Source: Rhodopseudomonas palustris (GTDB lineage Bacteria; Pseudomonadota; Alphaproteobacteria; Rhizobiales; Xanthobacteraceae). From it: DNA of 64,000 bases. The DNA lies in contig NZ_QYYD01000003.1 of the NCBI RefSeq assembly GCF_003591005.1, forward strand, positions 248,001 to 312,000, written 5' to 3'. Shown piece after piece: positions 1 through 64,000 of the stretch. The position numbers were made by a program, and so were the translations under genes. The notes under the pieces are model-generated. The model made no database searches. It was not told the origin of the DNA and was given only the letters and a program-made list of their open reading frames with translations. The stretch's first letter is position 1. Each line of letters begins with the position of its first letter.

Positions 1-1
1 G

Positions 2-787
2 GTCGCGCATGTCGGCCATCAGCCGCCGCCGCGCAGCAAGGTCGAGGCGCTGCAGATCGACGGGCTGACGGTGAAAGATCGTCAGGGCGTCACCCGGCTC
101 GATAACTTCACGCTGACGGTTGACCGCGGCGAGATCGTCGGCGTCGCCGGCGTCGAGGGCAACGGCCAGAGCGAGCTCGCCGCTGTGCTGGCCGGGATGA
201 TGACGCCGACCTCCGGGCGTTATTACTTGGGCGAGGCCGATCTGACCGGGCGCTCGCCGAAGGAGATCACCGCTGCGGGCATCGGCATCGTCTCCGAAGA
301 TCGCCATGCCGTCGGCTGCGTGCTCGGCATGAGCCTCGCCGAAAACATCTATCTCAACCGCCTCGATGAATTCACCCGCTTCGGCTTCCTCAACCGCACC
401 GCCCTGCAGCGCGAGGCGACGACGCTGATGCAGCGCTTCGACGTCCGCGCACGCGGGCCGGGCGCTCCCTTCTCGAGCCTGTCCGGCGGCAATCAGCAGA
501 AGGCCGTGCTGGCGCGCGAGATCACGCTGCCAAATCTCTCCTGCCTGGTCGCGTCGCAGCCGACGCGCGGCCTCGACGTCGGCGCGGTCGCGGCGGTGTA
601 CGGCCATATCCGCGAAGCCTGCGGCCGCGGCATCGCGGTGCTGCTGGTGTCGTCCGAACTCGACGAGCTGCTCAGCGTCGCCGACCGGATCGTGGTGCTG
701 TATCGCGGCCGGATCATGGGCGCGTGCCGGGCCGATCCGGCCCGCAAGGCGGAGATCGGCGCCATGATGGCGGGGCAGGCGCAATGA
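2..787 (+). CDS. ABC transporter ATP-binding protein, nucleoside/simple-sugar type (3' part only)
   Basis: This is the C-terminal 261 residues of a cytoplasmic ATPase that powers import; the frame is open to the window edge, so the 5' half is missing. It shows a Walker A-like GVEGNGQSE, the ABC signature LSGGNQQK and a Walker B-like region ending in PTRGLDVG. The glycine-rich variant and the downstream permease pair fit the second ATPase domain of the two-domain proteins that serve BmpA/NupA-type nucleoside or CUT2-type sugar importers, which are usually about 500 residues. The family Walker B Asp appears replaced, as is common in one of the two domains. The stop overlaps the next gene's start (ATGA), showing translational coupling. 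The substrate cannot be read from the sequence. Confidence 0.9.
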   Translation, partial: VAHVGHQPPPRSKVEALQIDGLTVKDRQGVTRLDNFTLTVDRGEIVGVAGVEGNGQSELAAVLAGMMTPTSGRYYLGEADLTGRSPKEITAAGIGIVSEDRHAVGCVLGMSLAENIYLNRLDEFTRFGFLNRTALQREATTLMQRFDVRARGPGAPFSSLSGGNQQKAVLAREITLPNLSCLVASQPTRGLDVGAVAAVYGHIREACGRGIAVLLVSSELDELLSVADRIVVLYRGRIMGACRADPARKAEIGAMMAGQAQ

Positions 788-1875
788 CGACGCTCGATCA
801 GCAGAAATCACCTCCGCGCACGCCGCGGTTCACTCTGCGGCCGTCACTACTAGTACCAGTCGCAGCCGTGGCCTTCGCGGCGGCCGTGGGCCTCGCGCTG
901 ATCGCCGCGATCGGCGTGTCGGTGCCGGAGGCAATTGAAGCGTTCGTCGATGGCACCATCGGCTCGCCCTATGCGCTCGCCGCCTCGCTCAACCGCGCCT
1001 GCGTGTTCGCGCTGGTCGGCTTCGGCTTCGTGCTCGCCAACCGCGCCAATCTCACCAACGTCGGCGGCGAGGGCCAGATCGCGGTCGGCGGCATCGCCGC
1101 GACCGCTGTCGCGCTGTATGGCCACGTCGCCGATCTGCCGCTCGGGCTCGCCTTCATGCTGCCAATGCTCGCGGCAGTGATCGCCGGTTCGCTGTGGGGC
1201 GCGCTCGCCGCGGTGCTCAAGGTGAAGTCCGGCACCAACGAGGTGATCTCGACGCTGCTGCTGTCGTTCATCGGCGTCTGGCTGCTGTATTGGTGCGTGC
1301 AGTCGCCGGCGCTGCTGCGCAAGCCGATGACCAGTTCGGCGACGCTGCCGGAGTCGCTTGAAATCCCCGAGGCGACGCAGCTGCCGCTGCTGACCGGCGA
1401 CTACGGCTTCCCGGTGCATATCGGGCTGCCGCTGACGTTGCTGATTGCGCTGGTGGTCGGCGTGTTGCTGGCCAAGACGATTTTTGGCGTGAGGCTGCGT
1501 GCCGTGGGTCTCAACCCAATGGCGGCGCATCGGGCCGGCATCTCGACTGCGAAGACCGTGATTATCGCGCTGGCCGGCGCTGGTGCCCTCGGTGGTCTCG
1601 CCGGCGCGCTGATGCTGCTCGGCGAGCAGCACACGCTGAAGGACGGCTTCTCGTCCGGCTACGGCTTCGATGGTCTGGTCGCGGGGTTGCTGTCGCGCGG
1701 CTCGATCCCCGGCGTGATCGCCGCGTCGCTGCTGTTCGGCTTCATGCGCTCGGGCGGCATCAACATGGAGATGGTCGCGGCGGTGCCGACCGCGCTGGTG
1801 GTGGTGATTCAGGGCCTGATCGTGATCACGCTCGCCGGCGCCGCGCTGTTCATCGAGAAATGGGAGCGGACATGA
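784..1875 (+). CDS. ABC transporter permease, nucleoside/sugar type
   Basis: This is a 363-residue inner-membrane permease with about eight to ten hydrophobic segments. The motif NLTNVGGEGQIAVGG and the later TNEVISTLLLSF stretch are typical of the BPD_transp_2 family seen in BmpA/NupP-type importers. The start at 784 overlaps the ATPase stop by four bases. An upstream in-frame GTG at 724 would only add residues inside the ATPase gene and is less likely. It works with the next permease as a heterodimer. The periplasmic receptor gene is not in the window and probably lies upstream of base 1. Confidence 0.9.
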   Translation: MTTLDQQKSPPRTPRFTLRPSLLVPVAAVAFAAAVGLALIAAIGVSVPEAIEAFVDGTIGSPYALAASLNRACVFALVGFGFVLANRANLTNVGGEGQIAVGGIAATAVALYGHVADLPLGLAFMLPMLAAVIAGSLWGALAAVLKVKSGTNEVISTLLLSFIGVWLLYWCVQSPALLRKPMTSSATLPESLEIPEATQLPLLTGDYGFPVHIGLPLTLLIALVVGVLLAKTIFGVRLRAVGLNPMAAHRAGISTAKTVIIALAGAGALGGLAGALMLLGEQHTLKDGFSSGYGFDGLVAGLLSRGSIPGVIAASLLFGFMRSGGINMEMVAAVPTALVVVIQGLIVITLAGAALFIEKWERT

Positions 1876-1888
1876 GCGGGGTGCGCGA

Positions 1889-2806
1889 ATGACCTGGGAT
1901 CTGTTCGCCGTCTTCCTCGGCTCGTCGATCCGGCTTGCCACGCCGCTGTTACTTGCCGGCATCGGCGAAATGGTCAGCGAACGTGCCGGCGTGCTCAACA
2001 TGAGCATCGAGGGCATGATGCTGATGTCGGCGTTCGCCGCCGCGGTCGGCGCGTGGGCGACCGGAGATCCGCTGGTCGGCCTGTTGATCGGCATCATCTC
2101 GGTGGTGCCGGTGTCGCTGCTGCAGGCATTCTTGAGCAACACGCTGCGCGCCAATCAGATCGTGTCCGGCATCGGCATCAACATATTGGTGCTTGGCGCG
2201 ACCACGCTGGCCTATCGCGAAATTTTTGGCGCTCGCTCGCGCGCGGAGATCCCCGGCCTCGCCAAGATCAAGCCGCCGCTGCTCGGCGATATTCCGGTGA
2301 TCGGCCCCGCGGTGTTCGAGCAGGTCTGGCTGCTCTACGCCGGCGTTGCGATCATCATCATCACCGCGCTGGTGCTGCGCTACACGTCGCTCGGCCTCGC
2401 CATCCACGCCGCCGGCGCCGAGCCGAAGGCGGTCGACAAATCGGGCCTGTCGGTGACGGCGGTGCGCTACGGCGTCGTGGTGTTCGCCGGCTTCATGGCG
2501 TCGCTGGCCGGCGCCTTCCTGTCGATCGGCGACATCCACACCTTCACCGAAGGCATGACGCGCGGCGCCGGCTATCTGGCGATCGCCTCGGTGATTTTCG
2601 GCAAATGGCGGATCGGCGGCACCACGCTGGCATGCCTGCTGTTCGGCGCCGCGACAGCGCTGCAATTCCAGCTGCCCGCACTCGGCGTCAACGTGCCGAA
2701 CGCGCTCCTGATCATGCTGCCCTATCTGCTGGCGTTGCTCGCGGTCGGCGGGCTGGTCGGCCGCCAGATGGCGCCGGCGACGCTGGGCGAACCGTATCGG
2801 AGGTGA
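1889..2806 (+). CDS. ABC transporter permease, second subunit
   Basis: This 305-residue integral membrane protein is the second permease of the importer, 13 bases after the first. The N-terminal motif 'ERAGVLNMSIEGMML' is characteristic of the NupQ/YufQ-like partner subunits. It contains about eight hydrophobic segments. Together with the upstream ATPase and permease it would form the inner-membrane channel for a nucleoside, purine, riboflavin-like or sugar substrate. Family membership is clear; the substrate is inference only. Confidence 0.9.
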   Translation: MTWDLFAVFLGSSIRLATPLLLAGIGEMVSERAGVLNMSIEGMMLMSAFAAAVGAWATGDPLVGLLIGIISVVPVSLLQAFLSNTLRANQIVSGIGINILVLGATTLAYREIFGARSRAEIPGLAKIKPPLLGDIPVIGPAVFEQVWLLYAGVAIIIITALVLRYTSLGLAIHAAGAEPKAVDKSGLSVTAVRYGVVVFAGFMASLAGAFLSIGDIHTFTEGMTRGAGYLAIASVIFGKWRIGGTTLACLLFGAATALQFQLPALGVNVPNALLIMLPYLLALLAVGGLVGRQMAPATLGEPYRR

Positions 2807-2807
2807 G

Positions 2808-2825
2808 CCGGCCGCAGTCGGCCGG
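2808..2825. terminator. GC-rich hairpin between convergent genes
   Basis: A 7-bp perfect stem (CCGGCCG / CGGCCGG) with a 4-base loop follows directly after the permease stop and lies between convergent genes. It has no clear T-run, so a role as a bidirectional terminator is plausible but weakly supported. Confidence 0.35.
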
Positions 2826-2835
2826 CCGCCGGACA

Positions 2836-2988
2836 CTACGATCGTTGCTGCACCACGTTATCGCAGCCGGAGCAGCGGAAGATCACGCGCTCGGTCTCGT
2901 TGGCACGCCGGGGCAGGCGGCCAAGCATCTTCATCTCGCCTGCACAAATCTCGCATTTCCGAGATGGCGCTTCAGAAGTCTGGTTCAT
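2836..2988 (-). CDS. small two-CxxC zinc-ribbon protein (50 aa)
   Basis: This short gene encodes a 50-residue protein starting MNQTSEAPSRKCEIC. Two CxxC pairs (CEIC near residues 12-15 and CSGC near residues 39-42), about 24 residues apart, form a probable zinc ribbon around a basic centre (LGRLPRRANETERVIFRC). Such proteins are common in Bradyrhizobium relatives and have no assigned role. The reading frame spans most of the gap between the permease and the HAD gene. The function is unknown. Confidence 0.65.
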   Translation of the reverse strand: MNQTSEAPSRKCEICAGEMKMLGRLPRRANETERVIFRCSGCDNVVQQRS

Positions 2989-3090
2989 GCCGGGTCATCG
3001 TCGCGGGTTGTAAGGTTTACTTTACACCGGGCTGATGATGGTTGTCAGGCATCTTCTGTTCCTATGCACGGGAGATGGACAAGAGGTCAT

Positions 3091-3837
3091 ATGATACCAA
3101 GGGCGCTGATTTTCGACGTCGATGGGACGTTGGCCGAGACGGAAGAGCTGCATCGCCAGGCCTTCAACGAAACTTTCGCCGCAGAGTTGCTACCGTGGGT
3201 CTGGGACAGGGCCGCCTATCGCAGGCTGCTTGATGTCGCCGGAGGCAAGGAGCGGATTGCCCATTTTCTGGCTTCGCAGCCGGAAGGCGCCGAGCGAGCG
3301 GCGGGCCGGATCGCGGAGCTGCACGCCGCCAAGACGCAGCGCTACACGGCGCTGGCGGCCGTCGGAGCGCCGCTGCGGCCGGGGGTGGCGCGGCTGATCA
3401 TGGAGGCGCGGCAGGCCGGCGTGCGGCTGGCGATCGCCACCACCACGAGCCTGCCGAATGTCGAAGCGCTGCTCGGCAGCGCGTTCGGCCCAGACGCCAT
3501 GGCGCTGTTCGACATCGTCGGCGCCGGCGACGTCGTGCCGGCCAAGAAGCCGGCGCCAGACATCTATTGCTACGTACTGGGGCGGCTCGGCCTGCCGGCC
3601 GGCGCTTGCGTCGCATTCGAGGATTCGACCAATGGGGTGAGGGCGGCCCGCGGCGCGGGCCTCGCCACCGTCGTCACGCCGGGGATCTACACCGAGGGCG
3701 ATGATTTCACCGGAGCACTCGCGGTGCTGAGCGATCTCGGCGAACCGGACGCGCCGTACCGTCACCTCGCCGGCGCTGGCGCGAGCGACACGATGGTGAC
3801 GCTCGAGACGCTGCGGCGCTGGATGACGGCGGCCTGA
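3091..3837 (+). CDS. HAD-superfamily hydrolase, CbbY/phosphatase-like
   Basis: This is a 248-residue cytoplasmic phosphatase or phosphomutase-like enzyme of HAD subfamily IA. Motif I is FDVDGTLAETE (nucleophile and acid Asp). Motif II is the Thr in IATTTS. The motif III lysine is in KKPAPDIY, and motif IV is FEDSTNG. A helical cap lies between motifs I and II. The Glu after motif I and overall length resemble CbbY/beta-phosphoglucomutase-like proteins. The ATG at 3091 has AGAGG five bases upstream; an in-frame ATG at 3064 is a possible alternative. The substrate is not predictable. Confidence 0.85.
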   Translation: MIPRALIFDVDGTLAETEELHRQAFNETFAAELLPWVWDRAAYRRLLDVAGGKERIAHFLASQPEGAERAAGRIAELHAAKTQRYTALAAVGAPLRPGVARLIMEARQAGVRLAIATTTSLPNVEALLGSAFGPDAMALFDIVGAGDVVPAKKPAPDIYCYVLGRLGLPAGACVAFEDSTNGVRAARGAGLATVVTPGIYTEGDDFTGALAVLSDLGEPDAPYRHLAGAGASDTMVTLETLRRWMTAA

Positions 3838-3862
3838 ACCGCCTGCAGCAATCTCCGCCGCC

Positions 3863-4282
3863 TCAGCGCGGCCGCACGATCTTGAACACGCCGGTGGCGA
3901 CGATGACGCAGCGGCTGTCGACGCTGACCTCGGTCGACGTGAAGATCAGGCTGCGGGTCGAGCGGATCACCTTCGGGCGCGCGATCAACAGATCGCCGAT
4001 TTCGCCGGCGTCGATGAAATGCGTGTCGAGCTGCACCGTGGCGACATGCGGCGCGCCGGACTGTTCGCGCGCCGCCATGCCGGAGGCGCGATCGGCCAGC
4101 GTCATCATCAGCCCGCCCTGCACCAGCCCGCGGCGATTGCGATGCTTCGGCCCGGTGGCGATCGCAAACTCATGCTGTCCGTCGACCACCCGATGCCACA
4201 GCGGCCCGACCAGATCGATGAAGCCTTCGTCGTGGACGATCGTCCAGCCATCGGCTTTCAGGCTGCGGGCAGTCTCGGTCAT
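3863..4282 (-). CDS. PaaI-type hotdog-fold thioesterase
   Basis: This 139-residue single-domain protein matches the hotdog thioesterase pattern: 'HRNRRGLVQGGLMMTLADRASG' carries the conserved Gly-Gly and acidic residue of the PaaI/YbgC group, and the C-terminal half ends with a beta-rich 'RSLIFTSTEVSV' segment. It would hydrolyse an acyl-CoA thioester in the cytoplasm. It is convergent with the HAD gene and divergent from the Nudix gene. The chain specificity is unknown. Confidence 0.75.
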   Translation of the reverse strand: MTETARSLKADGWTIVHDEGFIDLVGPLWHRVVDGQHEFAIATGPKHRNRRGLVQGGLMMTLADRASGMAAREQSGAPHVATVQLDTHFIDAGEIGDLLIARPKVIRSTRSLIFTSTEVSVDSRCVIVATGVFKIVRPR

Positions 4283-4357
4283 GCGTTCTGTCCTTGTCGC
4301 CGCGGCGACAGCGCGGTGGTGGTTTCCTCGATGACGCGGCCGGTGTAGTCAAGTCGC

Positions 4358-4984
4358 ATGAACCATCTGCACAACGACGCCCTGCGCGACGAGATCGCCG
4401 CGCGTTGCCGCGATTTTCCGCGCCACGACGATGGACTGGAGCCGCAAGGTCTCAAGCGCGCCGCCGTGGCGATCGCGGTGGTGGCCGGCAGCGATGGCGC
4501 GGCTTCGTTTCTGCTGACGTTCCGCGCCGCCGGCCTGCGCGCGCATAGCAATCAATGGGCACTGCCGGGTGGCCGCTGCGACGCCGGCGAAACCGCGCCG
4601 GAGACGGCGTTGCGCGAATTGCACGAAGAACTGGGGCTGCACCTCGACGCCGCCGACGTGCTCGGCATGCTCGACGACTATCCGACGCGCTCCGGCTATC
4701 TGATCACTCCGGTGGTGGCCTGGGCCGCGTCGGCCGGGCCGCTGGCGCCCAATCCGGCCGAGGTCGCCTCGGTGCATCACATCGCGTTGGCGGACGTCGC
4801 CCATCCCGAGGCGTTCGATTTCACCCGCATCCCCGAGAGCGAGCGGCGCGTGATCCGGTTCCGCCACGCCGGCGACTACATTCACGCCCCGACGGCTGCA
4901 CTGATCTATCAGTTCCGCGAGGTGATGGGCGGCCGCGTGACCCGCGTGGCCGATCTCGAACAACCGGTGTTCGCCTGGAAATAG
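4358..4984 (+). CDS. Nudix hydrolase, CoA pyrophosphatase-like
   Basis: This 208-residue protein has a complete Nudix box (Gx5Ex7REUxEExGU), seen as GRCDAGETAPETALRELHEE followed by LGL, around residues 72-94. The preceding LTFRAAGLRAHSNQWALPGG matches the UPF0035/NudL-type CoA diphosphatases, which split CoA into phosphopantetheine and 3',5'-ADP. Metal binding would be by the glutamates of the box. It stands alone, divergent from the thioesterase gene. The CoA specificity is inferred from the motif before the box and is less certain than the fold. Confidence 0.85.
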   Translation: MNHLHNDALRDEIAARCRDFPRHDDGLEPQGLKRAAVAIAVVAGSDGAASFLLTFRAAGLRAHSNQWALPGGRCDAGETAPETALRELHEELGLHLDAADVLGMLDDYPTRSGYLITPVVAWAASAGPLAPNPAEVASVHHIALADVAHPEAFDFTRIPESERRVIRFRHAGDYIHAPTAALIYQFREVMGGRVTRVADLEQPVFAWK

Positions 4985-5081
4985 CGTGCGGCAGCGCGCG
5001 TGCGCTTCGCCACGATTTGCCGCAGACGGAACCGGGCCGGTGCAGCAATTCGTTCACCACTGGCTGCGATATGATGCGGCC

Positions 5082-6269
5082 ATGCCGACCTGTCTGATTC
5101 GCTCCGTCAGTCTCGCGTCGCTGGCTCTCATCGCGCTGGCGTCCTCCAGCCTTGCTCAGACCGCGCTGCCGTTCGCCGTGGCCAATGCCCGCGCGCAGGC
5201 GGCCTCGCCCGAAGCGATCGCCGACTATCGCTACCGGCTGCAGCAATACCAGGCCGCACGCGCCGAGTTCGATCGCGACGCCGAGGCCTATTGGGGGGCG
5301 GTCGCCGAGAAACGCCGCATCCGCAACGCCAAGCGCCGCGCCGGCGATGCCATCGGGCCGGACGACTACGTGCTGGTGCAGCCGCCGGTCTACACTGGAC
5401 CAAAGCGGCCGGTCGATCCCGAGCCGCAGCCGCGGCCGCCCGGCGAGCGCCGGTCGCTGCCGGTGGTGGCGGATTTCATCAAGGCGGCGGGCGACTACTA
5501 TCAATTCATGCCGCAGCGGCCGTCGTCCGAGGTCGAGTTCAAGCGCGCCTACGCCCGCGTCGCCCGCGCGATGGGGCTGACGCGCGAGCAGGCGGTGCGG
5601 GTCTATGCGTTCGAGACCGGCGGCGACGGCAGCTACGACATGCAGTCCGGGCTCAGCAAGTCCCGTCCCGGCTCGCGCGCGATCTCGACCGCGATCGGCT
5701 ACAATCAGCTGCTCACCACCAACACGCTGGTGCTGCTAGCCGAGCAGGGGCCGCACATTCTCAAGGTGCTGAACGACCGCGCCGCGACGCTGTCCGGCCC
5801 GCCGCGCGCGGCACTGGAGCGCAAGATCGCCGTGGTCAAGCGCATGGTCGGAGTGGCGCGGTCGATCCCGGGCAATTGGAGCGAGCACGAGAAACTCGGC
5901 CGCACCCCGCAGGGCTGGGGCGTGCACGCGCTGGTGCTCGACATCGACGTCGGTCCGCTGCTGCAGACCCACAAGCTGCTGACCTCGGTGAAGTTCGCAC
6001 GGCAGAAGGGCTATATGGAGCCGCTCACCGCCGCCGAGCTCGAGATGATGAACCTGACGGGCGACGGCACCGGCTTCGACATGGTGACGATGCCGCAGGC
6101 GCTGCGTGAAATCGTGCCGACCTCGAATTTCTTCCAGCGCTCCGGCTACGAGCGCAACCCGGTGGCGATCCGTCACAATACCGTTGCGAAGCTGCTGGCG
6201 GTCACGGACGAGCGCATGGACGTCAACAGCGCCAAGCCGGGCGCGCGCGAACTGTACGCGGCGTTTTGA
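5082..6269 (+). CDS. secreted protein of unknown function, possible lysozyme-like domain
   Basis: The chosen ATG at 5082 gives a 395-residue protein with a signal peptide (MPTCLIRSVSLASLALIALA, cleavage near SLAQTA). An upstream in-frame start at 4986 would bury that signal. A Pro/Arg-rich linker occupies about residues 105-125. The C-terminal two thirds contain 'FETGGDGSYDMQSG' and 'AIGYNQLL', which loosely recall the catalytic Glu and GYxQ motif of lytic transglycosylases (inference). I do not recognise the family with confidence. It probably acts in the periplasm. Confidence 0.7.
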   Translation: MPTCLIRSVSLASLALIALASSSLAQTALPFAVANARAQAASPEAIADYRYRLQQYQAARAEFDRDAEAYWGAVAEKRRIRNAKRRAGDAIGPDDYVLVQPPVYTGPKRPVDPEPQPRPPGERRSLPVVADFIKAAGDYYQFMPQRPSSEVEFKRAYARVARAMGLTREQAVRVYAFETGGDGSYDMQSGLSKSRPGSRAISTAIGYNQLLTTNTLVLLAEQGPHILKVLNDRAATLSGPPRAALERKIAVVKRMVGVARSIPGNWSEHEKLGRTPQGWGVHALVLDIDVGPLLQTHKLLTSVKFARQKGYMEPLTAAELEMMNLTGDGTGFDMVTMPQALREIVPTSNFFQRSGYERNPVAIRHNTVAKLLAVTDERMDVNSAKPGARELYAAF

Positions 6270-6683
6270 GCTGTTCGCTGATTGAGCGCGATCGCATTCT
6301 CCACCAGCACGAAGTTCTCATCCTGAGAGCCTGGCCGGAAATGCGCTCGTTTGATTCGGGCACTTCCGTCTCCCCACGTCATGCCCGGCCTTGTGCCGGG
6401 CATCCACGCCTTGCTGCCGGAAATGCAGAAGGCGTGGATGGCCGGGACAAGCCCGGCCATGACGGAGGTTGTTAGCAAATCAGCCGACTGAAGAATGATT
6501 CGGCTTCAGTTTTGGGTCAGGCTCTGAGGAGCCCGGCGAAGCCTGGTGTCTCGAAGGATGCGGCCACGCCGATCCAGGGGCCCATGGTTCGAGACCGAGC
6601 TCCGCGCCTCCTCACCATGAGGTTGTGCCTATAGGCGAGCGTCTCTTTAGCTATGCTCGGATTCCATTACGAAACAGAATCGC
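6270..6683. repeat. intergenic region with two inverted-repeat elements
   Basis: No gene is visible in this 414-base gap. Bases 6377-6464 form an imperfect palindrome whose ends read CGTCATGCCCGGCC and GGCCATGACG; a similar copy lies at 30221-30310. Bases about 6521-6626 hold a second element (GAGGAGCCCGGCGAAGCC ... CTCCTCACCATGAGG) that resembles short repeats known between Bradyrhizobium-type genes. Both could fold as RNA hairpins at the 3' ends of the convergent flanking genes. Confidence 0.6.
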
Positions 6684-6992
6684 CTAGCGGTTGGAGCCGA
6701 ATTTAAAATTGCCGTTGTCTTCGACGAACGGCCCGGTGCGCATGTAGAGCTGGCCGTTGGCGCCAACGAAGAACAGCGTTTCCTTCGGCACACGTTTGGC
6801 GCCTTTGAACAGCTCCTTGGCGTTGCTGGTGCCCATCTTGTAGGACAGCATCTTGCCGTCCTTGGTGTAGCCGTAGCCCATGTCCGGCGACAGAACCCAT
6901 GGCGCAGCGTCCTCGGTCTGCGCCATCGCCGGCGCCGCAAGCATGGCGACGACAGCCGCGGACAGCAGCGTCTTCCAACAGGGAATGGTCAT
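6684..6992 (-). CDS. small secreted hypothetical protein
   Basis: The 102-residue protein begins MTIPCWKTLLSAAVVAML with a clear signal peptide ending near AMAQTED. The start at 6992 is supported by GAGGAGG about seven bases upstream; a longer frame up to 7058 would hide the signal. The mature part is polar, with two similar 'KDGKMLSYKMG'/'NGQLYMRTG' beta-like segments. There are no cysteines in the mature region. I do not recognise the family. A periplasmic location is inferred. Confidence 0.65.
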   Translation of the reverse strand: MTIPCWKTLLSAAVVAMLAAPAMAQTEDAAPWVLSPDMGYGYTKDGKMLSYKMGTSNAKELFKGAKRVPKETLFFVGANGQLYMRTGPFVEDNGNFKFGSNR

Positions 6993-7297
6993 GGCTGCGG
7001 CCTCCTCGAGCGTCGATGCGACGGCGCATGCGGCGTCCTGCGTCGCGGTTTTGAACAAATCACGAACGGCGTTCCCGCGTCAAGCTGGGCCGATGCTTCA
7101 AGCGCATGTCGGCATCGTTCGCGATTTTGCCAGTGCGCTTTGGTGTGTCTTTCGCGTGAGCCGATTCCAGACTACAGCAATCCTGAGATCACTCGGCGCC
7201 GGATTCGGAATTCCAGTCTGGCGCATGTTTTCGACGAAGCGTCATCACTTCGCGAAAACCGCCGCCGCGGCGGCGATCAACAAGTCGGGAGCGGACG
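6993..7297. other. divergent intergenic region, no gene seen
   Basis: This 305-base spacer lies between two divergently transcribed genes for small secreted proteins and must hold both promoters. I see no strong sigma-70-like pair, operator palindrome or short gene. Confidence 0.4.
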
Positions 7298-7792
7298 ATG
7301 CGGGCAAGTTGTTGGCAGGCTTGGACGACGGGTGCGGCGCTGTCCGCCGTTGTGGCGATGACGCTGCCGGTCGCCGCTGAGGCCGACGAGTTCAAGCTCA
7401 GCAACAACCAGCGCATTTCCTGCAGCCGCGGGCTCAGTCCGGGCAAGCTCACCACCGCGAGCTGCCGCTCCTACGCCTATCTGTTCAACGCCAGGACGTC
7501 CGAATACTTCCGATGCTCGGTCAGCCTGGCGATGACGCGCGACAACAAGGAAGTCATCAACGTCCAGAGCGATGGCGGTTGCAGCAAACGGGAGCGGATT
7601 TTCGAGACCGACGGCAACTACACGTTCGACGCCGCCGAGACCGAGCCGCCGAACACCAATTCGTTCTTCGGTTCGGGCGGCTACGCGGTGTGGGCGAGCG
7701 ACACCGGCAGCCGCAAGCTGCGCGGCTGCATCATTATCGCGTCGGGTCTCGGCAACGACGTCTCGAAATGCATCGACATGACGTTCGACTGA
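7298..7792 (+). CDS. secreted cysteine-containing hypothetical protein
   Basis: This 164-residue protein has a signal peptide (residues 1 to about 28, ending VAAEA). The mature part has six cysteines spread through it (for example ISCSRG, ASCRSY, FRCSVS, GGCSKR, RGCIII, SKCIDM), suggesting disulfides in the periplasm. It carries no motif I recognise. It is divergent to another small secreted protein gene. Confidence 0.7.
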   Translation: MRASCWQAWTTGAALSAVVAMTLPVAAEADEFKLSNNQRISCSRGLSPGKLTTASCRSYAYLFNARTSEYFRCSVSLAMTRDNKEVINVQSDGGCSKRERIFETDGNYTFDAAETEPPNTNSFFGSGGYAVWASDTGSRKLRGCIIIASGLGNDVSKCIDMTFD

Positions 7793-7810
7793 CTCAGGTC
7801 CGCTCTGCTT

Positions 7811-7914
7811 AGAGCCTTTTCGAGCGAAGTGGATACCGGTTCGCGTGAAGAAAACGCGTCAAAAGAAAGACCCAGAGCTCCGGTTCTGATTCTATCAGAA
7901 CCGGTAAAGCTCTA
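7811..7914. repeat. dispersed palindromic element ending in a perfect hairpin
   Basis: The sequence beginning AGAGCCTTTTCGAGCGAAGT and including GGATACCGGTTCGCGTGAAG is of a type I recall as widespread in Bradyrhizobium and Rhodopseudomonas intergenic regions. It ends in an inverted repeat, AGAGCT-CCGGTTCTGAT ... ATCAGAACCGG-taa-AGCTCT (7874-7913), separated by a 3-base loop. It sits between convergent genes, and its last bases include the stop codon of the EAL gene. It may act as a bidirectional terminator. Confidence 0.6.
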
Positions 7915-9129
7915 GTCCAGCGTGTTGAGCGGCTTGGTGGCCGCGGCGCGGGCGAATTTCTTCAGTCCCATCGGCTTGCCGAACAAATAACCCTGCAACA
8001 GGTCGAAGCCGAGTTCGTGCGCCGCGATGTAGTCGGAGCGGCTCTCGATCCCGGTGGCGGTGCAGCGCGCGCCATAGTCGACGGCAAGGTCGACGATCCG
8101 TTTGCAAACCGAGCGTTTGAGGCGGTCGTCGGCGCAGCCGGTGACGAAGGCGCGGTCGACCTTCAATTCGACGAACGGAAACGCGTCGCGCGAGATCAGG
8201 TCCGGCCAGTCGGCGCCGATCTTGTCGATCGCGATCGCGACATTGTGCAGCCGCAGGTGCTGGGCGGTCTCGATCATCGCATCGAGATGCTGCGCCAGCT
8301 CCAGCGCGTCGATCTCGATAATCAGCCCGCCGAACGCCGGATGCCGCGGGATCCAGGCGCAGAGATCCTCGACCGCCTGGATGTCGAGCAGAAATTTCGC
8401 CGGCAGGTTGATCGACAGATCGACGGGACCATGATGATCGAGCAGATAGCGCCAATCGGCCATGGCGCGCGCCACGACGAACTCCGACAGCGCGCGAAAA
8501 TTCGGATCATTATGGTCGGGCAGGAACGCCGCCGGCACCACGACGCCCCAGCTCGGATGCCGCATCCGCACCAGCGCCTCGGCGCCGCACGGCGTCAGCG
8601 ACCGCGCGTCGAGCTTGCGTTGGTACCAGAGTTCGAGCCAGCCGGTCTTCAGCGCTTCGGCGACATCGACTTCCGGTTGGGGCGCCGGCTCCTGCGGCAG
8701 CAGCGGCGCGATGCATTCGCGCAGCATCCGGGCACTGAACGGCGTCGACAGCGGCGGCAGCATCGTCAGGCCGCGCTCGAGGCCATGATGCAGGATGGCG
8801 CGCTGTGCGATGGTCTCGCGCGCCGAAATCAGCATGACGCTTCCGCGAAATCCGGCATTGCACGCCACGTCGATGATCCGCGCCGCCTCGACGCCGCCGA
8901 CCGACGAGCCGATCACCAGCAGGTCCGGCTGCTGATCGGCGATACGCATCGTCAGATCGTCGGCGTCGCCGCATTCGCCGGTGACGAAGCGCAGTTCCTC
9001 GAGCGTGTCGGCAAGGAAGGCCCGCAGATGTTGCTTGCCGTCGATGATACACGCGCGCGGTGACACCTTGCGGCGCCCGAACGCCGCGCTGATCCCGTGT
9101 TCCTGCATTCCGATGGTGGTGATCGTCAT
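7912..9129 (-). CDS. degenerate receiver-EAL protein (probable c-di-GMP-related signalling protein)
   Basis: This 405-residue soluble protein has a receiver-like N-terminus (about residues 25-145) and an EAL-like domain (about 160-400). The EAL domain keeps the Glu of AEALVR, the Asn of SINLP, the Lys of LKVDR, the Glu of GIES and the QGYLFGKP tail. However, IDDFG is IDKIG, ExxE reads EIDA, and the AEG glutamate is missing. The receiver lacks the phospho-acceptor Asp (PDLLVIGS in place of PDL..LD) and the KP lysine (STPF). It is therefore probably catalytically inactive, and may act as an effector or adaptor. It is monocistronic. Confidence 0.85.
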   Translation of the reverse strand: MTITTIGMQEHGISAAFGRRKVSPRACIIDGKQHLRAFLADTLEELRFVTGECGDADDLTMRIADQQPDLLVIGSSVGGVEAARIIDVACNAGFRGSVMLISARETIAQRAILHHGLERGLTMLPPLSTPFSARMLRECIAPLLPQEPAPQPEVDVAEALKTGWLELWYQRKLDARSLTPCGAEALVRMRHPSWGVVVPAAFLPDHNDPNFRALSEFVVARAMADWRYLLDHHGPVDLSINLPAKFLLDIQAVEDLCAWIPRHPAFGGLIIEIDALELAQHLDAMIETAQHLRLHNVAIAIDKIGADWPDLISRDAFPFVELKVDRAFVTGCADDRLKRSVCKRIVDLAVDYGARCTATGIESRSDYIAAHELGFDLLQGYLFGKPMGLKKFARAAATKPLNTLD

Positions 9130-9399
9130 TGCAGTCTTCCCCCGTTACCCTCGCGTTCTTACGAGATCGGACGGGAAGGAATTATGGTTTTGTTCCACAA
9201 CTCACATGAACAAGTGGGTAAGGTTAAACGAGCGAATGCAGTTTAAATTGCAGCAATCGGCAATGCGTTGATTTCGCAGGGCGAGTGATTAGTTGCCTGC
9301 ACCTTGCTCGCCCCGCGGGGGCTGGTAACTGCCCGATAGTTACACGCGCTCGCGGCAGCCAGGCCCCGCGCGCGACGCCGCTTTGCGGGTTGCGCCGCT

Positions 9400-10410
9400 C
9401 TATTGCGGCTCGATCTTGGCGAACTTCGCGACTTTGCCCCATTTGTCGATCTCGGACTGGACGTAGCGCTGCATGTCGTCCGGCGAACCGCCGACCGGGT
9501 CCGCGCCGAGCTTGCGCAGCCGCGCCGTACCGTCCTCGGTCTTGATGAACTTCTCGACGCTGGCGTTGAGCTTGGCGATGACCTCCGGCGAGGTCTTGGC
9601 GGGCGCGCCGATCGTGAACCACGCCGCTGCGTCGTAGCCCGGCGCGCCGGCTTCGGCGATGGTCGGCAGGTCGGGTAGCAGCGGCCAGCGCGTGGCGGTC
9701 GACACCGCGATCGCCCGGATCGATCCGGCGTCGGCGTGTGGCTGCGATGCCGGCAGATTGTCGATGGTGAGATGCACGCGGCCGGCAATCAGGTCGGTCA
9801 GCATCGGCGCCGAACCTTTGTACGGCACGTGCGTCATCTGCACGCCCGTCATCGACTTGAACAATTCCGTCGAGACATGCGCGGTGGAGCCCAGACCCGG
9901 TGTGCCGTAGAACAATTCACCTGGTTTCGACTTCGCGTAGGCGATCAGTTCGGCGACGCTCTTCACCGGCAGCGAATTGGTCACCGAGAACAGGTTGGGC
10001 ACCTTGGCGATGATGATCACCGGCGCGATATCCTTGACCTGATCGTAGGCGAGCGTCTTGAACACGAACTGATTGATCGCGTGGGTGCCGGGCGTGCCGA
10101 CGATGAAGGTGTAGCCGTCGGGCTCGGACTTGGCGACGAACTCGGCCGCAATGTTGCCGCCGGCGCCGGCCTTGTTCTCGACGATGAATTGCTGGCCGTA
10201 CTCCTCCGACATCTGCTGCGCCACCAGCCGCGCCAGAATATCGGTGGTGCCGCCGGCCGCGAACGGCACGACGAACTTCACCGGGCGGCTCGGCCAGGAG
10301 GTGTCGGCGCGGACGACGCCCGGCAGCAGCGGCAGGGCGCCGAGGGCAGCGACCCCGCGCAGCAGGCTGCGGCGGCTCGGACGGAACGGCGGGCGAGTCG
10401 AAGACGGCAT
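9400..10410 (-). CDS. tripartite tricarboxylate transporter receptor (Bug/TctC family)
   Basis: This 336-residue periplasmic binding protein starts at 10410 with AAGGA upstream. A twin-arginine-type signal (SRRSLLRGVAALGALPLLPG) runs to about residue 37. The mature start 'WPSRPVKFVVPFAAGGTTD' and the internal 'VENKAGAGGNIAAEFVAKS' are hallmark Bug family segments. Such receptors bind carboxylates for TctAB permeases or act as extracytoplasmic sensors. No TctA or TctB gene is nearby, so this is an orphan receptor, which is common in this family. Confidence 0.9.
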   Translation of the reverse strand: MPSSTRPPFRPSRRSLLRGVAALGALPLLPGVVRADTSWPSRPVKFVVPFAAGGTTDILARLVAQQMSEEYGQQFIVENKAGAGGNIAAEFVAKSEPDGYTFIVGTPGTHAINQFVFKTLAYDQVKDIAPVIIIAKVPNLFSVTNSLPVKSVAELIAYAKSKPGELFYGTPGLGSTAHVSTELFKSMTGVQMTHVPYKGSAPMLTDLIAGRVHLTIDNLPASQPHADAGSIRAIAVSTATRWPLLPDLPTIAEAGAPGYDAAAWFTIGAPAKTSPEVIAKLNASVEKFIKTEDGTARLRKLGADPVGGSPDDMQRYVQSEIDKWGKVAKFAKIEPQ

Positions 10411-10706
10411 GCGATGTCCTTCAGGTTCGAGCAGCAATGGATGACGGCGCCGGATCGCGGCGGGGCGCGAGGCCGGCGGTGATGGCGGTCGATCTCGGAA
10501 GGACGATTGTGAGACAGCGATCGTGGCTTGCCGTCTGCCTCGGATCAGGGACGGCAAGCGACGGCGCGACGCGCCGTGCGGCGGTCATCATGAGCGTTCT
10601 CCCGGTCGACCGGCCTCTTGGTGGGCCGGTGCGGAAGCCAGACTACGCGGTCGCGCGCGATGTGACCAGCCCACGCGCTTGCCAAGAGTTGCTGAACGGC
10701 TGCGGC

Positions 10707-12323
10707 CTACTGGCTGATCAGTCCCGGCCGGCCGGCTTCGACCAGCAAGGTCTGCGCGGTGTTGACCGGCCGGCCGGGCTCATAGGTGCTGTCGACGATG
10801 CGGAAATCGGCCTGCCACTGCGCCGGCGTGACAGTGTGACGGGTGTAGCCGCGCTGATCGCTGAAGAACTTCAGATGCGGGTTGTTGCGCAACATCGTGG
10901 CCCGGTCGGCCTCGGACGCTGGTCCGTCGCCGGCCGAGGAGATCGAGGTCGACAGAAATTCGACGGCCGCGCACGGCGACGCCGGATCGCGCCAGTCGCG
11001 GCGTACTTCCAGTGCGAGCGCGCGGTGCAGGTCGCCGGTCAGCACCACCGGGTTGGCGATCCTGGCGGCCTGCAGCATGGCCAGGACGTGTTCGCGGCCG
11101 GCGGTGGCGCCGTTCCAGGTATCGAGGTCGAAAACGGGCGCCGCGGCTTCCTTGACGAACGGAAAGCCGCGCCAATCGAACTGCGCGAACATCACCTGCT
11201 GAGCCAGCACCTGCCAGGTCGCCGGGGTTTGCGCCAGCCGCTCGGCGAGCCATTGTTCTTGCGCTGCGCCCAGCATGGTGCGGCCCTCCGCATCCGCCTC
11301 GGCGCAGCCGGCCAGGAAACCGTCGCCGCACGGCTGGCGCGAGCGATATTGCCGCGTGTCCAGCACCGCCACATCGAGCAGCGCGCCGAGCCGGAAGCCG
11401 CGATAGGCCCCGACATCCGGGCCACGCGGCAGCTGCGCGCGGCGCACCGGCATGTGCTCGTACCAGGCCTGCAGCGCCATCGCCCGGCGAAACAGAAAGG
11501 CGTCGGCCGGCGTGTGTTTCGGGTCGCTGTCGGCGGCCCAGTTGTTGGCGATCTCGTGGTCGTCGAAGCTCGGCAGGAACGGACAGGAAGCGTGCGCGGC
11601 CTGCAGGTCGGCGTCGGTCTTGTACAGCGCGTAGCGGCGGCGATAGTCGGTCAGCGTGAAGCAGGCCTGAAAATCCGCCGGCATGGTGCGCGGCGCCGGC
11701 TGCCTGTCGCGGCCAGTCACGTCGGTGTGGGCGTACTCATAGATGTAGTCGCCGTAGTGAAAGACGAAATCCAGCTTGTCGTCGGCGATCGCCCGCCACG
11801 CCGTGTAGTAGCCGTCCTCCCAGCGCTGGCAGCCGGCGGCGGCGAAGCGGATCTGCGCCGGCGCCTCGCCGGGAGCCGGCAGCGTCCGGGCGCGACCGAC
11901 GCCGCTTTCGGCATCGCCGGCGCGGAAGCGGTAGAAGTAGTCGCGGCCGGGCGCCAGCCCCTCGATCTCGGCGTGAACCGAGTGGGCCAGTTCCAGCCGC
12001 GCCGTCTTGGTCATGGTACGCACGATCCGCGTCATCGCCGGATCGTCGGCGATCTCGACGGTGACCTCGACCGGCGGACTGCTCATGCCGCCGCGCGCCT
12101 TCAGCGGCTCCGGCGCCAGACGGGTCCACAGTACGAAGCCATCCGCCGCCGGATCGCCGGAGGCGACGCCGAGCGTGAACGGATCGGACTTGAATGCCAC
12201 GCGGCCGGACTCCGCGGCTCCTGTCGGACGGGTGCCGAGGCCGACGCCGAGTCCAGCGCCGAGCGCTCCCCGGAGCAGCGTGCGGCGGTCGAGGGCGTAA
12301 CGGGGCGAAGGCGAATGCGTCAT
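10707..12323 (-). CDS. phoD: alkaline phosphatase D family protein (PhoD)
   Basis: This 538-residue exported phosphodiesterase/phosphatase has a twin-arginine signal (DRRTLLRGALGAGLGVG) near the N-terminus, fitting Tat export of metal-loaded PhoD. The N-terminal domain (to about residue 140) is beta-rich. Metal and active-site motifs include FAAAGCQ, VFHYGDYIYEY, FDDHEIANNW and VLTGDLHRA. The family binds Fe3+ and Ca2+ and frees phosphate from phosphodiesters. The start at 12323 gives the signal directly; a longer frame to 12383 is possible. It is divergent from the histidine kinase remnant. No Pho box was identified. Confidence 0.88.
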   Translation of the reverse strand: MTHSPSPRYALDRRTLLRGALGAGLGVGLGTRPTGAAESGRVAFKSDPFTLGVASGDPAADGFVLWTRLAPEPLKARGGMSSPPVEVTVEIADDPAMTRIVRTMTKTARLELAHSVHAEIEGLAPGRDYFYRFRAGDAESGVGRARTLPAPGEAPAQIRFAAAGCQRWEDGYYTAWRAIADDKLDFVFHYGDYIYEYAHTDVTGRDRQPAPRTMPADFQACFTLTDYRRRYALYKTDADLQAAHASCPFLPSFDDHEIANNWAADSDPKHTPADAFLFRRAMALQAWYEHMPVRRAQLPRGPDVGAYRGFRLGALLDVAVLDTRQYRSRQPCGDGFLAGCAEADAEGRTMLGAAQEQWLAERLAQTPATWQVLAQQVMFAQFDWRGFPFVKEAAAPVFDLDTWNGATAGREHVLAMLQAARIANPVVLTGDLHRALALEVRRDWRDPASPCAAVEFLSTSISSAGDGPASEADRATMLRNNPHLKFFSDQRGYTRHTVTPAQWQADFRIVDSTYEPGRPVNTAQTLLVEAGRPGLISQ

Positions 12324-12510
12324 GGAGCGACTTCTGTAGGCGGATGCGCGAGCGAGGGCGCGGAGTGTCAGGCAGGATAGCACGGCCGATGTGAAGGTGC
12401 GGCGACGCGTTGTTCGCTAATGACGGCGCGAGTTCCGTACAAAACCAGCTACCTGCGATTGCGTGCCGCCGCCGGTTTCTTTAGCGTATTCGGATTCAGG
12501 ACAGGTTTCG

Positions 12511-13496
12511 ATGCGTATGGATGACCTTTACCGCCTGCTGCGGACCACTCACGTTCAAGCGCAAGGCGTCGTGGACAGCGTGTCCAATCCGATGCTGGTG
12601 CTGGACGCCGGACTGGTCGTGCTGAACGCCAGCCGGGCGTTTTTTGAAACGTTCAAGGTCGATCGCGACGAGACCATCCGCCGCCCGCTCTACGAGCTCG
12701 GAGACCGTCAGTGGGACATCCCCGAACTGCGCCAGCTGCTGCTCGACGTGCTGCCGAAAGCCGAGACCATCATCAATTACAGGGTCGAGCACGACTTCCC
12801 GAGCATCGGCAACAAAACCATGCTGCTCACCGCCCGCACGCTGGCGCACCCGGACAATGCCAGCCATTCGATGCTGGTGTCACTGGTCGACGACACCGAA
12901 CGCAGCCAGCGCGACAGGCCAAGGACATGCTGCTCGGCGAACTGCGTCACCGGATGAAAAACCTGCTCGGCATCACCCAATCGATGGCCTGGCAGACCCG
13001 CACGGAGGGACGTACGGCGGCGGAATTTCGCGAAGATTTTATGGGCCGTTTCAATGCGCTGATCGAAGCTGAGGACTTGGCTTTCAGCGACCACAACGGA
13101 GCCGGTCTGACTGCCTTGTTCGAGCGGATCCTGGCTCCTTTTAGGAACGACCGCGCCTCGATCGAGATTGAACATGGGCCGGCGGTTGAACTGCCGTCAC
13201 GTGCCTTGGTGTCGCTCAGCCTGATTTTTCATGAACTGGCGACCAACGCAGTGAAGTACGGAGCGCTGTCGGTTCCGGGCGGTCAAGTGCGGGTGCGCTG
13301 GCAGGTGGTCGGCCATGAACTCCGCTTTACGTGGATCGAGCGTGGTGGGCCGGCAGTGACGCCGCCGACCCAGACCGGCTTCGGCAGCAATCTCATTCGA
13401 TCTGCAACCAGCTACAACCTCGGCGGTCGCGCCGAACAGCATTTTGCCCCGGAAGGTCTGACGGCCGAAATCGTCATGCCGGCACCAAGCATTTGA
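12511..13496 (+). pseudogene. HWE-family histidine kinase with PAS domain, frameshifted
   Basis: Two adjacent frames together encode one kinase. The first (ATG 12511, possibly GTG 12463) carries a PAS domain and runs to VDDTERSQRD near 12918, then leaves the correct frame and stops at 12957. The second continues from about 12918 as 'AKDMLLGELRHRMKNLLG' (H-box), then 'HELATNAVKYGAL' (N-box) and 'WIERGGP' (WxE), the marks of HWE kinases, ending at 13496. The phase change equals loss of one base modulo three. An ancestral AGGCAGGCC shortened to AGGCC (one AGGC lost) would restore R-D-R-Q-A-K-D. It is either a real mutation or a sequencing error. Confidence 0.85.
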
Positions 13497-13517
13497 TCCT
13501 CTAACCGAAAGCCGATT

Positions 13518-13874
13518 GTGCAGAAGACCGTTCTGATCGTCGAAAACGAATTTCTGATTGCGATGGATCTGATGCGGATGCTGCAAGCACTCGGCTGGCA
13601 GGTGATCGGCCCGGCTGCGAGCGTCAAAGCCGCGCTGCAGCTGCTGGACCACGAAAGTCCGGCGGTCGCGCTGCTCGACGTCAATCTCGGCACGGAAGTC
13701 GTGACGCTGGTGGCCGAGGTCTTGAAGGCCCGAAACGTGCCGTTTGCGGTGGCGAGCGCCTACGACGAACCGGAGAAGGTTGGAGGTGCGGTATTGGCCG
13801 GCGTCCCGAATGCCGGCAAGCCGACCAGCGAGCGACAGCTCATGGCCGTGATGGCTCAACTGACCGCCGTCTGA
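13518..13874 (+). CDS. single-domain response regulator receiver
   Basis: This 118-residue CheY-like protein starts at GTG 13518, 21 bases after the histidine kinase. It has the acidic pair in VENEF, the phospho-acceptor Asp in LLDVNLG and the conserved Lys in NAGKPTS, so it should be phosphorylatable. Single-domain receivers commonly accompany HWE kinases in rhizobial relatives. No output domain is present. With its cognate kinase frameshifted, it may be unpaired or served by another kinase. Confidence 0.85.
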   Translation: MQKTVLIVENEFLIAMDLMRMLQALGWQVIGPAASVKAALQLLDHESPAVALLDVNLGTEVVTLVAEVLKARNVPFAVASAYDEPEKVGGAVLAGVPNAGKPTSERQLMAVMAQLTAV

Positions 13875-13894
13875 TCCGCGGCGGAGACGCGGCA

Positions 13895-15172
13895 TCACTC
13901 GGCCGGAGCGGCAAGACGCGACGCGTGTGGTGGCAACTCGCTGTCCGTTCGGGTTTCCGGCATCAGCATCAGGAACAGCGCAAGGCCGGCGGCGGCGATC
14001 GCCGCGAGGGCCAGAAAGGCCGCACTGTAGCCCGCCGATACCACGATCAAGCCAGCGACCGCGGTCGACAGCGCGCCGCCCAGTCCCGCAGCGGTCGCGA
14101 TCGCGCCCTGGCTGACGTTGAAGTGGCCGGTGCCGCGGGTGAGATCGGCCACCACCAGCGGAAACAGCGCGCCGAAAATGCCGGCGCCGACGCCGTCGAG
14201 CAGCTGCACGCCGACCAGCCAATACGGATTGTCCGACAGCGGATACAGCGCGCCGCGCAGCGCCAGCACGCCGAGCGCCACCGCAAAGATCGGCTTGCGG
14301 CCCCAGACGTCGGCCTTGTGGCCGACCAGTGCGGCCACCGGCACCATCACCACCTGCGCGGCGACGATGCAGACCGACATCAGCGTGGTGCCGAGGTTCT
14401 TGTTCACCAGCGCCAGCTTCTGACCGACCAGCGGCAGCATCGCGGCGTTGGCGAAGTGAAACAGCACGGTGGCCCCGGCGAAGATCAGCAGCGGCCGGCA
14501 GGTCAGCAGCACCTTGAAGCCGGACGGTTGATCGTGGTGAGCGGCCGGAGCTGTGTCCGCCGTTGCCACCTGGGCACTGTCGAGACCGCGCGCGACGTGA
14601 TCGTCGATCGCGGCGGCGGGGATCGACAGCGTCGCGAAGATGCTGGCCACCGCCATCGCCGACATCAGCCAGAACACCACCACCGGTCCGAAGAAATACG
14701 CCGATACGCCCGCGAGCAGCGCCGCGGTGGCATTGCCAGCGTGATTGAACGCTTCGTTGCGCCCGGTGCGCCGTGCGAAGGCGCGCGGGCCGACGATGCC
14801 GAGCGTCACCGCAGCGACCGCGGGCGCGAAGATCGCGCCGGCCGCACCGGCCAGCGCCTGCGTGGCGGCGACAAGTTCGAAGCTGTGCAGCAGCGGCAGC
14901 GTGACCGATGAGACAGTCACCACGATCGCAGCGGCCACCATCAGGGCGCGCTTGGCGTTCGTCCGATCAATCAGCGCGCCGGCCGGGGTCTGCGCCAGGA
15001 TGCCGGCGGCGGCGGCGATCGACATGACGAGGCCGATCGAAGCCTCGTTCCAGTTCTGCACCGCCAACAGATAGATCGCCAGATAAGGTCCGAGACCGTC
15101 GCGGACGTCGGCGAGAAAGAAGTTGAGCGCGTCGAGCGACCGATGGACATCCGGCTTTGGCTGGGGCGACAC
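13895..15172 (-). CDS. major facilitator superfamily transporter
   Basis: This is a roughly 425-residue inner-membrane transporter with twelve hydrophobic segments and the MFS loop motif in GALIDRTNAKRAL (after TM2) and GHKADVWGRKP (after TM8). Start choice: GTG 15172 has GAGG six bases upstream; a TTG at 15208 would add 12 residues. It may export a drug or metabolite; the substrate is unknown. It is divergent from the TAXI-TRAP operon. Confidence 0.85.
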   Translation of the reverse strand: MSPQPKPDVHRSLDALNFFLADVRDGLGPYLAIYLLAVQNWNEASIGLVMSIAAAAGILAQTPAGALIDRTNAKRALMVAAAIVVTVSSVTLPLLHSFELVAATQALAGAAGAIFAPAVAAVTLGIVGPRAFARRTGRNEAFNHAGNATAALLAGVSAYFFGPVVVFWLMSAMAVASIFATLSIPAAAIDDHVARGLDSAQVATADTAPAAHHDQPSGFKVLLTCRPLLIFAGATVLFHFANAAMLPLVGQKLALVNKNLGTTLMSVCIVAAQVVMVPVAALVGHKADVWGRKPIFAVALGVLALRGALYPLSDNPYWLVGVQLLDGVGAGIFGALFPLVVADLTRGTGHFNVSQGAIATAAGLGGALSTAVAGLIVVSAGYSAAFLALAAIAAAGLALFLMLMPETRTDSELPPHASRLAAPAE

Positions 15173-15326
15173 GCGAACCTCAGGGTGCGACAAAATGTAC
15201 GCCAGCAACCCTCGAGCTTCTCATCTGGTTCCGCCACGATCCTTGCTATCGCCGATTTCCCGGGTTGACCGCGACGTTTTGCCCGTTCAATTTCCGCGCT
15301 AAGCAACTCAGGGGAGAAAATCGTTC

Positions 15327-16271
15327 ATGAAGGTCAGTTTGTTCGCCATGGCGGCGGCCGCGGCGCTGGTTGTAGCACCGCACGCGCACGCGCAGCAGTT
15401 CGTCAACGTGCTGACCGGCGGCACCTCGGGCGTGTATTATCCGCTCGGTGTCGCGATCTCGAAGATCTACGGCGAGAAAATCCCGAACGTCAAAGCGCAG
15501 GTGCAGGCCACCAAGGCGTCGGTCGAGAACCTCAATCTGCTGCAGCAGGGACGCGGCGAAATCGCCTTCACGCTGGGTGACTCGCTCAAGGCGGCCTGGG
15601 AAGGTGACACCGAAGCCGGCTTCAAGGCGAAGCTCGACAAGCTGCGCGTGATCGGCGCGATCTATCCGAACTACATCCAGATCGTCGCCACCGCCGAAAG
15701 CGGGATCAAGACGCTGGCCGATCTGAAGGGCAAGAGCCTGTCGGTCGGTGCGCCGAAATCCGGCACCGAGCTGAACTCCCGCGCGATCCTGAAGGCGGCC
15801 GGGATGGACTACAAGGATCTCGGCAAGGTCGAGTATCTGCCGTTCGCCGAGTCGGTCGACTTGATGAAGAACCGCCAGCTTGCCGCCACGCTGCAGTCCG
15901 CCGGCCTCGGCGTCGCGTCGCTGAAGGACCTGTCGAATTCTTCGGCGATCACCGTCGTGGCGGTGCCGAAGGAGACCGTCGACAAGATCGGCCCGCCGTT
16001 CATCGCCGCGACGATCCCGGCCAAGACCTATACGGGCCAGGACCAGGACGTTCCGACCGCCGCGGTGGTCAACTATCTGGTGACTTCGACCGCGGTGTCG
16101 GACGATCTGGCCTATCAGATGACCAAGCTGATCTACGAGAATCTGCCGGAGCTGGCGAGCTCCCACGCCGCCGGCCGCGAGATCAAGCTGGAAACCGCCG
16201 CCACCGGCAGCCCGGTCCCGCTGCATCCCGGCGCCGAGCGCTACTTCAAGGAAAAGGGCGTGCTGAAGTAA
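15327..16271 (+). CDS. TAXI-type TRAP transporter periplasmic receptor
   Basis: This 314-residue protein has a signal peptide (cleavage near HAHAQQF) and begins the mature domain with VLTGGTSGVYYPLGVAISKI, the hallmark of TAXI (TRAP-associated extracytoplasmic immunogenic) receptors. Later 'LKGKSLSVGAPKSGTE' lines the ligand cleft in this family. It delivers a substrate, often glutamate or another carboxylate in characterised cases, to the fused membrane subunit encoded next. It is separated from that gene by a short inverted repeat. Confidence 0.9.
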   Translation: MKVSLFAMAAAAALVVAPHAHAQQFVNVLTGGTSGVYYPLGVAISKIYGEKIPNVKAQVQATKASVENLNLLQQGRGEIAFTLGDSLKAAWEGDTEAGFKAKLDKLRVIGAIYPNYIQIVATAESGIKTLADLKGKSLSVGAPKSGTELNSRAILKAAGMDYKDLGKVEYLPFAESVDLMKNRQLAATLQSAGLGVASLKDLSNSSAITVVAVPKETVDKIGPPFIAATIPAKTYTGQDQDVPTAAVVNYLVTSTAVSDDLAYQMTKLIYENLPELASSHAAGREIKLETAATGSPVPLHPGAERYFKEKGVLK

Positions 16272-16286
16272 GCATCTCCCTCACAC

Positions 16287-16367
16287 CGTCATTGCGAGGA
16301 GCGAAGCGACGAAGCAATCCAGCTCAGTGCACCGAGCCTGGATTGCTTCGCTTCGCTCGCAATGACG
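16287..16367. repeat. short palindromic repeat, copy 1 of the CGTCATTGCGAG family
   Basis: An 81-base imperfect palindrome starts CGTCATTGCGAGGAGCGAAG and ends CTTCGCTCGCAATGACG. It lies within the TAXI-TRAP operon. Further copies lie at 20807-20886, 22992-23072, 28433-28517, 34161-34240, 34704-34820 and 51511-51593, with a partial arm at 40442. Confidence 0.8.
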
Positions 16368-16436
16368 GAGAATGCCAATCGGCGAAAACCACGCGGTTGA
16401 CGGCTTCAAGAACGCCACCCAGGGGACACGGTCCAG

Positions 16437-18557
16437 ATGCAGCCCGCTGCGATTGAACAGGCTCCCGGAGCCGTGAAAGTCGAGTTCGACAATTTCGAGC
16501 ACGGCTTTCCGCCCGGCTTTGGTCCGCGCGGTTGGCGGCATCTGGCCTACGGCGTGGCGATCGCCTTCGCGGTGTTCCAGTTGGTGATCGCCGCATGGAA
16601 CGTGCTGCCGAGCCAGGTCGTTCGCGGCGTCCACGTCGGCTTCCTGCTGTTGCTGACCTTCGGGCTGATCGGCAACTTCACCGCCCGCACCGATTTCGGC
16701 CGCGCGATGGCCTGGATCGTCGGCGCGCTCGGCTTTCTCTGCGGCCTGTATCAATGGATCTTCTATGCCGACCTGATCGCGCGCGACGGCGACCCGACGC
16801 ATCTCGACCTTGCGGTCGGCACGCTGCTCGCCGTTCTGGTCTTCGAGGGCACGCGCCGGCTAATGGGGCCGGCGCTGCCGATCATGTGCGGCGTCTGTCT
16901 GGTGTACTGGTTCTTCGGCCAGTATTTGCCGGCGCCGTTCAATCACCGCGGCTATGACTTCGACCAGGTGGTCACCCATCTGTCGTTCGGCACCGAAGGC
17001 TTCTACGGCGTGCCGATCTACGTATCGGCGACCTACATCTTCCTGTTCATTCTGTTCGGCTCGTTCCTCGAGCGCGCCGGCATGATCCAGCTGTTCACCG
17101 ACGTGTCGCTCGGCCTGTTCGGCCGCAGCCGCGGCGGTCCCGCCAAGGTCGCGGTGTTCGCCTCTGGCATGATGGGCACGATCTCCGGCTCCGGCGTCGC
17201 CAACGTCGTCACCGTCGGCCAGTTCACCATTCCGCTGATGATCAAGTTCGGCTATCGCCGCGCCTTCGCGGCCGGCGTCGAGGCCACCGCCTCGATGGGC
17301 GGCCAGATCATGCCGCCGGTGATGGGGGCGGTGGCGTTCATCATGGCCGAGACGCTCGGCGTCGATTACTCGGTCGTCGTCAAGGCCGCCGTCATCCCGG
17401 CTTTCCTGTATTTCGCCTCGGCGTTCTGGATGGTGCATCTCGAGGCCGGCAAACACGGCCTGGTCGGCATGAAGGCTTCCGAAATTCCGAGCGCCTGGAA
17501 AGCCGCGGTCGAGCGCTGGTACCTGATCCTGCCGCTTGCCGCGCTGGTGTTCATGCTGTTCGAAGGCTTCACGCCGCTCTACGCCGGCTCGATGGGCCTG
17601 GCGCTGACGGTGGCGCTGATCCTCGGCGCCAGCATCGTGCACGGCTTCTCCAAGCCGGTGCTGCGCTACGTGTTCTGGATCGGGCTGGCGCTGGTGGTCG
17701 GCGCGGTGTCGCGCAACGGGCTCGACATCATGCGCATCGTGCTAATCGTCGCGGCGCTGATCGCCATCACGGCGTTCACCCGCGGCGGGCGCGCGACGCT
17801 CGCGGCGTGCCGCGATTCGCTGGCCGACAGCGCCAAATCCGCGCTCACCGTCGGCATGGCCTGCGCCATCGTCGGCACCATCATCGGCATGATGACCCAG
17901 ACCGGCGTCGGCACGGTGTTCGGCAGCTGGGTGATCGGGCTCGGCGAGAAGAGCCTGTTCCTGGCGCTGATCATGACGATGCTGCTGTCGATCCTGCTCG
18001 GCACCGGCATCCCGACGATCCCGACCTACATCATCACCGCGGCGCTGGCGGCGCCGGCGCTCGCCAAGCTCGGCGTGCCGCTGATCGTCAGCCACATGTT
18101 CGCGTTCTACTACGGCATCATGGCGGACCTGTCGCCGCCGGTTGCGCTTGCCGCGCTCGCCGCGGCGCCGATCGCCCGCGAGAATCCGGACAAGATCGGC
18201 TGGGAGGCGATGCGGATCGCGCTGGCCGGCTACGTCATTCCGTTCATCGCGGTGTATTCGCCGGCCTTGATGCTGCAACCGGGCGATCCGATGGCGGCGC
18301 AGCTCGGTTTCTACGGCGCCGTTGTCTATGCGACGCTGAAGGCGCTGATCGCGATTGCGCTGTTCGGCATGGTGGCGATCGGCTTCCTGTATACGCGGAT
18401 GAGCGTGCTCGAACGCATCGTCGCCTTTGTGGCGGCGATCTGCCTGCTCGGCGAATTCCCTTACAGCGACTATGTCGGCTTCGTCGTTTCCGCACTGATC
18501 GTGGCCTGGCAATGGCGACACCGTCCGCCGCGCGATGCGGTGGCCGCAGCATCATGA
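16437..18557 (+). CDS. TRAP transporter fused membrane subunit (4TM/12TM)
   Basis: This 706-residue inner-membrane protein fuses the small DctQ-like and large DctM-like subunits, as is usual in TAXI systems. Its many hydrophobic segments include the conserved GMMGTISGSGVANVVTVG, ASMGGQIMPPVMGAVAF and LLGTGIPTIPTYI. Transport is driven by an ion gradient. AGGGGA stands about ten bases upstream of the ATG. The 3' end overlaps the DUF1850 gene by four bases. Confidence 0.92.
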   Translation: MQPAAIEQAPGAVKVEFDNFEHGFPPGFGPRGWRHLAYGVAIAFAVFQLVIAAWNVLPSQVVRGVHVGFLLLLTFGLIGNFTARTDFGRAMAWIVGALGFLCGLYQWIFYADLIARDGDPTHLDLAVGTLLAVLVFEGTRRLMGPALPIMCGVCLVYWFFGQYLPAPFNHRGYDFDQVVTHLSFGTEGFYGVPIYVSATYIFLFILFGSFLERAGMIQLFTDVSLGLFGRSRGGPAKVAVFASGMMGTISGSGVANVVTVGQFTIPLMIKFGYRRAFAAGVEATASMGGQIMPPVMGAVAFIMAETLGVDYSVVVKAAVIPAFLYFASAFWMVHLEAGKHGLVGMKASEIPSAWKAAVERWYLILPLAALVFMLFEGFTPLYAGSMGLALTVALILGASIVHGFSKPVLRYVFWIGLALVVGAVSRNGLDIMRIVLIVAALIAITAFTRGGRATLAACRDSLADSAKSALTVGMACAIVGTIIGMMTQTGVGTVFGSWVIGLGEKSLFLALIMTMLLSILLGTGIPTIPTYIITAALAAPALAKLGVPLIVSHMFAFYYGIMADLSPPVALAALAAAPIARENPDKIGWEAMRIALAGYVIPFIAVYSPALMLQPGDPMAAQLGFYGAVVYATLKALIAIALFGMVAIGFLYTRMSVLERIVAFVAAICLLGEFPYSDYVGFVVSALIVAWQWRHRPPRDAVAAAS

Positions 18558-18928
18558 GCCTGTGCGTCGCGTCTGCCGGCGTCGTCAAGACGCTGGCGCT
18601 CGCGATGTTCACGCTGGCCTGGACGCATTCGATCGAGAAGGTGGAGTGGCAGGAGGACTGGCGCGTCACCCCGCTGGGCCTCGAGCTTGTGCAAGCCCGC
18701 GTCAAAGGCAGCGGCGCCGGCATGGAGCCGCCGCCCGAAGCGCGGCTGCACGGCGGCTGGTTCGCGTGGTCCCCCCACCGCACGCCGCAGCGCGAGCTGA
18801 TCCTCGGTAATTCCGGCATGGCGGGTGAATGGCGGCTGTGTAGCGACGGCGCCTGCCGGACGCTGTCGGAGATTGTGGGGCATCAGCTTGGTGCGGAGCC
18901 GACGACCATCAGCGCATGCAGCGAGTAG
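18554..18928 (+). CDS. DUF1850 protein, TAXI-TRAP accessory
   Basis: This 124-residue protein is coupled by ATGA overlap to the TRAP membrane subunit. The N-terminal hydrophobic segment (about residues 5-25) is followed by 'THSIEKVEWQEDWRV', a polar domain with 'GAGMEPPPEARL', and a final 'CSDGACRTL' with two cysteines. This matches the small DUF1850 proteins repeatedly found next to TAXI-TRAP genes. The role is unknown. It is probably periplasmic or membrane-anchored and may help substrate delivery. Confidence 0.8.
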   Translation: MSLCVASAGVVKTLALAMFTLAWTHSIEKVEWQEDWRVTPLGLELVQARVKGSGAGMEPPPEARLHGGWFAWSPHRTPQRELILGNSGMAGEWRLCSDGACRTLSEIVGHQLGAEPTTISACSE

Positions 18929-18956
18929 TTGGTTGATTGCGATTGAGCTGCGGTCA

Positions 18957-19099
18957 CCCTCCCCTGGGGGAGGGTCGCTCGCGTAGCGAGCGGGGTGGGG
19001 TGGCGAAGAGTTCATCCGCAGTGCCCCGCCGCTCACCCCACCCAGTCACGCATCTCGCTGCGCGAGCTGCTTGCCGACCCTCCCCCTCCAGGGGAGGGT
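18957..19099. repeat. long inverted repeat with CCCTCCCC/GGGGAGGG ends
   Basis: The arms CCCTCCCCTGGGGGAGGG and CCCTCCCCCTCCAGGGGAGGG flank a centre carrying GCTCGCGTAGCGAGC and TCGCTGCGCGAGC. A related but different CTCCCC/GGGGAG class occurs at 29341-29504, 48203-48345 and 52682-52945. It lies between co-directional genes and is probably a mobile or REP-like element. Confidence 0.6.
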
Positions 19100-19178
19100 G
19101 AAGAGAGAGGGAGCGCACGCATTGCGCTTCGCTGCATCCGGGCTACAAGGTCCCAGCTAACAACGAAAGAGAGCACGC

Positions 19179-19982
19179 ATGCCACGACTGCAAGGCAAGA
19201 CGGCGCTGGTGGTCGGCGCTGGGTCGATCGGGCCGGGCTGGGGCAACGGCAAGGCGACGGCGGTGACGTTTGCGCGCGAGGGCGCGCAGGTGTTCTGCGT
19301 CGATCGCAACGCCGAGGCGGCGGAGGAAACCGCCAGCCTGATCACCGGCACCGGTGGCCGCGCCACTGCGTTCGCGGCCGATGTGTCGCGCGCCGCGGCG
19401 GTCGAGGCGATGGTGCAGGCCTGCATGGAGGCCTACGGCAGAATCGACGTGCTCGACAACAATGTCGGCATCGCCGAGACCGGCGGCGTCGTTGAGGTGG
19501 CCGAGGCGGATTGGGACCGCGTCTTCGCCGTCAACCTCAAGAGCGCTTACCTCGCGATGAAGCACGTCATCCCGATCATGCAGCGCCAGGGCGGCGGCTC
19601 GATCGTCAACATCTCGTCGATCGCCTCGATCCGCCATCTCGGCCTGACCTACGTCACTTACGCGGCCTCGAAGGCCGCGATGAACGCCATGACCCGCAAC
19701 ACCGCGGTCGAGTACGCCAGGGACCATATTCGGGTGAATGCGATTTTGCCCGGGCTGATGAAGACCCCGATGGTCGCGCATTCCGCCAGCGTGGTGGAGA
19801 GTTATTCGGGCGGCGACGTCGAAGCGATGTGGCGCGCGCGCGACGCGCAGGTGCCGATGGGCCATATGGGCGAAGCCTGGGACGTCGCCAACGCCGCGCT
19901 GTTTTTGGCCGGCGACGAGTCGAAATACGTCACCGGCATCGAGCTGGTGGTCGACGGCGGGCTGACGCTGAAGGTGAACTGA
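19179..19982 (+). CDS. short-chain dehydrogenase/reductase (SDR) family oxidoreductase
   Basis: This 267-residue NAD(P)-dependent oxidoreductase has a slightly unusual cofactor loop, GAGSIGPGWGNGKA (TGxxxGIG in classical members), then DNNVG for NNAG, the catalytic Ser in NISSIAS, Tyr and Lys in YAASK, and the C-terminal VDGG. The extended glycine loop resembles a subset of SDRs annotated as glucose/alcohol dehydrogenase-like; the substrate is not predictable. It is a single gene after a long inverted repeat. Confidence 0.88.
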   Translation: MPRLQGKTALVVGAGSIGPGWGNGKATAVTFAREGAQVFCVDRNAEAAEETASLITGTGGRATAFAADVSRAAAVEAMVQACMEAYGRIDVLDNNVGIAETGGVVEVAEADWDRVFAVNLKSAYLAMKHVIPIMQRQGGGSIVNISSIASIRHLGLTYVTYAASKAAMNAMTRNTAVEYARDHIRVNAILPGLMKTPMVAHSASVVESYSGGDVEAMWRARDAQVPMGHMGEAWDVANAALFLAGDESKYVTGIELVVDGGLTLKVN

Positions 19983-20020
19983 GGGCCCTGACACGAATGC
20001 GAGCAAGATAGCAGCGCCCG

Positions 20021-20800
20021 ATGATGACTTTGATGCGTCGCGTTTCGATCGCCTCCGTCTTGCTCGCGCTCGCGCTGCTGATGCAGGCCGCGTCGGCGTT
20101 CGCGACCAGTAGTGACGAGCTCGACGATCCGATGGCCGATCCCGCGCCGTGCCTGACGGCCGCGTCGAAGTCCGGTGAGGCGGTGAGGGCGGTTGCGCTG
20201 TGCGGGAGATTGCTCGCCAATCGCAATACCGAGCGCAACGATCGCATCAAGGCGCTGGTCGCGCGGGGCAGCGCGCTGGCCCGAACCGGAGAGATCGATC
20301 GCGCGATCGCCGACTACGACGATGCGTTGCGGCTCGATCCGAAACAGCCGGACGTCCTCAATGCCCGTGGCGAGTTATGGCGCGGCAAGGGTGATCATCC
20401 CAAGGCGCTGCTGGATTTCTCGGCGGCTTTGAAACTTCTGCCGGATCACGCCGCCGCGCGTGCCAATCACCGGGCGCTGGCGGCGGAGCTGGAACGGCTC
20501 GGGATGCAGAAGGCGGTCGACGGCAAGCCGAGCTTCGACTGCCTCCGCGCCCGGCGCCCCGTCGAGAAAGCGATTTGCGCCGATCGCGACCTCGCCAATC
20601 TCGACCGCGAGATCGACGCGATGTATCGGCGGCTGCTGCGGGACAACGCCAAGGCGAAGCCCGCTGAACTGCAGGCGCTGAAGCGCGCGCAGGACAGCTT
20701 TCTCGCGCGGCGGAATACCGCCTATGGGAAGCCCGGCTACGACCTGCGGGCCGCTATGAAGGCCCGGTTGCAGCAGCTCTCCGGCGTTAACGGCTATTGA
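20021..20800 (+). CDS. secreted TPR protein with LprI/DUF1311-like C-terminus
   Basis: This 259-residue protein has a signal peptide (to about residue 29, AFATSS). Two to three TPR-like repeats occupy about residues 70-145 (for example GEIDRAIADYDDALRLDPKQ). The C-terminal part, 'SFDCLRARRPVEKAICADRDLANLDREIDAMY', matches the lysozyme-inhibitor LprI/DUF1311 pattern, with two cysteines likely disulfide-bonded. It is probably periplasmic. The exact role is unknown. Confidence 0.82.
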   Translation: MMTLMRRVSIASVLLALALLMQAASAFATSSDELDDPMADPAPCLTAASKSGEAVRAVALCGRLLANRNTERNDRIKALVARGSALARTGEIDRAIADYDDALRLDPKQPDVLNARGELWRGKGDHPKALLDFSAALKLLPDHAAARANHRALAAELERLGMQKAVDGKPSFDCLRARRPVEKAICADRDLANLDREIDAMYRRLLRDNAKAKPAELQALKRAQDSFLARRNTAYGKPGYDLRAAMKARLQQLSGVNGY

Positions 20801-20806
20801 GGTGTT

Positions 20807-20886
20807 CGTCATTGCGAGCGAAGCGAAGCAATCCAGCTCCGTGTGCTGGTTTGGATTGCTTCGTCGCTTCGCTCCTCGCAATGACG
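20807..20886. repeat. short palindromic repeat, copy 2 of the CGTCATTGCGAG family
   Basis: An 80-base palindrome whose inner arms read GCAATCCAG and GGATTGC; it lies just after a stop codon and may form the transcript's 3' hairpin. Confidence 0.8.
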
Positions 20887-21064
20887 GCTGAGCCTCATCG
20901 CGTCGCGCGATGGGGGCGCTACCTCCATCCTGCCGGATGGGATTGAAAATACCGCTGCAGCGGCCGATGCTGGTGTTGATTAGGAACAAAGGCGGGGTTG
21001 CGCTCGCCGCCGAAAAGCCGGACATGGCGGGCCAAACCGCCCGAAAACATGGGAGTGCGACGCC

Positions 21065-22975
21065 ATGAATATGCACGACACGAGTCGTTATCACGAGGTC
21101 CATGCCCGCTCGCTGGCAGATCCGGAAGGGTTCTGGGGCGAGGCTGCGCGCGAGATCGACTGGATCGAACCGCCCACCAAGGTGTTCGACGCCTCGCTCG
21201 GGCTTTATGGCCGCTGGTTTCCCGGCGCCAAGGTCAACACCTGTTACAACGCGCTCGACCGCCACGTCGCCAACGGCCGCGCCGATCAGGTCGCGCTGAT
21301 CCACGACTCGCCGCTGACCGGCACGATCAGCACCTTCACCTACGCGGAGATGCTGCGCGAGGTGCAGGCGCTCGCCGCGATCATGCAGGATTTCGGCGTG
21401 CAGAAGGGCGACCGCGTCATTCTGTACATGCCGATGGTGCCGGAATCGATGGTCGCGATGCTGGCCTGCGCCCGTATCGGCGCGGTGCATTCGGTGGTGT
21501 TCGGCGGCTTCGCCGCCAAGGAGCTCGCCACCCGCATTGAGGACGCCAAGCCGAAGCTGATCCTGTCGGCGAGCTGCGGCATCGAGCCCGGCCGCATCGT
21601 CAAGTACAAGCCGCTGCTGGATGAGGCGATCGAGCTCGCCTCCGTCAAGCCGGACGCCTGCATCATCCTGAAGCGTCCGCAGCAGGATTGCGAGCTCAAG
21701 GATGGCCGCGACCACGACTGGGCCAAACTGCGCAGCGAGGCGTTGGCCGCCGGCAAGGCCGCTGACTGCGTCGCCGTCGACGCTACCGATCCGCTCTACA
21801 TCCTCTACACTTCGGGCACCACCGGCAAGCCGAAGGGCGTCGTCCGCGACAACGGCGGTCACCTCGTCGCGCTGAAATGGTCGATGGAGAATCTGTACGG
21901 CGTGAAGCCCGGCGAAGTGTGGTGGTGCGCGTCCGACATCGGCTGGGTGGTGGGCCACAGCTACATCATCTACGGCCCGCTGATCCACGGCGCGACCTCG
22001 ATCATGTACGAAGGCAAGCCGGTCGGCACGCCGGACGCCGGCGCGTTCTGGCGGGTGATCAGCGAGCACGGCGCGGTGGCGCTGTTCACGGCGCCGACCG
22101 CGTTCCGCGCCATCCGCAAGGAGGACGGCGAGGGCGCCTTCATCCGCAAATACGACCTGTCGAAATTCCGCACGCTGTTCCTGGCCGGCGAGCGCGCTGA
22201 TCCGCCGACGGTGGAATGGGCCGAAGAGCAGCTCAAGGTGCCGGTGATCGATCACTGGTGGCAGACCGAAACCGGCTGGTGCATCGCCGGCAATCCGGTC
22301 GGCCTCGGCCTGCTGCCGGTCAAGCACGGCTCGCCGACGGTGCCGATGCCGGGCTACAAACTCGAAGTGGTCGACGAGGGCGCCAAGCCGGTGCCGGCGG
22401 GCACCATGGGCTCGATCGTCATCAAGCTGCCGCTGCCGCCCGGCAATCTGCCGACGCTGTGGCAGCAGGACGAGCGCTGCCGCGAGAGCTACTTCGCCGA
22501 TTTCCCCGGCTACTACAAGACGTCCGACGCCGGCTATCTGGACGAAGACGGCTACGTCTTCGTGATGGGCCGCACCGACGACATCATCAACGTCGCCGGC
22601 CACCGGCTCTCGACCGGCGGCATGGAGGAGATCCTCGCCTCGCATCCGGACGTCGCCGAATGCGCCGTGCTCGGCATCAACGACACCATTAAGGGCGAGG
22701 TGCCGTGCGGGCTGATCGTGCTGAAGAGCGGGGTTACCCGCGACCACGCCGAGATCGAGAAGGAGATCGTCAAGCTGGTGCGCGACAAGCTCGGCCCGGT
22801 GGCGGCGTTCAAGCTCGCCATCACCGTGCCGCGGCTGCCCAAGACCCGCTCCGGCAAGATCCTGCGCGGCACCATCAAGAAGATCGCCGACGGCGACGCC
22901 TGGACCATGCCGGCCACGATCGAAGACCCGACCGCGCTCGACGACATCTCGTCGGCGCTGAAGAGCCACGGCTGA
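21065..22975 (+). CDS. prpE: propionyl-CoA synthetase / short-chain acyl-CoA synthetase
   Basis: This 636-residue AMP-forming acyl-CoA ligase converts propionate (possibly acetate) plus ATP and CoA to the acyl-CoA. The N-terminal ACAS_N domain begins YHEVHARSLADPEGFWGEAA. The P-loop-like motif is YTSGTTGKPKG (about residues 246-256), followed by WWQTETGW and the C-terminal PKTRSGKILR, whose Lys (about 598) is the residue that protein acetyltransferases modify in this family. 'WCASDIGWVVGHSYI' favours PrpE over Acs. It is flanked on both sides by palindromic repeats. Propionate specificity is inferred from overall resemblance. Confidence 0.88.
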   Translation: MNMHDTSRYHEVHARSLADPEGFWGEAAREIDWIEPPTKVFDASLGLYGRWFPGAKVNTCYNALDRHVANGRADQVALIHDSPLTGTISTFTYAEMLREVQALAAIMQDFGVQKGDRVILYMPMVPESMVAMLACARIGAVHSVVFGGFAAKELATRIEDAKPKLILSASCGIEPGRIVKYKPLLDEAIELASVKPDACIILKRPQQDCELKDGRDHDWAKLRSEALAAGKAADCVAVDATDPLYILYTSGTTGKPKGVVRDNGGHLVALKWSMENLYGVKPGEVWWCASDIGWVVGHSYIIYGPLIHGATSIMYEGKPVGTPDAGAFWRVISEHGAVALFTAPTAFRAIRKEDGEGAFIRKYDLSKFRTLFLAGERADPPTVEWAEEQLKVPVIDHWWQTETGWCIAGNPVGLGLLPVKHGSPTVPMPGYKLEVVDEGAKPVPAGTMGSIVIKLPLPPGNLPTLWQQDERCRESYFADFPGYYKTSDAGYLDEDGYVFVMGRTDDIINVAGHRLSTGGMEEILASHPDVAECAVLGINDTIKGEVPCGLIVLKSGVTRDHAEIEKEIVKLVRDKLGPVAAFKLAITVPRLPKTRSGKILRGTIKKIADGDAWTMPATIEDPTALDDISSALKSHG

Positions 22976-22991
22976 GGGGCAGACCTTGCCC

Positions 22992-23072
22992 CGTCATTGC
23001 GAGCGAAGCGAAGCAATCCAGGCGCAGTGCACCGCGCTGGATTGCTTCGTCGCTTCGCTCCTCGCAATGACG
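22992..23072. repeat. short palindromic repeat, copy 3 of the CGTCATTGCGAG family
   Basis: An 81-base palindrome 16 bases after the prpE stop, closely matching copies 1 and 2. Confidence 0.8.
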
Positions 23073-23142
23073 GGACGAGGGGCTCTGCGATTGCGGACTT
23101 ACAAAGCCCGCATTTCAGCGTAAACAGGCACTGCCTTTCCGC

Positions 23143-23244
23143 GTCATTCCGGGGCGCCGCGCAGCGGCGAACCCGGAATCCATAACCCCCGTCGGTGAGT
23201 ATGGATTCCGGGCTCACGAGCTTCGCTCGTGCCCCGGAATGACG
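23143..23244. repeat. palindromic repeat of the CGTCATTCCGGGG family
   Basis: A 102-base element with arms CGTCATTCCGGGGC and GCCCCGGAATGACG and inner arms GAACCCGGAATCCATA / TATGGATTCCGGG. A half-copy of the same type occurs at about 51452-51486. It lies directly upstream of a small lipoprotein gene. Confidence 0.7.
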
Positions 23245-23261
23245 AACTCTCAGGGGTGTGA

Positions 23262-23522
23262 ATGTTGCTCAATTCGAAACGCCTGCTCGCCCTCACCATC
23301 GTCGCCCTGACGCTCGCCGGTTGCGCCAGCCGCAACGACGCGCCGACGGATCTCGGCGACGACGACGCGTTCTGCCGGCAGAACGGCGTTGCGGCCGGCT
23401 CGTCCGACTACGTCGCCTGCCGCAGGGATCGCGACGTGCAGCGCTCGAACTCGATCACCCGTGCCAATCGCGCCCAGCGCAATCTCGGCGAGTACATGAT
23501 GCAGAACCCGAGCCGTCCGTAG
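23262..23522 (+). CDS. small lipoprotein
   Basis: This 86-residue protein has a lipoprotein signal with lipobox LTLAGC (lipidated Cys at residue 21), so it should be anchored to the inner or outer membrane. The mature part contains two cysteines (AFCRQN, VACRRD) that could form one disulfide, and an Arg/Asn-rich tail. No family is recognised. An overlapping longer frame from 23258 is spurious. Confidence 0.75.
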   Translation: MLLNSKRLLALTIVALTLAGCASRNDAPTDLGDDDAFCRQNGVAAGSSDYVACRRDRDVQRSNSITRANRAQRNLGEYMMQNPSRP

Positions 23523-23678
23523 CGGCGGGCGGTCGCCACCCGCGCGGTGCGCGGACCCACAGGGCGCGACCAACTTCATTGCTACGCGTCAATTGCTCAG
23601 GCCAGTTGCGACTGTCCTGGGAATCTGTGACCCGCGCGACACACGGGCCGAGCAGGTGCGACAACCTGCCTCGGTGTT

Positions 23679-23692
23679 TTGATCGAGATCAA
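23679..23692. promoter_or_regulatory. FixK/FNR-type operator upstream of ompW
   Basis: The sequence TTGATCGAGATCAA is a perfect TTGAT-N4-ATCAA palindrome, the FNR/FixK/AadR consensus. Its centre is about 85 bases before the OmpW start. E. coli ompW is known to respond to FNR, so control by oxygen is likely (inference). Confidence 0.8.
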
Positions 23693-23770
23693 TCCCGACT
23701 GCTCCTCGGAGGCCTCTGTGCTCGCAAGCGTGAGCTCCCGCTCACGCGACTAAGCATCAAGGGGCATCTG

Positions 23771-24460
23771 ATGACTAAATTTCTGACTGCAGTGTCGGCG
23801 CTGGCGATGGCGGCGGCGCTGAACGGCCTGCCGGCTTCCGCCGTGGCCGCCGACCTCGCCGCGCGGCCAATCTACAAGGCGCCGGTCGTCGACGAATGGA
23901 ATCCGTGGATGATCCGCCTGCGCGCACTCGGCGTGGTGACGCGGGACTCCGGCTACGTCGATCAGGTCCCCGGCTCGTCGCTGAAGACCACCGACACCTT
24001 GGTGCCCGAACTCGACATCACCTATTTCTTCACCCGCAACATCGCGGCCGAGCTGATCCTCGGCGTCACCAAGCACAGCGTCTCCGGCGCGGATGCGCTG
24101 GCCGGCATCGATGTCGGCAAGGCCTGGCTGCTGCCGCCGACCCTGACGCTGCAATATCATTTCACCGACTTCGGCGCGTTCAAGCCCTATGTCGGCGCCG
24201 GCGTGAACTACACCTTCTTCTTCAGCCAGAAGGCCGCCGGCGGCGTTGTCATCGAGAGCCACCTCAAGGACAGCTTCGCGCCCGCCGTTCAGGTTGGTTT
24301 CGACTACATGTTCGACAAGCACTGGGGCTGGAACGTCGACGTCAAGAAGCTGTGGCTGCGTCCGGAGTGGAGCGGCACGCTGGCCGGCAATGTCCCGGTC
24401 ACCGGCAAGGTCAACCTCGATCCGTGGCTGATCGGCACCGGCATCACCTACAAGTTCTGA
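23771..24460 (+). CDS. ompW: OmpW family outer membrane protein
   Basis: This 229-residue protein has a signal peptide (to about residue 27, VAAADL) and a beta-barrel body with alternating hydrophobic residues ending in the C-terminal aromatic F (GTGITYKF). Segments 'WMIRLRALGVV', 'DITYFFTRNIAAELI' and 'FKPYVGAGVNYTFFF' match OmpW, an eight-strand barrel for small hydrophobic molecules. The start at 23771 has AAGGGG upstream; the same frame runs back to 23258 but without a signal there. A FixK/FNR box stands upstream. Confidence 0.9.
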   Translation: MTKFLTAVSALAMAAALNGLPASAVAADLAARPIYKAPVVDEWNPWMIRLRALGVVTRDSGYVDQVPGSSLKTTDTLVPELDITYFFTRNIAAELILGVTKHSVSGADALAGIDVGKAWLLPPTLTLQYHFTDFGAFKPYVGAGVNYTFFFSQKAAGGVVIESHLKDSFAPAVQVGFDYMFDKHWGWNVDVKKLWLRPEWSGTLAGNVPVTGKVNLDPWLIGTGITYKF

Positions 24461-24599
24461 CGCATCCTGCGGCAGAACGAGCGCGGCGCGGGTCACTCGC
24501 GTCGCGCTTCGGGGCAGCACCGGATCATTGCGGCGGGGCTGCTTTCCTGCTTCGAGTTCCGTCGCGGCGACCTCGCGGCACCATCCCGAAAGGCAAGTC

Positions 24600-24818
24600 A
24601 TGGATATCAAAGTGAGAGACAGCAACGGCGCGCTGCTCGCCGACGGCGACAACGTCTCGCTGATCAAGGATTTGAAGCTGAAGGGCTCGTCCACGGTGCT
24701 GAAGCGCGGCACGATGATCCGCGGCATCCGCCTCACCGACAACGAGGACGAGATCGAAGGCCGCACCGACAAGATCAAGGGCCTGGTGTTGCGGACGGAG
24801 TTCTTGAAGAAGGCGTGA
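24600..24818 (+). CDS. PhnA/YjdM-like domain protein (short form)
   Basis: This 72-residue protein begins 'MDIKVRDSNGALLADGDNV' and contains 'DLKLKGSSTVLKRGT' and 'IEGRTDKIKGLVLRTEFLKK', matching the C-terminal PhnA/YjdM domain. It lacks the N-terminal zinc-ribbon part of the E. coli protein, which is about 110 residues. Despite the family name, a direct role in phosphonate metabolism is not established. AAGG is placed properly before the ATG. Confidence 0.8.
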   Translation: MDIKVRDSNGALLADGDNVSLIKDLKLKGSSTVLKRGTMIRGIRLTDNEDEIEGRTDKIKGLVLRTEFLKKA

Positions 24819-24827
24819 CGCTGAAAA

Positions 24828-25004
24828 TCAGTGCAGCCACTCGCCATCGCCGCTGGCGTGGCTGAAGATGACGGCGGCCCGCAGCCGCGCCAATTCGGCC
24901 TCGAGGTGCTCGTTGACCTGCATCAGCGCACGCAGCGCCTCGTGCTCGCTGCCGCCGCTCTCGGCGACGATCAGGTCGATTTGTTTGTCCAGGCGGTTCG
25001 GCAT
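24828..25004 (-). CDS. small hypothetical protein, helical
   Basis: This 58-residue protein starts MPNRLDKQIDLIVAES and has a predicted amphipathic helix (EALRALMQVNEHLEAELARLRAA), possibly a short coiled coil. It is convergent with the PhnA-like gene. An upstream in-frame GTG at 25016 is an alternative start. No family is recognised. Confidence 0.5.
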   Translation of the reverse strand: MPNRLDKQIDLIVAESGGSEHEALRALMQVNEHLEAELARLRAAVIFSHASGDGEWLH

Positions 25005-25308
25005 GAGATGTCTCACTGATCACGCGGCGGTGCTGTCAGTGGACTGAAATGCGCCGATCGCGGCGCAAGTTCCTCGTGATTGGGGCAGGCGCGCCCTACT
25101 CGCGACTTATCACCGTTATCCCCAGATTGGCGAACCCAAGAAGGGATGCATGCCGAGAACAGGTTAGGCGTCAGCGCGTACCAATACGTTGATGTCGCAG
25201 CCAGAAACCGGCAAAATCAGCTGCGTCCGCCATTCCCCGTTACGGCCGGTTGTCACCCGGCATGCGGGAAGAGAATGCGGGAGGCGCGGAAGCGTTCCTT
25301 AAGTCTCG
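25005..25308. other. intergenic region, no gene seen
   Basis: This 304-base gap lies between the small helical protein gene and the 3' end of the toxin-antitoxin pair. I find no convincing gene, strong hairpin or repeat. Frames present are short and without ribosome-binding sites. Confidence 0.4.
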
Positions 25309-25617
25309 TCAGGCGACGAGGGATTCGATATGGCTGACATCGACTGTCCGCTCCGCGTGCCAGGTGTCGAAGGCTCCCTGCATCCGCACCCACACGCCGG
25401 CTCCGCCACCGAACAACTTGCCGAGGCGCACTGCGACTTCGGGAGACACAGGCTTCTTCTCCGACAAGATGTCGTGCAGGTGCTGGCGCGAAATTCCAAG
25501 AAGACGCGCGATCTCCGACTTGCTCTTTTGCACCGCCGGAATCACGTCCTCGCGCAGGACAGCTCCCGGATGGGTGGGGCAGCGCTCCTTGCTGCGCTTG
25601 GCGACGTAATCGTTCAT
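25309..25617 (-). CDS. higA: HigA-type antitoxin / XRE-family regulator
   Basis: This 102-residue DNA-binding antitoxin has the HigA N-terminal pattern (CPTHPGAVLREDVIPAV) and a helix-turn-helix around KSEIARLLGISRQHLHDILS. It follows the toxin gene by 33 bases, the reversed toxin-first order typical of HigBA. It should neutralise HigB and repress the operon through the inverted repeat upstream. Confidence 0.88.
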   Translation of the reverse strand: MNDYVAKRSKERCPTHPGAVLREDVIPAVQKSKSEIARLLGISRQHLHDILSEKKPVSPEVAVRLGKLFGGGAGVWVRMQGAFDTWHAERTVDVSHIESLVA

Positions 25618-25650
25618 TGTCCGTCCTGACTGATCGCCGCGTCTTGGATA

Positions 25651-25926
25651 TTAGTGGTATTGCTCGAAATCGACCCGGTATGCGTCGCCGTCTTCGAACT
25701 CGAAGGTGATGCACCAAGGTCCGTTGACATGGACTGAGAAGCGAAGCGGCCTTCCGCGCAGGGCATGAAAATCGAAGCCGGCGATGTTCATCTGTTCGGG
25801 TGCCGCCGCGGACTCGAGTTGATCGAGGCGCCGGAGTATCCGATCATGCATCTTGGTGTCGATCTTCGACGTCTTCCCGCTGCACCAAAGATCCGCCAAA
25901 GCCTTCGATCTGAATGTCTTGATCAT
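25651..25926 (-). CDS. higB: HigB-type mRNA-cleaving toxin (RelE/ParE superfamily)
   Basis: This 91-residue protein begins MIKTFRSKALADLW and ends 'WCITFEFEDGDAYRVDFEQYH', matching HigB toxins, which cleave mRNA on the ribosome. The central 'FHALRGRPLRFSVHVNG' carries the basic residues typical of the active cleft. It forms an operon with higA downstream. The start at 25926 fits the family start; longer frames run through the operator. Confidence 0.88.
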   Translation of the reverse strand: MIKTFRSKALADLWCSGKTSKIDTKMHDRILRRLDQLESAAAPEQMNIAGFDFHALRGRPLRFSVHVNGPWCITFEFEDGDAYRVDFEQYH

Positions 25927-25929
25927 GGC

Positions 25930-25969
25930 TGTAAGCATTTCGCTGACGTATGTCAATTGTTAGCTTACA
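25930..25969 (-). promoter_or_regulatory. inverted repeat and promoter-like region upstream of higBA
   Basis: An inverted repeat (TGTAAGC at 25930-25936, GCTTACA at 25963-25969) brackets a minus-strand TTGACA (25956-25951). The repeat lies immediately upstream of the higB start and is a candidate HigA operator. The -10 element is weak, and the promoter would sit very close to the start codon. Confidence 0.5.
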
Positions 25970-26063
25970 GGCTTGGGGCGGACATGAAAGTCGATCCATA
26001 GTCTCATGCCGCCAACGCATGCGCCCCTTGACTCCGCCTCCGCCCGGTGATGCATTGCCGGCC

Positions 26064-26117
26064 ATGTGCACGCAGTCCCAGCCCGTCGTTTGCCGTCGTT
26101 GGTGGCGCACCTCGTAA
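26064..26117 (+). CDS. trpL: trp operon leader peptide (trpL)
   Basis: A 17-residue frame, MCTQSQPVVCRRWWRTS, contains two adjacent Trp codons (26100-26105) and ends at TAA 26115-26117, 112 bases before trpE(G). Ribosome stalling at the WW codons when charged tRNA-Trp is scarce would favour the antiterminator. Attenuation by trpL upstream of trpE(G) is established in Sinorhizobium and Bradyrhizobium relatives. The assignment rests on the tandem Trp codons, position and nearby terminator. Confidence 0.85.
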   Translation: MCTQSQPVVCRRWWRTS

Positions 26118-26185
26118 CCAGAGGTGGCCGTGCGATCCCCCGTGTTTTGATCGTCCCGAGGCCGCCACGCGAGGCGGCTTTCGTT
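26101..26185 (+). promoter_or_regulatory. transcription attenuator of trpE(G)
   Basis: Alternative pairings can be drawn. CACCTC (26108-26113) pairs with GAGGTGG (26121-26127) as the 1:2 hairpin. GGTGGCC (26123-26129) can instead pair with GGCCGCC (26160-26166) as the antiterminator. GCCGCC (26161-26166) pairs with GGCGGC (26173-26178), followed by TTTCGTT, as the terminator. This fits the classical attenuator layout. Confidence 0.75.
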
Positions 26186-26229
26186 GGTCCTGTGTGGCGT
26201 TCCCTCGGCAGATTGCTTAAGAGGATGCC

Positions 26230-28389
26230 ATGAACAGGACCGTTTTCTCGCTTCCCGCGCGCAGCGACTACAAGACCGCCGCGGGTCTTTCCGTGTCGCG
26301 CACGGTGGAGGCCTTCACCGGCGGCCAGGCGCTGGATGATCTGATCGACCTGCTGGACCGCCGCCGCGGCGTGATGCTGTCGTCCGGCACCACGGTGCCG
26401 GGGCGCTACGAGAGCTTCGATTTCGGCTTCGCCGATCCACCGCTGGCCCTGACCACGCAGGCCGACCAGTTCAGCATCGAGGCGCTGAACCCGCGCGGCG
26501 AGACGCTGATTGCCTTCCTGGCCGATCGGCTGGAGGAGCCCAGCATCGTTGTCGAGCAGGCCTGCGCAACCAAGATCCGCGGCCGGATCATCCGCGGCGA
26601 AGCGCCGGTGGACGAGGACCAGCGCACCCGCCGCGCTAGCGCGATCTCGCTGGTTCGGGCGCTAGTCGCGGCGTTCGCGTCGCCGGCCGATCCGATGCTC
26701 GGGCTGTATGGCGCGTTCGCCTACGATCTGGTGTTCCAGTTCGAGGACCTCGAGCAGAAGCGAGCCCGCGCGGCCGACCAGCGCGACATCGTGCTGTATG
26801 TGCCGGACCGGCTCTTGGCCTACGACCGCGCCACCGGCTGCGGCGTCCATATCGCCTATGAGTTCGGCTGGAAGGCCAAGTCGACCGCCGGCCTGCCGAC
26901 CGCGACCAGCGACAGCGTCTACACCCAGACTGGCCGCCAGGGCTTTGCCGACCATGCGCCGGGCGAGTACGCCAAGGTCGTCGAGGTGGCGCGCGAGGCA
27001 TTCGCCCGCGGCGACCTGTTCGAGGCGGTGCCGGGCCAGTTGTTCGGCGAGCCGTGCGAGCGCTCGCCGGCCGAAGTGTTCAAACGGCTGTGCCGGATCA
27101 ATCCGTCGCCTTACGGCGGCCTGCTCAATCTCGGCGACGGCGAATTCCTGGTGTCGGCCTCGCCCGAAATGTTCGTCCGCTCCGACGGCCGCCGCATCGA
27201 GACCTGCCCGATCTCCGGCACCATCGCCCGCGGCACCGACGCGATCAGCGATGCCGAGCAGATCCAGAAGCTCCTGAACTCCGAGAAGGACGAGTTCGAG
27301 CTCAACATGTGCACCGACGTCGACCGCAACGACAAGGCGCGGGTGTGCGTGCCGGGCACCATCAAGGTGCTGGCCCGTCGTCAGATCGAGACCTATTCGA
27401 AGCTGTTCCACACGGTGGACCATGTCGAGGGCATGCTGCGCCCGGGCTTCGACGCGCTCGACGCGTTTCTCACCCACGCCTGGGCCGTCACCGTCACCGG
27501 CGCGCCGAAACTGTGGGCGATGCAGTTCGTCGAGGACAACGAGCGAACGCCGCGGCGCTGGTACGCCGGCGCGTTTGGCGTGGTTGGCTTCGACGGCACC
27601 ATCAACACCGGCCTCACCATCCGCACCATCCGGATGAAGGACGGGCTCGCCGAAGTGCGCGTCGGCGCCACTTGTTTGTTCGACTCCGATCCGGTCGCCG
27701 AGGACAAGGAGTGCCAGGTCAAGGCCGCGGCGCTGTTCCAGGCGCTGCGCGGCGATCCGCCGAAGCCGCTGTCGGCGGTGGCGCCGGACGCCACCGGCTC
27801 GGGCAAGAAGGTGCTGCTGATCGACCACGACGACAGCTTCGTGCACATGCTGGCAGACTATTTCCGCCAGGTCGGCGCCCAGGTCACGGTGGTGCGCTAT
27901 GTCCATGCCCAGAAGATGCTGGCCGACAACGCCTACGATCTCCTGGTGCTGTCGCCCGGTCCCGGCCGGCCGGAGGATTTCGGCATCAAATCGACTATCG
28001 ACAGCGCGCTCGGCAAGCAGCTGCCGATCTTCGGCGTCTGCCTTGGCGTTCAGGCGATGGGCGAGTATTTCGGCGGCACGCTCGGCCAGCTGCAGCAGCC
28101 GGCGCACGGCCGGCCGTCGCGCATCCAGGTCCGGGGCGGCACGCTGATGCACGGCCTGCCCAACGAGATCACGATCGGCCGCTATCACTCGTTGTATGTC
28201 GAGATGAACGACATGCCGAAGGATCTCACCGTCACCGCCTCCACCGAGGACGGCGTTGCCATGGCGATCGAGCACAAGACGCTGCCGGTCGGCGGCGTGC
28301 AGTTCCACCCGGAATCGCTGATGTCGCTCGGCGGCGGGGTCGGGCTGCGCATTGTCGAAAACGCGTTCCGACTCGGTGCACCGGCCTGA
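26230..28389 (+). CDS. trpE(G): anthranilate synthase, fused components I and II
   Basis: This 719-residue fusion makes anthranilate from chorismate and glutamine in tryptophan synthesis. Residues about 1-510 are the TrpE chorismate-binding part, with CPISGTIARG, FELNMCTDVDRND and VTGAPK. Residues about 530-719 are the TrpG glutamine amidotransferase, with the nucleophile Cys in FGVCLGVQAMG and the HPES motif. The fused form is typical of rhizobial relatives. AGAGG stands upstream of the ATG at 26230. It is controlled by the trpL attenuator. Confidence 0.95.
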   Translation: MNRTVFSLPARSDYKTAAGLSVSRTVEAFTGGQALDDLIDLLDRRRGVMLSSGTTVPGRYESFDFGFADPPLALTTQADQFSIEALNPRGETLIAFLADRLEEPSIVVEQACATKIRGRIIRGEAPVDEDQRTRRASAISLVRALVAAFASPADPMLGLYGAFAYDLVFQFEDLEQKRARAADQRDIVLYVPDRLLAYDRATGCGVHIAYEFGWKAKSTAGLPTATSDSVYTQTGRQGFADHAPGEYAKVVEVAREAFARGDLFEAVPGQLFGEPCERSPAEVFKRLCRINPSPYGGLLNLGDGEFLVSASPEMFVRSDGRRIETCPISGTIARGTDAISDAEQIQKLLNSEKDEFELNMCTDVDRNDKARVCVPGTIKVLARRQIETYSKLFHTVDHVEGMLRPGFDALDAFLTHAWAVTVTGAPKLWAMQFVEDNERTPRRWYAGAFGVVGFDGTINTGLTIRTIRMKDGLAEVRVGATCLFDSDPVAEDKECQVKAAALFQALRGDPPKPLSAVAPDATGSGKKVLLIDHDDSFVHMLADYFRQVGAQVTVVRYVHAQKMLADNAYDLLVLSPGPGRPEDFGIKSTIDSALGKQLPIFGVCLGVQAMGEYFGGTLGQLQQPAHGRPSRIQVRGGTLMHGLPNEITIGRYHSLYVEMNDMPKDLTVTASTEDGVAMAIEHKTLPVGGVQFHPESLMSLGGGVGLRIVENAFRLGAPA

Positions 28390-28766
28390 GAGCTTGGCCG
28401 GAAATCGATGCCTAGAATGATGCCTTGCACGTCGTCATTGCGAGGCGGCGAAGCCGACGAAGCAATCCAGCGCAGTGCACGGAGCTTCTGGATTGCTTCG
28501 CTTCGCTCGCAATGACGGAAAACGCAGCTGATTTTGCCGCATTCGTTGCCGGCCGGGCTCTAAGGTGGCGGGGGATTGATCCTGATCGAAGGCGGCGCAG
28601 AAGGGCCATGCTACAAGCCCACTGCATCGCAGATCCCGGTTGCGGTCTCATTCCTGCTTGCTAAGACCTTTGGCTAGTCCTTTTGGCGGGGGTAGCCGAA
28701 TTTCCGGATTGCCTCGCCTGCTCGCCTGCCGAACTATCAGTCCCATCCAGCAGAGACCCCGCGCCG
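28390..28766. other. intergenic region with one palindromic repeat (copy 4)
   Basis: Bases 28433-28517 are a copy of the CGTCATTGCGAG palindrome, about 44 bases after the trpE(G) stop. The rest holds the apt promoter region. An imperfect FixK-like TTGATCCTGATCGA occurs near 28576 but deviates in the second half-site. No additional gene is visible. Confidence 0.6.
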
Positions 28767-29321
28767 ATGAACGCTCTCGCTCAAGACCTGATCCACGACC
28801 TCAAGGCCAGCGTCCGCACCATCCCGGACTATCCCAAGCCCGGCATCATGTTCCGCGACATCACCACCCTGCTGGGCGAGCCGCGGGCCTTCCGCCGCGC
28901 CGTCGACGAACTGGTGCAGCCCTGGGCCGGCTCCAAGATCGATAAGGTCGCCGGCATCGAGGCGCGCGGCTTCATCAGCGGCGGCGCGATCGCCCATCAG
29001 GTGTCGTCGGGTTTCGTGCCGATCCGCAAGAAGGGCAAGCTGCCGCACACCTGCGTGTCGATGGAATACGCGCTGGAATACGGCACCGACATGATCGAGA
29101 TCCATGTCGACGCGCTGCAGCCCGGCGAGCGGGTGATCCTGGTCGACGACCTGATCGCCACCGGCGGCACCGCCGAAGGCGCCATCAAGCTGCTGCGCCA
29201 GATTGGCGCCGAAGTGGTCGCCGCCTGCTTCATCGTCGACCTGCCGGACCTCGGCGGCGCCGACAAGATCCGCAGCATGGGCGTTCCGGTGCGGACGCTG
29301 ATCGAGTTCGGCGGGCATTGA
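28767..29321 (+). CDS. apt: adenine phosphoribosyltransferase
   Basis: This 184-residue purine salvage enzyme joins adenine to PRPP to give AMP. It shows the family start '[18 protein letters not shown]', the adenine-side '[14 protein letters not shown]' and the PRPP-binding signature [14 protein letters not shown]. The ATG at 28767 gives the standard length; an in-frame upstream start at 28683 adds a non-family extension. It is followed by an inverted repeat. Confidence 0.95.
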
Positions 29322-29340
29322 GGCTCGCACGCGACCTCAC

Positions 29341-29504
29341 CTCTCCCCGCGTGCGGGGAGAGGTCGGCACGCATCGCTAGATGCGGGCCGGGTGAGGGGG
29401 CGTTTCCACTCGGCCGAGCGCTGCGACTCGTGGAGGGGCCCCCTCACCCGGTGCGCATTCGCTTCGCTCGTGCGCACCACCCTCTCCCCGCAAGCGGGGC
29501 GAGG
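29341..29504. repeat. inverted repeat between convergent genes
   Basis: Two CTCTCCCCGC..GCGGGGAGAG-type hairpins (29341-29364 and 29483-29504) enclose GTGAGGGGGC / GCCCCCTCAC arms. It lies at the 3' ends of apt and the ParA-like gene and may serve as bidirectional terminator. Confidence 0.65.
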
Positions 29505-29506
29505 GT

Positions 29507-30175
29507 TTAAGGTCGCCCCTGCGTCATCTCCAGCTCGATATCCCGGAACGCCGTGTAGTTGCGGCGAATCCATTGGTTGAGTTCAGTGGAGGCGTCCGGC
29601 TCGGCGCGCAGATAGCCGGTGAACGAAAAGTTCAGCCGGTCGATATAGGTCTTCAGGAACGGCGGAAGGGCGCGGATGCGAAGGATGCGGCCGCGGGCGA
29701 ACACCGGCGGCAATTCGCCGAGCAGCACGTGCTCGTTGTCGACAACAAAGAGCTGGCGCGGTGGCACGATGTCCTGCAGCGACCCGTAGGCGCGCGCGGA
29801 GTTGCGGTCGGTGTCGGCGACGAACAGCACGACCGGCGCGATCTGGCGCCGCGCGGCCTCCTTGATGAAGCCGATTTCCGCGAAGGTGCCGAAGAACTCG
29901 TCGAACGCGTGAAAGCCGAGGTCGATCACCTTGGCGACGCCGTCATGGACGATCAGCCGGTCCATCAGCTGGATCTTGCCGAAGGTGCCGTCGATCTCGG
30001 CGGTCTCCGTCAGCCGCGGCAGGTAGTCGAGCAGCGACGGTTCCTTGACGTTGACGTCGAAAGCCGTCACCGAGCCGCGCGCCAGATACAGAAACTCGGC
30101 CAGCAGCCGCGCGATCAGCGTCTTGCCGACGAACGGGCGCGGCGAACAGACGATGTAGACCGGGGTGCGGGACAT
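29507..30175 (-). CDS. ParA/MinD-like P-loop ATPase, divergent
   Basis: This 222-residue protein has a Walker A of SPRPFVGKTL near the N-terminus. In the deviant ParA motif KGGxGKT the signature Lys is here Arg or Pro, which suggests altered nucleotide-dependent dimerisation. The body has 'VTAFDVNVKEPSLLDYLPRL' (switch-like) and 'VVLFVADTDRNSA'. It lies 166 bases downstream of a more canonical ParA-like gene on the same strand, with a palindromic repeat between. No ParB is present. The function is unknown. Confidence 0.7.
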   Translation of the reverse strand: MSRTPVYIVCSPRPFVGKTLIARLLAEFLYLARGSVTAFDVNVKEPSLLDYLPRLTETAEIDGTFGKIQLMDRLIVHDGVAKVIDLGFHAFDEFFGTFAEIGFIKEAARRQIAPVVLFVADTDRNSARAYGSLQDIVPPRQLFVVDNEHVLLGELPPVFARGRILRIRALPPFLKTYIDRLNFSFTGYLRAEPDASTELNQWIRRNYTAFRDIELEMTQGRP

Positions 30176-30220
30176 GGCGGCAGAATGGGCCGATTGCATC
30201 GGCGGACAACAACTCCGCCT

Positions 30221-30310
30221 CGTCATGCCCGGGCTTGTCCCGGGCATCCCCGTCTTGGGAGCCTAGCACGATCCAAGGCGTGGATGGCCGGGACGAGCTC
30301 GGCCACGACG
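30221..30310. repeat. palindromic repeat of the CGTCATGCCCGG family
   Basis: A 90-base palindrome (CGTCATGCCCGGGCTTGTCC ... GGACGAGCTCGGCCACGACG) related to the element at 6377-6464; it lies between the two ParA-like genes. Confidence 0.7.
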
Positions 30311-30341
30311 GCAAATACTACATGCCGATATCACCCGCGAG

Positions 30342-31115
30342 TTATTTCTCGCCGCCGGCTTGGGCCACGTCGGTGGTGCGGCCGCCCTTGTCCTTGCCGA
30401 CGATGTCGGTCAGCCGGATGCGGTCGAACTCGCTCCAGACATTGGCGAGCCAGTGCCGGACATAGCCGCGCAGCACGAAGGAGTAGTTGGCCGGCTCGTC
30501 GTGCACGCCCTTGTTGGCGACGAATTTGAGGAACGGCACCGACGACACTTCGACCTGCTCATAGGCCATTTCGTTGAGCTTGGGGATGGTCAGCTCGGTG
30601 GCGTCCTTGATGCGGTGGAAATACGAATTGTAGGTCGCCTGGTCCCACTCGAAGAAGCTGGTGTTGTTGATGAAGTTCTTGGTGAGGAAGTACTTGGCGC
30701 CGGTCATGAAGTTGGCGGTCTCGGCGATCTCGTCCAGCGAGGCGATCGAGGGGCCGAGGATGTGGAACACCGCGAAGGTGATCTGCCCGGAGCGGGCGGC
30801 GTCGAGGAAGCCGATGTCGCGCAGGCTGGCCAGCGCCGGCGACAGCAGGCCGGCGCGGACGTCGATCACCGTGACCGACGGCACGGCGTTGTTCAGCGTG
30901 TCGAAGATCTTCATCTGGTCGGCTGTCGACGTCATGTCGACGATCTCGGTAATGCCCGGATGGAAGCGCTTCAGCGTGCCGCGCGGCGATTCGGTGTCGA
31001 AGGCGCGGGTCGGGATGTTGTTGGCGCTGAAATAGTCGAGCAGGGTTCGTGACACCGTGGTCTTGCCCACGCCGCCTTTGTCCGCGCCGACGACGATCAC
31101 TGCTGGCTTCGCCAT
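30342..31115 (-). CDS. ParA-family ATPase
   Basis: This 257-residue cytoplasmic ATPase has the deviant Walker A DKGGVGKTTV (signature Lys present), 'FDTESPRGTLKRF' in the switch I position and 'VTVIDVRAGLLSPAL' as Walker B. The C-terminal half is less conserved. AAGGA stands upstream of the ATG at 31115. Standing beside a second ParA-like protein and lacking a ParB or parS-like repeat, it may position a protein complex rather than segregate DNA (inference). Confidence 0.8.
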   Translation of the reverse strand: MAKPAVIVVGADKGGVGKTTVSRTLLDYFSANNIPTRAFDTESPRGTLKRFHPGITEIVDMTSTADQMKIFDTLNNAVPSVTVIDVRAGLLSPALASLRDIGFLDAARSGQITFAVFHILGPSIASLDEIAETANFMTGAKYFLTKNFINNTSFFEWDQATYNSYFHRIKDATELTIPKLNEMAYEQVEVSSVPFLKFVANKGVHDEPANYSFVLRGYVRHWLANVWSEFDRIRLTDIVGKDKGGRTTDVAQAGGEK

Positions 31116-31670
31116 GAGATTCCTTTTTTGGACGGTTTGGCCCCCACCGCGCCCGCGGTGCATGTCCATGCGTTGGCGGCGAACATGCCAGAAACATCGG
31201 ATATTTCAATGACCCCGCAGCGTATCTCGGCAATCTCGACGAAACGGTGCCGAAACTTCTTGGGGCGACGAAGGTAGCGGTCCCATTCGCGGCCCCCACG
31301 GCCTGCGCAGCAGGCGGGAGGCGAGCGCCAGGGCGGATCACTCCACGCGTTGATCGAGGTAATGATCTGGGGCGCGGCTGCGCCGCCGATGATGTCGGTG
31401 GCTGCAAGAGACAACGCGGGCATCGCGTGCTCCAGGGGCTGCCGATGCGACTCGTGCCGCACAGATCGCGGCTCCCGTCGGTCGACCGGCCGGGCCCTCA
31501 TCCATCAATCTGCGAGGCGCAGCAAGCAGCCCCTCCGTCATCGCAGCCGCCGCTTGCAGATTCGATTGCTGGTATCGCTTGCGGCGACACACTCGGTGCC
31601 GCATGGATCGTGCGCGCATGCGCGCATCGGTCTTCCGCCGCCGGTCCTGCGGCATCCCTCGCGAGTCGTC
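31116..31670. other. 555-base intergenic region, no gene assigned
   Basis: It lies between divergent ParA-like and TauE/SafE genes. Frames on both strands cross it, but their translations are low-complexity Arg/Pro/Ala-rich and lack ribosome-binding sites. I saw no repeat of the families seen elsewhere. It may hold an unrecognised RNA or gene remnant. Confidence 0.4.
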
Positions 31671-32435
31671 GTGTCGTCGATCATTACCGACCCCTGGTTC
31701 TATGCCGCTGCGATCCCTGCGGTGCTCCTGCTTGGGCTGGCGAAGGGCGGCTTCTCGGGCATTGGGATCGCTGCGACGCCGCTGCTGGCGCTGTTTTTGC
31801 CGCCGCTCGAAGCCGCGGCGCTGTTGTTGCCGGTGCTGATCAGCCAGGACATGATCTCGCTCTACGTCTACCGGCATCATTGGGACGCGCGGAGCCTGAA
31901 GATCATGCTGCCGGGCGCGCTGCTCGGCATGGGCCTGGCCTGGTGGACGGCGGCGCTGGTGTCGGACGATGTGGTGCGGGTGATCGTCGGCGGCGTCGGC
32001 TTCGCCTTCGTGCTCGACGTCTGGCTGCGGCCGCAACTGACGCCGACCAAGGGCGCGCTGGCGCCCGGCTTGTTCTGGGGCGGCGTGTCCGGCTTCACCT
32101 CGTTCATGACGCAGGGCGGCGGGCCGCCGTACCAAGTCTACATGCTGCCGCTGCAACTGCCCAAGCTGGTGCTGGTCGGCACCACCACGATCTTCTTCGC
32201 GATCCTCAACGTGCTGAAGATCGGCCCCTACATTCTGCTCGGCCAGTTCAATCCGGCGAATCTGGCAACCTCGATTGCGCTGCTGCCGCTTGCCGCGGCG
32301 GCCAACCTGCTAGGTATCTGGCTGGTTCGGCGGATGCCGACCGGGCTGTTCTACAAGATCGCCTATGCGCTGCTGTTCGTGGTCTCGACCGTGCTGATGG
32401 CGCAGGGCATCGCGGGCCTGCTCGGCGTGAAATAG
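31671..32435 (+). CDS. TauE/SafE family sulfite/organosulfur exporter-like protein
   Basis: This 254-residue membrane protein starts at GTG 31671 just before the first hydrophobic segment. It has about eight membrane segments in two repeats, with the family glycine motif GLAKGGFSGIG near the N-terminus and 'GFTSFMTQGGGPPYQVYML' at the second repeat. TauE/SafE proteins move sulfite, sulfoacetate, thiosulfate or other anions out. A longer frame begins at 31350 but its first 107 residues are not membrane-like. The substrate is unproven. Confidence 0.85.
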   Translation: MSSIITDPWFYAAAIPAVLLLGLAKGGFSGIGIAATPLLALFLPPLEAAALLLPVLISQDMISLYVYRHHWDARSLKIMLPGALLGMGLAWWTAALVSDDVVRVIVGGVGFAFVLDVWLRPQLTPTKGALAPGLFWGGVSGFTSFMTQGGGPPYQVYMLPLQLPKLVLVGTTTIFFAILNVLKIGPYILLGQFNPANLATSIALLPLAAAANLLGIWLVRRMPTGLFYKIAYALLFVVSTVLMAQGIAGLLGVK

Positions 32436-32444
32436 CGACAGCGT

Positions 32445-32642
32445 TCAGCGCGCTGTCGGGGCGATCTGGCGAGCCACCAGATAAGAAATCGGCATCGCCA
32501 GCACGAAGCCGGCAGTGACCGCGCGCGGAATCCACTGCATCGCGTGCTCGGCAAGGCCCGGCACCGCCAGCACCGCGACCAGCATCATCCCGGCCATCGT
32601 TGCGCCGCCGATGATCCAGAGCACCACCGCGATCTTCAACAT
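32445..32642 (-). CDS. small two-segment membrane protein
   Basis: This 65-residue protein has two hydrophobic stretches (about residues 4-28 and 42-58) and a short positive tail, indicating a small inner-membrane protein. No catalytic residues are seen. A perfect FixK/FNR site is located 91 bases upstream, so expression probably rises when oxygen is low. It is convergent with the TauE gene. The family is not recognised. Confidence 0.7.
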   Translation of the reverse strand: MLKIAVVLWIIGGATMAGMMLVAVLAVPGLAEHAMQWIPRAVTAGFVLAMPISYLVARQIAPTAR

Positions 32643-32732
32643 GTTCGTCTCCTGGGTAACGGACGCCAGCGCAAGTCAGCGCGCATGGGCGTGGAAGGCA
32701 GCGGGACGATAGGATGGGTAGGGTTCCGCGGA

Positions 32733-32746
32733 TTGATCTCGATCAA
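32733..32746. promoter_or_regulatory. FixK/FNR-type operator upstream of a small membrane protein gene
   Basis: TTGATCTCGATCAA is a perfect TTGAT-N4-ATCAA palindrome. On the minus strand, TATCGT at 32711-32706 sits about where a -10 box would lie for a class II site. It could also affect the PadR gene on the plus strand. Confidence 0.8.
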
Positions 32747-32840
32747 ATCCGCCGCGCCGGAAAGGTAATCCAGAACAGTGGCTTAGAGTATCTGCCCACC
32801 TTTTTGCGTCCTCGTCTGCGACAATGGGCGAAACCGCCAA

Positions 32841-32887
32841 GATATATCTTTACAGGGTTCGGAACTCGGGCGTAGGGACGATATATC
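32841..32887. promoter_or_regulatory. paired GATATATC palindromes upstream of padR
   Basis: The self-complementary octamer GATATATC occurs at 32841-32848 and again at 32880-32887, 39 bases apart, just upstream of the PadR start at 32904. PadR regulators commonly repress their own gene through AT-rich palindromes, so these are candidate operators. Confidence 0.55.
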
Positions 32888-32903
32888 TTATGCGGAGTTC
32901 CCG

Positions 32904-33485
32904 ATGGACGGCCTCGACAATGGCGGACGGCGATGCGGTTTCGGGATGCCCGGCTGCCGCTGGGCACGCCGCGGCAGCGGGCGCGGCATGGGCGGCGAGA
33001 GTACCCGTGCCAGCCGCATGCTGGGGCAGGGCGACCTCAAGCTGATGGCGTTGGCGCTGATCGCCGAGCAGCCGCGCCACGGCTACGACATCATCAAGGT
33101 GATCGAGGACAGGACGGCGGGCTGGTACGCGCCGAGCGCCGGCGTGGTGTACCCGGCGCTGACCTTCCTGGAAGATATCGGCCACGTCATCGCCCAGCCG
33201 GAGGGCGCCAAGAAGCTCTACGTCATCACCGACGACGGCCGCGACTATCTGGCCGAGCGCCGTGGCCTGGCCGACGCGGTGTTCGATCGGCTCGCCGCTT
33301 TCGGCGAGTCGATGCAGCAGCAGAATGGCGAGGGCAGCAATGCCGGCGAACTGCCGCCGCTGCTGCGCGCCGCGCTCGACAATCTCCGCGCCGTGGCAAT
33401 TCGTCGGTTCGCCAGCGACTCCGACAACGAAGCCGAACTCGTCGCGGTGCTGGCCCGCGCCGCCGGTGAACTTCGCAAGGTTTAA
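32904..33485 (+). CDS. PadR-family transcriptional regulator
   Basis: This 193-residue repressor-like protein has a Gly/Arg-rich N-terminal extension (residues 1 to about 35), then a PadR winged helix: 'LMALALIAEQPRHGYDIIKVIEDRT', 'SAGVVYPALTFLEDIGHV' and 'KLYVITDDGRDYL'. The C-terminal helical part would dimerise. GGAG stands before the ATG. It precedes the Rieske gene by 81 bases and may control it. The signal is unknown. Confidence 0.88.
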   Translation: MDGLDNGGRRCGFGMPGCRWARRGSGRGMGGESTRASRMLGQGDLKLMALALIAEQPRHGYDIIKVIEDRTAGWYAPSAGVVYPALTFLEDIGHVIAQPEGAKKLYVITDDGRDYLAERRGLADAVFDRLAAFGESMQQQNGEGSNAGELPPLLRAALDNLRAVAIRRFASDSDNEAELVAVLARAAGELRKV

Positions 33486-33566
33486 TACCAAGGGCGGGCG
33501 ATCCCGCCATCTTCGCCGCACTCCGGATCCGCGATCCGCCGCGCCGGCGATCATCAGGAGACCATC

Positions 33567-34100
33567 ATGACCGCAATCACTTCAGAACAACCCAATCGAC
33601 GCGACGTGCTGTTTCTCGCCACCGGCGCACTCGCTGCGGTCGGCACCGTGTCGGTGGTGTGGCCGTTCGTGGCGCAGCTCAATCCCGACGCCTCGACCAT
33701 CGCGGCGGGCTTCCCGCTCGAAGTCGACCTCGCGCCGATCGCCGAGGGCCAGGTGGTGAAAGTGTTCTGGCGTGGCCAGCCGATCTTCATCAGCCACCGC
33801 ACCCCGAAGGAAATCCAGTCCGCCCAGAGCGCCGACTGGCAGAGCATGCGCGATCCGCAGCCGGATTCCGCGCGGGTCAAAGCCGGCAAGGAGCAGTGGC
33901 TGGTGGTGTCGGCGATCTGCACTCATCTCGGCTGCGTGCCCACCGAACATCAGGGCAATTACGACGGCTGGTTCTGCCAGTGCCACGGCTCGCAATACGA
34001 TTCGTCGGGCCGCATCCGGCTCGGGCCTGCCCCGGCCAATCTGCCGCTGGTCCCGTACAAATTCGCCTCCGATACGCAGATCATCATCGGCGAGACGTGA
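33567..34100 (+). CDS. Rieske iron-sulfur protein, cytochrome bc1 type (stand-alone)
   Basis: This 177-residue Rieske protein has a twin-arginine-type signal and membrane anchor (RRDVLFLATGALAAVGTVSVVWPF) and a 2Fe-2S domain with CTHLGC and CQCHGS as the cluster ligands. Bacterial bc1 Rieske proteins normally read CPCHGS, so Gln replaces Pro here. 'GRIRLGPAPANLPLVPY' is standard. No cytochrome b or c1 gene follows; the next gene is NifX-like. It may be a second, condition-specific Rieske isoform. The symbol petA is not assigned because of the orphan context. Confidence 0.9.
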   Translation: MTAITSEQPNRRDVLFLATGALAAVGTVSVVWPFVAQLNPDASTIAAGFPLEVDLAPIAEGQVVKVFWRGQPIFISHRTPKEIQSAQSADWQSMRDPQPDSARVKAGKEQWLVVSAICTHLGCVPTEHQGNYDGWFCQCHGSQYDSSGRIRLGPAPANLPLVPYKFASDTQIIIGET

Positions 34101-34160
34101 GGCGGCGGCTGTCTGACCTAGTTCGCGCACCCGCGCACCCTTCGGGGCCCTGACTCTCCG

Positions 34161-34240
34161 CGTCATTGCGAGGAGCGAAGCGACGAAGAAATCCAGCCCC
34201 GTGCTCGGCGCTGGATTGCTTCGCTTCGCTCGCAATGACG
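34161..34240. repeat. short palindromic repeat, copy 5 of the CGTCATTGCGAG family
   Basis: An 80-base palindrome separating the Rieske gene from the NifX-like gene; its inner half reads GAAGAAATCCAG where other copies read GAAGCAATCCAG. Confidence 0.8.
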
Positions 34241-34301
34241 ACCTGCGACTCCTCTTCGAGCGAGACGCGGTCCTCCATCCTGCATAAGAAAGCCCTCCAT
34301 C

Positions 34302-34685
34302 ATGCTTATCGCTGTCGCCAGTCAGAATTTCCGCACCGTTACAGGCCATGCCGGCAAGAGCCGCCGCTTTATGGTGTTCGACGCCGCCCACGGCCGCGCG
34401 CCGCGCGAGGTGCAGCGGCTCGATCTGCCGAAGGAGCAGTCGATCCACGAGTTCGACGAGCGCTCCCCGCATCCGCTCGACCGCGTCGAGGCGGTGATCG
34501 CCGGCAGTGCCGGCACCGGCTTCATCGCCCGCATGGCGGCCCGCGGCGTCCGCGCCGTCACCACGGCCGAGACCGACCCGGTCGCCGCCGTGCAAGCCTA
34601 CCTCTCTGGCACCCTGCCGCCGCCAGCGCCGGACGATCACGACGAAGCGGAAGGTTGCGGCTGCAATTGCGGCAAGGCGGAGTAG
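34302..34685 (+). CDS. NifX/NifB-type dinitrogenase cofactor-binding domain protein
   Basis: This 127-residue cytoplasmic protein has the Nitro_FeMo-Co fold signature: 'MLIAVASQNFRTVTGHAGKS' at the start, 'VIAGSAGTGFIARMAARGV' and 'TTAETDPVAAVQAYL'. It ends in a Cys cluster, CGCNCGK, which could bind a metal or Fe-S centre. It is not near nif genes here, so a role in general Fe-S or redox handling is as likely as nitrogenase cofactor work. Confidence 0.8.
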   Translation: MLIAVASQNFRTVTGHAGKSRRFMVFDAAHGRAPREVQRLDLPKEQSIHEFDERSPHPLDRVEAVIAGSAGTGFIARMAARGVRAVTTAETDPVAAVQAYLSGTLPPPAPDDHDEAEGCGCNCGKAE

Positions 34686-34703
34686 CCCACAGGCCTGCGT
34701 TTC

Positions 34704-34820
34704 CGTCATTGCGAGGAGCACCCGGATCGGCGCTTCGCACCGTCCGAGCACAGGCTCCGCGACGAAGCACTCCATGCCGCGAGTGGGGCGCTGGATTGCT
34801 TCGCTTCGCTCGCAATGACG
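34704..34820. repeat. expanded palindromic repeat, copy 6
   Basis: The outer arms (CGTCATTGCGAGGAG / GCTTCGCTCGCAATGACG) match the family, but about 37 extra bases, including GATCGGCGCTTCGCACCGTC, lengthen the left half. Confidence 0.7.
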
Positions 34821-34829
34821 GGGCGGCGC

Positions 34830-35033
34830 TTACGAAAACGCCGTCCCGTCCTTCACGCCCAGTTTCTTGAACACCATCGCCGCCGGACAGAAGCCGGTGA
34901 ACGACGCCTGGATCATGTTGACGCCGGCAAAGGCGGTCAGCAGCAGCCAATAGGGGCTGATCAGCCAGCCGAGCAGCAGGCTCGTCAGCACGACGCAGCC
35001 GGCGAAGGCGAGGACGGCGCGATCCAGGTTCAT
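34830..35033 (-). CDS. DUF2892 (YgaP-like) small membrane protein
   Basis: This 67-residue protein has two hydrophobic segments and the family pattern 'MNLDRAVLAFAGCVVL' ... 'GVNMIQASFTGFCPAAMVFKKLG'. DUF2892 domains form the membrane part of the rhodanese YgaP, and the family Cys in GFCP is kept. It is transcribed divergently from the BigR-like repressor gene, and both promoters overlap one palindrome, so it is probably part of the same persulfide-responsive regulon. Confidence 0.85.
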   Translation of the reverse strand: MNLDRAVLAFAGCVVLTSLLLGWLISPYWLLLTAFAGVNMIQASFTGFCPAAMVFKKLGVKDGTAFS

Positions 35034-35116
35034 GGCGGTGCTCCTTCAGAACGGATTTTTGCAAGACTGATGTTTTCGGACCGAGCGGGCCGCGTCACCG
35101 GCCCGCTATCCGCGCA

Positions 35117-35150
35117 TTGACAATATATTCGTATAATCTTATATACGCAA
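35117..35150. promoter_or_regulatory. overlapping divergent promoters with ArsR/BigR-type operator
   Basis: A plus-strand promoter TTGACA (35117-35122), 17-base spacer, TATATA (35140-35145) overlaps a minus-strand promoter TTGCGT (35150-35145), 17-base spacer, TATATT (35127-35122). The inverted repeat CGTATA (35130-35135) / TATACG (35142-35147) lies within both spacers or -10 boxes. Repressor binding would silence both directions at once. Confidence 0.7.
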
Positions 35151-35152
35151 CT

Positions 35153-35494
35153 ATGAAGATACAGGCCGACCTCATGGAAGCCGCCGCCGATCAGGCCAGC
35201 GAATTGCTGAAGGCGCTGTCGAACCGCCATCGGCTGTTGCTGGTCTGCCAGCTGATCGATGGCGAGCGATCCGTCGGCGAGCTCGCCGAGTTGCTCGGCC
35301 TGCGCGATTCCACCGTGTCCCAGCATCTCGCGCTGCTGCGCAAGGACGGCGTGGTGGCGGCGAGGCGCGACGGCCAGACGATTCACTATTCGATCGCGAG
35401 CGAGCCCGCCCGCGAACTGCTCATCACTTTGTACCGGCTGTATTGCCCGGCCCCGGCGGCTGGGCCAGCCAACAGAAAATCCGCGGGGGTCTGA
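35153..35494 (+). CDS. ArsR-family repressor, BigR/SqrR-like persulfide sensor
   Basis: This is a 113-residue winged-helix repressor. The helix 'DSTVSQHLALLRKDGVV' recognises DNA. Two cysteines, C32 (LLLVCQL) and C98 (LYRLYC), lie 66 residues apart, the same spacing as C41/C107 in SqrR and C42/C108 in BigR, which form a tetrasulfide link and release DNA when persulfides accumulate. The ATG at 35153 would be nearly leaderless from the predicted promoter; ATG 35174 is an alternative. It is followed one base later by the efflux operon. Confidence 0.88.
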   Translation: MKIQADLMEAAADQASELLKALSNRHRLLLVCQLIDGERSVGELAELLGLRDSTVSQHLALLRKDGVVAARRDGQTIHYSIASEPARELLITLYRLYCPAPAAGPANRKSAGV

Positions 35495-35495
35495 G

Positions 35496-36491
35496 ATGAA
35501 GATGCGCGACCTGATCGGCGGCGCCGTCGCCGCCCTGCTGCTCGGCGGAGCCGCGCTCGCGGCCGAACCGGTGCTGACAGTGGCGGAGCGCAAGGTGGCC
35601 GACGAGAAGGCGGTGTTCGCCACGGTCGAAAGTATCAGCGTGGTGCCGGCGCGGGCGCGGATCGGCGGCACGGTGATCGCGCTCAAAGTTCGCGAGGGCG
35701 ACAGCGTCAGCCGCGGCCAGGAGATCGCGACGATCGGCGACGACAAGCTGACGCTGCAGATGAATTCGCTCGACGCCCAGATCCAGGCGCTGCAGGCGCA
35801 GGCCGGGCAGGCGCAGATCGACTACGACCGCACCTCCGGACTGGTCGAACGCGGCACTCTGCCGCGCACCAAGCTCGACGAAGCCCGCACCACGCTCAAC
35901 GTCGCCGACAACAATCTGCGCGCCAAGACCGCCGAGCGCGCGGTGGTGCAGCAGCAGTTCAAGGAAGGTCAGGTGCTGGCGCCGGACGATGGCCGCGTGC
36001 TGAAGAAGATGATCACCGTCGGCTCGGTGGTGCTGCAGGGCGATCCGATCGTCACCGTGGCGCAGCAGCACTACAAGCTGCGGCTGCGGGTGCCGGAGCG
36101 GCACGCGCGTTTCCTCAAGCAGGGCGACCGCATCCGCGTCGACGGCGCCGAGGCCGGCGATGCCGCCGCGAAGTTCGGCACCATTGATCTGGTGTATCCG
36201 CAGATCGAGGACGGCCGTGTCGTGGCCGATGCCACGGTCGAGGGCCTTGGTCAGTACTTCGTCGGCGACCGGCTGCGGGTGTGGATCTCCGGCGGCGAGC
36301 GGCCGGCTTTCGTCATCCCGTCGCGCTACATCCGGACCGAGTTCGGCATTGACTACGTCCGGCTTGGCGCACCGGGACAAACCGTCGCCGTGCCGGTGCA
36401 GCGCGGCCGCGAACATCCCACCCCCGACATGCCGGACGGCCTCGAAATCCTCTCGGGCCTGCGCAACGGCGACAGGCTGGTGCAGCCGTGA
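35496..36491 (+). CDS. RND efflux periplasmic adaptor (membrane fusion protein)
   Basis: This 331-residue adaptor has a signal peptide (to about residue 23, LAAEPV), a biotinyl-lipoyl-like half-domain 'GTVIALKVREGDSVSRGQEIA', an alpha-hairpin (about 85-145, Gln/Ala-rich) and beta-barrel domains. It links the RND pump to an outer-membrane channel. It begins one base after the repressor stop and overlaps the pump gene (GTGA), so the three are one operon. Confidence 0.9.
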   Translation: MKMRDLIGGAVAALLLGGAALAAEPVLTVAERKVADEKAVFATVESISVVPARARIGGTVIALKVREGDSVSRGQEIATIGDDKLTLQMNSLDAQIQALQAQAGQAQIDYDRTSGLVERGTLPRTKLDEARTTLNVADNNLRAKTAERAVVQQQFKEGQVLAPDDGRVLKKMITVGSVVLQGDPIVTVAQQHYKLRLRVPERHARFLKQGDRIRVDGAEAGDAAAKFGTIDLVYPQIEDGRVVADATVEGLGQYFVGDRLRVWISGGERPAFVIPSRYIRTEFGIDYVRLGAPGQTVAVPVQRGREHPTPDMPDGLEILSGLRNGDRLVQP

Positions 36492-39400
36492 ATCTCGGAC
36501 TTTCAGGCCGCCTGACCAAGGCGACCATTCAATCGCCGCTGACGCCGCTGTTTCTGCTCGCCTCGCTGGTGGTCGGGCTGATCGCGCTGGTCGCCATCCC
36601 GCGCGAGGAGGAACCGCAGATCAGCGTGCCGATGGTCGATATCCGCGTCAACGCCGACGGCTTGCGCGGCCCCGACGCGGTCGAGTTGGTGACCAAGCCG
36701 CTCGAAGCGATCGTCAAGGGCATCGACGGCGTCGAGCACGTCTACAGCCAGACCGAAGACGACCGCGTCATGGTCACGGCGCGCTTCCTGGTCGGCACCA
36801 AGGCCGAAGACGCGATCCTGCGCGTGCACGAGAAAATCCGCGCCAACATCGGCGCCATTCCGGTCGGCATCCCCGAGCCGCTGATCGTCGGCCGCGGCAT
36901 CAACGACGTCGCCGTCACGGTGCTGACGCTGTCGCCGAAGCCAGAGGCGGCATCGCGCTGGACCGACAAGGATCTCTATGAGCTCGCCGACAAGCTGCGC
37001 GCCGAGCTGATGAAGGTCGACAGCATCGGGCTGACTTACATCTCGGGCGGCGGCGCGCAGCAGATCCGCGTCGAGCCCGATCCGGAGAAGTTGTCGCTGT
37101 ACGGCGTGACGCTGCAACAGCTCGTCGCCAAGGTGAAGGACGCCAACCGCTCGTTCCTCGCCGGCAGCGTGCGCGACGCCGGCACGATGCGCAGCGTGTC
37201 GGCGGGGCAGACGCTGAGCGGCATTCCGGACATCGGCCTGCTGCTGATCGCGACGCGCGATAATCGGCCGGTCTATGTCAAGGACGTCGCGCAGGTGATC
37301 ATCGGGCCGAATGCCGCCGAGCATCGGGTGTGGACCGACACGCGCGACGGCGGCGGAAAATGGGACCGCGTCCCGGCGGTCAGCCTGGCGCTCGCCAAGC
37401 GCGCCGGCGCCAACGCCGTGGTAGTGTCGCACGACATCCGCGCGCGGCTCGCCACCCTGCAGGGCACGCTGATCCCCAGCGACATCGCTGTCACCACAAC
37501 GCGGGACTACGGCGAGACCGCCAACGAGAAGGCCAACGAGCTGCTGCTGCATCTCGGCATCGCCACGATCTCGATCGTGGTGCTGATCGCGATCGCGATC
37601 GGCTGGCGGGAGGCGGTGGTCACCGCGGTGGTGATCCCGACCACCATCCTGCTCACGCTGTTCGCGGCGAAGCTGATGGGCTACACCATCAACCGCGTCA
37701 GCCTGTTCGCGCTGATCTTCTCGATCGGCATCCTGGTCGACGACGCCATCGTGGTGGTGGAGAACATCGCCCGGCACTGGGGCATGAAGGATGGCCGGCC
37801 GCGGCTGCAGGCTGCGATCGAGGCGGTGGCTGAGGTCGGCAACCCGACAGTGATCGCCACCTTGACGGTGATCGCCGCGCTGCTGCCGATGCTGTTCGTG
37901 TCCGGGCTGATGGGCCCCTATATGGCGCCGATCCCCGCCAATGCCTCGGCCGCGATGCTGTTCTCGTTCTTCGTCGCCATGGTGGTGGCGCCATGGCTGA
38001 TGCTGAAGCTGGCACCGAAGCCCGGCGCAGCCGGGACATCGCACGACGCCCACGACGAAGGCCGGCTCGGCCGGCTGTATCGCCACATCGCGGCGCCGAT
38101 CGTCGCCAGCAGGCGCGCGTCGTGGATCTTTCTGCTCGGCGTCGGCATCGCGACGCTGCTCTCGATGGTGCTGTTCTATACCAAGTCGGTGACCGTCAAG
38201 CTGCTGCCGTTCGACAACAAGAGCGAGATTGCCGTGGTGGTCGATCTGCCCGAAGGTGCGAGCCTCGAAGACACCGAGCGCACGTTGTTCGCTGCCGCGG
38301 ACATCGCCCGCGGCCTGCCGGAAATCACCACCGTGCTGAGCTATGCGGGCACGCCGGCGCCGTTCAATTTCAACGGCCTGGTCCGGCATTACTACTTGCG
38401 TGAGCGGCCCGAACTCGGCGAGCTGCAGGTCAACCTCAAGGAGCGCGGCGATCGCGGCCGCGCCAGCCATGCCATCGCGCTCGATCTGCGCGAGCGGCTG
38501 AAAGCGTTGAACGTGCCGCAGGGCAGTAGCATCAAGGTGGTGGAGGTGCCGCCGGGGCCGCCAGTGCTGGCGACGCTGCTGGCCGAGATCTACGGCCCCG
38601 ACGCCGCGACCCGCCGCGCCGTCGCGCGTGAACTTAGGACCATCTTCACCGACGTGCCATTCATCGTCGATGTCGACGATTCGATCGGCGATCCGCGGCC
38701 GCGGCTGCGGCTGTCGATCGATCAGGATCGGCTGGAGTTCTTCGGCGTCGAACAAAAGGACGTGTACGATACCATTGCGACGCTGTTCGGCGGCACCCAG
38801 GTCGGCTATTCGCATCGCGGCGAGGACCGCAACCCGATCGAGATCGCGGTGCGGCTGCCGAAGCGCGATCTTGCCTGGACCGAGGCGCTCGCTTCCACAC
38901 CGGTGCCGGCCAATACGCTGCCCGGCAGCAAGACGGTGGTCGAGCTCGGCCAACTGGTGAAGGCGACGCGCGAAGCCGGCTCGCCGCTGATCTTCCGCCG
39001 CGATGGCCGCTTCGCCGACATGGTGATGGCCGAACTCGCCGGGAAATTCGAGGCGCCGCTGTACGGCCTGCTCGAGGTCGACAAGCGGATCGAAGCGCAT
39101 GATTGGGGCAAGCTGCCGAAGCCGGCGATCAGCCTGCACGGCCAGCCGACCGACGAGTCCAGGCCGACCGTGCTGTGGGACGGCGAATGGGAAATCACCT
39201 GGGTGACGTTCCGCGACATGGGCGCGGCGTTCGGCGCGGCGATCCTCGGCATCTACGTGCTGGTGGTGGCGCAGTTCAAAAGCTTCCGGCTGCCGCTGGT
39301 GATCCTGACGCCGATCCCGCTGACGCTGATCGGCATCCTGATCGGCCACTGGCTGCTCGGGGCGCCGTTCACCGCGACCTCGATGATCGGCTTCATCGCG

Positions 39401-39712
39401 CTCGCCGGCATCATCGTGCGCAATTCGATCCTGTTGGTCGATTTCATCCGTCACGCCGAGGCTGCGGGCAAGACGATGCGCGAGGTCGTGCTGCAGGCCG
39501 GCGCGGTGCGGTTCAAGCCGATCCTGCTCACCGCGCTGGCGGCGATGATCGGCGCGGCGACGATCCTGCTCGATCCGATCTTCCAGGGTCTGGCAATCTC
39601 GCTGCTGTTTGGCCTCGCGTCATCGACGCTGCTGACCGTGCTGGTGATCCCGGCGATCTACATCGCGCTGCGCGATGGTCCGGTGAAACCGAAGGGGCTG
39701 ACGCCAAAGTGA
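36488..39712 (+). CDS. RND-family efflux pump (HAE1/AcrB-like)
   Basis: This 1074-residue inner-membrane transporter starts at GTG 36488, overlapping the adaptor stop. It has the two-repeat RND layout with 12 membrane segments. The TM4 motif ILVDDAIVVVENI holds the proton-relay aspartates of the drug-type pumps. Large periplasmic loops follow TM1 and TM7. Substrates are unknown; context suggests sulfur species, oxidised thiols or small organics. No TolC-like gene lies in the window. Confidence 0.92.
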   Translation: MNLGLSGRLTKATIQSPLTPLFLLASLVVGLIALVAIPREEEPQISVPMVDIRVNADGLRGPDAVELVTKPLEAIVKGIDGVEHVYSQTEDDRVMVTARFLVGTKAEDAILRVHEKIRANIGAIPVGIPEPLIVGRGINDVAVTVLTLSPKPEAASRWTDKDLYELADKLRAELMKVDSIGLTYISGGGAQQIRVEPDPEKLSLYGVTLQQLVAKVKDANRSFLAGSVRDAGTMRSVSAGQTLSGIPDIGLLLIATRDNRPVYVKDVAQVIIGPNAAEHRVWTDTRDGGGKWDRVPAVSLALAKRAGANAVVVSHDIRARLATLQGTLIPSDIAVTTTRDYGETANEKANELLLHLGIATISIVVLIAIAIGWREAVVTAVVIPTTILLTLFAAKLMGYTINRVSLFALIFSIGILVDDAIVVVENIARHWGMKDGRPRLQAAIEAVAEVGNPTVIATLTVIAALLPMLFVSGLMGPYMAPIPANASAAMLFSFFVAMVVAPWLMLKLAPKPGAAGTSHDAHDEGRLGRLYRHIAAPIVASRRASWIFLLGVGIATLLSMVLFYTKSVTVKLLPFDNKSEIAVVVDLPEGASLEDTERTLFAAADIARGLPEITTVLSYAGTPAPFNFNGLVRHYYLRERPELGELQVNLKERGDRGRASHAIALDLRERLKALNVPQGSSIKVVEVPPGPPVLATLLAEIYGPDAATRRAVARELRTIFTDVPFIVDVDDSIGDPRPRLRLSIDQDRLEFFGVEQKDVYDTIATLFGGTQVGYSHRGEDRNPIEIAVRLPKRDLAWTEALASTPVPANTLPGSKTVVELGQLVKATREAGSPLIFRRDGRFADMVMAELAGKFEAPLYGLLEVDKRIEAHDWGKLPKPAISLHGQPTDESRPTVLWDGEWEITWVTFRDMGAAFGAAILGIYVLVVAQFKSFRLPLVILTPIPLTLIGILIGHWLLGAPFTATSMIGFIALAGIIVRNSILLVDFIRHAEAAGKTMREVVLQAGAVRFKPILLTALAAMIGAATILLDPIFQGLAISLLFGLASSTLLTVLVIPAIYIALRDGPVKPKGLTPK

Positions 39713-39774
39713 TCGCATTTCCGGTCGATCCGGGGCACAACAGGCGCTCCGTAGACGATAATTGGAACCCGACG

Positions 39775-40422
39775 ATGATCACCCGCCGCTCGGCCTTGTT
39801 GACCGCCCTGACATTGCCGCCGGTGCTTGCCACGCGTGCCTTCGCAGCGCCCGCGGTGTCGGCACCCGACGACAACGTGCTGTCGACCGAGGCGGTGCTG
39901 CGCGATCCCGACATTCCGGTCGCGGGCAATCCCGACGGCGATATCACCATCGTCGAATATTCGGATTATCGCTGCCCGTACTGCAAGAAAGTGGCGCCGG
40001 AGCTGATGCAGGTGGTGCAGGACGACGGCAAGGTTCGGCTGGTGCTCAAGGACTGGCCGATCTTCGGCGGCATCTCGGTTGACGCCGCCAAGCTGGTGCT
40101 GGCCGCGAAGTATCAGGGCAAGTTCCTCGAGGCCCACAATGCGCTGATCGGCGCCAGCGCGAAGCTGACCGAGGGCATCATGAACGATGCACTCAGCAAA
40201 GGCGGCGTCGACGTCGCTCGCGCCGGCAAGGATCTCGACACCAACAGGGACGCGATCGCGGCGATTCTCAAGCGCAACGACACGCAGGCCCGCGCCTTCG
40301 GCTTCCAGGGCACCCCCGCCTTCATCATCGGCCGCTTCCGCGTCCCCGGCGTGATTGACGCCGCGATGTTCAAGCAGGCGATCAAAGACGCGCGCGCGGC
40401 GGCCGCGCAGCAGAAGAAGTAA
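39775..40422 (+). CDS. DsbA-family thiol:disulfide oxidoreductase
   Basis: This 215-residue periplasmic protein has a signal peptide (MITRRSALLTALTL ... AFAAPA, possibly Tat-type) and a thioredoxin fold with active site CPYC in YSDYRCPYCKKVAPE and the cis-Pro loop GTPAFIIG. It resembles the DsbA/BdbD-like group. A GTG at 39709 overlapping the pump stop is in frame but would precede the signal by 22 residues. It is the fourth gene of the BigR-like operon, linking persulfide stress to disulfide handling. Confidence 0.88.
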   Translation: MITRRSALLTALTLPPVLATRAFAAPAVSAPDDNVLSTEAVLRDPDIPVAGNPDGDITIVEYSDYRCPYCKKVAPELMQVVQDDGKVRLVLKDWPIFGGISVDAAKLVLAAKYQGKFLEAHNALIGASAKLTEGIMNDALSKGGVDVARAGKDLDTNRDAIAAILKRNDTQARAFGFQGTPAFIIGRFRVPGVIDAAMFKQAIKDARAAAAQQKK

Positions 40423-40441
40423 TCACCCGAAGATCTCTCCC

Positions 40442-40480
40442 CGTCATTGCGAGTCGCTTCGGCTAGTTCGCCACGGCTGG
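40442..40480. repeat. partial CGTCATTGCGAG element
   Basis: Only the left arm (CGTCATTGCGAGTCGCTTCG) of the palindromic family is left; the right arm is absent. Confidence 0.55.
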
Positions 40481-40506
40481 AAGGTGTGTGCTGGTGTCGT
40501 GCTCGC

Positions 40507-40520
40507 TTGATCTGAATCAT
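40507..40520. promoter_or_regulatory. near-consensus FixK/FNR-type site
   Basis: TTGATCTGAATCAT matches TTGAT-N4-ATCAA with one mismatch. A TAATCT at 40543-40548 lies at the distance expected of a class II FNR-type promoter, and the first gene starts at 40579. Confidence 0.65.
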
Positions 40521-40578
40521 CCTCGCATGCGGCGGCGCGCGCTAATCTGAGCCGTCGCACCGCAGCAGGATGACGATC

Positions 40579-40887
40579 ATGCCCTGCAGTCGAAGCGCGG
40601 CCGTCATCGCCGCAATCATGTGGTTGGTCGGATTAGTCGTCGCTGCCGCCGCCGGGCCGTGGCGGGCGGACGAGGGTAATACCCGCGGTTGGATGCTGAT
40701 GTCTCCGCAGGAGCGGATCGAGCACCAGGCGCGGGTGCGCGGCTTCACCGATTACGACGCCTGCGTGGCCTACCGAATGGAGCATCACGCGCTGATGGTG
40801 CAGCGGGCGCGCGAGCGCGGTCTCGCGCTGCCGGGCGAGCATTGGGACTTCTGCAGCCGCCTGAAGCGCGGCGTTGCGCAGGAGTAG
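40579..40887 (+). CDS. small exported hypothetical protein
   Basis: This 102-residue protein has an N-terminal hydrophobic signal or anchor (AAVIAAIMWLVGLVVAAAA) and a polar domain, 'MSPQERIEHQARVRGFTDYDACVAYRMEHH', with two cysteines. ATG 40579 has AGGA eight bases upstream; ATG 40570 overlaps that site and is less likely. It is followed four bases later by the flavocytochrome gene, so it is probably the first gene of that operon. Confidence 0.7.
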   Translation: MPCSRSAAVIAAIMWLVGLVVAAAAGPWRADEGNTRGWMLMSPQERIEHQARVRGFTDYDACVAYRMEHHALMVQRARERGLALPGEHWDFCSRLKRGVAQE

Positions 40888-40891
40888 GGCG

Positions 40892-42157
40892 GTGGCGTCC
40901 GCCTCATCGCGCCTGCAACGCTGGTCGATCCCGCTTCTCACGCTGGCAGTGCCGCTCGGCTTCGTGGTGTGGGCATTTCCGGTCGGGCCGGCGCCGATCC
41001 GTGCGGCCGGCATTGTGGCTGGCTGGCTCGGTTGCGGGCTGCTGCTGGTGAGCCTGCTGCTGATGCTGCGCGAACCGCGGCTCGCCGGCTGGCTCGGCGG
41101 GCTGGAGCGGATGTATCGCTGGCACCATGTCACCGGGGTGTCGGCCTATGTGCTGCTGCTGCTGCATCCGCTCGCGCTCGCGGCGAGCAATTTCGGCGCC
41201 TCGCCGGTAATCGCCTGGCAAACCCTGTCCCCGTCCAGCGAAAGCTGGCCGATCTGGTCGGGCTGGCTCGGCCTGCTGCTGTTGATGGCGGGGCTGGCCG
41301 CCACCTTTCTGCCGGGCATCCGCTACGACATCTGGCGTGCGCTGCACGCGCTGCTCGGCGCCGGCGTGCTGATCGGGCTCGTCCATCTGATCCTGCTCGG
41401 CATCGACGAGCCGGTGCTGCCGATCCTCGCGGCCGCGGCGGCGATCCTGGGCTGGCGCCTGGTGCGCGGCGACCTCGGCCTCGCGGCGCGGCCCTACATC
41501 GTTGCGACGGTGCGCAGCCTCACCGAGCGCTCGGTCGAGGTCGCATTGCGGCCGCTGGCGGAGCCGGCGACGGTGACGCCAGGACAATTCGTGCTGGTCG
41601 CGTTCGGCGATGGGCCGGCTTATCGCGGCTGCGGCGAATTTCATCCGTTCACCGTCAGCTCTTCCGGCAGTGACGGCGAGCTGCATCTTGCCGTCAAGGC
41701 GCTCGGCGATTGTACGCGCCGGATGCTGTCGATCACGCCGGGCGTCGCGGCGAGGGTGATCGGCGGCTTCGGTGGCCTGCTCGGCGAAGCCGAAGCGGCG
41801 CCGCAGCTGTGGATCGCCGGCGGCATTGGCGTCACGCCGTTCGTCGCCATGCTCCACGACCACCCATCGCGCCAACCGGTCCGGCTGCTGTATTTCTACC
41901 GGAGCGAGGGCGATGCGATCTATCTGTCGGAGCTGCGTGCGATGGCGGCGTCCGATCCGCATCTGACGCTGCAGCCGGTCGCGACCGGGGATGAGCTGCC
42001 CGACCTCGGCGGTCTATTGCCGGAAGCCGGCGCACTCATGGACGTCGAGTGCTGCCTTTGCGGCCCGCCGGGTCTGATCGCAGCGGCGCAACAAGCGCTC
42101 GAGGCGCGCGGCGTCACGGCTCGGCACATCCACTCCGAAAACTTTGAGTTCAGATGA
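40892..42157 (+). CDS. ferric-reductase-like membrane flavocytochrome (NAD(P)H:acceptor)
   Basis: This 421-residue protein starts at GTG 40892 after AGGAG. Six or so membrane segments (to about residue 195) carry paired histidines (YRWHHVTG, LLLHPLAL, RALHALLG and GLVHLIL), suggesting two b hemes. The cytoplasmic half is an FNR-like module: HPFTVSS binds FAD, and GGIGVTPF and CLCGPPG bind NAD(P)H. It would move electrons from NAD(P)H across the membrane. The final acceptor is unknown. It overlaps the cytochrome b5-like gene by four bases. Confidence 0.88.
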   Translation: MASASSRLQRWSIPLLTLAVPLGFVVWAFPVGPAPIRAAGIVAGWLGCGLLLVSLLLMLREPRLAGWLGGLERMYRWHHVTGVSAYVLLLLHPLALAASNFGASPVIAWQTLSPSSESWPIWSGWLGLLLLMAGLAATFLPGIRYDIWRALHALLGAGVLIGLVHLILLGIDEPVLPILAAAAAILGWRLVRGDLGLAARPYIVATVRSLTERSVEVALRPLAEPATVTPGQFVLVAFGDGPAYRGCGEFHPFTVSSSGSDGELHLAVKALGDCTRRMLSITPGVAARVIGGFGGLLGEAEAAPQLWIAGGIGVTPFVAMLHDHPSRQPVRLLYFYRSEGDAIYLSELRAMAASDPHLTLQPVATGDELPDLGGLLPEAGALMDVECCLCGPPGLIAAAQQALEARGVTARHIHSENFEFR

Positions 42158-42513
42158 TGCGCACCTTGTATTTCGTCTCGACGGCAGTGTTCTGGCTCGC
42201 CGTGCTCGGCTTCTGGGGTGGTAGCGCCTGGGCGCCCGGGGCCCGGCAACCGGCGGTCGCGGCCGAGCGGGAGGTGACGGCGGCAGAGCTGGCCCGCCAC
42301 GCTACGCCTGCCGATTGCTGGATGGCGATCCGCGGCGGCGTCTACGATCTCACGGGCTATCTGCCCGACCATCCGTCGCGGCCGCAGGTCATCGAGCCGT
42401 GGTGCGGCAAGGAAGCCACCGAGGCGTACAACACCAAGACCCGGGGCCGGGCGCATTCTGGCGAAGCCGATGCCATGCTGCCGAAGTACAGGATCGGGCG
42501 GCTCGTGCCGTGA
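42154..42513 (+). CDS. cytochrome b5-like heme-binding protein, membrane-anchored or exported
   Basis: This 119-residue protein has an N-terminal hydrophobic segment (about residues 5-25, ending SAWAPG) and a cytochrome b5 fold: 'DCWMAIRGGVYDLTGYLPDHP' with one heme His in DHP, and 'RGRAHSGEADAML' with the likely second His. The ATGA overlap ties it to the flavocytochrome, so it is probably the periplasmic electron acceptor or shuttle. Bacterial cytochrome b5 domains in this setting are unusual. Confidence 0.85.
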   Translation: MMRTLYFVSTAVFWLAVLGFWGGSAWAPGARQPAVAAEREVTAAELARHATPADCWMAIRGGVYDLTGYLPDHPSRPQVIEPWCGKEATEAYNTKTRGRAHSGEADAMLPKYRIGRLVP

Positions 42514-42676
42514 GCTGCCGGCAATCGGATGGCGCAGACGTGCGCCGGTGCGGTTGACGAGCGCGTCAGCATTCTGTCAGCCGGCCCGGCCTAAGGACTT
42601 CACAGATGCGACGGCTGCGAGGCGGCCGGCGCGCCGTTGGCTTCGGCCGGTCCGTACCCGACATCGAAGAAGGCCC

Positions 42677-43789
42677 ATGCTCCGCGCCGTTACCATCATC
42701 ATGTCCGCCGTCTGTCTGACCGCGCCGCTCGCCGCCGCGCCAGTGCGCGCGGGTGACGAACTCGCGATTTCGGCGGTGCAGGCCGAGCGGGTCGGCATCG
42801 AGACGTCGCCGCTGGAGCAGCAGCCGGCGCCGGCCGGGCTCAGCTTTCCGGGCCGGATCACCGTGCCGCCGGATCGCACGAGGCTGATGAATGCGCAGCT
42901 CGGCGGCCGCGTCGAGCGGCTGCTCGTGCGTACCGACGCCGTGGTCAAGGCCGGCGACGTGCTCGCCGAAATCCAGAGCCCGGCGCTGGCGAGCGCGCAA
43001 AGCGAGTTTCTGGTCGCCTTCAACAAGGAGCGGCTGCTCAAGACCAATCTCGACCGCGAGGAGCAGCTCGCGCCTTATGGCGCGGTGCCGAGGAAGCAGG
43101 TGATCGTCACCCAGAGCGAATACGACCAGGCCCGCGCCACCGCCGCCGAGCGCCGCGCCGCGTTGCTGCATGTCGGCATGACCGAGGCGGCGATCGACCG
43201 GCTCACCGCCACCCAGAAGCTCGACCCGAAGCTGACGCTGATCGCGCCGATCGACGGCGTCGTGCTGGACAGCGCCACGATGCCGGGCCAGACCGTCGAG
43301 GCGCTGGCGCTGATCTTCAAGCTGGCGCAGCTCTCGCCGCTGTGGGCCGAGGTGCAGGTGCCGGCGCTGCGCGCCGAGGATTTCGCGGTCGGCGCCCGCG
43401 TCACGCTGAAGGGCCACGACTGCATCGGCCGCGTCGTGTCGATCGGCTCGAGCGTCGAGCCGACCTCGCAGACGGTGATCGTGCGCGCGCAGTTCGACGA
43501 GCCCGACACCGACCTGCGGCCGGGCCAGATGATCGAAGCGCAGATCGCGTCCACCGCCAGCGGCAAGACCGAATGGCGGGTGCGGACCGGCGCGATGGTC
43601 CGGCGCGGCCCCGAGGCCTATGTGTTCGTGCAGACCGACACCGGCTTCGTCGCGACGCCGGTGAAAGTCCGCGAGGAGCTGCCGGCCTTTGCGGTGGTCA
43701 GCGGCAGCTTCCGCGGCGACGAGCGCATCGTGGTGCGCGGCGTCGCGGCGCTGAAGGGCGCCTGGCAGGGGCTCGGCGGGGTCGAGTAG
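42677..43789 (+). CDS. CzcB/CusB-like heavy-metal efflux adaptor
   Basis: This 370-residue periplasmic adaptor has a signal peptide (to about residue 29, PVRAGDEL), 'GRITVPPDRTRLMNAQLGGRVERL' typical of metal-type adaptors, a long helical hairpin (about 115-175) and C-terminal beta domains. The ATG at 42677 has AAGG upstream; the same frame runs back to 42470 without a signal. It is directly followed by its pump gene. Metals are not identifiable. Confidence 0.88.
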   Translation: MLRAVTIIMSAVCLTAPLAAAPVRAGDELAISAVQAERVGIETSPLEQQPAPAGLSFPGRITVPPDRTRLMNAQLGGRVERLLVRTDAVVKAGDVLAEIQSPALASAQSEFLVAFNKERLLKTNLDREEQLAPYGAVPRKQVIVTQSEYDQARATAAERRAALLHVGMTEAAIDRLTATQKLDPKLTLIAPIDGVVLDSATMPGQTVEALALIFKLAQLSPLWAEVQVPALRAEDFAVGARVTLKGHDCIGRVVSIGSSVEPTSQTVIVRAQFDEPDTDLRPGQMIEAQIASTASGKTEWRVRTGAMVRRGPEAYVFVQTDTGFVATPVKVREELPAFAVVSGSFRGDERIVVRGVAALKGAWQGLGGVE

Positions 43790-46700
43790 ATGCTGGCGCG
43801 TCTGGTCGAGTTCTCGCTTGCGCATCGGCTGCTGGTGGTGCTCGCCACGCTGCTGCTGATCGGCGCCGGCATCGTCGCGGTGCGCGGCCTGCCGATCGAC
43901 GCCTTCCCGGATGTCTCGCCGGTGCAGGTCAAGATCATCATGAAGGCGCCGGGCATGACGCCCGAGGAGGTCGAAACGCGGGTAACGATGCCGCTCGAGC
44001 TCGAGATGCTCGGCATCCCCAACAAGACCATCCTGCGCTCGACCACCAAATACGGCCTCGCCGACGTCACCATCGACTTCACCGACGGCTCCGACATCTA
44101 TTGGGCACGCAATCAGGTCGCCGAGCGCTTGGCTTCTGCGATGAAGGACATGCCGGACGGCCTCTCCGGCGGCCTCGCCCCGATCACCACGCCGCTCGGC
44201 GAGATGTTCATGTTCACCATCGAGGGCGGCGAGCTGTCGCTGGCCGAGCGCCGCACGCTGCTCGACTGGACGATCCGCCCGGCGCTGCGCACGCTGCCGG
44301 GCGTCGCCGACGTCAACTCGCTCGGCGGCTATGTCCGCAGCTTCGAGATCATCCCCGACAATCTCGCGATGGCGGCTCGCGGCATTTCGATTGACACGCT
44401 GCAGAAGGCCGTCAAGGCCAACAACCGCAACGGCGGCGCCGGCCGTCTCACCGCGGGCGAAGAGGTGCTGCTGGTCCGCGTCGACGGCCAGGTGCGCACG
44501 CTCGACGATCTGCGCAACATCGTGCTGGCGTCGCGCGACGGCGGCATGGTGCGGGTGCGCGATGTCGCCGACGTCCGCATCGGTAGTATCACCCGCGCCG
44601 GCGCGGTGACGCGCGACGGCGAGGGGGAGGCGGTGCAGGGCCTGGTGCTCGGCCTGCGCGGCGCCAATGCGCGCGACGTCGTCGAGGCGGTGAAGAGCAA
44701 ATTCGCCGAGCTGCAGCCGACGCTGCCCAAGGGCGTCGTGCTCAACGTGTTCTACGACCGCGGCGATCTGGTCGGCCGCGCCATCGCTACGGTGTCGAAG
44801 TCGTTGATCGAGGCCGTGGTGCTGGTGATCGTGCTGCTGATCCTGTTCCTCGGCGACTGGCGCGCCGCATTGGTGGTGGCGCTGACGCTGCCGCTGTCGG
44901 CGCTCGCCACCTTCGAGCTGATGCGCTCGGCCGGCATGTCGGCCAACCTGATGAGCCTCGGCGGCCTCGCGGTGGCGATCGGCATGCTGATCGACGCTGC
45001 CGTGGTGGTGGTCGAAAACATCGTCTCGCATCTGGCGCACGACCGCCACGCCGCGCATGTGCCGCTGCTGCACCGGATCTATCAGGCGCTGCGCGAGGTC
45101 GTGACGCCGGTCACCTCCGGCATCGTCATCATCGTCATCGTGTTCCTGCCGCTGCTGACGCTGCAGGGGCTGGAGGGCAAGCTGTTCATCCCGGTGGCGA
45201 TGACCATCGTGTTCGCGCTCGGCTCGTCGCTGCTGCTGGCGCTGACGGTGATCCCGGTGTTGGCCTCGCTGCTGCTCAAGACCTCCGGCCATGGCGACAC
45301 CTGGCTGGTGCGCAAGATCAGCGCAGGCTACACGCCGGTGCTGCGCTTTGCGCTCCGCCGCGAGAAGACGGTGCTGGCGGCCGCGGTCGTTGCGCTGATC
45401 GCCACCGGGTTCGCCTATGGCCAACTCGGTAAGATCTTCATGCCGACGATGGAGGAGGGCACGCCGATCGTCAGCGTCGAGAAGCTGCCCTCGATCAGCC
45501 TGGAAGAAAGTGTCGATCTCGATCTCAAGATCCAGCGCGCGGTGATCGGCACGGTGCCGGAAGTCACCAGCATCGTCGCCCGCGTCGGCTCCGACGAGAT
45601 TGGCCTCGATCCGATGGGGCTGAACCAGACCGATACGTATGTGATCCTGAAGCCCGAGGCGGAGTGGCGGCGGCCGCACGACAAGGAGGCGCTGCTCGGC
45701 GAGATACGCAAGGCGCTCGCCGAATTCCCCGGCATCGGCTTTAGTTTCACCCAGCCGATCGAGATGCGGGTGCAGGAGATGATCATCGGCGCGCGCGGCG
45801 ACGTGGTGGCGAAGATCTTCGGCACCGATATCCCGACGCTGAACAGCCTCGCCGAACAGATCACCGCGACGCTGAAGACGCTGAAGGGCGCCGAGGACGT
45901 CCGCACCACGCTGAACAAGGGCTTCGAGTACTACAGCGTCAGGATCGACCGGCTGCAGGCCGGCCGGCTCGGGCTGGACGTCGACCAGCTCACGGAGGCG
46001 CTGCGCGCCCAGATCGACGGCGAAGGCGTCGGCATCGTGGTCGAGGAGGGCCGACGCACGCCGATCAGCATTCGCGGCAGCCAGGCGCTCCGCGAGTCGC
46101 CGGCGCGGCTGTCCGGCGTCAGCCTGGTGCTGGCCGGCGGCCAGTCGGTGCCGCTCACCAACGTCGCCAAATTAGAGCGGATCGATGGGCCGGTGAAGAT
46201 CGACCGCGAGAACGGCAAGCGGCTGGCGCTGGTCATGAGCAACGTCACCGGCCGCGACCTGGTCGGCTTCGTCGACGAGGCCAAGGCAGCGGTGGCGGCG
46301 CACGTCAAACTACCTGAGGGATACAGTATCGTCTGGGGCGGCCAGTTCGAGAACCAGCAGCGCGCCGCGGCGCGGCTCGGCATCGTGGTGCCGATTGCTT
46401 TGGCTTTGGTATTCCTGCTGCTATTTACCACCTTCGTGTCGCTGCGGCAGTCGCTGCTGGTGTTCATCAATATTCCGTTTGCGCTGGTCGGCGGCGTGTT
46501 CAGCCTGCTCGTCTCCGGTGAGTATCTGTCGGTGCCGGCCTCGGTCGGCTTCATCGCGCTGCTCGGAATCGCGGTGCTGAATGGCCTGGTGCTGGTGAGC
46601 TACTTCAACACGCTGCGCCAGCAGGGCCTGCCGCCGGACGAGATCGTGATGCTCGGCGCGCAGCGGCGGCTGCGGCCGATCCTGCTCACCGCCAGCATCA

Positions 46701-46870
46701 CGGCGTTCGGACTGGTGCCGCTGCTGTTCGCGGCCGGTCCCGGCGCCGACGTGCAGCGCCCGCTCGCCATCGTGGTGATCGGCGGGCTGGTGAGTTCGAC
46801 GCTGCTGACGCTGGTGATCCTGCCGGTGCTGTATCGGCGCTTCGGCATTGAGCGGGAGGCCCGCCAATGA
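43790..46870 (+). CDS. CzcA/CusA-type RND heavy-metal efflux pump
   Basis: This 1026-residue pump belongs to the heavy-metal (HME) class: 'FPDVSPVQVKIIMKAPGMTPEEVE' near the N-terminus and TM4 GMLIDAAVVVVENIV. It moves cations such as Zn, Co, Cd, Ni or Cu/Ag from periplasm or cytoplasm to the outside. The ATG abuts the adaptor stop. There is no outer-membrane CzcC-like gene. The metal cannot be set from sequence alone. Confidence 0.9.
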   Translation: MLARLVEFSLAHRLLVVLATLLLIGAGIVAVRGLPIDAFPDVSPVQVKIIMKAPGMTPEEVETRVTMPLELEMLGIPNKTILRSTTKYGLADVTIDFTDGSDIYWARNQVAERLASAMKDMPDGLSGGLAPITTPLGEMFMFTIEGGELSLAERRTLLDWTIRPALRTLPGVADVNSLGGYVRSFEIIPDNLAMAARGISIDTLQKAVKANNRNGGAGRLTAGEEVLLVRVDGQVRTLDDLRNIVLASRDGGMVRVRDVADVRIGSITRAGAVTRDGEGEAVQGLVLGLRGANARDVVEAVKSKFAELQPTLPKGVVLNVFYDRGDLVGRAIATVSKSLIEAVVLVIVLLILFLGDWRAALVVALTLPLSALATFELMRSAGMSANLMSLGGLAVAIGMLIDAAVVVVENIVSHLAHDRHAAHVPLLHRIYQALREVVTPVTSGIVIIVIVFLPLLTLQGLEGKLFIPVAMTIVFALGSSLLLALTVIPVLASLLLKTSGHGDTWLVRKISAGYTPVLRFALRREKTVLAAAVVALIATGFAYGQLGKIFMPTMEEGTPIVSVEKLPSISLEESVDLDLKIQRAVIGTVPEVTSIVARVGSDEIGLDPMGLNQTDTYVILKPEAEWRRPHDKEALLGEIRKALAEFPGIGFSFTQPIEMRVQEMIIGARGDVVAKIFGTDIPTLNSLAEQITATLKTLKGAEDVRTTLNKGFEYYSVRIDRLQAGRLGLDVDQLTEALRAQIDGEGVGIVVEEGRRTPISIRGSQALRESPARLSGVSLVLAGGQSVPLTNVAKLERIDGPVKIDRENGKRLALVMSNVTGRDLVGFVDEAKAAVAAHVKLPEGYSIVWGGQFENQQRAAARLGIVVPIALALVFLLLFTTFVSLRQSLLVFINIPFALVGGVFSLLVSGEYLSVPASVGFIALLGIAVLNGLVLVSYFNTLRQQGLPPDEIVMLGAQRRLRPILLTASITAFGLVPLLFAAGPGADVQRPLAIVVIGGLVSSTLLTLVILPVLYRRFGIEREARQ

Positions 46871-47169
46871 GCAGCGTCGTGCTGACCCTGATCGCGCCGA
46901 GCGAGCTGAAGGAAGGACTGGTGGCGGCGATGCTGGCGTATCCGCCGACCGCCGCGGCGGGCTTCATTGCGCGCGAAGTCGAGGGCTACGGCCACAATGT
47001 CGATTTCGACAGCATCCTCGAGCAGGTCCGCGGCCATACGCTGGCGGTGGAGATTGTCGTAGCACTGTCGGAAGCCGAGGCCCGCGGCTTGCTCGACGCA
47101 TTGGCCGACGAGCTGCCCGGCCGCGGCATCGCCTGGCGCATGATCGCGGCGAGCGGCGGCGTCCTGTAG
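46867..47169 (+). CDS. DUF3240-like small protein of the metal efflux operon
   Basis: This 100-residue protein overlaps the pump stop (ATGA). The pattern 'LTLIAPSELKEGLVAAMLAYP' and 'GFIAREVEGYGH' fits the DUF3240/PII-like small proteins seen beside RND metal pumps. It is cytoplasmic. A regulatory or metal-sensing role is suggested by the context but not shown. Confidence 0.75.
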   Translation: MSSVVLTLIAPSELKEGLVAAMLAYPPTAAAGFIAREVEGYGHNVDFDSILEQVRGHTLAVEIVVALSEAEARGLLDALADELPGRGIAWRMIAASGGVL

Positions 47170-47216
47170 CGCTCCGCGTTCGCGGCTTGGCGGGCGCGCA
47201 AGATTTGGATAGAGAC

Positions 47217-47741
47217 ATGCGAATATTGGAATTGAACGCGGGGCGCCGCTGGTCCCGTCGCGAGATCATGATGGCCGATTTGTCCCGTCCCAACGTGCTG
47301 CCCTGGCCGCCGATGCTGCTGGGCACTGCCGCCGTGCTGGCGATCACGCTCGGCTTGGTGGCGCCGTTGCCCACGACGGACGCCGGGTGGGTCACCTTGC
47401 CGGGCTTCGTGCTGCTCGTGCTAGGGCTCGGCCTCGACATTTGGGCGATCCTGACAATGCGGAGCGCCCAAACCAACATCCTGCCGCACCGCGGCGCCGA
47501 CCGGCTGGTGACCTGGGGGCCGTTCCGCCTCAGCCGCAATCCGATCTATCTCGCCAATACCCTGCTGCTCAGCGGCATTGGCCTCGCCTTCGGAAATCTA
47601 TGGTTTGTGGTCTTCGCGCTTGTGTCGGCCTTCGCGGTCGATAGGCTTGCGATCCGCCGCGAGGAGCGCCATCTCGCGCAGCGGTTCGGCCGCGACTGGG
47701 CCGACTACGCGGCTACTACGCCGCGCTGGCTGATCCGATGA
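47217..47741 (+). CDS. isoprenylcysteine methyltransferase-like membrane protein
   Basis: This 174-residue protein (ATG 47217, alternative 47268) has four hydrophobic segments and the PEMT/ICMT pattern 'GPFRLSRNPIYLANTLLLSG' followed by 'EERHLAQRFGRDWADYAA'. These bind S-adenosylmethionine at the membrane. In bacteria most such proteins have unknown substrates. It is 47 bases after the metal efflux operon and 22 bases before the rhodanese gene. Confidence 0.8.
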   Translation: MRILELNAGRRWSRREIMMADLSRPNVLPWPPMLLGTAAVLAITLGLVAPLPTTDAGWVTLPGFVLLVLGLGLDIWAILTMRSAQTNILPHRGADRLVTWGPFRLSRNPIYLANTLLLSGIGLAFGNLWFVVFALVSAFAVDRLAIRREERHLAQRFGRDWADYAATTPRWLIR

Positions 47742-47763
47742 GCCGCCTATCAGGGAGAGTTGC

Positions 47764-48156
47764 ATGACGACAAGCATCAAGCAGATGGTCGAAGCCGCCA
47801 ACGCCGCGGTGCCGCGCATCGATGCGGCGCAGGCGCGCGAAATGCTGGCGCAAGGCGCCGTGGTGATCGACGTGCGCGACGCGCCCGAGGTCGAGACCAC
47901 CGGCAAGATCGACGGCGCGCTGCACATCTCGCGCGGCATGCTGGAATTCCGCGCCGATCCGGAGTCGCCGATCCACGATAAACGGCTCGATCGCGACAAG
48001 CCCGTGCTGCTCTACTGTGCGTCCGGCGGCCGCTCGGCGCTGGCCGGCAAGGCCCTCAAGGATCTCGGATACAGCCAGGTCTACAACCTCGGCGCCTTCA
48101 AAGACTGGTCGGAGTCAGGTGGCGCCGTTGAAAAGCCGATCGAGGGCGGGATGTAG
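47764..48156 (+). CDS. rhodanese-domain sulfurtransferase
   Basis: This 130-residue single rhodanese domain has the active-site Cys in LLYCASGGRSALAG and the N-terminal 'VVIDVRDAPEVETTGKIDGA'. No signal peptide is visible, so it is cytoplasmic. It can carry a persulfide sulfur. It is near the BigR-like operon but in a separate transcription unit. Confidence 0.9.
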   Translation: MTTSIKQMVEAANAAVPRIDAAQAREMLAQGAVVIDVRDAPEVETTGKIDGALHISRGMLEFRADPESPIHDKRLDRDKPVLLYCASGGRSALAGKALKDLGYSQVYNLGAFKDWSESGGAVEKPIEGGM

Positions 48157-48202
48157 AGCGGGGGTAGTCCAATCGGGCTTGGTCCGAGCGTCTCTGCGTC
48201 TC

Positions 48203-48345
48203 CGCTCCCCTCCCCCTTGCGGGGAGGGGTCGGGGGTGGGGGGCCCCAGGCACCTGCGCCGCTGAGACTCCCAGGCACTGCGTGCGTGTCGCCCTCACCC
48301 CAACCCTCTCCCGCAAGCGGGAGAGGGAGCGCGCTGCGGGTTGGG
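48203..48345. repeat. CTCCCC/GGGGAG inverted repeats
   Basis: Hairpins CCCCTCCCCCTTGCGGGGAGGGG (48207-48230) and CCCTCTCCCGCAAGCGGGAGAGGG (48303-48327) flank a CACCCC/GGGGTG-rich centre, at the 3' ends of convergent genes. Confidence 0.6.
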
Positions 48346-48371
48346 GCGGACCGACGGGGGCTTGGGCGGGG

Positions 48372-48878
48372 CTATGCCCTGGCCTTCTTGGTTTTGGCTT
48401 TTGCTGACTTGGATTTCGCGGTCTTCGATTTTGCCGCTTTAGATTTCGCCGTCTTGGCGGCGGATGTTTTGGCTTTGGCGGCCGTCTTGGTCACCGTTTT
48501 CGGCTTCGCCTTCGCTGCGGCCTTGGCGGTCTTGGCCGTCTTACCCGCCGCAACCGACTTCTTCGCCGGCTTCGCGGCGGACCGTTTCGCCGCGGCCGTT
48601 TTGCCGGCCTTGGACTTTGCGGCAGCGGCCTTTGATCCCGCTGCTGCGCCGGTGCGCTTGGCGGATTTTGGGGCATCCATCAGGCCGGCTTTCGCCAGGC
48701 GCTTGCCGGTGGAGCCTTCCACGACGCTCTTCACCGCCTTCTTGGCGGCCACCTTGGTAATCGCTGCGGCGCCGTCGATCATCATGTCGATCAGGCTGTC
48801 GACCAGCTTCGGCTTGTCGGCTCCGCGGCTGTCCGCCGGCTGTGGGCTGGGCGCGTCGCGCTCGGGAGTGTCGTCCAC
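48372..48878 (-). CDS. histone H1-like Lys/Ala-rich protein
   Basis: This 168-residue protein has an acidic/neutral N-terminal third ('DSLIDMMIDGAAAITKVAAKKAV') and a C-terminal half of AAK/SKAAK-type repeats, resembling bacterial histone H1-like proteins. Such tails bind DNA or polyanions. The predicted pI is very basic. Low complexity makes homology uncertain. It is convergent with the rhodanese gene across an inverted repeat. Confidence 0.7.
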   Translation of the reverse strand: MDDTPERDAPSPQPADSRGADKPKLVDSLIDMMIDGAAAITKVAAKKAVKSVVEGSTGKRLAKAGLMDAPKSAKRTGAAAGSKAAAAKSKAGKTAAAKRSAAKPAKKSVAAGKTAKTAKAAAKAKPKTVTKTAAKAKTSAAKTAKSKAAKSKTAKSKSAKAKTKKARA

Positions 48879-48977
48879 TGGTGATCCTCCGCAGTGTCAA
48901 ACCGTCCAGGGCGCCATGATCTACAGGAACGATGCCGCGCGACGGCTTTTGACGTGATGACAACAAGGTATCAGCAG

Positions 48978-49172
48978 ATGTCGGAAATCATCACTTTGTT
49001 CCAGCTTGCCGCGCCGGTGTCGGTGCTTTTGGCGCTGGGTGTTGCAGCTGTGCTGGCCGTTACGCTGCTGCTGCGCCGCTTCGGCAGGCCGCTGCTGCGC
49101 CGGCCGCGCGTCGTGACGGTCGCGCGCCACCGGGAATTGCTGCGGCAGATGGAAACACGCAGAAGGGACTAA
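48978..49172 (+). CDS. small membrane protein with basic tail
   Basis: This 64-residue protein has one hydrophobic helix (about residues 5-32) and a strongly basic tail (RRFGRPLLRRPRVVTVARHR). ATG 48978 is preceded by AAGG; an upstream ATG at 48957 is in frame. The function is unknown. Confidence 0.6.
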   Translation: MSEIITLFQLAAPVSVLLALGVAAVLAVTLLLRRFGRPLLRRPRVVTVARHRELLRQMETRRRD

Positions 49173-49178
49173 GTCACC

Positions 49179-49643
49179 TCAACGCGTCAGGAATTTCCAA
49201 GCCACCACGATCGCCACCAGCACGGCGAAGATCAGTAGCGCCGGGATCGGCTTGCGTCCGCCCGGCGGCAGCGGCCGGGCGCCGCGGTCGGCCGGGCGCG
49301 CCGGCGCGGGCTTCGGCTTCGGCGGCTTCTGAAAGCGCACCACATTATCGACCGGCGCCTCGCCATCATTCGCCGGCACGACGCGCGGCTCGGGCTCCGG
49401 CGCGTCGCCGGTGCCGCCCATGTCGCTGTAATAGGCCTGATAGGTCTCGCGCACCGCGATCGTCTTGGATTCGATCTCGCTCATCCGGTCGAGCCGTTCG
49501 CGATAGCCGTTCAGCACCTGCTGGGCGTTGTCCGGCAGGCTGTCGAAGCTGCCCAGCTTGGCCATCATCAGCCAGGTGGCGAAGTCGGCCTCGGCCCGGG
49601 TGCGGGCCTTGCGCGCAATGGTGGTGCTGGGCTTGGCGGCCAT
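49179..49643 (-). CDS. C-tail-anchored hypothetical protein
   Basis: This 154-residue protein has a cytoplasmic helical part (about residues 10-80, including 'FATWLMMAKLGSFDSLPDNA'), a Pro-rich linker (about 85-130, KPPKPKPAPARP) and a C-terminal membrane helix (about 133-151). Start 49643 has GGAG upstream. The family is unrecognised. Confidence 0.65.
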   Translation of the reverse strand: MAAKPSTTIARKARTRAEADFATWLMMAKLGSFDSLPDNAQQVLNGYRERLDRMSEIESKTIAVRETYQAYYSDMGGTGDAPEPEPRVVPANDGEAPVDNVVRFQKPPKPKPAPARPADRGARPLPPGGRKPIPALLIFAVLVAIVVAWKFLTR

Positions 49644-49828
49644 GGTGCTCCGATCGGTCGTCTCTCCGGATCGCTCGGATTGATGGCGATCATGCGACCA
49701 TTCGTTTGAATAGCCCAAAACAACTTCCGGTGTCAGCACTCGTCCGGCTCGATGCAAATCTCTCCGGCGCTCTGGCGGATCACCGGTATGATCGCTACAT
49801 TGCGACGGCGAGGCTGCGTTTCGCGTCA

Positions 49829-49970
49829 GGAGCCATATATCCCCGGGGCCTTATCGATCCTTCCGGGAACTGTCTCTGGCCGGGTCCGTGGACCCGGTCA
49901 CATGGTGCCCACCTACTTTCGTAGGGAACTCCGGGATCGAGCGCTTCAACGGTTATCGTGGCTTCGCACT
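49829..49970 (+). ncRNA. ssrS: 6S RNA
   Basis: The region upstream of the 5-FTHF cyclo-ligase gene has the alphaproteobacterial 6S pattern: an outer stem AGCCAT (49831-49836) with GTGGCT (49958-49963), an inner strand ATCGATCCTTCCGGGAACTG paired imperfectly with GGAACTCCGGGATCGAGC, and a terminal hairpin GGCCGGGTCC / GGACCCGG. The linkage to the cyclo-ligase gene (ygfA/fthC) is conserved in proteobacteria. 6S RNA binds housekeeping-sigma RNA polymerase. End points are approximate. Confidence 0.8.
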
Positions 49971-50027
49971 CCTTTCCCTGCCGATGCTCGCAGTTTCCCT
50001 GACAGGCGCGCCTGCCTATAAGCGGGT

Positions 50028-50615
50028 ATGTCCGAGCTGACCGACGCCCCTAGCAAGAATGATCTTCGCACCGCCGCCCTGGCCCGCCGCCAGGCGCTGA
50101 GTGCGGCCGAGCGCGATGCCGCTGCCGCGGCGATCGCAGCGCGCGGCCTGCCGGTCGAACTGACGGCTGATGCGGTGGTTTCCGGCTACGCGCCGATTCG
50201 CGGCGAGCTCGACCCCCATCCGCTGATGCAGGCGCTGGGGGCGCGCGGCGCCCGGCTGGCGCTGCCGGCGGTCGAGCAGCCGGGTCAGCCGCTTCGTTTC
50301 CATGCCTGGCAGCCGGGTGACGCGATGATCCGCAGCCCGCTCGGCATCGACGAGCCGCGCCGCGACGCGCCCGAACTGATCCCCGACATCCTGCTGGTGC
50401 CGCTCGCGGCGTTCGATACGCTCGGCCATCGCATCGGCTACGGCGCCGGCTATTACGATCGTACGCTCGAGGCGCTGCGCGCGGCGCGCCCGATCGTCAC
50501 CGTCGGCCTCGCCTTCGCGGTGCAGCAAATCGCGGCGGTGCCGGCCGCGGCCCACGACGTGGCGCTGGATTATGTGCTAACCGAGCGGGAGACGCTCAAC
50601 TTCCGGAGTCGATAG
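50028..50615 (+). CDS. ygfA: 5-formyltetrahydrofolate cyclo-ligase
   Basis: This 195-residue folate enzyme converts 5-formyl-THF and ATP to 5,10-methenyl-THF. The family motifs are 'ALARRQALSAAERD' at the N-terminus, 'ILLVPLAAFDTLGHRIGYGAGYYDRTL' near residues 122-148, and 'VGLAFAVQQI'. The 6S RNA lies directly upstream and the YmdB-type gene follows by two bases. Confidence 0.93.
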   Translation: MSELTDAPSKNDLRTAALARRQALSAAERDAAAAAIAARGLPVELTADAVVSGYAPIRGELDPHPLMQALGARGARLALPAVEQPGQPLRFHAWQPGDAMIRSPLGIDEPRRDAPELIPDILLVPLAAFDTLGHRIGYGAGYYDRTLEALRAARPIVTVGLAFAVQQIAAVPAAAHDVALDYVLTERETLNFRSR

Positions 50616-50617
50616 GT

Positions 50618-51445
50618 TTGCGCATCCTGTTCATCGGCGACGTGGTCGGCAAGGCCGGCCGCGTGGCGATCGCCGAACATCTCCCCGGCCTGATCCGTGA
50701 CTGGCAGCTCGACTGCACGATCATCAACGGCGAGAACGCCGCCGGCGGCTTCGGCATCACCGAGGCGATCTACAATGATTTCATCGACGCCGGCGCCGAT
50801 GCGGTGACGCTCGGCAACCACGCCTGGAATCAGAAAGAGGCGCTGGTGTTCATCGAGCGCGCGCCGCGTCTGATCCGGCCCGCGAACTTTCCGCGCCACA
50901 CGCCGGGTCGCGGCGCCGCCCTGGTGGAGACCCGCAGCGGCGCCCGCGTGCTGGTGATCAACGCGATGGGCCGCGTGTTCATGGAGCCGCTCAACGATCC
51001 GTTCGCTGCGGTGGCGCGCGAACTCGACGCCTGCCCGCTGCGCGAAGCCGCCGACGCCATCGTGCTGGATTTCCACGGCGAGGCATCCAGCGAAAAGCAG
51101 GGCATGGGTTACTTCTGCGACGGCAAGGTGAGCCTCGTGGTCGGCACCCATACGCATGTGCCGACCGCCGATCACCAGATCCTGGCCGGCGGCACCGCCT
51201 ACATGACCGACGCCGGCATGACCGGCGATTATGATTCCGTGATCGGCATGCACAAGGACGAGCCGCTGCACCGCTTCGTCACCGGCATCCCGCAGGGCCG
51301 GTTCGAGCCGGCCAATGGCGAAGCCACGCTGAGCGGCGTCGCGGTGGAGACCGACGACGCAACCGGCCTCGCCGTCAAGATCGCCCCCGTCCGCATCGGC
51401 GGCCGCCTGAACCAGGCAAGGCCGGAGTTTTGGGTGACGAACTAA
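50618..51445 (+). CDS. TIGR00282/YmdB-type metallophosphoesterase
   Basis: This 275-residue enzyme starts at TTG 50618, two bases after the cyclo-ligase stop. Metal ligands are in FIGDVVGKAG, INGENAAGG, TLGNHAWNQ, DFHGEASSEK and VVGTHTHVPT. YmdB of Bacillus hydrolyses cyclic mononucleotides and affects biofilm and sporulation; the role in alphaproteobacteria is not established. Confidence 0.9.
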   Translation: MRILFIGDVVGKAGRVAIAEHLPGLIRDWQLDCTIINGENAAGGFGITEAIYNDFIDAGADAVTLGNHAWNQKEALVFIERAPRLIRPANFPRHTPGRGAALVETRSGARVLVINAMGRVFMEPLNDPFAAVARELDACPLREAADAIVLDFHGEASSEKQGMGYFCDGKVSLVVGTHTHVPTADHQILAGGTAYMTDAGMTGDYDSVIGMHKDEPLHRFVTGIPQGRFEPANGEATLSGVAVETDDATGLAVKIAPVRIGGRLNQARPEFWVTN

Positions 51446-51451
51446 CACCCC

Positions 51452-51593
51452 GTCATTCCGGGGCGCGCCTCTTGGCGCGAACCCGACCTCTCGTCATTCC
51501 GCGGCCTCTCCGTCATTGCGAGGAGCGCAGCGACGAAGCAATCCAGCGTCGCGCACTGCGGCTATGGATTGCTTCGCTACGCTCGCAATGACG
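51452..51593. repeat. two adjacent palindromic elements (CATTCCGGGG half-copy and copy 8)
   Basis: Bases 51452-51486 resemble the left half of the 23143-23244 element. Bases 51511-51593 are a full CGTCATTGCGAG palindrome with GCTACGCTCGCAATGACG at its right end. They lie between convergent genes. Confidence 0.75.
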
Positions 51594-51600
51594 AGGAGAG

Positions 51601-52578
51601 TCAGTACCGCTCCGGCACATACATCTCGGCCGGAATGGGCGTGCGGATGTAGTCGGGGTGGTGGATGCGCGGCGGCAGCACGACGCGCTCACTCGGCACG
51701 TCCTCGTAGGGCACCTGGTCGAGCAGATGCGCGATGCAGTTCAGCCGCGCCTTCTTTTTGTCGACGGCCTGCACCACGTGCCACGGCGCCTCGTCGATAT
51801 GGGTGCGCTCCAGCATCTCTTCCTTGGCCTTGGTGTAGTTCTCCCAGCGCGCCCGCGACTGCACGTCCATCGGGCTCAACTTCCATTGCTTCAGCGGATC
51901 GTTGATCCGCATCATGAAGCGCAGCTGCTGCTCGTCGTCGGTGATCGAGAACCAGTATTTGATCAGCACGATGCCGGAACGCACCAGCATGCGCTCGAAT
52001 TCCGGCACCGAGCGGAAGAACTCTTCGACCTCGGCTTCGCTGCAGAACCCCATCACCCGCTCGACGCCGGCGCGGTTGTACCAGGAGCGGTCGAACAGCA
52101 CGATCTCGCCGGCGGCCGGCAGATGCGACACGTAGCGTTGGAAGTACCATTGGCTGCGCTCGCGCACGCTCGGCGCCGGCAGCGCCGCAACCCGGCAGAT
52201 CCGCGGGTTGAGCCGCTGGGTGATGCGCTTGATCACGCCGCCTTTGCCGGCGGAGTCGCGGCCCTCGAAAATCACCACCACCTTGAGGCCCTGGTGCTGC
52301 ACCCAGTTCTGCAGCTTCACCAGCTCGCCCTGCAGCCGGAACAGCTCCTTGAAGTAGATCCGGCGGTCGACGGTGTCGGCCGGCGAATGGCCGGCGAATT
52401 CGTTGGTGAGCGCGTCGAGCCGGTCGTCGTCGATCTCCAGTTCCAGCTCTTCGTCGAAACTATCCAGCATCTCGGCCGCAATCCGCTCGCGGACCGACAT
52501 CCCTTCGACGCGTTCGACGGGCTTTTGGGTCGGTTCCGCAGGGTGGTTGTCGGGCGGCGGCGCGGACTTACGAGGCAT
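51601..52578 (-). CDS. ppk2: polyphosphate kinase 2
   Basis: This 325-residue PPK2 phosphorylates nucleoside diphosphates or monophosphates with polyphosphate. Walker A is FEGRDSAGKGG, the lid 'VSHLPAAGEIVLFDRSWYNRAGVERVMGF' is present, and Walker B is IVLFDRSWYNR. The N-terminal extension (about 1-80) is charged. Length and motifs fit class I one-domain PPK2. It stands alone. Confidence 0.93.
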   Translation of the reverse strand: MPRKSAPPPDNHPAEPTQKPVERVEGMSVRERIAAEMLDSFDEELELEIDDDRLDALTNEFAGHSPADTVDRRIYFKELFRLQGELVKLQNWVQHQGLKVVVIFEGRDSAGKGGVIKRITQRLNPRICRVAALPAPSVRERSQWYFQRYVSHLPAAGEIVLFDRSWYNRAGVERVMGFCSEAEVEEFFRSVPEFERMLVRSGIVLIKYWFSITDDEQQLRFMMRINDPLKQWKLSPMDVQSRARWENYTKAKEEMLERTHIDEAPWHVVQAVDKKKARLNCIAHLLDQVPYEDVPSERVVLPPRIHHPDYIRTPIPAEMYVPERY

Positions 52579-52980
52579 GGGGATCTCCGAATGGGTTGGC
52601 CGGCAAATACCTCTGCGTGTTTGTCACGCGTATGACCGCAGGAGAGGTGCGGTGATTTGGCGCGCGGCCCCCGAACCGCAGCGCGCCCCCTCTCCCGCCT
52701 GCGGGAGAGGGCTGGGGTGAGGGCGACGCAAACTCAGCGCCCAAGGTGGGCAACGCGCGCAGCGCCTGGGGACCCCCACCCCCGACCCCTCCCCGCAAGG
52801 GGGAGGGGAGTAAGAGCACAGCGCGCCCCCTCTCCCGCTTGCGGGAGAGGGCTGGGGTGAGGGCGCCCCAGGCAGCGAGTTAGCGACTCGCGGAGCGGAG
52901 GGCCCTCACCCGCCGCGCTTCGCGCGTCGACCTCCCCCGCAAGCGGGGGAGGTTGCGCTGCGACTCGCGGAAGAGGCTGA
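52579..52980. repeat. 402-base repeat-filled intergenic region
   Basis: It contains at least three CTCTCCCGC..GCGGGAGAG-type hairpins: 52690-52711, 52787-52806 and 52829-52850. The phrase CTCCCGC-TTGCGGGAGAGGGCTGGGGTGAGGGCG recurs with small changes, followed by CTCACCC and CCCCCGCAAGCGGGGGAGG. No gene is visible. It separates the ppk2 start from the decarboxylase stop. Confidence 0.65.
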
Positions 52981-54453
52981 TCAGCTCGCGCGCGCAGCGC
53001 CGAAGTGAAGCACAGCGTCGACCATGCGATCGACATCGGCGCGCGTCGTGCGGTGATTGACGATCGCGGCGCGGATCGCGAGGTGGCCGTCGATCGTGGT
53101 CAAGGACGGCGCGGCGATCCCTGACTCGTGGATGTCGGCGACGATCTCGGCGGTGAGCGCGTCGCTATCGATCCCGCTCGGCGCGCGAAAGCGGAAGCAG
53201 ACGATGTTCAGCGTCACCGGCGTCAGCAGCTCGAGCTGCGGCTCGCGCTGCACCCGGGCTTCGAGATGGCGGGCGATCGCGCAGGTTTCGGCGATCATCG
53301 CGCCCATGCGCTCGGCGCCGTAGGTCTTCAGCGTGAACCAGGTCTTCAGCGCGCGGAAGCCGCGCGACAGATCGGGACCGAAATCGCACGGCCACGGCGA
53401 GCCGCCGGCGAGGCCGCGGGTCTCGCGGCGCAAGTACGCAGCCGGCGCCGCGAAGGTCGCGCGGTGCTGCTCGCCGTCGCGCACCAAGAGGAAGCCGGCG
53501 TCGTAGTTCACCTGGCCCCATTTGTGGAAGTCGAGCGCGATCGAGTCAGCTTCGCTGAGACCATTCAGCTTCGGCGCGATCTGCGGCGACAGCATGCCGA
53601 GCGACCCATAGGCGCCGTCGATGTGAAACCACAGGCCCTCGTCGCGGCACAGCTGCGCCAATGCGGCAAGATCGTCGATCGCGCCGGTGTCGACGGTGCC
53701 AGCCGAGCCGGTGACCAGGAACGGCCGGAAGCCCGCGGCGCGGTCCTCGGCGATGCGCCGGCGCAGTGCCGCGATGTCGATGCGATGCGCGGCGTCGAAC
53801 GGGATCCGCCGCAGCGCGCCGCGGCCGAGTCCGGCCAGATCAGCGGCCTGCACCACGCAACCATGCGCGGCCGCCGAAGCGTAAGCGGTCAGCGGTTCGC
53901 CGGCGAGGCCGCCTTCGCGCACCTGCGGGCCGAGCGCGGCACTGCGCGCGACCAGCAGCGCCATGAAATTGGCCATCGACGAGCCGGTGACGAACACGCC
54001 GCTCGCGGTCTCGGGGAAGCCGAACAGCTCGCGCATCCAGCGTACGATCTGGCGCTCGACCTCGATGCCGATGTGATTGCGCCCGCCGCAATTGGCGTTC
54101 AGCCCCGCCGCCAGCATCTCGGCCAGCATGCCGACGGGCGTGCCCCCGCCATGCACCCAGCCCATGAAGCCGGGATGCACATTGCCGGTCGCGTAGGGCG
54201 CGATGTGCCGGGTGAAGTCATCGTAGACAGCGGCGAGCGGCATCGCGTCGCGCGGCAGCGCTTCGCCGAAGCGGGCTCGCACGTCGTCGGGGATCTCCTG
54301 CCACACCGGTCGCTCGCGCACCTGCGCGATATGGTCGATCATGTCGTCGACCATGCGATGCGCCTCGGCGCGCAGCGCGGACCAGTCGGACGGATCGAGG
54401 CTGGTCGCAGAATTCGGGATGGCGTCGGCCGGCCCGCTGTGTTCGTCACTCAC
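52981..54453 (-). CDS. group II PLP-dependent decarboxylase (aromatic amino acid decarboxylase-like)
   Basis: This 490-residue protein of the DDC/GadB fold family has 'NVHPGFMGWVHGGGTPVG' at the substrate entrance, 'WFHIDGAYGSLGMLS' with the PLP-contacting Asp, and the PLP-binding Lys in DFHKWGQVNYDAG. Classical members read HKW(L/M), so the local context differs. GTG 54453 is chosen, 28 bases after the ATP-grasp stop; ATG 54513 would overlap that gene. It would decarboxylate an amino acid, or an aminoacyl or modified substrate made by the upstream enzymes. The substrate is unknown. Confidence 0.85.
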   Translation of the reverse strand: MSDEHSGPADAIPNSATSLDPSDWSALRAEAHRMVDDMIDHIAQVRERPVWQEIPDDVRARFGEALPRDAMPLAAVYDDFTRHIAPYATGNVHPGFMGWVHGGGTPVGMLAEMLAAGLNANCGGRNHIGIEVERQIVRWMRELFGFPETASGVFVTGSSMANFMALLVARSAALGPQVREGGLAGEPLTAYASAAAHGCVVQAADLAGLGRGALRRIPFDAAHRIDIAALRRRIAEDRAAGFRPFLVTGSAGTVDTGAIDDLAALAQLCRDEGLWFHIDGAYGSLGMLSPQIAPKLNGLSEADSIALDFHKWGQVNYDAGFLLVRDGEQHRATFAAPAAYLRRETRGLAGGSPWPCDFGPDLSRGFRALKTWFTLKTYGAERMGAMIAETCAIARHLEARVQREPQLELLTPVTLNIVCFRFRAPSGIDSDALTAEIVADIHESGIAAPSLTTIDGHLAIRAAIVNHRTTRADVDRMVDAVLHFGAARAS

Positions 54454-54481
54454 GTTGATACTCGCTCGCAGCGCGTCCGCG

Positions 54482-55711
54482 CTACGCCACGTTCTGCCGG
54501 CGCGCCGCGACATGGCGCTCCAGCATCGCCGCGAAGGCGTCGAAGATCCTGGTCATCTGCGGCGGCTTGTAAGGATAGAGCTCGGGGCTGTCCATGTTGT
54601 GCACCACCGCGGTATTGTCGATCTCGAACACCAGGAGATCGCCGCGCGGCGTCTGGGCGCAGTCGATGGTGAAGTAATCGAGGCCGATCCGCTCGGTGAT
54701 GCCCCGCAGCGCGGTGCGGTGCCGGCGCGCGAAGCCGAAATCGAAGGTGTGGAAGAACGCGGCTTCCTCCAGCCGCTTGCTGGCGCTCTGCGCCATGCCG
54801 GCGTTCAGGTACCAGATGTCCCAGCGGTCGGCGATCGCCATGTGGCACGCATAGGGCTGGCCGTCGACCACCACGATGCGATATTTGCGGAACAGCCCGT
54901 CGTCGCTGGCATAGTCGACATACCGCGCGACGAAGTAGTCCGGCTCGCTGCGCTCCGCCAGATAGGCCGTGAGCGCCGCGCAGCCGTCGATCCGCGCCAG
55001 CCCGAAGCCGGCATGCGAGCCGCGCGGCCGCACAATCACCGGAAACGCGACGCCTTCGGTGGCGTCCTGCAGCGTCGCCTTGCCTTCCGCCACGGCGGCG
55101 AGCGCCTCGCGCGGCACCGGGATGGTGGCCGGAATGTCGAGCCCGTCGACGTCGCCGATCAGCCGGTACAGCTTGTCGCGGTCGAGCTGGCGGATCAGTT
55201 TTGGCGCATTGAGCAGCGGCACGGGCCAGCTGTCGGCGCGGGCCTCGATCGTCGCCAACGCGCCGCGGCACTCGGCGGAATCCGACGCGATCACGATCGC
55301 GACGTCGTGCGGCGGCAGCGGATCGGGCAGCGGCACGCCGTCGACGACGTACAGCGTCAGCAGCTCGATGCCGGAGCTCTCCAGCAGGAATTCGATCGGC
55401 GTGTTGCCGCCCATGTCGATGTCAGCCGCGAGCGCCAGCACCCGCAGCTGCGGCTGCGCGCTGGCGCAAGGCGAGCGAAACAGCTGATGCTGCGCCAGCG
55501 TCTCGCTCTGCACCTGCAGTCCAGCCTGCTTGTGGCCGAACAGCTGCGTGATCAGCGCGAGGTCGAGCTGCTCGCCGGCGGCGGCGGTGCCGGCCTCGAC
55601 CTTGCCCATCAGCTCCTGCCACAGCGGAAACAGGTTCTCGCCGTCGAACGCGCGCTTGGTGAGGCGCGCGAAGCCGATCCGGTCGGCGATGGGCTGCGGT
55701 TCAGACGGCAT
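54482..55711 (-). CDS. ATP-grasp ligase-like protein
   Basis: This 409-residue protein has an ATP-grasp core: 'FPVIVRPRGSHAGFGLARI' (the Lys-equivalent and glycine loop), 'RYVDYASDDGLFRKYRIVVV' and 'LLVFEIDNTAVVHNM' (metal-binding Glu and Asn). Classic 'KP..' is here RPRG, as in some carboxylate-amine ligases. The N-terminal third (about 1-150) may bind the second substrate. Its start overlaps the PLP gene by 11 bases. It most likely forms an amide or thioester bond with ATP. Confidence 0.75.
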   Translation of the reverse strand: MPSEPQPIADRIGFARLTKRAFDGENLFPLWQELMGKVEAGTAAAGEQLDLALITQLFGHKQAGLQVQSETLAQHQLFRSPCASAQPQLRVLALAADIDMGGNTPIEFLLESSGIELLTLYVVDGVPLPDPLPPHDVAIVIASDSAECRGALATIEARADSWPVPLLNAPKLIRQLDRDKLYRLIGDVDGLDIPATIPVPREALAAVAEGKATLQDATEGVAFPVIVRPRGSHAGFGLARIDGCAALTAYLAERSEPDYFVARYVDYASDDGLFRKYRIVVVDGQPYACHMAIADRWDIWYLNAGMAQSASKRLEEAAFFHTFDFGFARRHRTALRGITERIGLDYFTIDCAQTPRGDLLVFEIDNTAVVHNMDSPELYPYKPPQMTRIFDAFAAMLERHVAARRQNVA

Positions 55712-57296
55712 GGAGGTCCTTGGCTTGTGCGGAGAAGTCGGGCTGCATTAGCAGCGCCTCAATGCGGCCGATCACGGCCGCAGCATCGTCGAGGATTTGG
55801 GCGATGGCGATAGCCGCATCGCCGGGATCGGCGGCCCAGGCGTCGATCACATGGCGGGCACTGATGCAGAGTCGCAGCGCAGCGATTTCATCGTCGGCGC
55901 AGCCACCCCAGCCGACCGGCTGCCCGATCAGGCCCGACTTGCCGGAGTTCTGCAGCACCTCGCAGATCGCGCGGCATTGCGACAGCGACAGTGGCTGGCC
56001 GTGCGGCGCGCAGGTGAAGGCGAAGATGGTCGGCAGGCCGAATTCGTCGGCCTCTGCCGGGCGCGGCTGCGGCGGCAGCAATCGCAGTGCGGGCGAAGCC
56101 TGGACCAGGCGGGTGATGCCGTCGCCGAGCAGGCGCAGCGCGGCGCGGCGGAAGGGGAGCGGCACCGCATCGTAAGCGCGGATCTCTTCCAGCGCCGCTT
56201 CCCAGCGCAGCCACTGGCCGAAATTCGGCGTCACGGCGAACTGTTCGCGCAAGGCACGCCAGCGCGACGGCCAATCGCTGCGGGTCGTGTAGGCGGCGAG
56301 CCCGGACGCCAGAGCGCAAATGCCGTCGATCGTCGCGGCAAGCCGCGGCGGAATCAGCAACGCGCCGCTGAACGGCGGTCCGGCATAGAATTTCGAGCCG
56401 GTGATCAGCACCAGATCGCCGCGCGCGAGCGACCGCGCGATGCGTCGGCGGCCCAGCCGCATCTGGCAGGCATCGACGACGATCTGCACCCGCCCCGGCC
56501 AGCGCGCCGCGATCTCGTCGGCGCAGCCGTCGCTCGGCGCCTGCAGGCCGAGCTTGGAGCAGTCCATCACCTGTAGCATCACCCGCGCGCCGCGCGCGAC
56601 CAGCGTTTCCACTGTCTCCAGCACCTCGGCATCGATCTCGGCGGGCGTGCGCAGCCTGCCATCGGCGCCGCGCAGCCGCACCGCGATGCTTCGCACCGGC
56701 CCGAGGTCCTCGACCGGCGCGCCCTTGGCGACGGGCCAGTCATTGGGGCCGCGGTCGGTGAAATGCAGCCCCTGCGCGGTCGAGGCGGTGCCGGAGCCGC
56801 TCTGATCGGCGCCGACCACCACGCTCACCAGTTCGTCGCCGAGCATCACCCGGCTTAGCGCCAGCGCCTGCAGTTGCGCGTCGGTGCCGGAGGCCGAAAA
56901 CACCACCTCGGTGCCTGTGCCTCCTAGCCCGAGCAGCGCGCGCAGCTCGTCGCGCATCGCCTCCACCCGTCCCTCGAAGCAGGCGATCAGGCCGTGCAGA
57001 ATCGCGGAAGCCATCAGCGCCGTGCGCGCCGAGTCCGCCGCGTCGTAGCCGCGCTGAGAGATCGTGGAAGCGGTGCAGGATGCGAAGCTCGGGATCGCGG
57101 CGGTGGGCGCCGGACTGCAGCCATAGGCGTTGCGGCCGGTGGCCGGGTCGAGCGCGAGGCGCGCGTCGCCCCCGCAGGTCAGCAACTGATCGAGCGGCGC
57201 GAACAGCTCGCGCAAAGGGGAGGGGGCGTAGAGCCTTGCCCCGGCCTGGGTCCAGCGGTCGGCGACGATCTGCGGCGCGCTCGCGGAGTTCGACAT
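55701..57296 (-). CDS. PLP-dependent fold-type I enzyme of unknown specificity
   Basis: This 531-residue protein looks like a fold-I PLP enzyme: 'VVFSASGTDAQLQALALSRV' matches the cofactor-phosphate loop, VVDACQMRLG carries the Asp for the pyridine N, and ITGSKFYAGPPFSGALLI carries the Schiff-base Lys. It is longer than kynureninase or cysteine desulfurase (about 400). It has an N-terminal extension with 'GCSPAPTAAIPSFASCTAST' and a distinctive C-terminal part. It is the first gene of the operon. The reaction is unknown. Confidence 0.7.
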   Translation of the reverse strand: MSNSASAPQIVADRWTQAGARLYAPSPLRELFAPLDQLLTCGGDARLALDPATGRNAYGCSPAPTAAIPSFASCTASTISQRGYDAADSARTALMASAILHGLIACFEGRVEAMRDELRALLGLGGTGTEVVFSASGTDAQLQALALSRVMLGDELVSVVVGADQSGSGTASTAQGLHFTDRGPNDWPVAKGAPVEDLGPVRSIAVRLRGADGRLRTPAEIDAEVLETVETLVARGARVMLQVMDCSKLGLQAPSDGCADEIAARWPGRVQIVVDACQMRLGRRRIARSLARGDLVLITGSKFYAGPPFSGALLIPPRLAATIDGICALASGLAAYTTRSDWPSRWRALREQFAVTPNFGQWLRWEAALEEIRAYDAVPLPFRRAALRLLGDGITRLVQASPALRLLPPQPRPAEADEFGLPTIFAFTCAPHGQPLSLSQCRAICEVLQNSGKSGLIGQPVGWGGCADDEIAALRLCISARHVIDAWAADPGDAAIAIAQILDDAAAVIGRIEALLMQPDFSAQAKDLHAV

Positions 57297-57412
57297 CGGT
57301 CAGCCCCTCGCCCCGCTTTGGCCGGGCGGTCGTCGAACGGCCCGACCGAATGCCGGCGCCGTGATCCTCACCAACACGTAAACAGCGTTGGTTAACGCCG
57401 GTTTACCAAACC

Positions 57413-57434
57413 GCCGGCGCCCGAGGGCGCCGGC
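57413..57434 (-). terminator. strong hairpin downstream of the chemoreceptor gene
   Basis: GCCGGCGCCC-GA-GGGCGCCGGC is a perfect 10-bp stem, 12 bases past the chemoreceptor stop on the minus strand, followed by GGTTTGG. It is likely its terminator, although the T-run is short. Confidence 0.65.
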
Positions 57435-57445
57435 CTCGTTTCGGA

Positions 57446-59137
57446 CTACGCGGCGCGGACGGTGTCGAGGAATCTGGCCACCTCGACCTTGAGCCGCGAG
57501 CTGTTCTGCGACAGCGATTGCGCCGCCGACAGCACCTGGCTCGAAGCCGAGCCGGTTTCGGTGGCGCCGCGCTGCACTTCGGTGATGTTGGACGAGACGT
57601 CCTGAGTGCCTTGCGCCGCCTGCGCGACGTTGCGGGAAATCTCCTGCGTCGCCGCGCCCTGCTCCTCGACCGCCGAGGCGATGGTCGACGAAATCTCCGA
57701 CATCCGCCCGATGGTGCCGCCGATTTCCTTGATGGCCGCCACCGACTGATCGGTCGCCGCCTGGATGCCGCCGATCTGCTGGCTGATCTCGCCGGTGGCC
57801 TTGGCGGTCTGCTCGGCGAGCGCCTTGACCTCCGCGGCCACCACCGCGAAGCCACGGCCGGCTTCGCCGGCGCGCGCCGCTTCGATCGTGGCGTTGAGCG
57901 CGAGCAAATTGGTCTGGCCCGCGATGGTGTTGATCAGTTCGACCACGTCGCCGATCCGCGCCGCCGCCTTGGCGAGTTCTTCGACCCGGCCATTGGTGGC
58001 GCGGGCCTGCTCGACCGCCTCATGGGCAATCCGCGCCGATTCCTGCACCTGGCGGCTGATCTCGTTGACCGACGAACTCATCTCCTCGGTCGCCGACGCC
58101 ACTGACTGCACGTTGGTGGAAGCTTCTTCCGACGCTGCCGCGACCGTCGTCGCGAGCGTTTGCGACCGCGTGGCGGTGGTTGTCAGCATGGTGGCGGAGG
58201 CTTCGAGTTCGTGCGAGGCGGACGAAACCGTCTCGACGATCTCGCCGATCGCGCGTTCGAACTCGCCGGCGAGCCGCATCGTGTCGGCCTTGCGCTGCGC
58301 GGCGGCGCGCGCTTCAGCCTCCTCCTGGTCGGCCTGCAGCCGCTGCCGTTCGATGGCGTTGAGCTTGAACACCTCGACGGCGCCGGCCATGTCACCGATC
58401 TCGTCGGCGCGCCCGACGCCCGGTACCTCGGCGTCGAGCCGGCCAGCGGCGAGCTGCTTCATGGCCTCAGTGATCGCATGGATCGGCCGGGTGATGCCGC
58501 GCGCCACCAGCACCGACACCAGCGTGATGATCAGCAGCACGATCGCGGCGGCGATCAGCAGCCGCTGCGTTGCGCTCCAGGTCTGGGCCTGCAGGTCGTC
58601 GATATAGACGCCGGTGCCGACGATCCAGCCCCACGGCGCGAAGCCGGCGACGCGGCTCAGCTTGGGGAATTGCTGATCGGAGCCGGGCTTCGGCCAGACA
58701 TATTCGACATAGCCGCTGCCGTCGCGGCGCACGGTCTCGACCATCTCGCGGAACAGATACTTGCCGTTGGAATCCTTGGTGTCGGTCTGATCCTGTCCGA
58801 TCAGCTGCTTGGCGATCGGATGCATCAGCATCCGGTTCTGCAGATCGGTGATGAAGAAGTACTCGTTTCCGCCGTAGCGCAGCTTGCCGATCCGCGCCTG
58901 AGCGCGCTTCTGCGCCTCGTCGCTGCTGATCTCGCCGCGCTGCGCGGCATCGTGCTCATCCTTGATGATCGCGATCGCCAGATCGGCCAGATGGGCGAGC
59001 TCGATCTGCTTCTGCTGCTTCAAGCCCGAGGCGATCTCTTCGGAAGCGAGCAGGCTCGTCATCAAGAGTCCGGCGAAGCCGAGTCCGATCAACAGATAGA
59101 TCCGGCGGCTGATCGTCATGCGTAGTTTGGACAGCAT
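57446..59137 (-). CDS. methyl-accepting chemotaxis protein with sCache_2 sensor
   Basis: This 563-residue receptor has TM1 (about 11-32) and a periplasmic single Cache domain (about 35-185: '[19 protein letters not shown]', '[20 protein letters not shown]', '[12 protein letters not shown]'). TM2 (about 190-212), HAMP and the signalling hairpin with '[33 protein letters not shown]' follow. sCache_2 domains often sense small carboxylates. There is no C-terminal CheR-tether pentapeptide. It stands alone. Confidence 0.92.
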
Positions 59138-59652
59138 TCTGCGTTCCCGCTATGTTGGCTGATGTGGTGCAGATCAGGCCGAGCTCGGCGATCCGTGCAG
59201 TTGGCCCCTTTGCGGCGGTCACGCGGGCGAATCCGACCAGCGTGCTGCTCGCGCCGTCGACGCCGCGCAGCTCAGCGTTCGGCGCCTGCGAGGCGCCGTG
59301 CGGAGGCCACATGTGCCGATGGGGTCTTGCGTCACTTGCGACCGATCCGCGGCAGTGTTGCTGCCGATTGCATCAATCGAGCGACGGTTTCAGAAAAGGA
59401 ACTATCCACGAAGATTGATAGCTAATCGTAAATAATCGGCGGACGGATTGTCGCTCGTAGAACCACGAGGTCGAAAATCGGCAAATTTCGGCAACTGCGT
59501 ACCGCTCAAGCCGAGCATCGGGAATAACTTTAGTCGAGCTTTGCTCGGAGGTCGGGGCCTCAAACATGCCGTCGCGGCGCGAAGGAAAGTCGGAGCGGGT
59601 CCGTATTTGTCACATCAGCCGGCTGTTCGCTGGGTTTTGACGAGAGGATCCG
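59138..59652. other. 515-base divergent intergenic region, no gene assigned
   Basis: The region between the chemoreceptor and the next plus-strand gene carries only short frames. From about 59390 to 59500 it is noticeably AT-richer than its surroundings (TAGCTAATCGTAAATAATCG), which may mark a promoter. No repeat or operator was recognised. Confidence 0.4.
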
Positions 59653-59973
59653 ATGATGCACAAGTTCCTGATCGCCGCGGCGATCGCCGTTGCCACTCCG
59701 ATCGCGGCCGAGGCCGCCCCCCTGATCGTATCCACCGCGGGTCCACAAGTCTTGGCGCCTGCGATTGCAGCCGAGCCGATTGCCTGCGTTCGCGGCGGCT
59801 GGCGCGGCGTCGGCGTCTATCCCGGCTGCGGGCCGGTTCGCCGTTATTATAGGCCTTATCCTTATGTGGTCGCGCCGGTGGCGCCCGTGTATGTGGCGCC
59901 GCGCGTCGTCGTCGCTGCGCCGGTGCTACCGGCGCCGCGCTGCTGGATCGCGGGTGCGTGGCGGCTGTGCTAG
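59653..59973 (+). CDS. small secreted Val/Pro/Tyr-rich protein
   Basis: This 106-residue protein has a signal peptide (to about residue 21, EAAPL) and a mature part rich in Pro, Tyr and Val (RRYYRPYPYVVAPVAPVYVAP), with four cysteines including the last residue (CWIAGAWRLC). It resembles the many short secreted proteins of rhizobial relatives with 'GGWRGVGVYPGCGPV' motifs. The function is unknown. It precedes the sigma factor gene by 43 bases. Confidence 0.65.
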   Translation: MMHKFLIAAAIAVATPIAAEAAPLIVSTAGPQVLAPAIAAEPIACVRGGWRGVGVYPGCGPVRRYYRPYPYVVAPVAPVYVAPRVVVAAPVLPAPRCWIAGAWRLC

Positions 59974-60016
59974 TCGGCGGAGCGACGCAGCGGCGACCGG
60001 GCAGGGGGCGATCACG

Positions 60017-60574
60017 GTGGAGGACGACAGCGACGAAGCGCTGATGGCCGCCGTCGTGGCTCGGCGCCAGCAAGCGTTTCGCGTGCTGATGGCGCGGCAC
60101 ATGCCGCGCGCCATCCGTATCGCGCAGCGTGTCGTCCGTGACCCCGCCGAAGCCGACGACGTCGGCCAGGAAGCGTTTCTGAGGGTCTGGAACAAGGCGG
60201 CGTCGTTCGATCCGCAGGTCGCGCGCTTCACGACCTGGCTGTACCGGATCGTGCTGAACCTCTCGTTCGATCGGTCGCGCAAGCCCAAGCATGCGCCGAT
60301 CGAGGAAGCGGCCGAGATCGCATCAGGCGATCCGGCGCCGCTCGACAACGTGATCGCCGATCAGCAGCGCCGTACGCTCGAGGCAGCGCTGGCGCGGCTG
60401 TCCGAACGGCAGCGCGGCGCCATCGCGCTGTTTCACATGGAAGGCCTGTCCGGCGACGAGGCGGCACGGGCCATGGGGCTTAGCCCCAAGGCCTTCGAGT
60501 CGCTGCTGGCGCGGGCCCGCATCGCCCTCAAGACAGAAGTCGAGACCATCGAGCAGACCAGGAGGTTGCCATGA
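60017..60574 (+). CDS. ECF RNA polymerase sigma factor
   Basis: This 185-residue sigma factor has region 2 with 'DPAEADDVGQEAFLRVWNKAASFDP' and 'FTTWLYRIVLNLSFDRSRK', and region 4 with 'LSERQRGAIALFHMEGLSGDEAARAM'. The GTG at 60017 is chosen because the frame upstream runs through another gene; ATG 60044 is possible. It overlaps the next gene (ATGA), whose product is probably its regulator. Target promoters are unknown. Confidence 0.88.
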   Translation: MEDDSDEALMAAVVARRQQAFRVLMARHMPRAIRIAQRVVRDPAEADDVGQEAFLRVWNKAASFDPQVARFTTWLYRIVLNLSFDRSRKPKHAPIEEAAEIASGDPAPLDNVIADQQRRTLEAALARLSERQRGAIALFHMEGLSGDEAARAMGLSPKAFESLLARARIALKTEVETIEQTRRLP

Positions 60575-60990
60575 CGCCCGAACGTTTCAGGGAGCTGGCG
60601 GAAATTTGGGGCGGCGACATCGCGCGTTGGCCTGAAGCTGAACGAGATCCCGCGTGGATCCTGGCGCGAACCGACGCCGGCGCCGCGATGCTGCGCGAGC
60701 ACCGGGCGTTCGATGCGTTGCTTGCGGGCTCACCCGAGGTAAGCTCGGCGCGAGTCGACCGCGCCGCGCTGGCGGTACTGGGCGCGATCGCAGTGAGCGA
60801 GGCGCGGCCGCCTTGGCATCGGCGCTGGCTGCAACCGGTTTCGCTGCTGCCCGCCGGCAGTCTCGCCTGTTCGGCGCTGCTCGGCGTTTGGCTCGCCGGT
60901 GCGCTGCCTTATCACCAGGATGACCAGGCGGTCGCCACCGTGGCGGCCGTGTTCGACGCCTCCGTCATCAGCCTGTGGGGAAACCAATGA
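60571..60990 (+). CDS. probable anti-sigma factor, membrane protein
   Basis: This 139-residue protein has a cytoplasmic N-terminus (about 1-85, 'MTPERFRELAEIWGGDIARWPEAERD') and one membrane helix (about 91-112), with a short periplasmic tail. It is coupled to the sigma gene by ATGA overlap and to the next gene likewise, a typical sigma/anti-sigma layout. No zinc motif is present. The role is inferred from context. Confidence 0.7.
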   Translation: MTPERFRELAEIWGGDIARWPEAERDPAWILARTDAGAAMLREHRAFDALLAGSPEVSSARVDRAALAVLGAIAVSEARPPWHRRWLQPVSLLPAGSLACSALLGVWLAGALPYHQDDQAVATVAAVFDASVISLWGNQ

Positions 60991-61430
60991 CACTCCGGAT
61001 CGGCTCGCTCACCGGCGGCCGCCTGCTGCTGCTGGCGTCGCTCTGTCTCAACGTCGCGCTCGGCGCCTATGTGGGCGCGCAATGGCTGCAGCCCGAATGG
61101 GCGCCGAACAGCGCCGGCACGCCGATCCGGCTGATCGAACGCGTCGCCACGCGGCTGCCGTCCGACGACGCCGAAATCCTGCGCCGCAATTTCCAGGCCC
61201 GTCAGCCACAGCTGCAGCCGCTGCAGGCCGCCTATATGGCGGCGCTGATGAAGACGCTGCGGCTGACCGGGCAGGCCGAACTCGACAAGCCGGCGCTGCA
61301 GGCAGCCATCAAGGATGCGCGTGAGAAGCGGATCAGGATCGGCGACGAAGTGATCGACACCTTTGTGGAAACGCTGGAGCAGATCTCGCCGAAAGGACGC
61401 CGGCAACTCGTCGGCGGCATGTTTCGCTAA
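60987..61430 (+). CDS. Spy/CpxP-like periplasmic heavy-metal resistance protein
   Basis: This 147-residue protein has an N-terminal membrane anchor or signal (LLLLASLCLNVALGAYVGAQ) and a helical periplasmic domain with 'RRNFQARQPQLQPLQAAYMAA' and 'EQISPKGRRQLVGGMF', fitting the metal-resistance (CnrX/Spy-like) family. It is translationally coupled to the putative anti-sigma gene, as in CnrYXH, where the periplasmic partner senses metal and releases the sigma factor. The signal here is unknown. Confidence 0.8.
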   Translation: MTLRIGSLTGGRLLLLASLCLNVALGAYVGAQWLQPEWAPNSAGTPIRLIERVATRLPSDDAEILRRNFQARQPQLQPLQAAYMAALMKTLRLTGQAELDKPALQAAIKDAREKRIRIGDEVIDTFVETLEQISPKGRRQLVGGMFR

Positions 61431-61538
61431 AGCCGCGCCGCGCCGCGAAGGATCGCGGCAGCTCTATCGTATCACCTATGTCCGCCTGCCCGAATTGCAG
61501 CGCGAACGATCTCTGGACCCCGGATCACAGGAGCCCTC

Positions 61539-61829
61539 ATGCCGCGACTGACTCCAAACGCCGGCCGTGCCCGGCCCGCCTTGTTCTACGCCAGCGACGC
61601 GCTGGTCCGCGCCACCTTGGTCGCAGCGCTGGTCATCGCCGCACTCACCGTGACGCTGTCGCTCGCCAGCGCCCAGGACCGCGGCGCCGCGCGCGAAGCC
61701 TGCAAGCCGGACTACCAGAAATTCTGCCAGGGCACGACGCCCGGCGGTGGCCGCATCAAGAAATGCCTCGCCGACAATTTCGCCGGCCTGTCGGACGCGT
61801 GCAAGCAGGTGGTCGGCTCGGCGAAGTAG
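61539..61829 (+). CDS. secreted cysteine-rich repeat protein
   Basis: This 96-residue protein has a hydrophobic signal (about residues 24-45, SLASAQDRG). The mature part is a single Cys-rich repeat: 'ACKPDYQKFCQGTTPGGGRI' then 'KKCLADNFAGLSDACKQVV', matching the eukaryote-named 'Golgi apparatus protein 1' repeat found in rhizobia. Four cysteines form two disulfides. The role is unknown. Confidence 0.75.
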   Translation: MPRLTPNAGRARPALFYASDALVRATLVAALVIAALTVTLSLASAQDRGAAREACKPDYQKFCQGTTPGGGRIKKCLADNFAGLSDACKQVVGSAK

Positions 61830-61872
61830 GCGATAATGAAGTAACCGACGTGTCAGCTCCACACAGCAGCCA

Positions 61873-62016
61873 TCATCGCCCGGCTCGACCCGGCGATCCA
61901 CCTCGCGCCGCCGGAGCACAAGTCCGTGCGGCGACACGATTATTATGCCAAACCATGACCACGCCCATCACGGTCACGAGCGCCGGAATGGTCAGCAGGT
62001 AGAGCACGTTGTTCAT
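61873..62016 (-). CDS. tiny membrane protein (47 aa)
   Basis: This 47-residue protein has one hydrophobic helix (MNNVLYLLTIPALVTVMGVV) and a basic tail. Its ATG overlaps the stop of the upstream 77-residue gene (ATGA), so both are coupled. The function is unknown. Confidence 0.55.
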   Translation of the reverse strand: MNNVLYLLTIPALVTVMGVVMVWHNNRVAARTCAPAARGGSPGRAGR

Positions 62017-62246
62017 TGGATGCTCCGCAGCGCACTTCTTGCAGCCCAACGTAGGATTGCGCTCAGAACCACGCAACCAGCTCCGACGTACAGAAACTCA
62101 TTTCTGGTCAGCATCAGATATTCGGACAGCAGCGACAGCGCCGGTGCAAACACACCGGCGGTGATGAGCCCAACCCCGAGATTGCTCGTGAAATTGGCTG
62201 TCAGCTTCGAAGTTTCATTTCGAGCTGACTGAGGTTCATCGGTCAT
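62013..62246 (-). CDS. small two-segment membrane protein (77 aa)
   Basis: This 77-residue protein has a polar N-terminus and two hydrophobic segments (about 24-42 and 51-68). ATG 62246 is chosen; GTG 62255 is an alternative. It overlaps the following 47-residue gene. It lies nine bases after the chemoreceptor-like gene, so the three may be one operon. Confidence 0.6.
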   Translation of the reverse strand: MTDEPQSARNETSKLTANFTSNLGVGLITAGVFAPALSLLSEYLMLTRNEFLYVGAGCVVLSAILRWAARSALRSIQ

Positions 62247-62255
62247 CGATGACAC

Positions 62256-64000
62256 CTACAACTTATACGCCGTCCGGAATCCGCCCCAGTGTCGCCCGCG
62301 CACCTTCACCGGGACGTCGATCTCGCGCATCATCACCATATTGCCGCCGCCCATGTCGCGGGCGTAGCTCTGGATCAGGAACGGGCGGGTATTGCGGCCG
62401 GCGGCGAGGCCGGCGGGATCGTTGAAGATGCGGCGGTTGCGCGAATTGGCGGTGTTGAACGCGACGTCGCCGGGGCGCTGCGGCTGCGAATAGATTCGAT
62501 TGTGCACCGGCAGATAGCCGTTGCGGTCGATCATCACGCAGAACGCCATCCGCGGATCCTTGGCGAGGAAGGCCTCCTGGAACGGCGGCAGCGCGCGATC
62601 GGCCCAGTCGAGAATCTGCGTCCGATATTGCACCGGGTTGGTGCCAGGTATCTCCACGTAGGTCTCGTCGAACATCGCCTCCAGCGTGATCGCACCGCTG
62701 GTGATGCCGCGCTCGAAGATGCGGTGCAGTTCGGCGCCGGCTTCCAGCGCGCGGGCGACGCATTCGGAGTTCTCGTCGCGAATCGCCCACAGCCGATCCT
62801 CGATCGCCTCGCGCAGTGCCGCGCTCGGCGCGACGAACACCGCCTGCGCGCCGGCGCCGCTGTGTTCGGTAATCCGAATGCGACAGGCGCCGACCTCTTG
62901 CAGATCGGCATCGTACGTCTGGTTGACCGCCAGCGACGCCGCGGCGGGGCCGGCGATCAGCACGCCGCCGTGCGAGATCTCATAGACCGGTGCGCTGACG
63001 CGCCCGCGCGGCGCCGCGATCTCGATCGACAGATGGCACGGCAGCTTCTCGCGCCGGCGCGCCTCCTCGCGCTCGCCTTGCTTCAGCAGCACGGCGGTGC
63101 GGGCGCGCAGCTTTTCGGCGAACAGCGTCACGGTCTGGCCGGCGCGCGCGACGCTGGCGCCGTGTTGCTCGGCTTCCTGCGTGGCGCTGGCGATTTCGGC
63201 GGCGCTATCGCCGACCGAGACGATGAAATTTCCGGCGGTGGTGGCATTGCCGGAGACGTCGCCGGTGGTGGCGTTCTGCTCGGCGACGGCGCCGTTCACA
63301 TTGTCGAACACCGGGCGGATCGCCGCGATCGCGCTGGTGATGCGATGCACCGCATCGGCCGAGCTCGAGGCGTCGCGCTGCAGCGCGTCGATCTTGCGCT
63401 TGATCTCCTCGGTCGCTTCCTGGGTCTGGACCGCCAGCGCCTTCACCTCCGTCGCCACGACCGCGAAGCCGCGGCCGGCGGCGCCCGCGCGCGCCGCCTC
63501 GATGGTCGAGTTCAGCGCCAGCAGCGTGGTCTGCCGCGCGATCTGGGCGATCAGGTTGACGACATTGCCGATGGCGGCGGAAGATTCGCGCAGCCGCTCG
63601 ACATTCGCGGTGGCTTCATGAGCGGCCGCGCTGGCGTCGTCGGCGAGTTGCGACGCCTGCCGCACCTGCGTGCAAATGCTTTCCGCTGAGTGGGTGAACT
63701 TGTCGGCGGCCTGCGCGAACGAAGCCGCAGTGGTCTGTGCGGCGCTGGTGTGGCCAGTCAGCGCGTCGGTGCGCTCGCGGATGGTGTGCAGCGTCGAGGT
63801 GGTGGACTGCACGCCGGTCGTGACCGAATGGGCGGCGCGTTCGAGCTGGCGAATCAGCGAGCCGAGCTCGAGCTCCAGCAGCTCGAGGATGTCGGACGCC
63901 GAATCAACCTCGTCTGTGACCGGCGGGGTCGCAACCTGCAGGGCCGTCGGGGGAGTAACGTCCGGCAAAGGCGCCTCCGCCTGCCGCTTTCGAAAGAGGC
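62256..64000 (-). CDS. soluble methyl-accepting chemotaxis-like protein (5' end outside window)
   Basis: The frame is open to the window edge; 581 residues are seen. A TTG at 63968 could start it, but the residues before it (LFRKRQAEAPLPDV) look like a natural N-terminus, so the start probably lies just past 64000. No membrane segment is seen. The N-terminal half is an MCP signalling domain ([23 protein letters not shown]). A PilZ-like part follows (about 310-400) and then a Cache/PAS-like C-terminus ending 'VRGRHWGGFRTAYKL'. Signal input after the kinase-control region is an inverted order. Confidence 0.8.
   Translation of the reverse strand, partial: LFRKRQAEAPLPDVTPPTALQVATPPVTDEVDSASDILELLELELGSLIRQLERAAHSVTTGVQSTTSTLHTIRERTDALTGHTSAAQTTAASFAQAADKFTHSAESICTQVRQASQLADDASAAAHEATANVERLRESSAAIGNVVNLIAQIARQTTLLALNSTIEAARAGAAGRGFAVVATEVKALAVQTQEATEEIKRKIDALQRDASSSADAVHRITSAIAAIRPVFDNVNGAVAEQNATTGDVSGNATTAGNFIVSVGDSAAEIASATQEAEQHGASVARAGQTVTLFAEKLRARTAVLLKQGEREEARRREKLPCHLSIEIAAPRGRVSAPVYEISHGGVLIAGPAAASLAVNQTYDADLQEVGACRIRITEHSGAGAQAVFVAPSAALREAIEDRLWAIRDENSECVARALEAGAELHRIFERGITSGAITLEAMFDETYVEIPGTNPVQYRTQILDWADRALPPFQEAFLAKDPRMAFCVMIDRNGYLPVHNRIYSQPQRPGDVAFNTANSRNRRIFNDPAGLAAGRNTRPFLIQSYARDMGGGNMVMMREIDVPVKVRGRHWGGFRTAYKL

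Follow-up and report, generated by a model that had tools for sequence, protein, structure and literature searches.

Three linked enzyme genes in Rhodopseudomonas palustris suggest an undescribed pathway whose product may decorate the flagellum

Results

Organization of the locus

Within the window, the 64,000-nucleotide stretch of Rhodopseudomonas palustris DNA that was analysed, the open reading frames define a minus-strand operon of three genes, with the lengths and spacing given in the original prediction. Gene A (55701..57296) encodes a class V-type fold-I PLP enzyme of 531 aa, gene B (54482..55711) a 409-aa ATP-grasp ligase whose N-terminal domain is short, helical and TPR-like, and gene C (52981..54453) a group II PLP decarboxylase of 490 aa when read from a GTG at 54453. 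B and A overlap by 11 bases. The mechanical ORF of C opens at an alternative start, ATG 54513 (510 aa); its nearest relatives (L021 and L022; 490 aa) start at the site equivalent to GTG 54453, a start that leaves a gap of 28 bases between B and C.

The unit had been described as bounded by repeats and a terminator, and of these boundaries the repeats were found. Short repeats, both palindromic and direct, are clustered downstream of C (52679..52958, no strand assigned), with direct and inverted copies, and mark the boundary there; a PPK2-like gene lies beyond them. The upstream neighbour of A is a chemoreceptor gene (57446-59137, minus strand). Since a terminator scan returned 0 sites, the supposed terminator reduces to a stable GC hairpin (57413..57434, minus strand) that separates the stop codon of the chemoreceptor gene from A, a possible, unconfirmed terminator; the surrounding segment (57380-57450) has a stability z of -2.9, with 3 of 200 shuffles equally stable.

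Structural features of the three proteins

Protein A belongs to a new family that has no Pfam or NCBIfam model. Pfam returned 0 families at E up to 1, PF00266 (Aminotransferase class V) included, and no NCBIfam model matched; a single-sequence search of the PDB gave nothing, and the best E of a profile search was 0.52. The predicted fold is that of the class V PLP enzymes (Foldseek E 5e-12; 933 chains at E <= 0.001), to which A is 13-16% identical. The VIA comparison gave a Z of about 23 over about 350 residues, with the class V rows tied among the listed families to which it was limited, so that class V families outside that list may fit as well. Within the motifs V-D275-A-C-Q278 and T-G-S-K302, the candidate catalytic residues D275, Q278 and K302 are kept in 24/24 rows having a letter, and alignment to class V enzymes makes K302 a candidate Schiff-base lysine. 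These motifs (D275-x-x-Q278 and K302) align to VDGSQ and TGHK of SufS in a profile comparison with six class V proteins whose score was weak (Prob 6.6, E 0.0055), so that fold and motifs are the basis for assigning A to class V. A thus resembles class V PLP enzymes (NifS, SufS, PhnW and AGXT; carbon-sulfoxide lyase) in its fold and its VDxCQ and TGSK motifs, but differs from them by an additional conserved N-terminal region (GGDxR...SSTAxxIS) and by the absence of a PF00266 match. The cysteine of the N-terminal extension that had been singled out as unusual, C60, is invariant in alignments of 13 and 33 rows, but with 17 of 28 rows in a wider set it is not a family-wide trait. Identity of A to its relatives is 47-80%, far above that of chance ORFs. 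The possibility that A is a group II decarboxylase was rejected, as the profile comparison with the C family gave nothing, and an apparent frameshift of A in one genome (G015) was rejected, the locus containing a run of N.

The model of protein B (pLDDT 90.8) has an ATP-grasp fold. Its structural matches are DdlA (E 3.9e-13), a RimK domain (4.9e-12) and LysX (3.9e-11), and the nearest folds, D-Ala-D-Ala ligase, RimK and LysX, are 10-19% identical to it; B falls outside the NCBIfam RimK family (TIGR00768), scoring 16.6 bits against a cut-off of 143.4. Two acidic residues near the C-terminal end, D350 and E363, occur in 24/24 rows and are probably metal-binding, while N366 is variable (9/24). 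With these ligases B shares the fold, but it carries in addition a TPR-like N-terminal part, which is short and helical and spans about residues 14-74. Pfam calls no TPR in the B of the window, its TPR-like part being too short; in one relative (L195) Pfam TPR matches fall at the place of this domain. B is 63-91% identical to its relatives, again far above chance ORFs.

Protein C is a member of PF00282 (209.8 bits, cut-off 27; E 7e-62). Residues H217, D299 and K331 are kept in 20/20 rows and, when solved relatives are aligned, appear as candidates for the stacking histidine, the aspartate and the Schiff-base lysine. Aromatic amino acid decarboxylases have an active-loop tyrosine; at this place C has W374-P-C-D, with W374 and D377 in 20/20 rows and an ambiguous sequence alignment of the loop. 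C scored well below the cut-offs for the L-2,4-diaminobutyrate decarboxylase RhbB (NF052646; 187.5 bits, cut-off 900) and for PanP (TIGR03799; 117.9 bits, cut-off 606.1), and its identity to relatives is 68-95%, far above chance ORFs. A role in anti-phage defence was rejected: PADLOC gave weak DndA/SspA-type matches to C only (E 0.004-0.008), which amount to general PLP similarity.

Overall, the enzyme types first proposed were right for B and C and, by fold, broadly right for A as a fold-I PLP enzyme. As had also been proposed, none of the three proteins fell into a named pathway model in Pfam and NCBIfam searches.

Conservation of the trio

A, B and C form a real conserved unit. Of 80 named loci, 77 contain all three. 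Among the 25 genomes of a phylum sample that bear A, 17 have the three genes side by side; the remainder comprise two genomes with A and C, five with A and without B or C nearby, and one in which A lies on a 2.4-kb contig. The genes occur in three orders (ABC, BAC and CBA) and as two fusions, A-B (L032/L044) and C-B (L176), each in one genome. In script gene calls the 11-base overlap of A and B recurs in 11/17 relatives' loci. Note that these calls came from a simple script that placed some ORFs on the wrong strand (e.g., L175, L184 and L187), and A, B and C were therefore re-searched in all six frames. The two outcomes that would speak against the trio, a loss of linkage among relatives and membership of housekeeping families, were both looked at, and the trio was not refuted.

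The genes also occur separately, with C-B in G475, B alone in G142 and A on a Rhizobium plasmid. Where B is missing, A stands with other amide-forming partners: a Ddl-like ATP-grasp protein (L177), ATPgrasp_ST (L180) or an NRPS (L209, L211). A SerC-like class V transaminase takes the place of A after B in two records. No published description of the trio was found in the literature searched; a neighbourhood of this kind may already be predicted in the work of Iyer et al. 2009, which deals with ATP-grasp amidoligases. Among locus tags bll5846 to bll5854, which may cover the trio, bll5848-bll5851 had no occurrence in the literature searched.

Flagellar gene setting

Genes for FlgE, FlgK, FlgL-like proteins, FlbT or flagellin, with identities checked by Pfam, flank the trio in 68/80 named loci; the FlgL of Bradyrhizobium, to which Pfam assigned no family, was named by position and likeness. 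In Bradyrhizobium, whose loci represent one clade and are not independent, the trio lies between hook-filament genes and FlbT/flagellin. Elsewhere, A is separated from B-C by flagellin and FlbT genes (G180, L174), fliC-flaG-fliD-fliS is followed by C-B-A (G570, L184), and B adjoins FliK- and FlhB-like genes (G505, L194). In a tree of A built from 23 of 28 rows (rows shorter than 350 aa, including L184, were dropped), the A of the window groups with mostly flagellar rows in a clade with support of 99/94.

Genera of the class that have A or B carry Flagellin_N in 16/16 cases, against 169/273 in the class sample (Fisher 3.5e-4); against a phylum-wide control, flagellin presence was not discriminating (38/39 versus 35/40, P 0.11). 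Across families, the proximity of the genes to flagellar loci gave P values of 0.0066 (10 kb), 0.0078 (5.05 kb) and 0.013 (20 kb), distances picked after the data were seen, with 5.05 kb set so that family f247 (5.0 kb) counts. When the window's own family (f1) was removed, the values became 0.022, 0.041 and 0.027, respectively, with 3/16 families within 10 kb against 0.63 expected (P 0.022). The flagellar link across other families is thus modest. The test used all 39 genomes retained from the 52 with A or B after removal of ten congeners and of three genomes in which B matched weakly (G402, G626 and G635); a family was counted as near if any member was near, and the numbers for flagellin matches, genome size and distance were entered manually. 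A smaller P of about 0.001 (8e-4) was too favourable, as it took one chosen genome per family, and was replaced by the all-genome test.

The genome of the window has a FlgE-FlgK-FlgL-flagellin-FlbT locus (L228) that lacks the trio, and 12/14 congeners examined have a chemoreceptor beside the trio instead of flagellar genes. Two MCP genes adjoin the trio in L183. Several lineages (L178/L179, L185-L187 and L189) keep the trio with no flagellar genes within about 9 kb.

Discussion

The linkage of the trio and its occurrence in flagellar gene clusters suggest an undescribed pathway, the product of which may be a chemical decoration of the flagellum. The original prediction combined a three-gene operon with a small-molecule product; the unit stands and is conserved, and the flagellar setting of most relatives makes filament decoration a likelier role than the making of a free small molecule. 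From the observed unit, fusions, conserved candidate catalytic residues, folds and flagellar setting in Bradyrhizobium and some other families, we tentatively favour, at somewhat under an even chance, that A-B-C is one biosynthetic module whose amide product is placed on the flagellar filament in the window's lineage. What follows, from the reactions and the order in which they run to the substrates and a flagellar target, is inferred. C and A would act on amino acids, yielding an amine or amino acid of an unusual kind; B would activate a carboxylate as acyl phosphate and couple it to that amine through an amide bond. In the window's lineage the product would most likely end on the filament, on flagellin or a flagellin glycan, and the TPR-like domain of B could be a docking part, by analogy with the glycosyltransferase FlmG, whose TPR domain binds flagellin. 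A bolder version, which we regard as unlikely, would make B a flagellin-docking ligase that attaches the A/C-made amine or amino acid directly to flagellin or its sugar, a non-glycan, ligase-made modification spread with gene shuffling and fusions through several Proteobacteria classes.

Known systems offer partial parallels. The available text on the Shewanella sfmABCDE operon (PMC3765264) describes flagellin modification by NeuB-like, TPP enzyme, reductase-like, methyltransferase and ATP-grasp (sfmE) proteins. Like the trio, it is a small flagella-linked operon with an ATP-grasp protein, and it puts an amino-acid-derived group on flagellin; however, the trio shares with it the ATP-grasp type only, without NeuB, TPP enzyme, reductase or methyltransferase. 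The Type A glycan of C. difficile and the b-type glycan of P. aeruginosa place an N-methylated threonine on flagellin, and the available portion of this PAO1 paper (PMC11833859) contains none of the terms ATP-grasp, PLP and decarboxyl. FlmG of Caulobacter, as far as the accessible text goes (PMC7591256), joins a TPR part that binds flagellins to a glycosyltransferase. B likewise has a TPR-like part ahead of its catalytic domain, but this part is short and the domain is ATP-grasp. A TPR + GT9 protein, FlmG-like in its general make-up, was observed between two B copies in L047.

In a credible and only somewhat less likely alternative, the trio would yield a free small molecule with an amide link, dipeptide-like or amine-capped (a signal, osmolyte or antibiotic), and would lie near motility genes only via co-expression. 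On plasmids of Sinorhizobium and Rhizobium (L209, L211) A follows an NRPS gene, and in Neorhizobium (L210) it lies with D-amino-acid genes; these positions, the several lineages with the trio but without flagellar neighbours, and the adjoining chemoreceptor of the congeners and MCP genes of L183 all fit such a product. So does the fungal E-64 pathway, which in the partial text of its report (PMC12568646) pairs an ATP-grasp ligase with a dedicated PLP decarboxylase supplying the amine for an amide product, the same pairing as in the trio; the fungal pathway differs in its oxygenase and second (ABS) ligase, and that text names no class V PLP enzyme and no flagellar link. On the other hand, no exporter or resistance gene recurs beside the trio in the loci inspected by eye, and its Bradyrhizobium position, from hook-filament genes to FlbT/flagellin, is the place of filament genes.

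In a variant of the chemistry that we consider improbable, A would be a racemase or epimerase and B a D-amino-acid ligase, with a D-amino-acid amide as product. Class V PLP enzymes include isopenicillin N epimerase. D-Ala-D-Ala ligases are the best structural and profile matches of B, A is paired with a Dala_Dala_lig_C protein (cluster f66) in three genomes of family f61 (Pfam-checked in one), and genes for D-alanine aminotransferase and D-aminopeptidase lie near A in L210. However, the PDB samples Ddl better than any other ATP-grasp ligase, RimK, LysX and ArgX are nearly equal matches for B, and the SerC-like enzyme that replaces A after B fits transamination equally well. Finally, although C is a common enzyme type, a chance adjacency of three unrelated housekeeping enzymes is extremely improbable, already contradicted by the two different fusions and the conserved linkage through three gene orders, which persists when all neighbours change.

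Bradyrhizobium is a genus of soybean symbionts, and its flagella are well studied. If the flagellar link is true, the combined logic of a decarboxylase, a class V PLP enzyme and a ligase would be one not named in the flagellin modification literature searched; if it is false, the trio would still be a three-gene pathway with a testable product. In either case, gene order and fusion tie a protein family that has no Pfam or NCBIfam model to defined partners, an ATP-grasp ligase and a decarboxylase, and the reaction of that family can therefore be sought together with them.

Conservation of the trio

Gene calls placed A, a fold-I PLP enzyme of 531 amino acids, at 57296..55701 and B, an ATP-grasp ligase of 409 amino acids, at 55711..54482, both on the minus strand and overlapping by 11 bases. 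C, a group II PLP decarboxylase, follows on the same strand after a 28-base gap at 54453..52981, with a GTG start and a longer ATG form from 54513. With the GTG start, coordinates agree with the arrangement of the original prediction, and the decarboxylase assignment was borne out by a Pfam match of C to Pyridoxal_deC (E 7e-62); matches of C to NCBIfam decarboxylase families were all sub-threshold. A and B had no Pfam match at E up to 1. B scored below threshold against the NCBIfam RimK family (16.6 of 143.4 bits), and A had no NCBIfam match and no sequence relative in the PDB in single-sequence and profile searches. A is a new PLP protein family. Downstream of C, two of the three copies of a 23-base palindromic-repeat piece (48292-48314, 52701-52723 and 52841-52863; none expected by chance) belong to a cluster of paired palindromes.

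A was present in 18 of the 121 relatives searched, the window counted in, and in 14 of 15 congeners (G001-G015), being absent from G008 (92% complete). All three genes occurred together in 16/17 fetched loci of relatives, the exception (L033) having A and B with no C nearby. A contig search gave 187 loci encoding A relatives, and among the best 80 of these, nearly all from Rhodopseudomonas and Bradyrhizobium, 77 carried the three genes (including one fused A-B, one run of N in A and one frame-split B, L086); the remaining three had A-B without C, two of them stopping at a contig end. Sampling more broadly, A was found in 6/385 genomes of the class and 25/398 of the phylum, and B in 22/200 genomes of a sample search. 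In the 25 A-bearing genomes of the phylum sample, the genes were contiguous in 17, A accompanied C in two (G528, G580), A stood without B or C in the fetched stretches of five (G444, G453, G660, G766, G808), and A lay on a 2.4-kb contig in one. The togetherness expected across genomes held; order varied: ABC, BAC (L178, L179, L214) and CBA (the L183-L189 group). A and B form a single open frame in R. rhenobacensis (L032/L044), as do C and B in genome G197 (L176). These two different fusions and the shuffled gene order show that A, B and C are functionally linked.

Folds and motifs of the enzymes

The model of A (pLDDT 85) has the predicted fold of class V PLP enzymes. Its best Foldseek match was a carbon-sulfoxide lyase (E 5e-12, 16% identity), followed by SufS and aromatic decarboxylases, and NifS, PhnW and alanine-glyoxylate aminotransferase were among the VIA rows tied near Z 22-23 (about 350 residues aligned, rmsd about 3.6, 13% identity). 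The motifs VDxCQ (D275, Q278) and TGSK (K302) were kept in all 24 rows with a letter there, and D275, Q278 and K302 are candidate places of the class V aspartate, glutamine and lysine. The cysteine (C60) of the N-terminal extension that was first called unusual is not general among relatives; the family is marked by an N-terminal region GGDxR ... SSTAxxIS, and residues 1-24 are disordered. Some A proteins are lengthened to 734-840 aa by a large N-terminal addition (L181 8275-10494, L182 8119-10641, L175 8105-10309), which had no Pfam match in L175, the sole one scanned.

The B model (pLDDT 91) matched DdlA (3.9e-13), a RimK-domain ligase, ArgX and LysX, with helices predicted at residues 14-74 ahead of the ATP-grasp part. 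Pfam TPR matches fall in this region of a distant B (L195), and the annotation of another distant B names it a TPR protein. C, a group II enzyme of AADC-like type, keeps H217, D299 and K331 and has a WPCD motif in a loop.

Flagellar setting

Locus L060 reads MsrB-like, FlgE, FlgK, FlgL-like, a small glycosyltransferase-like protein (named by eye, no Pfam match), A, B, C, FlbT on the opposite strand and two flagellins. At least one of FlgE, FlgK, FlgL-like, FlbT or flagellin flanked the genes in 68 of the best 80 of 187 loci; the other 12 comprised 10 Rhodopseudomonas, the 5.6-kb contig L080 and one MAG (L108). In other genomes, A is separated from B-C by flagellin and FlbT in G180 (another family), fliC, flaG, fliD and fliS precede C-B-A in G570 (another class), B is near FliK- and FlhB-like genes in G505, and flagellin and FlaF are 9-10 kb off in G453. 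A flagellar cluster starts, by eye, about 8 kb after A in G660, where Flagellin_N is matched 14 kb away. Non-flagellar settings also occur and are real (L178/L179, L181/L182, L185, L186, L187, L189 and others).

With all of the 39 A- or B-bearing genomes that were examined, and each of their 17 families counted once, the distance from A, B or C to a Flagellin_N match was 10 kb or less in 4 families versus 0.85 expected (P 0.0066), and in 3/16 versus 0.63 (P 0.022) once the window's family was removed. Flagellin was found in 38/39 of these genomes (the missing one 68% complete) and in 35/40 phylum controls; at class level the count, which ignores kinship, was 16/16 genera with A or B versus 169/273.

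Two Bradyrhizobium strains encode a TPR and glycosyltransferase-9-like protein between two B copies in a flagellar cluster (L047 13707-15302, L048 11931-13523). The Pfam assignment was made for L047 only, where the protein separates an A-B pair from a second B with C. Its make-up resembles that of FlmG, in which flagellins are bound by the TPR part (PMC7591256).

The trio is absent from the FlgE-FlgK-FlgL-flagellin-FlbT locus (L228) of the window's own genome. Where Bradyrhizobium has the trio, between FlgL and flagellin, this genome has other genes (L228 6579-13001), by eye a LysR-type regulator and a transporter among them. In the tree of A, the window protein falls inside a clade (support 99/94) with Bradyrhizobium, G057 and G180, which have flagellar trios; two further rows of the clade are non-flagellar. 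Since this clade is mostly flagellar, the simplest reading is that the trio would have moved out of the flagellar cluster along the Rhodopseudomonas lineage. A chemoreceptor gene adjoins the trio in the window and in 12/14 congeners fetched. Two chemoreceptor genes stand beside it in two genomes of family f228 (L183 921-6264, L196 7752-11999; the Pfam scan covered L183), which makes a second link to chemotaxis, distinct from the first.

Alternative partners of A and B

In genomes lacking B, A is partnered with a Dala_Dala_lig_C protein (family f61), with ATPgrasp_ST (G660) or with an NRPS (plasmids of S. meliloti and R. leguminosarum). On the S. meliloti plasmid an A homologue directly follows a large NRPS gene (L209 6953-8488), and on the R. 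leguminosarum plasmid it follows an AMP-binding gene piece adjoining IS21 genes (L211 6953-8488). ParB-domain and hypothetical genes accompany both, L209 additionally having nitroreductase and PPTase genes; this is an uncharacterised NRPS cluster using an A-type PLP enzyme. Plasmid records held A in 33 cases, every one Rhizobium, Sinorhizobium or Neorhizobium, and B in 7. In Neorhizobium, genes for a D-aminopeptidase and a D-alanine aminotransferase are near A. On a Paraburkholderia plasmid (L213 6941-9306) and in G505 (L194 7561-9940), the gene after B encodes not A but a SerC-like class V transaminase. The recurring theme is a PLP enzyme supplying an amide-bond former.

Proposed function and relation to known systems

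On the favoured reading, C and A would shape an amino acid, B would join the product in an amide, and the result would decorate the flagellar filament or its glycan. Excerpted sources describe amino-acid-derived flagellin groups such as N-methylated threonine (PMC11833859) and a fungal decarboxylase and ATP-grasp route to amides (PMC12568646). Shewanella also uses an ATP-grasp protein in modifying its flagellin (PMC3765264), but the partner enzymes differ from those of the trio. Literature searches, whose coverage omitted most subscription papers, returned no description of the trio, and the word decarboxylase is absent from the excerpt of PMC6406911 on Bradyrhizobium flagella.

The trio is a real, conserved three-enzyme unit, undescribed in the literature searched, and is kin to ATP-grasp/PLP amide pathways and flagellin modification rather than a categorically new system. 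Its flagellar use in the main lineage is likely.
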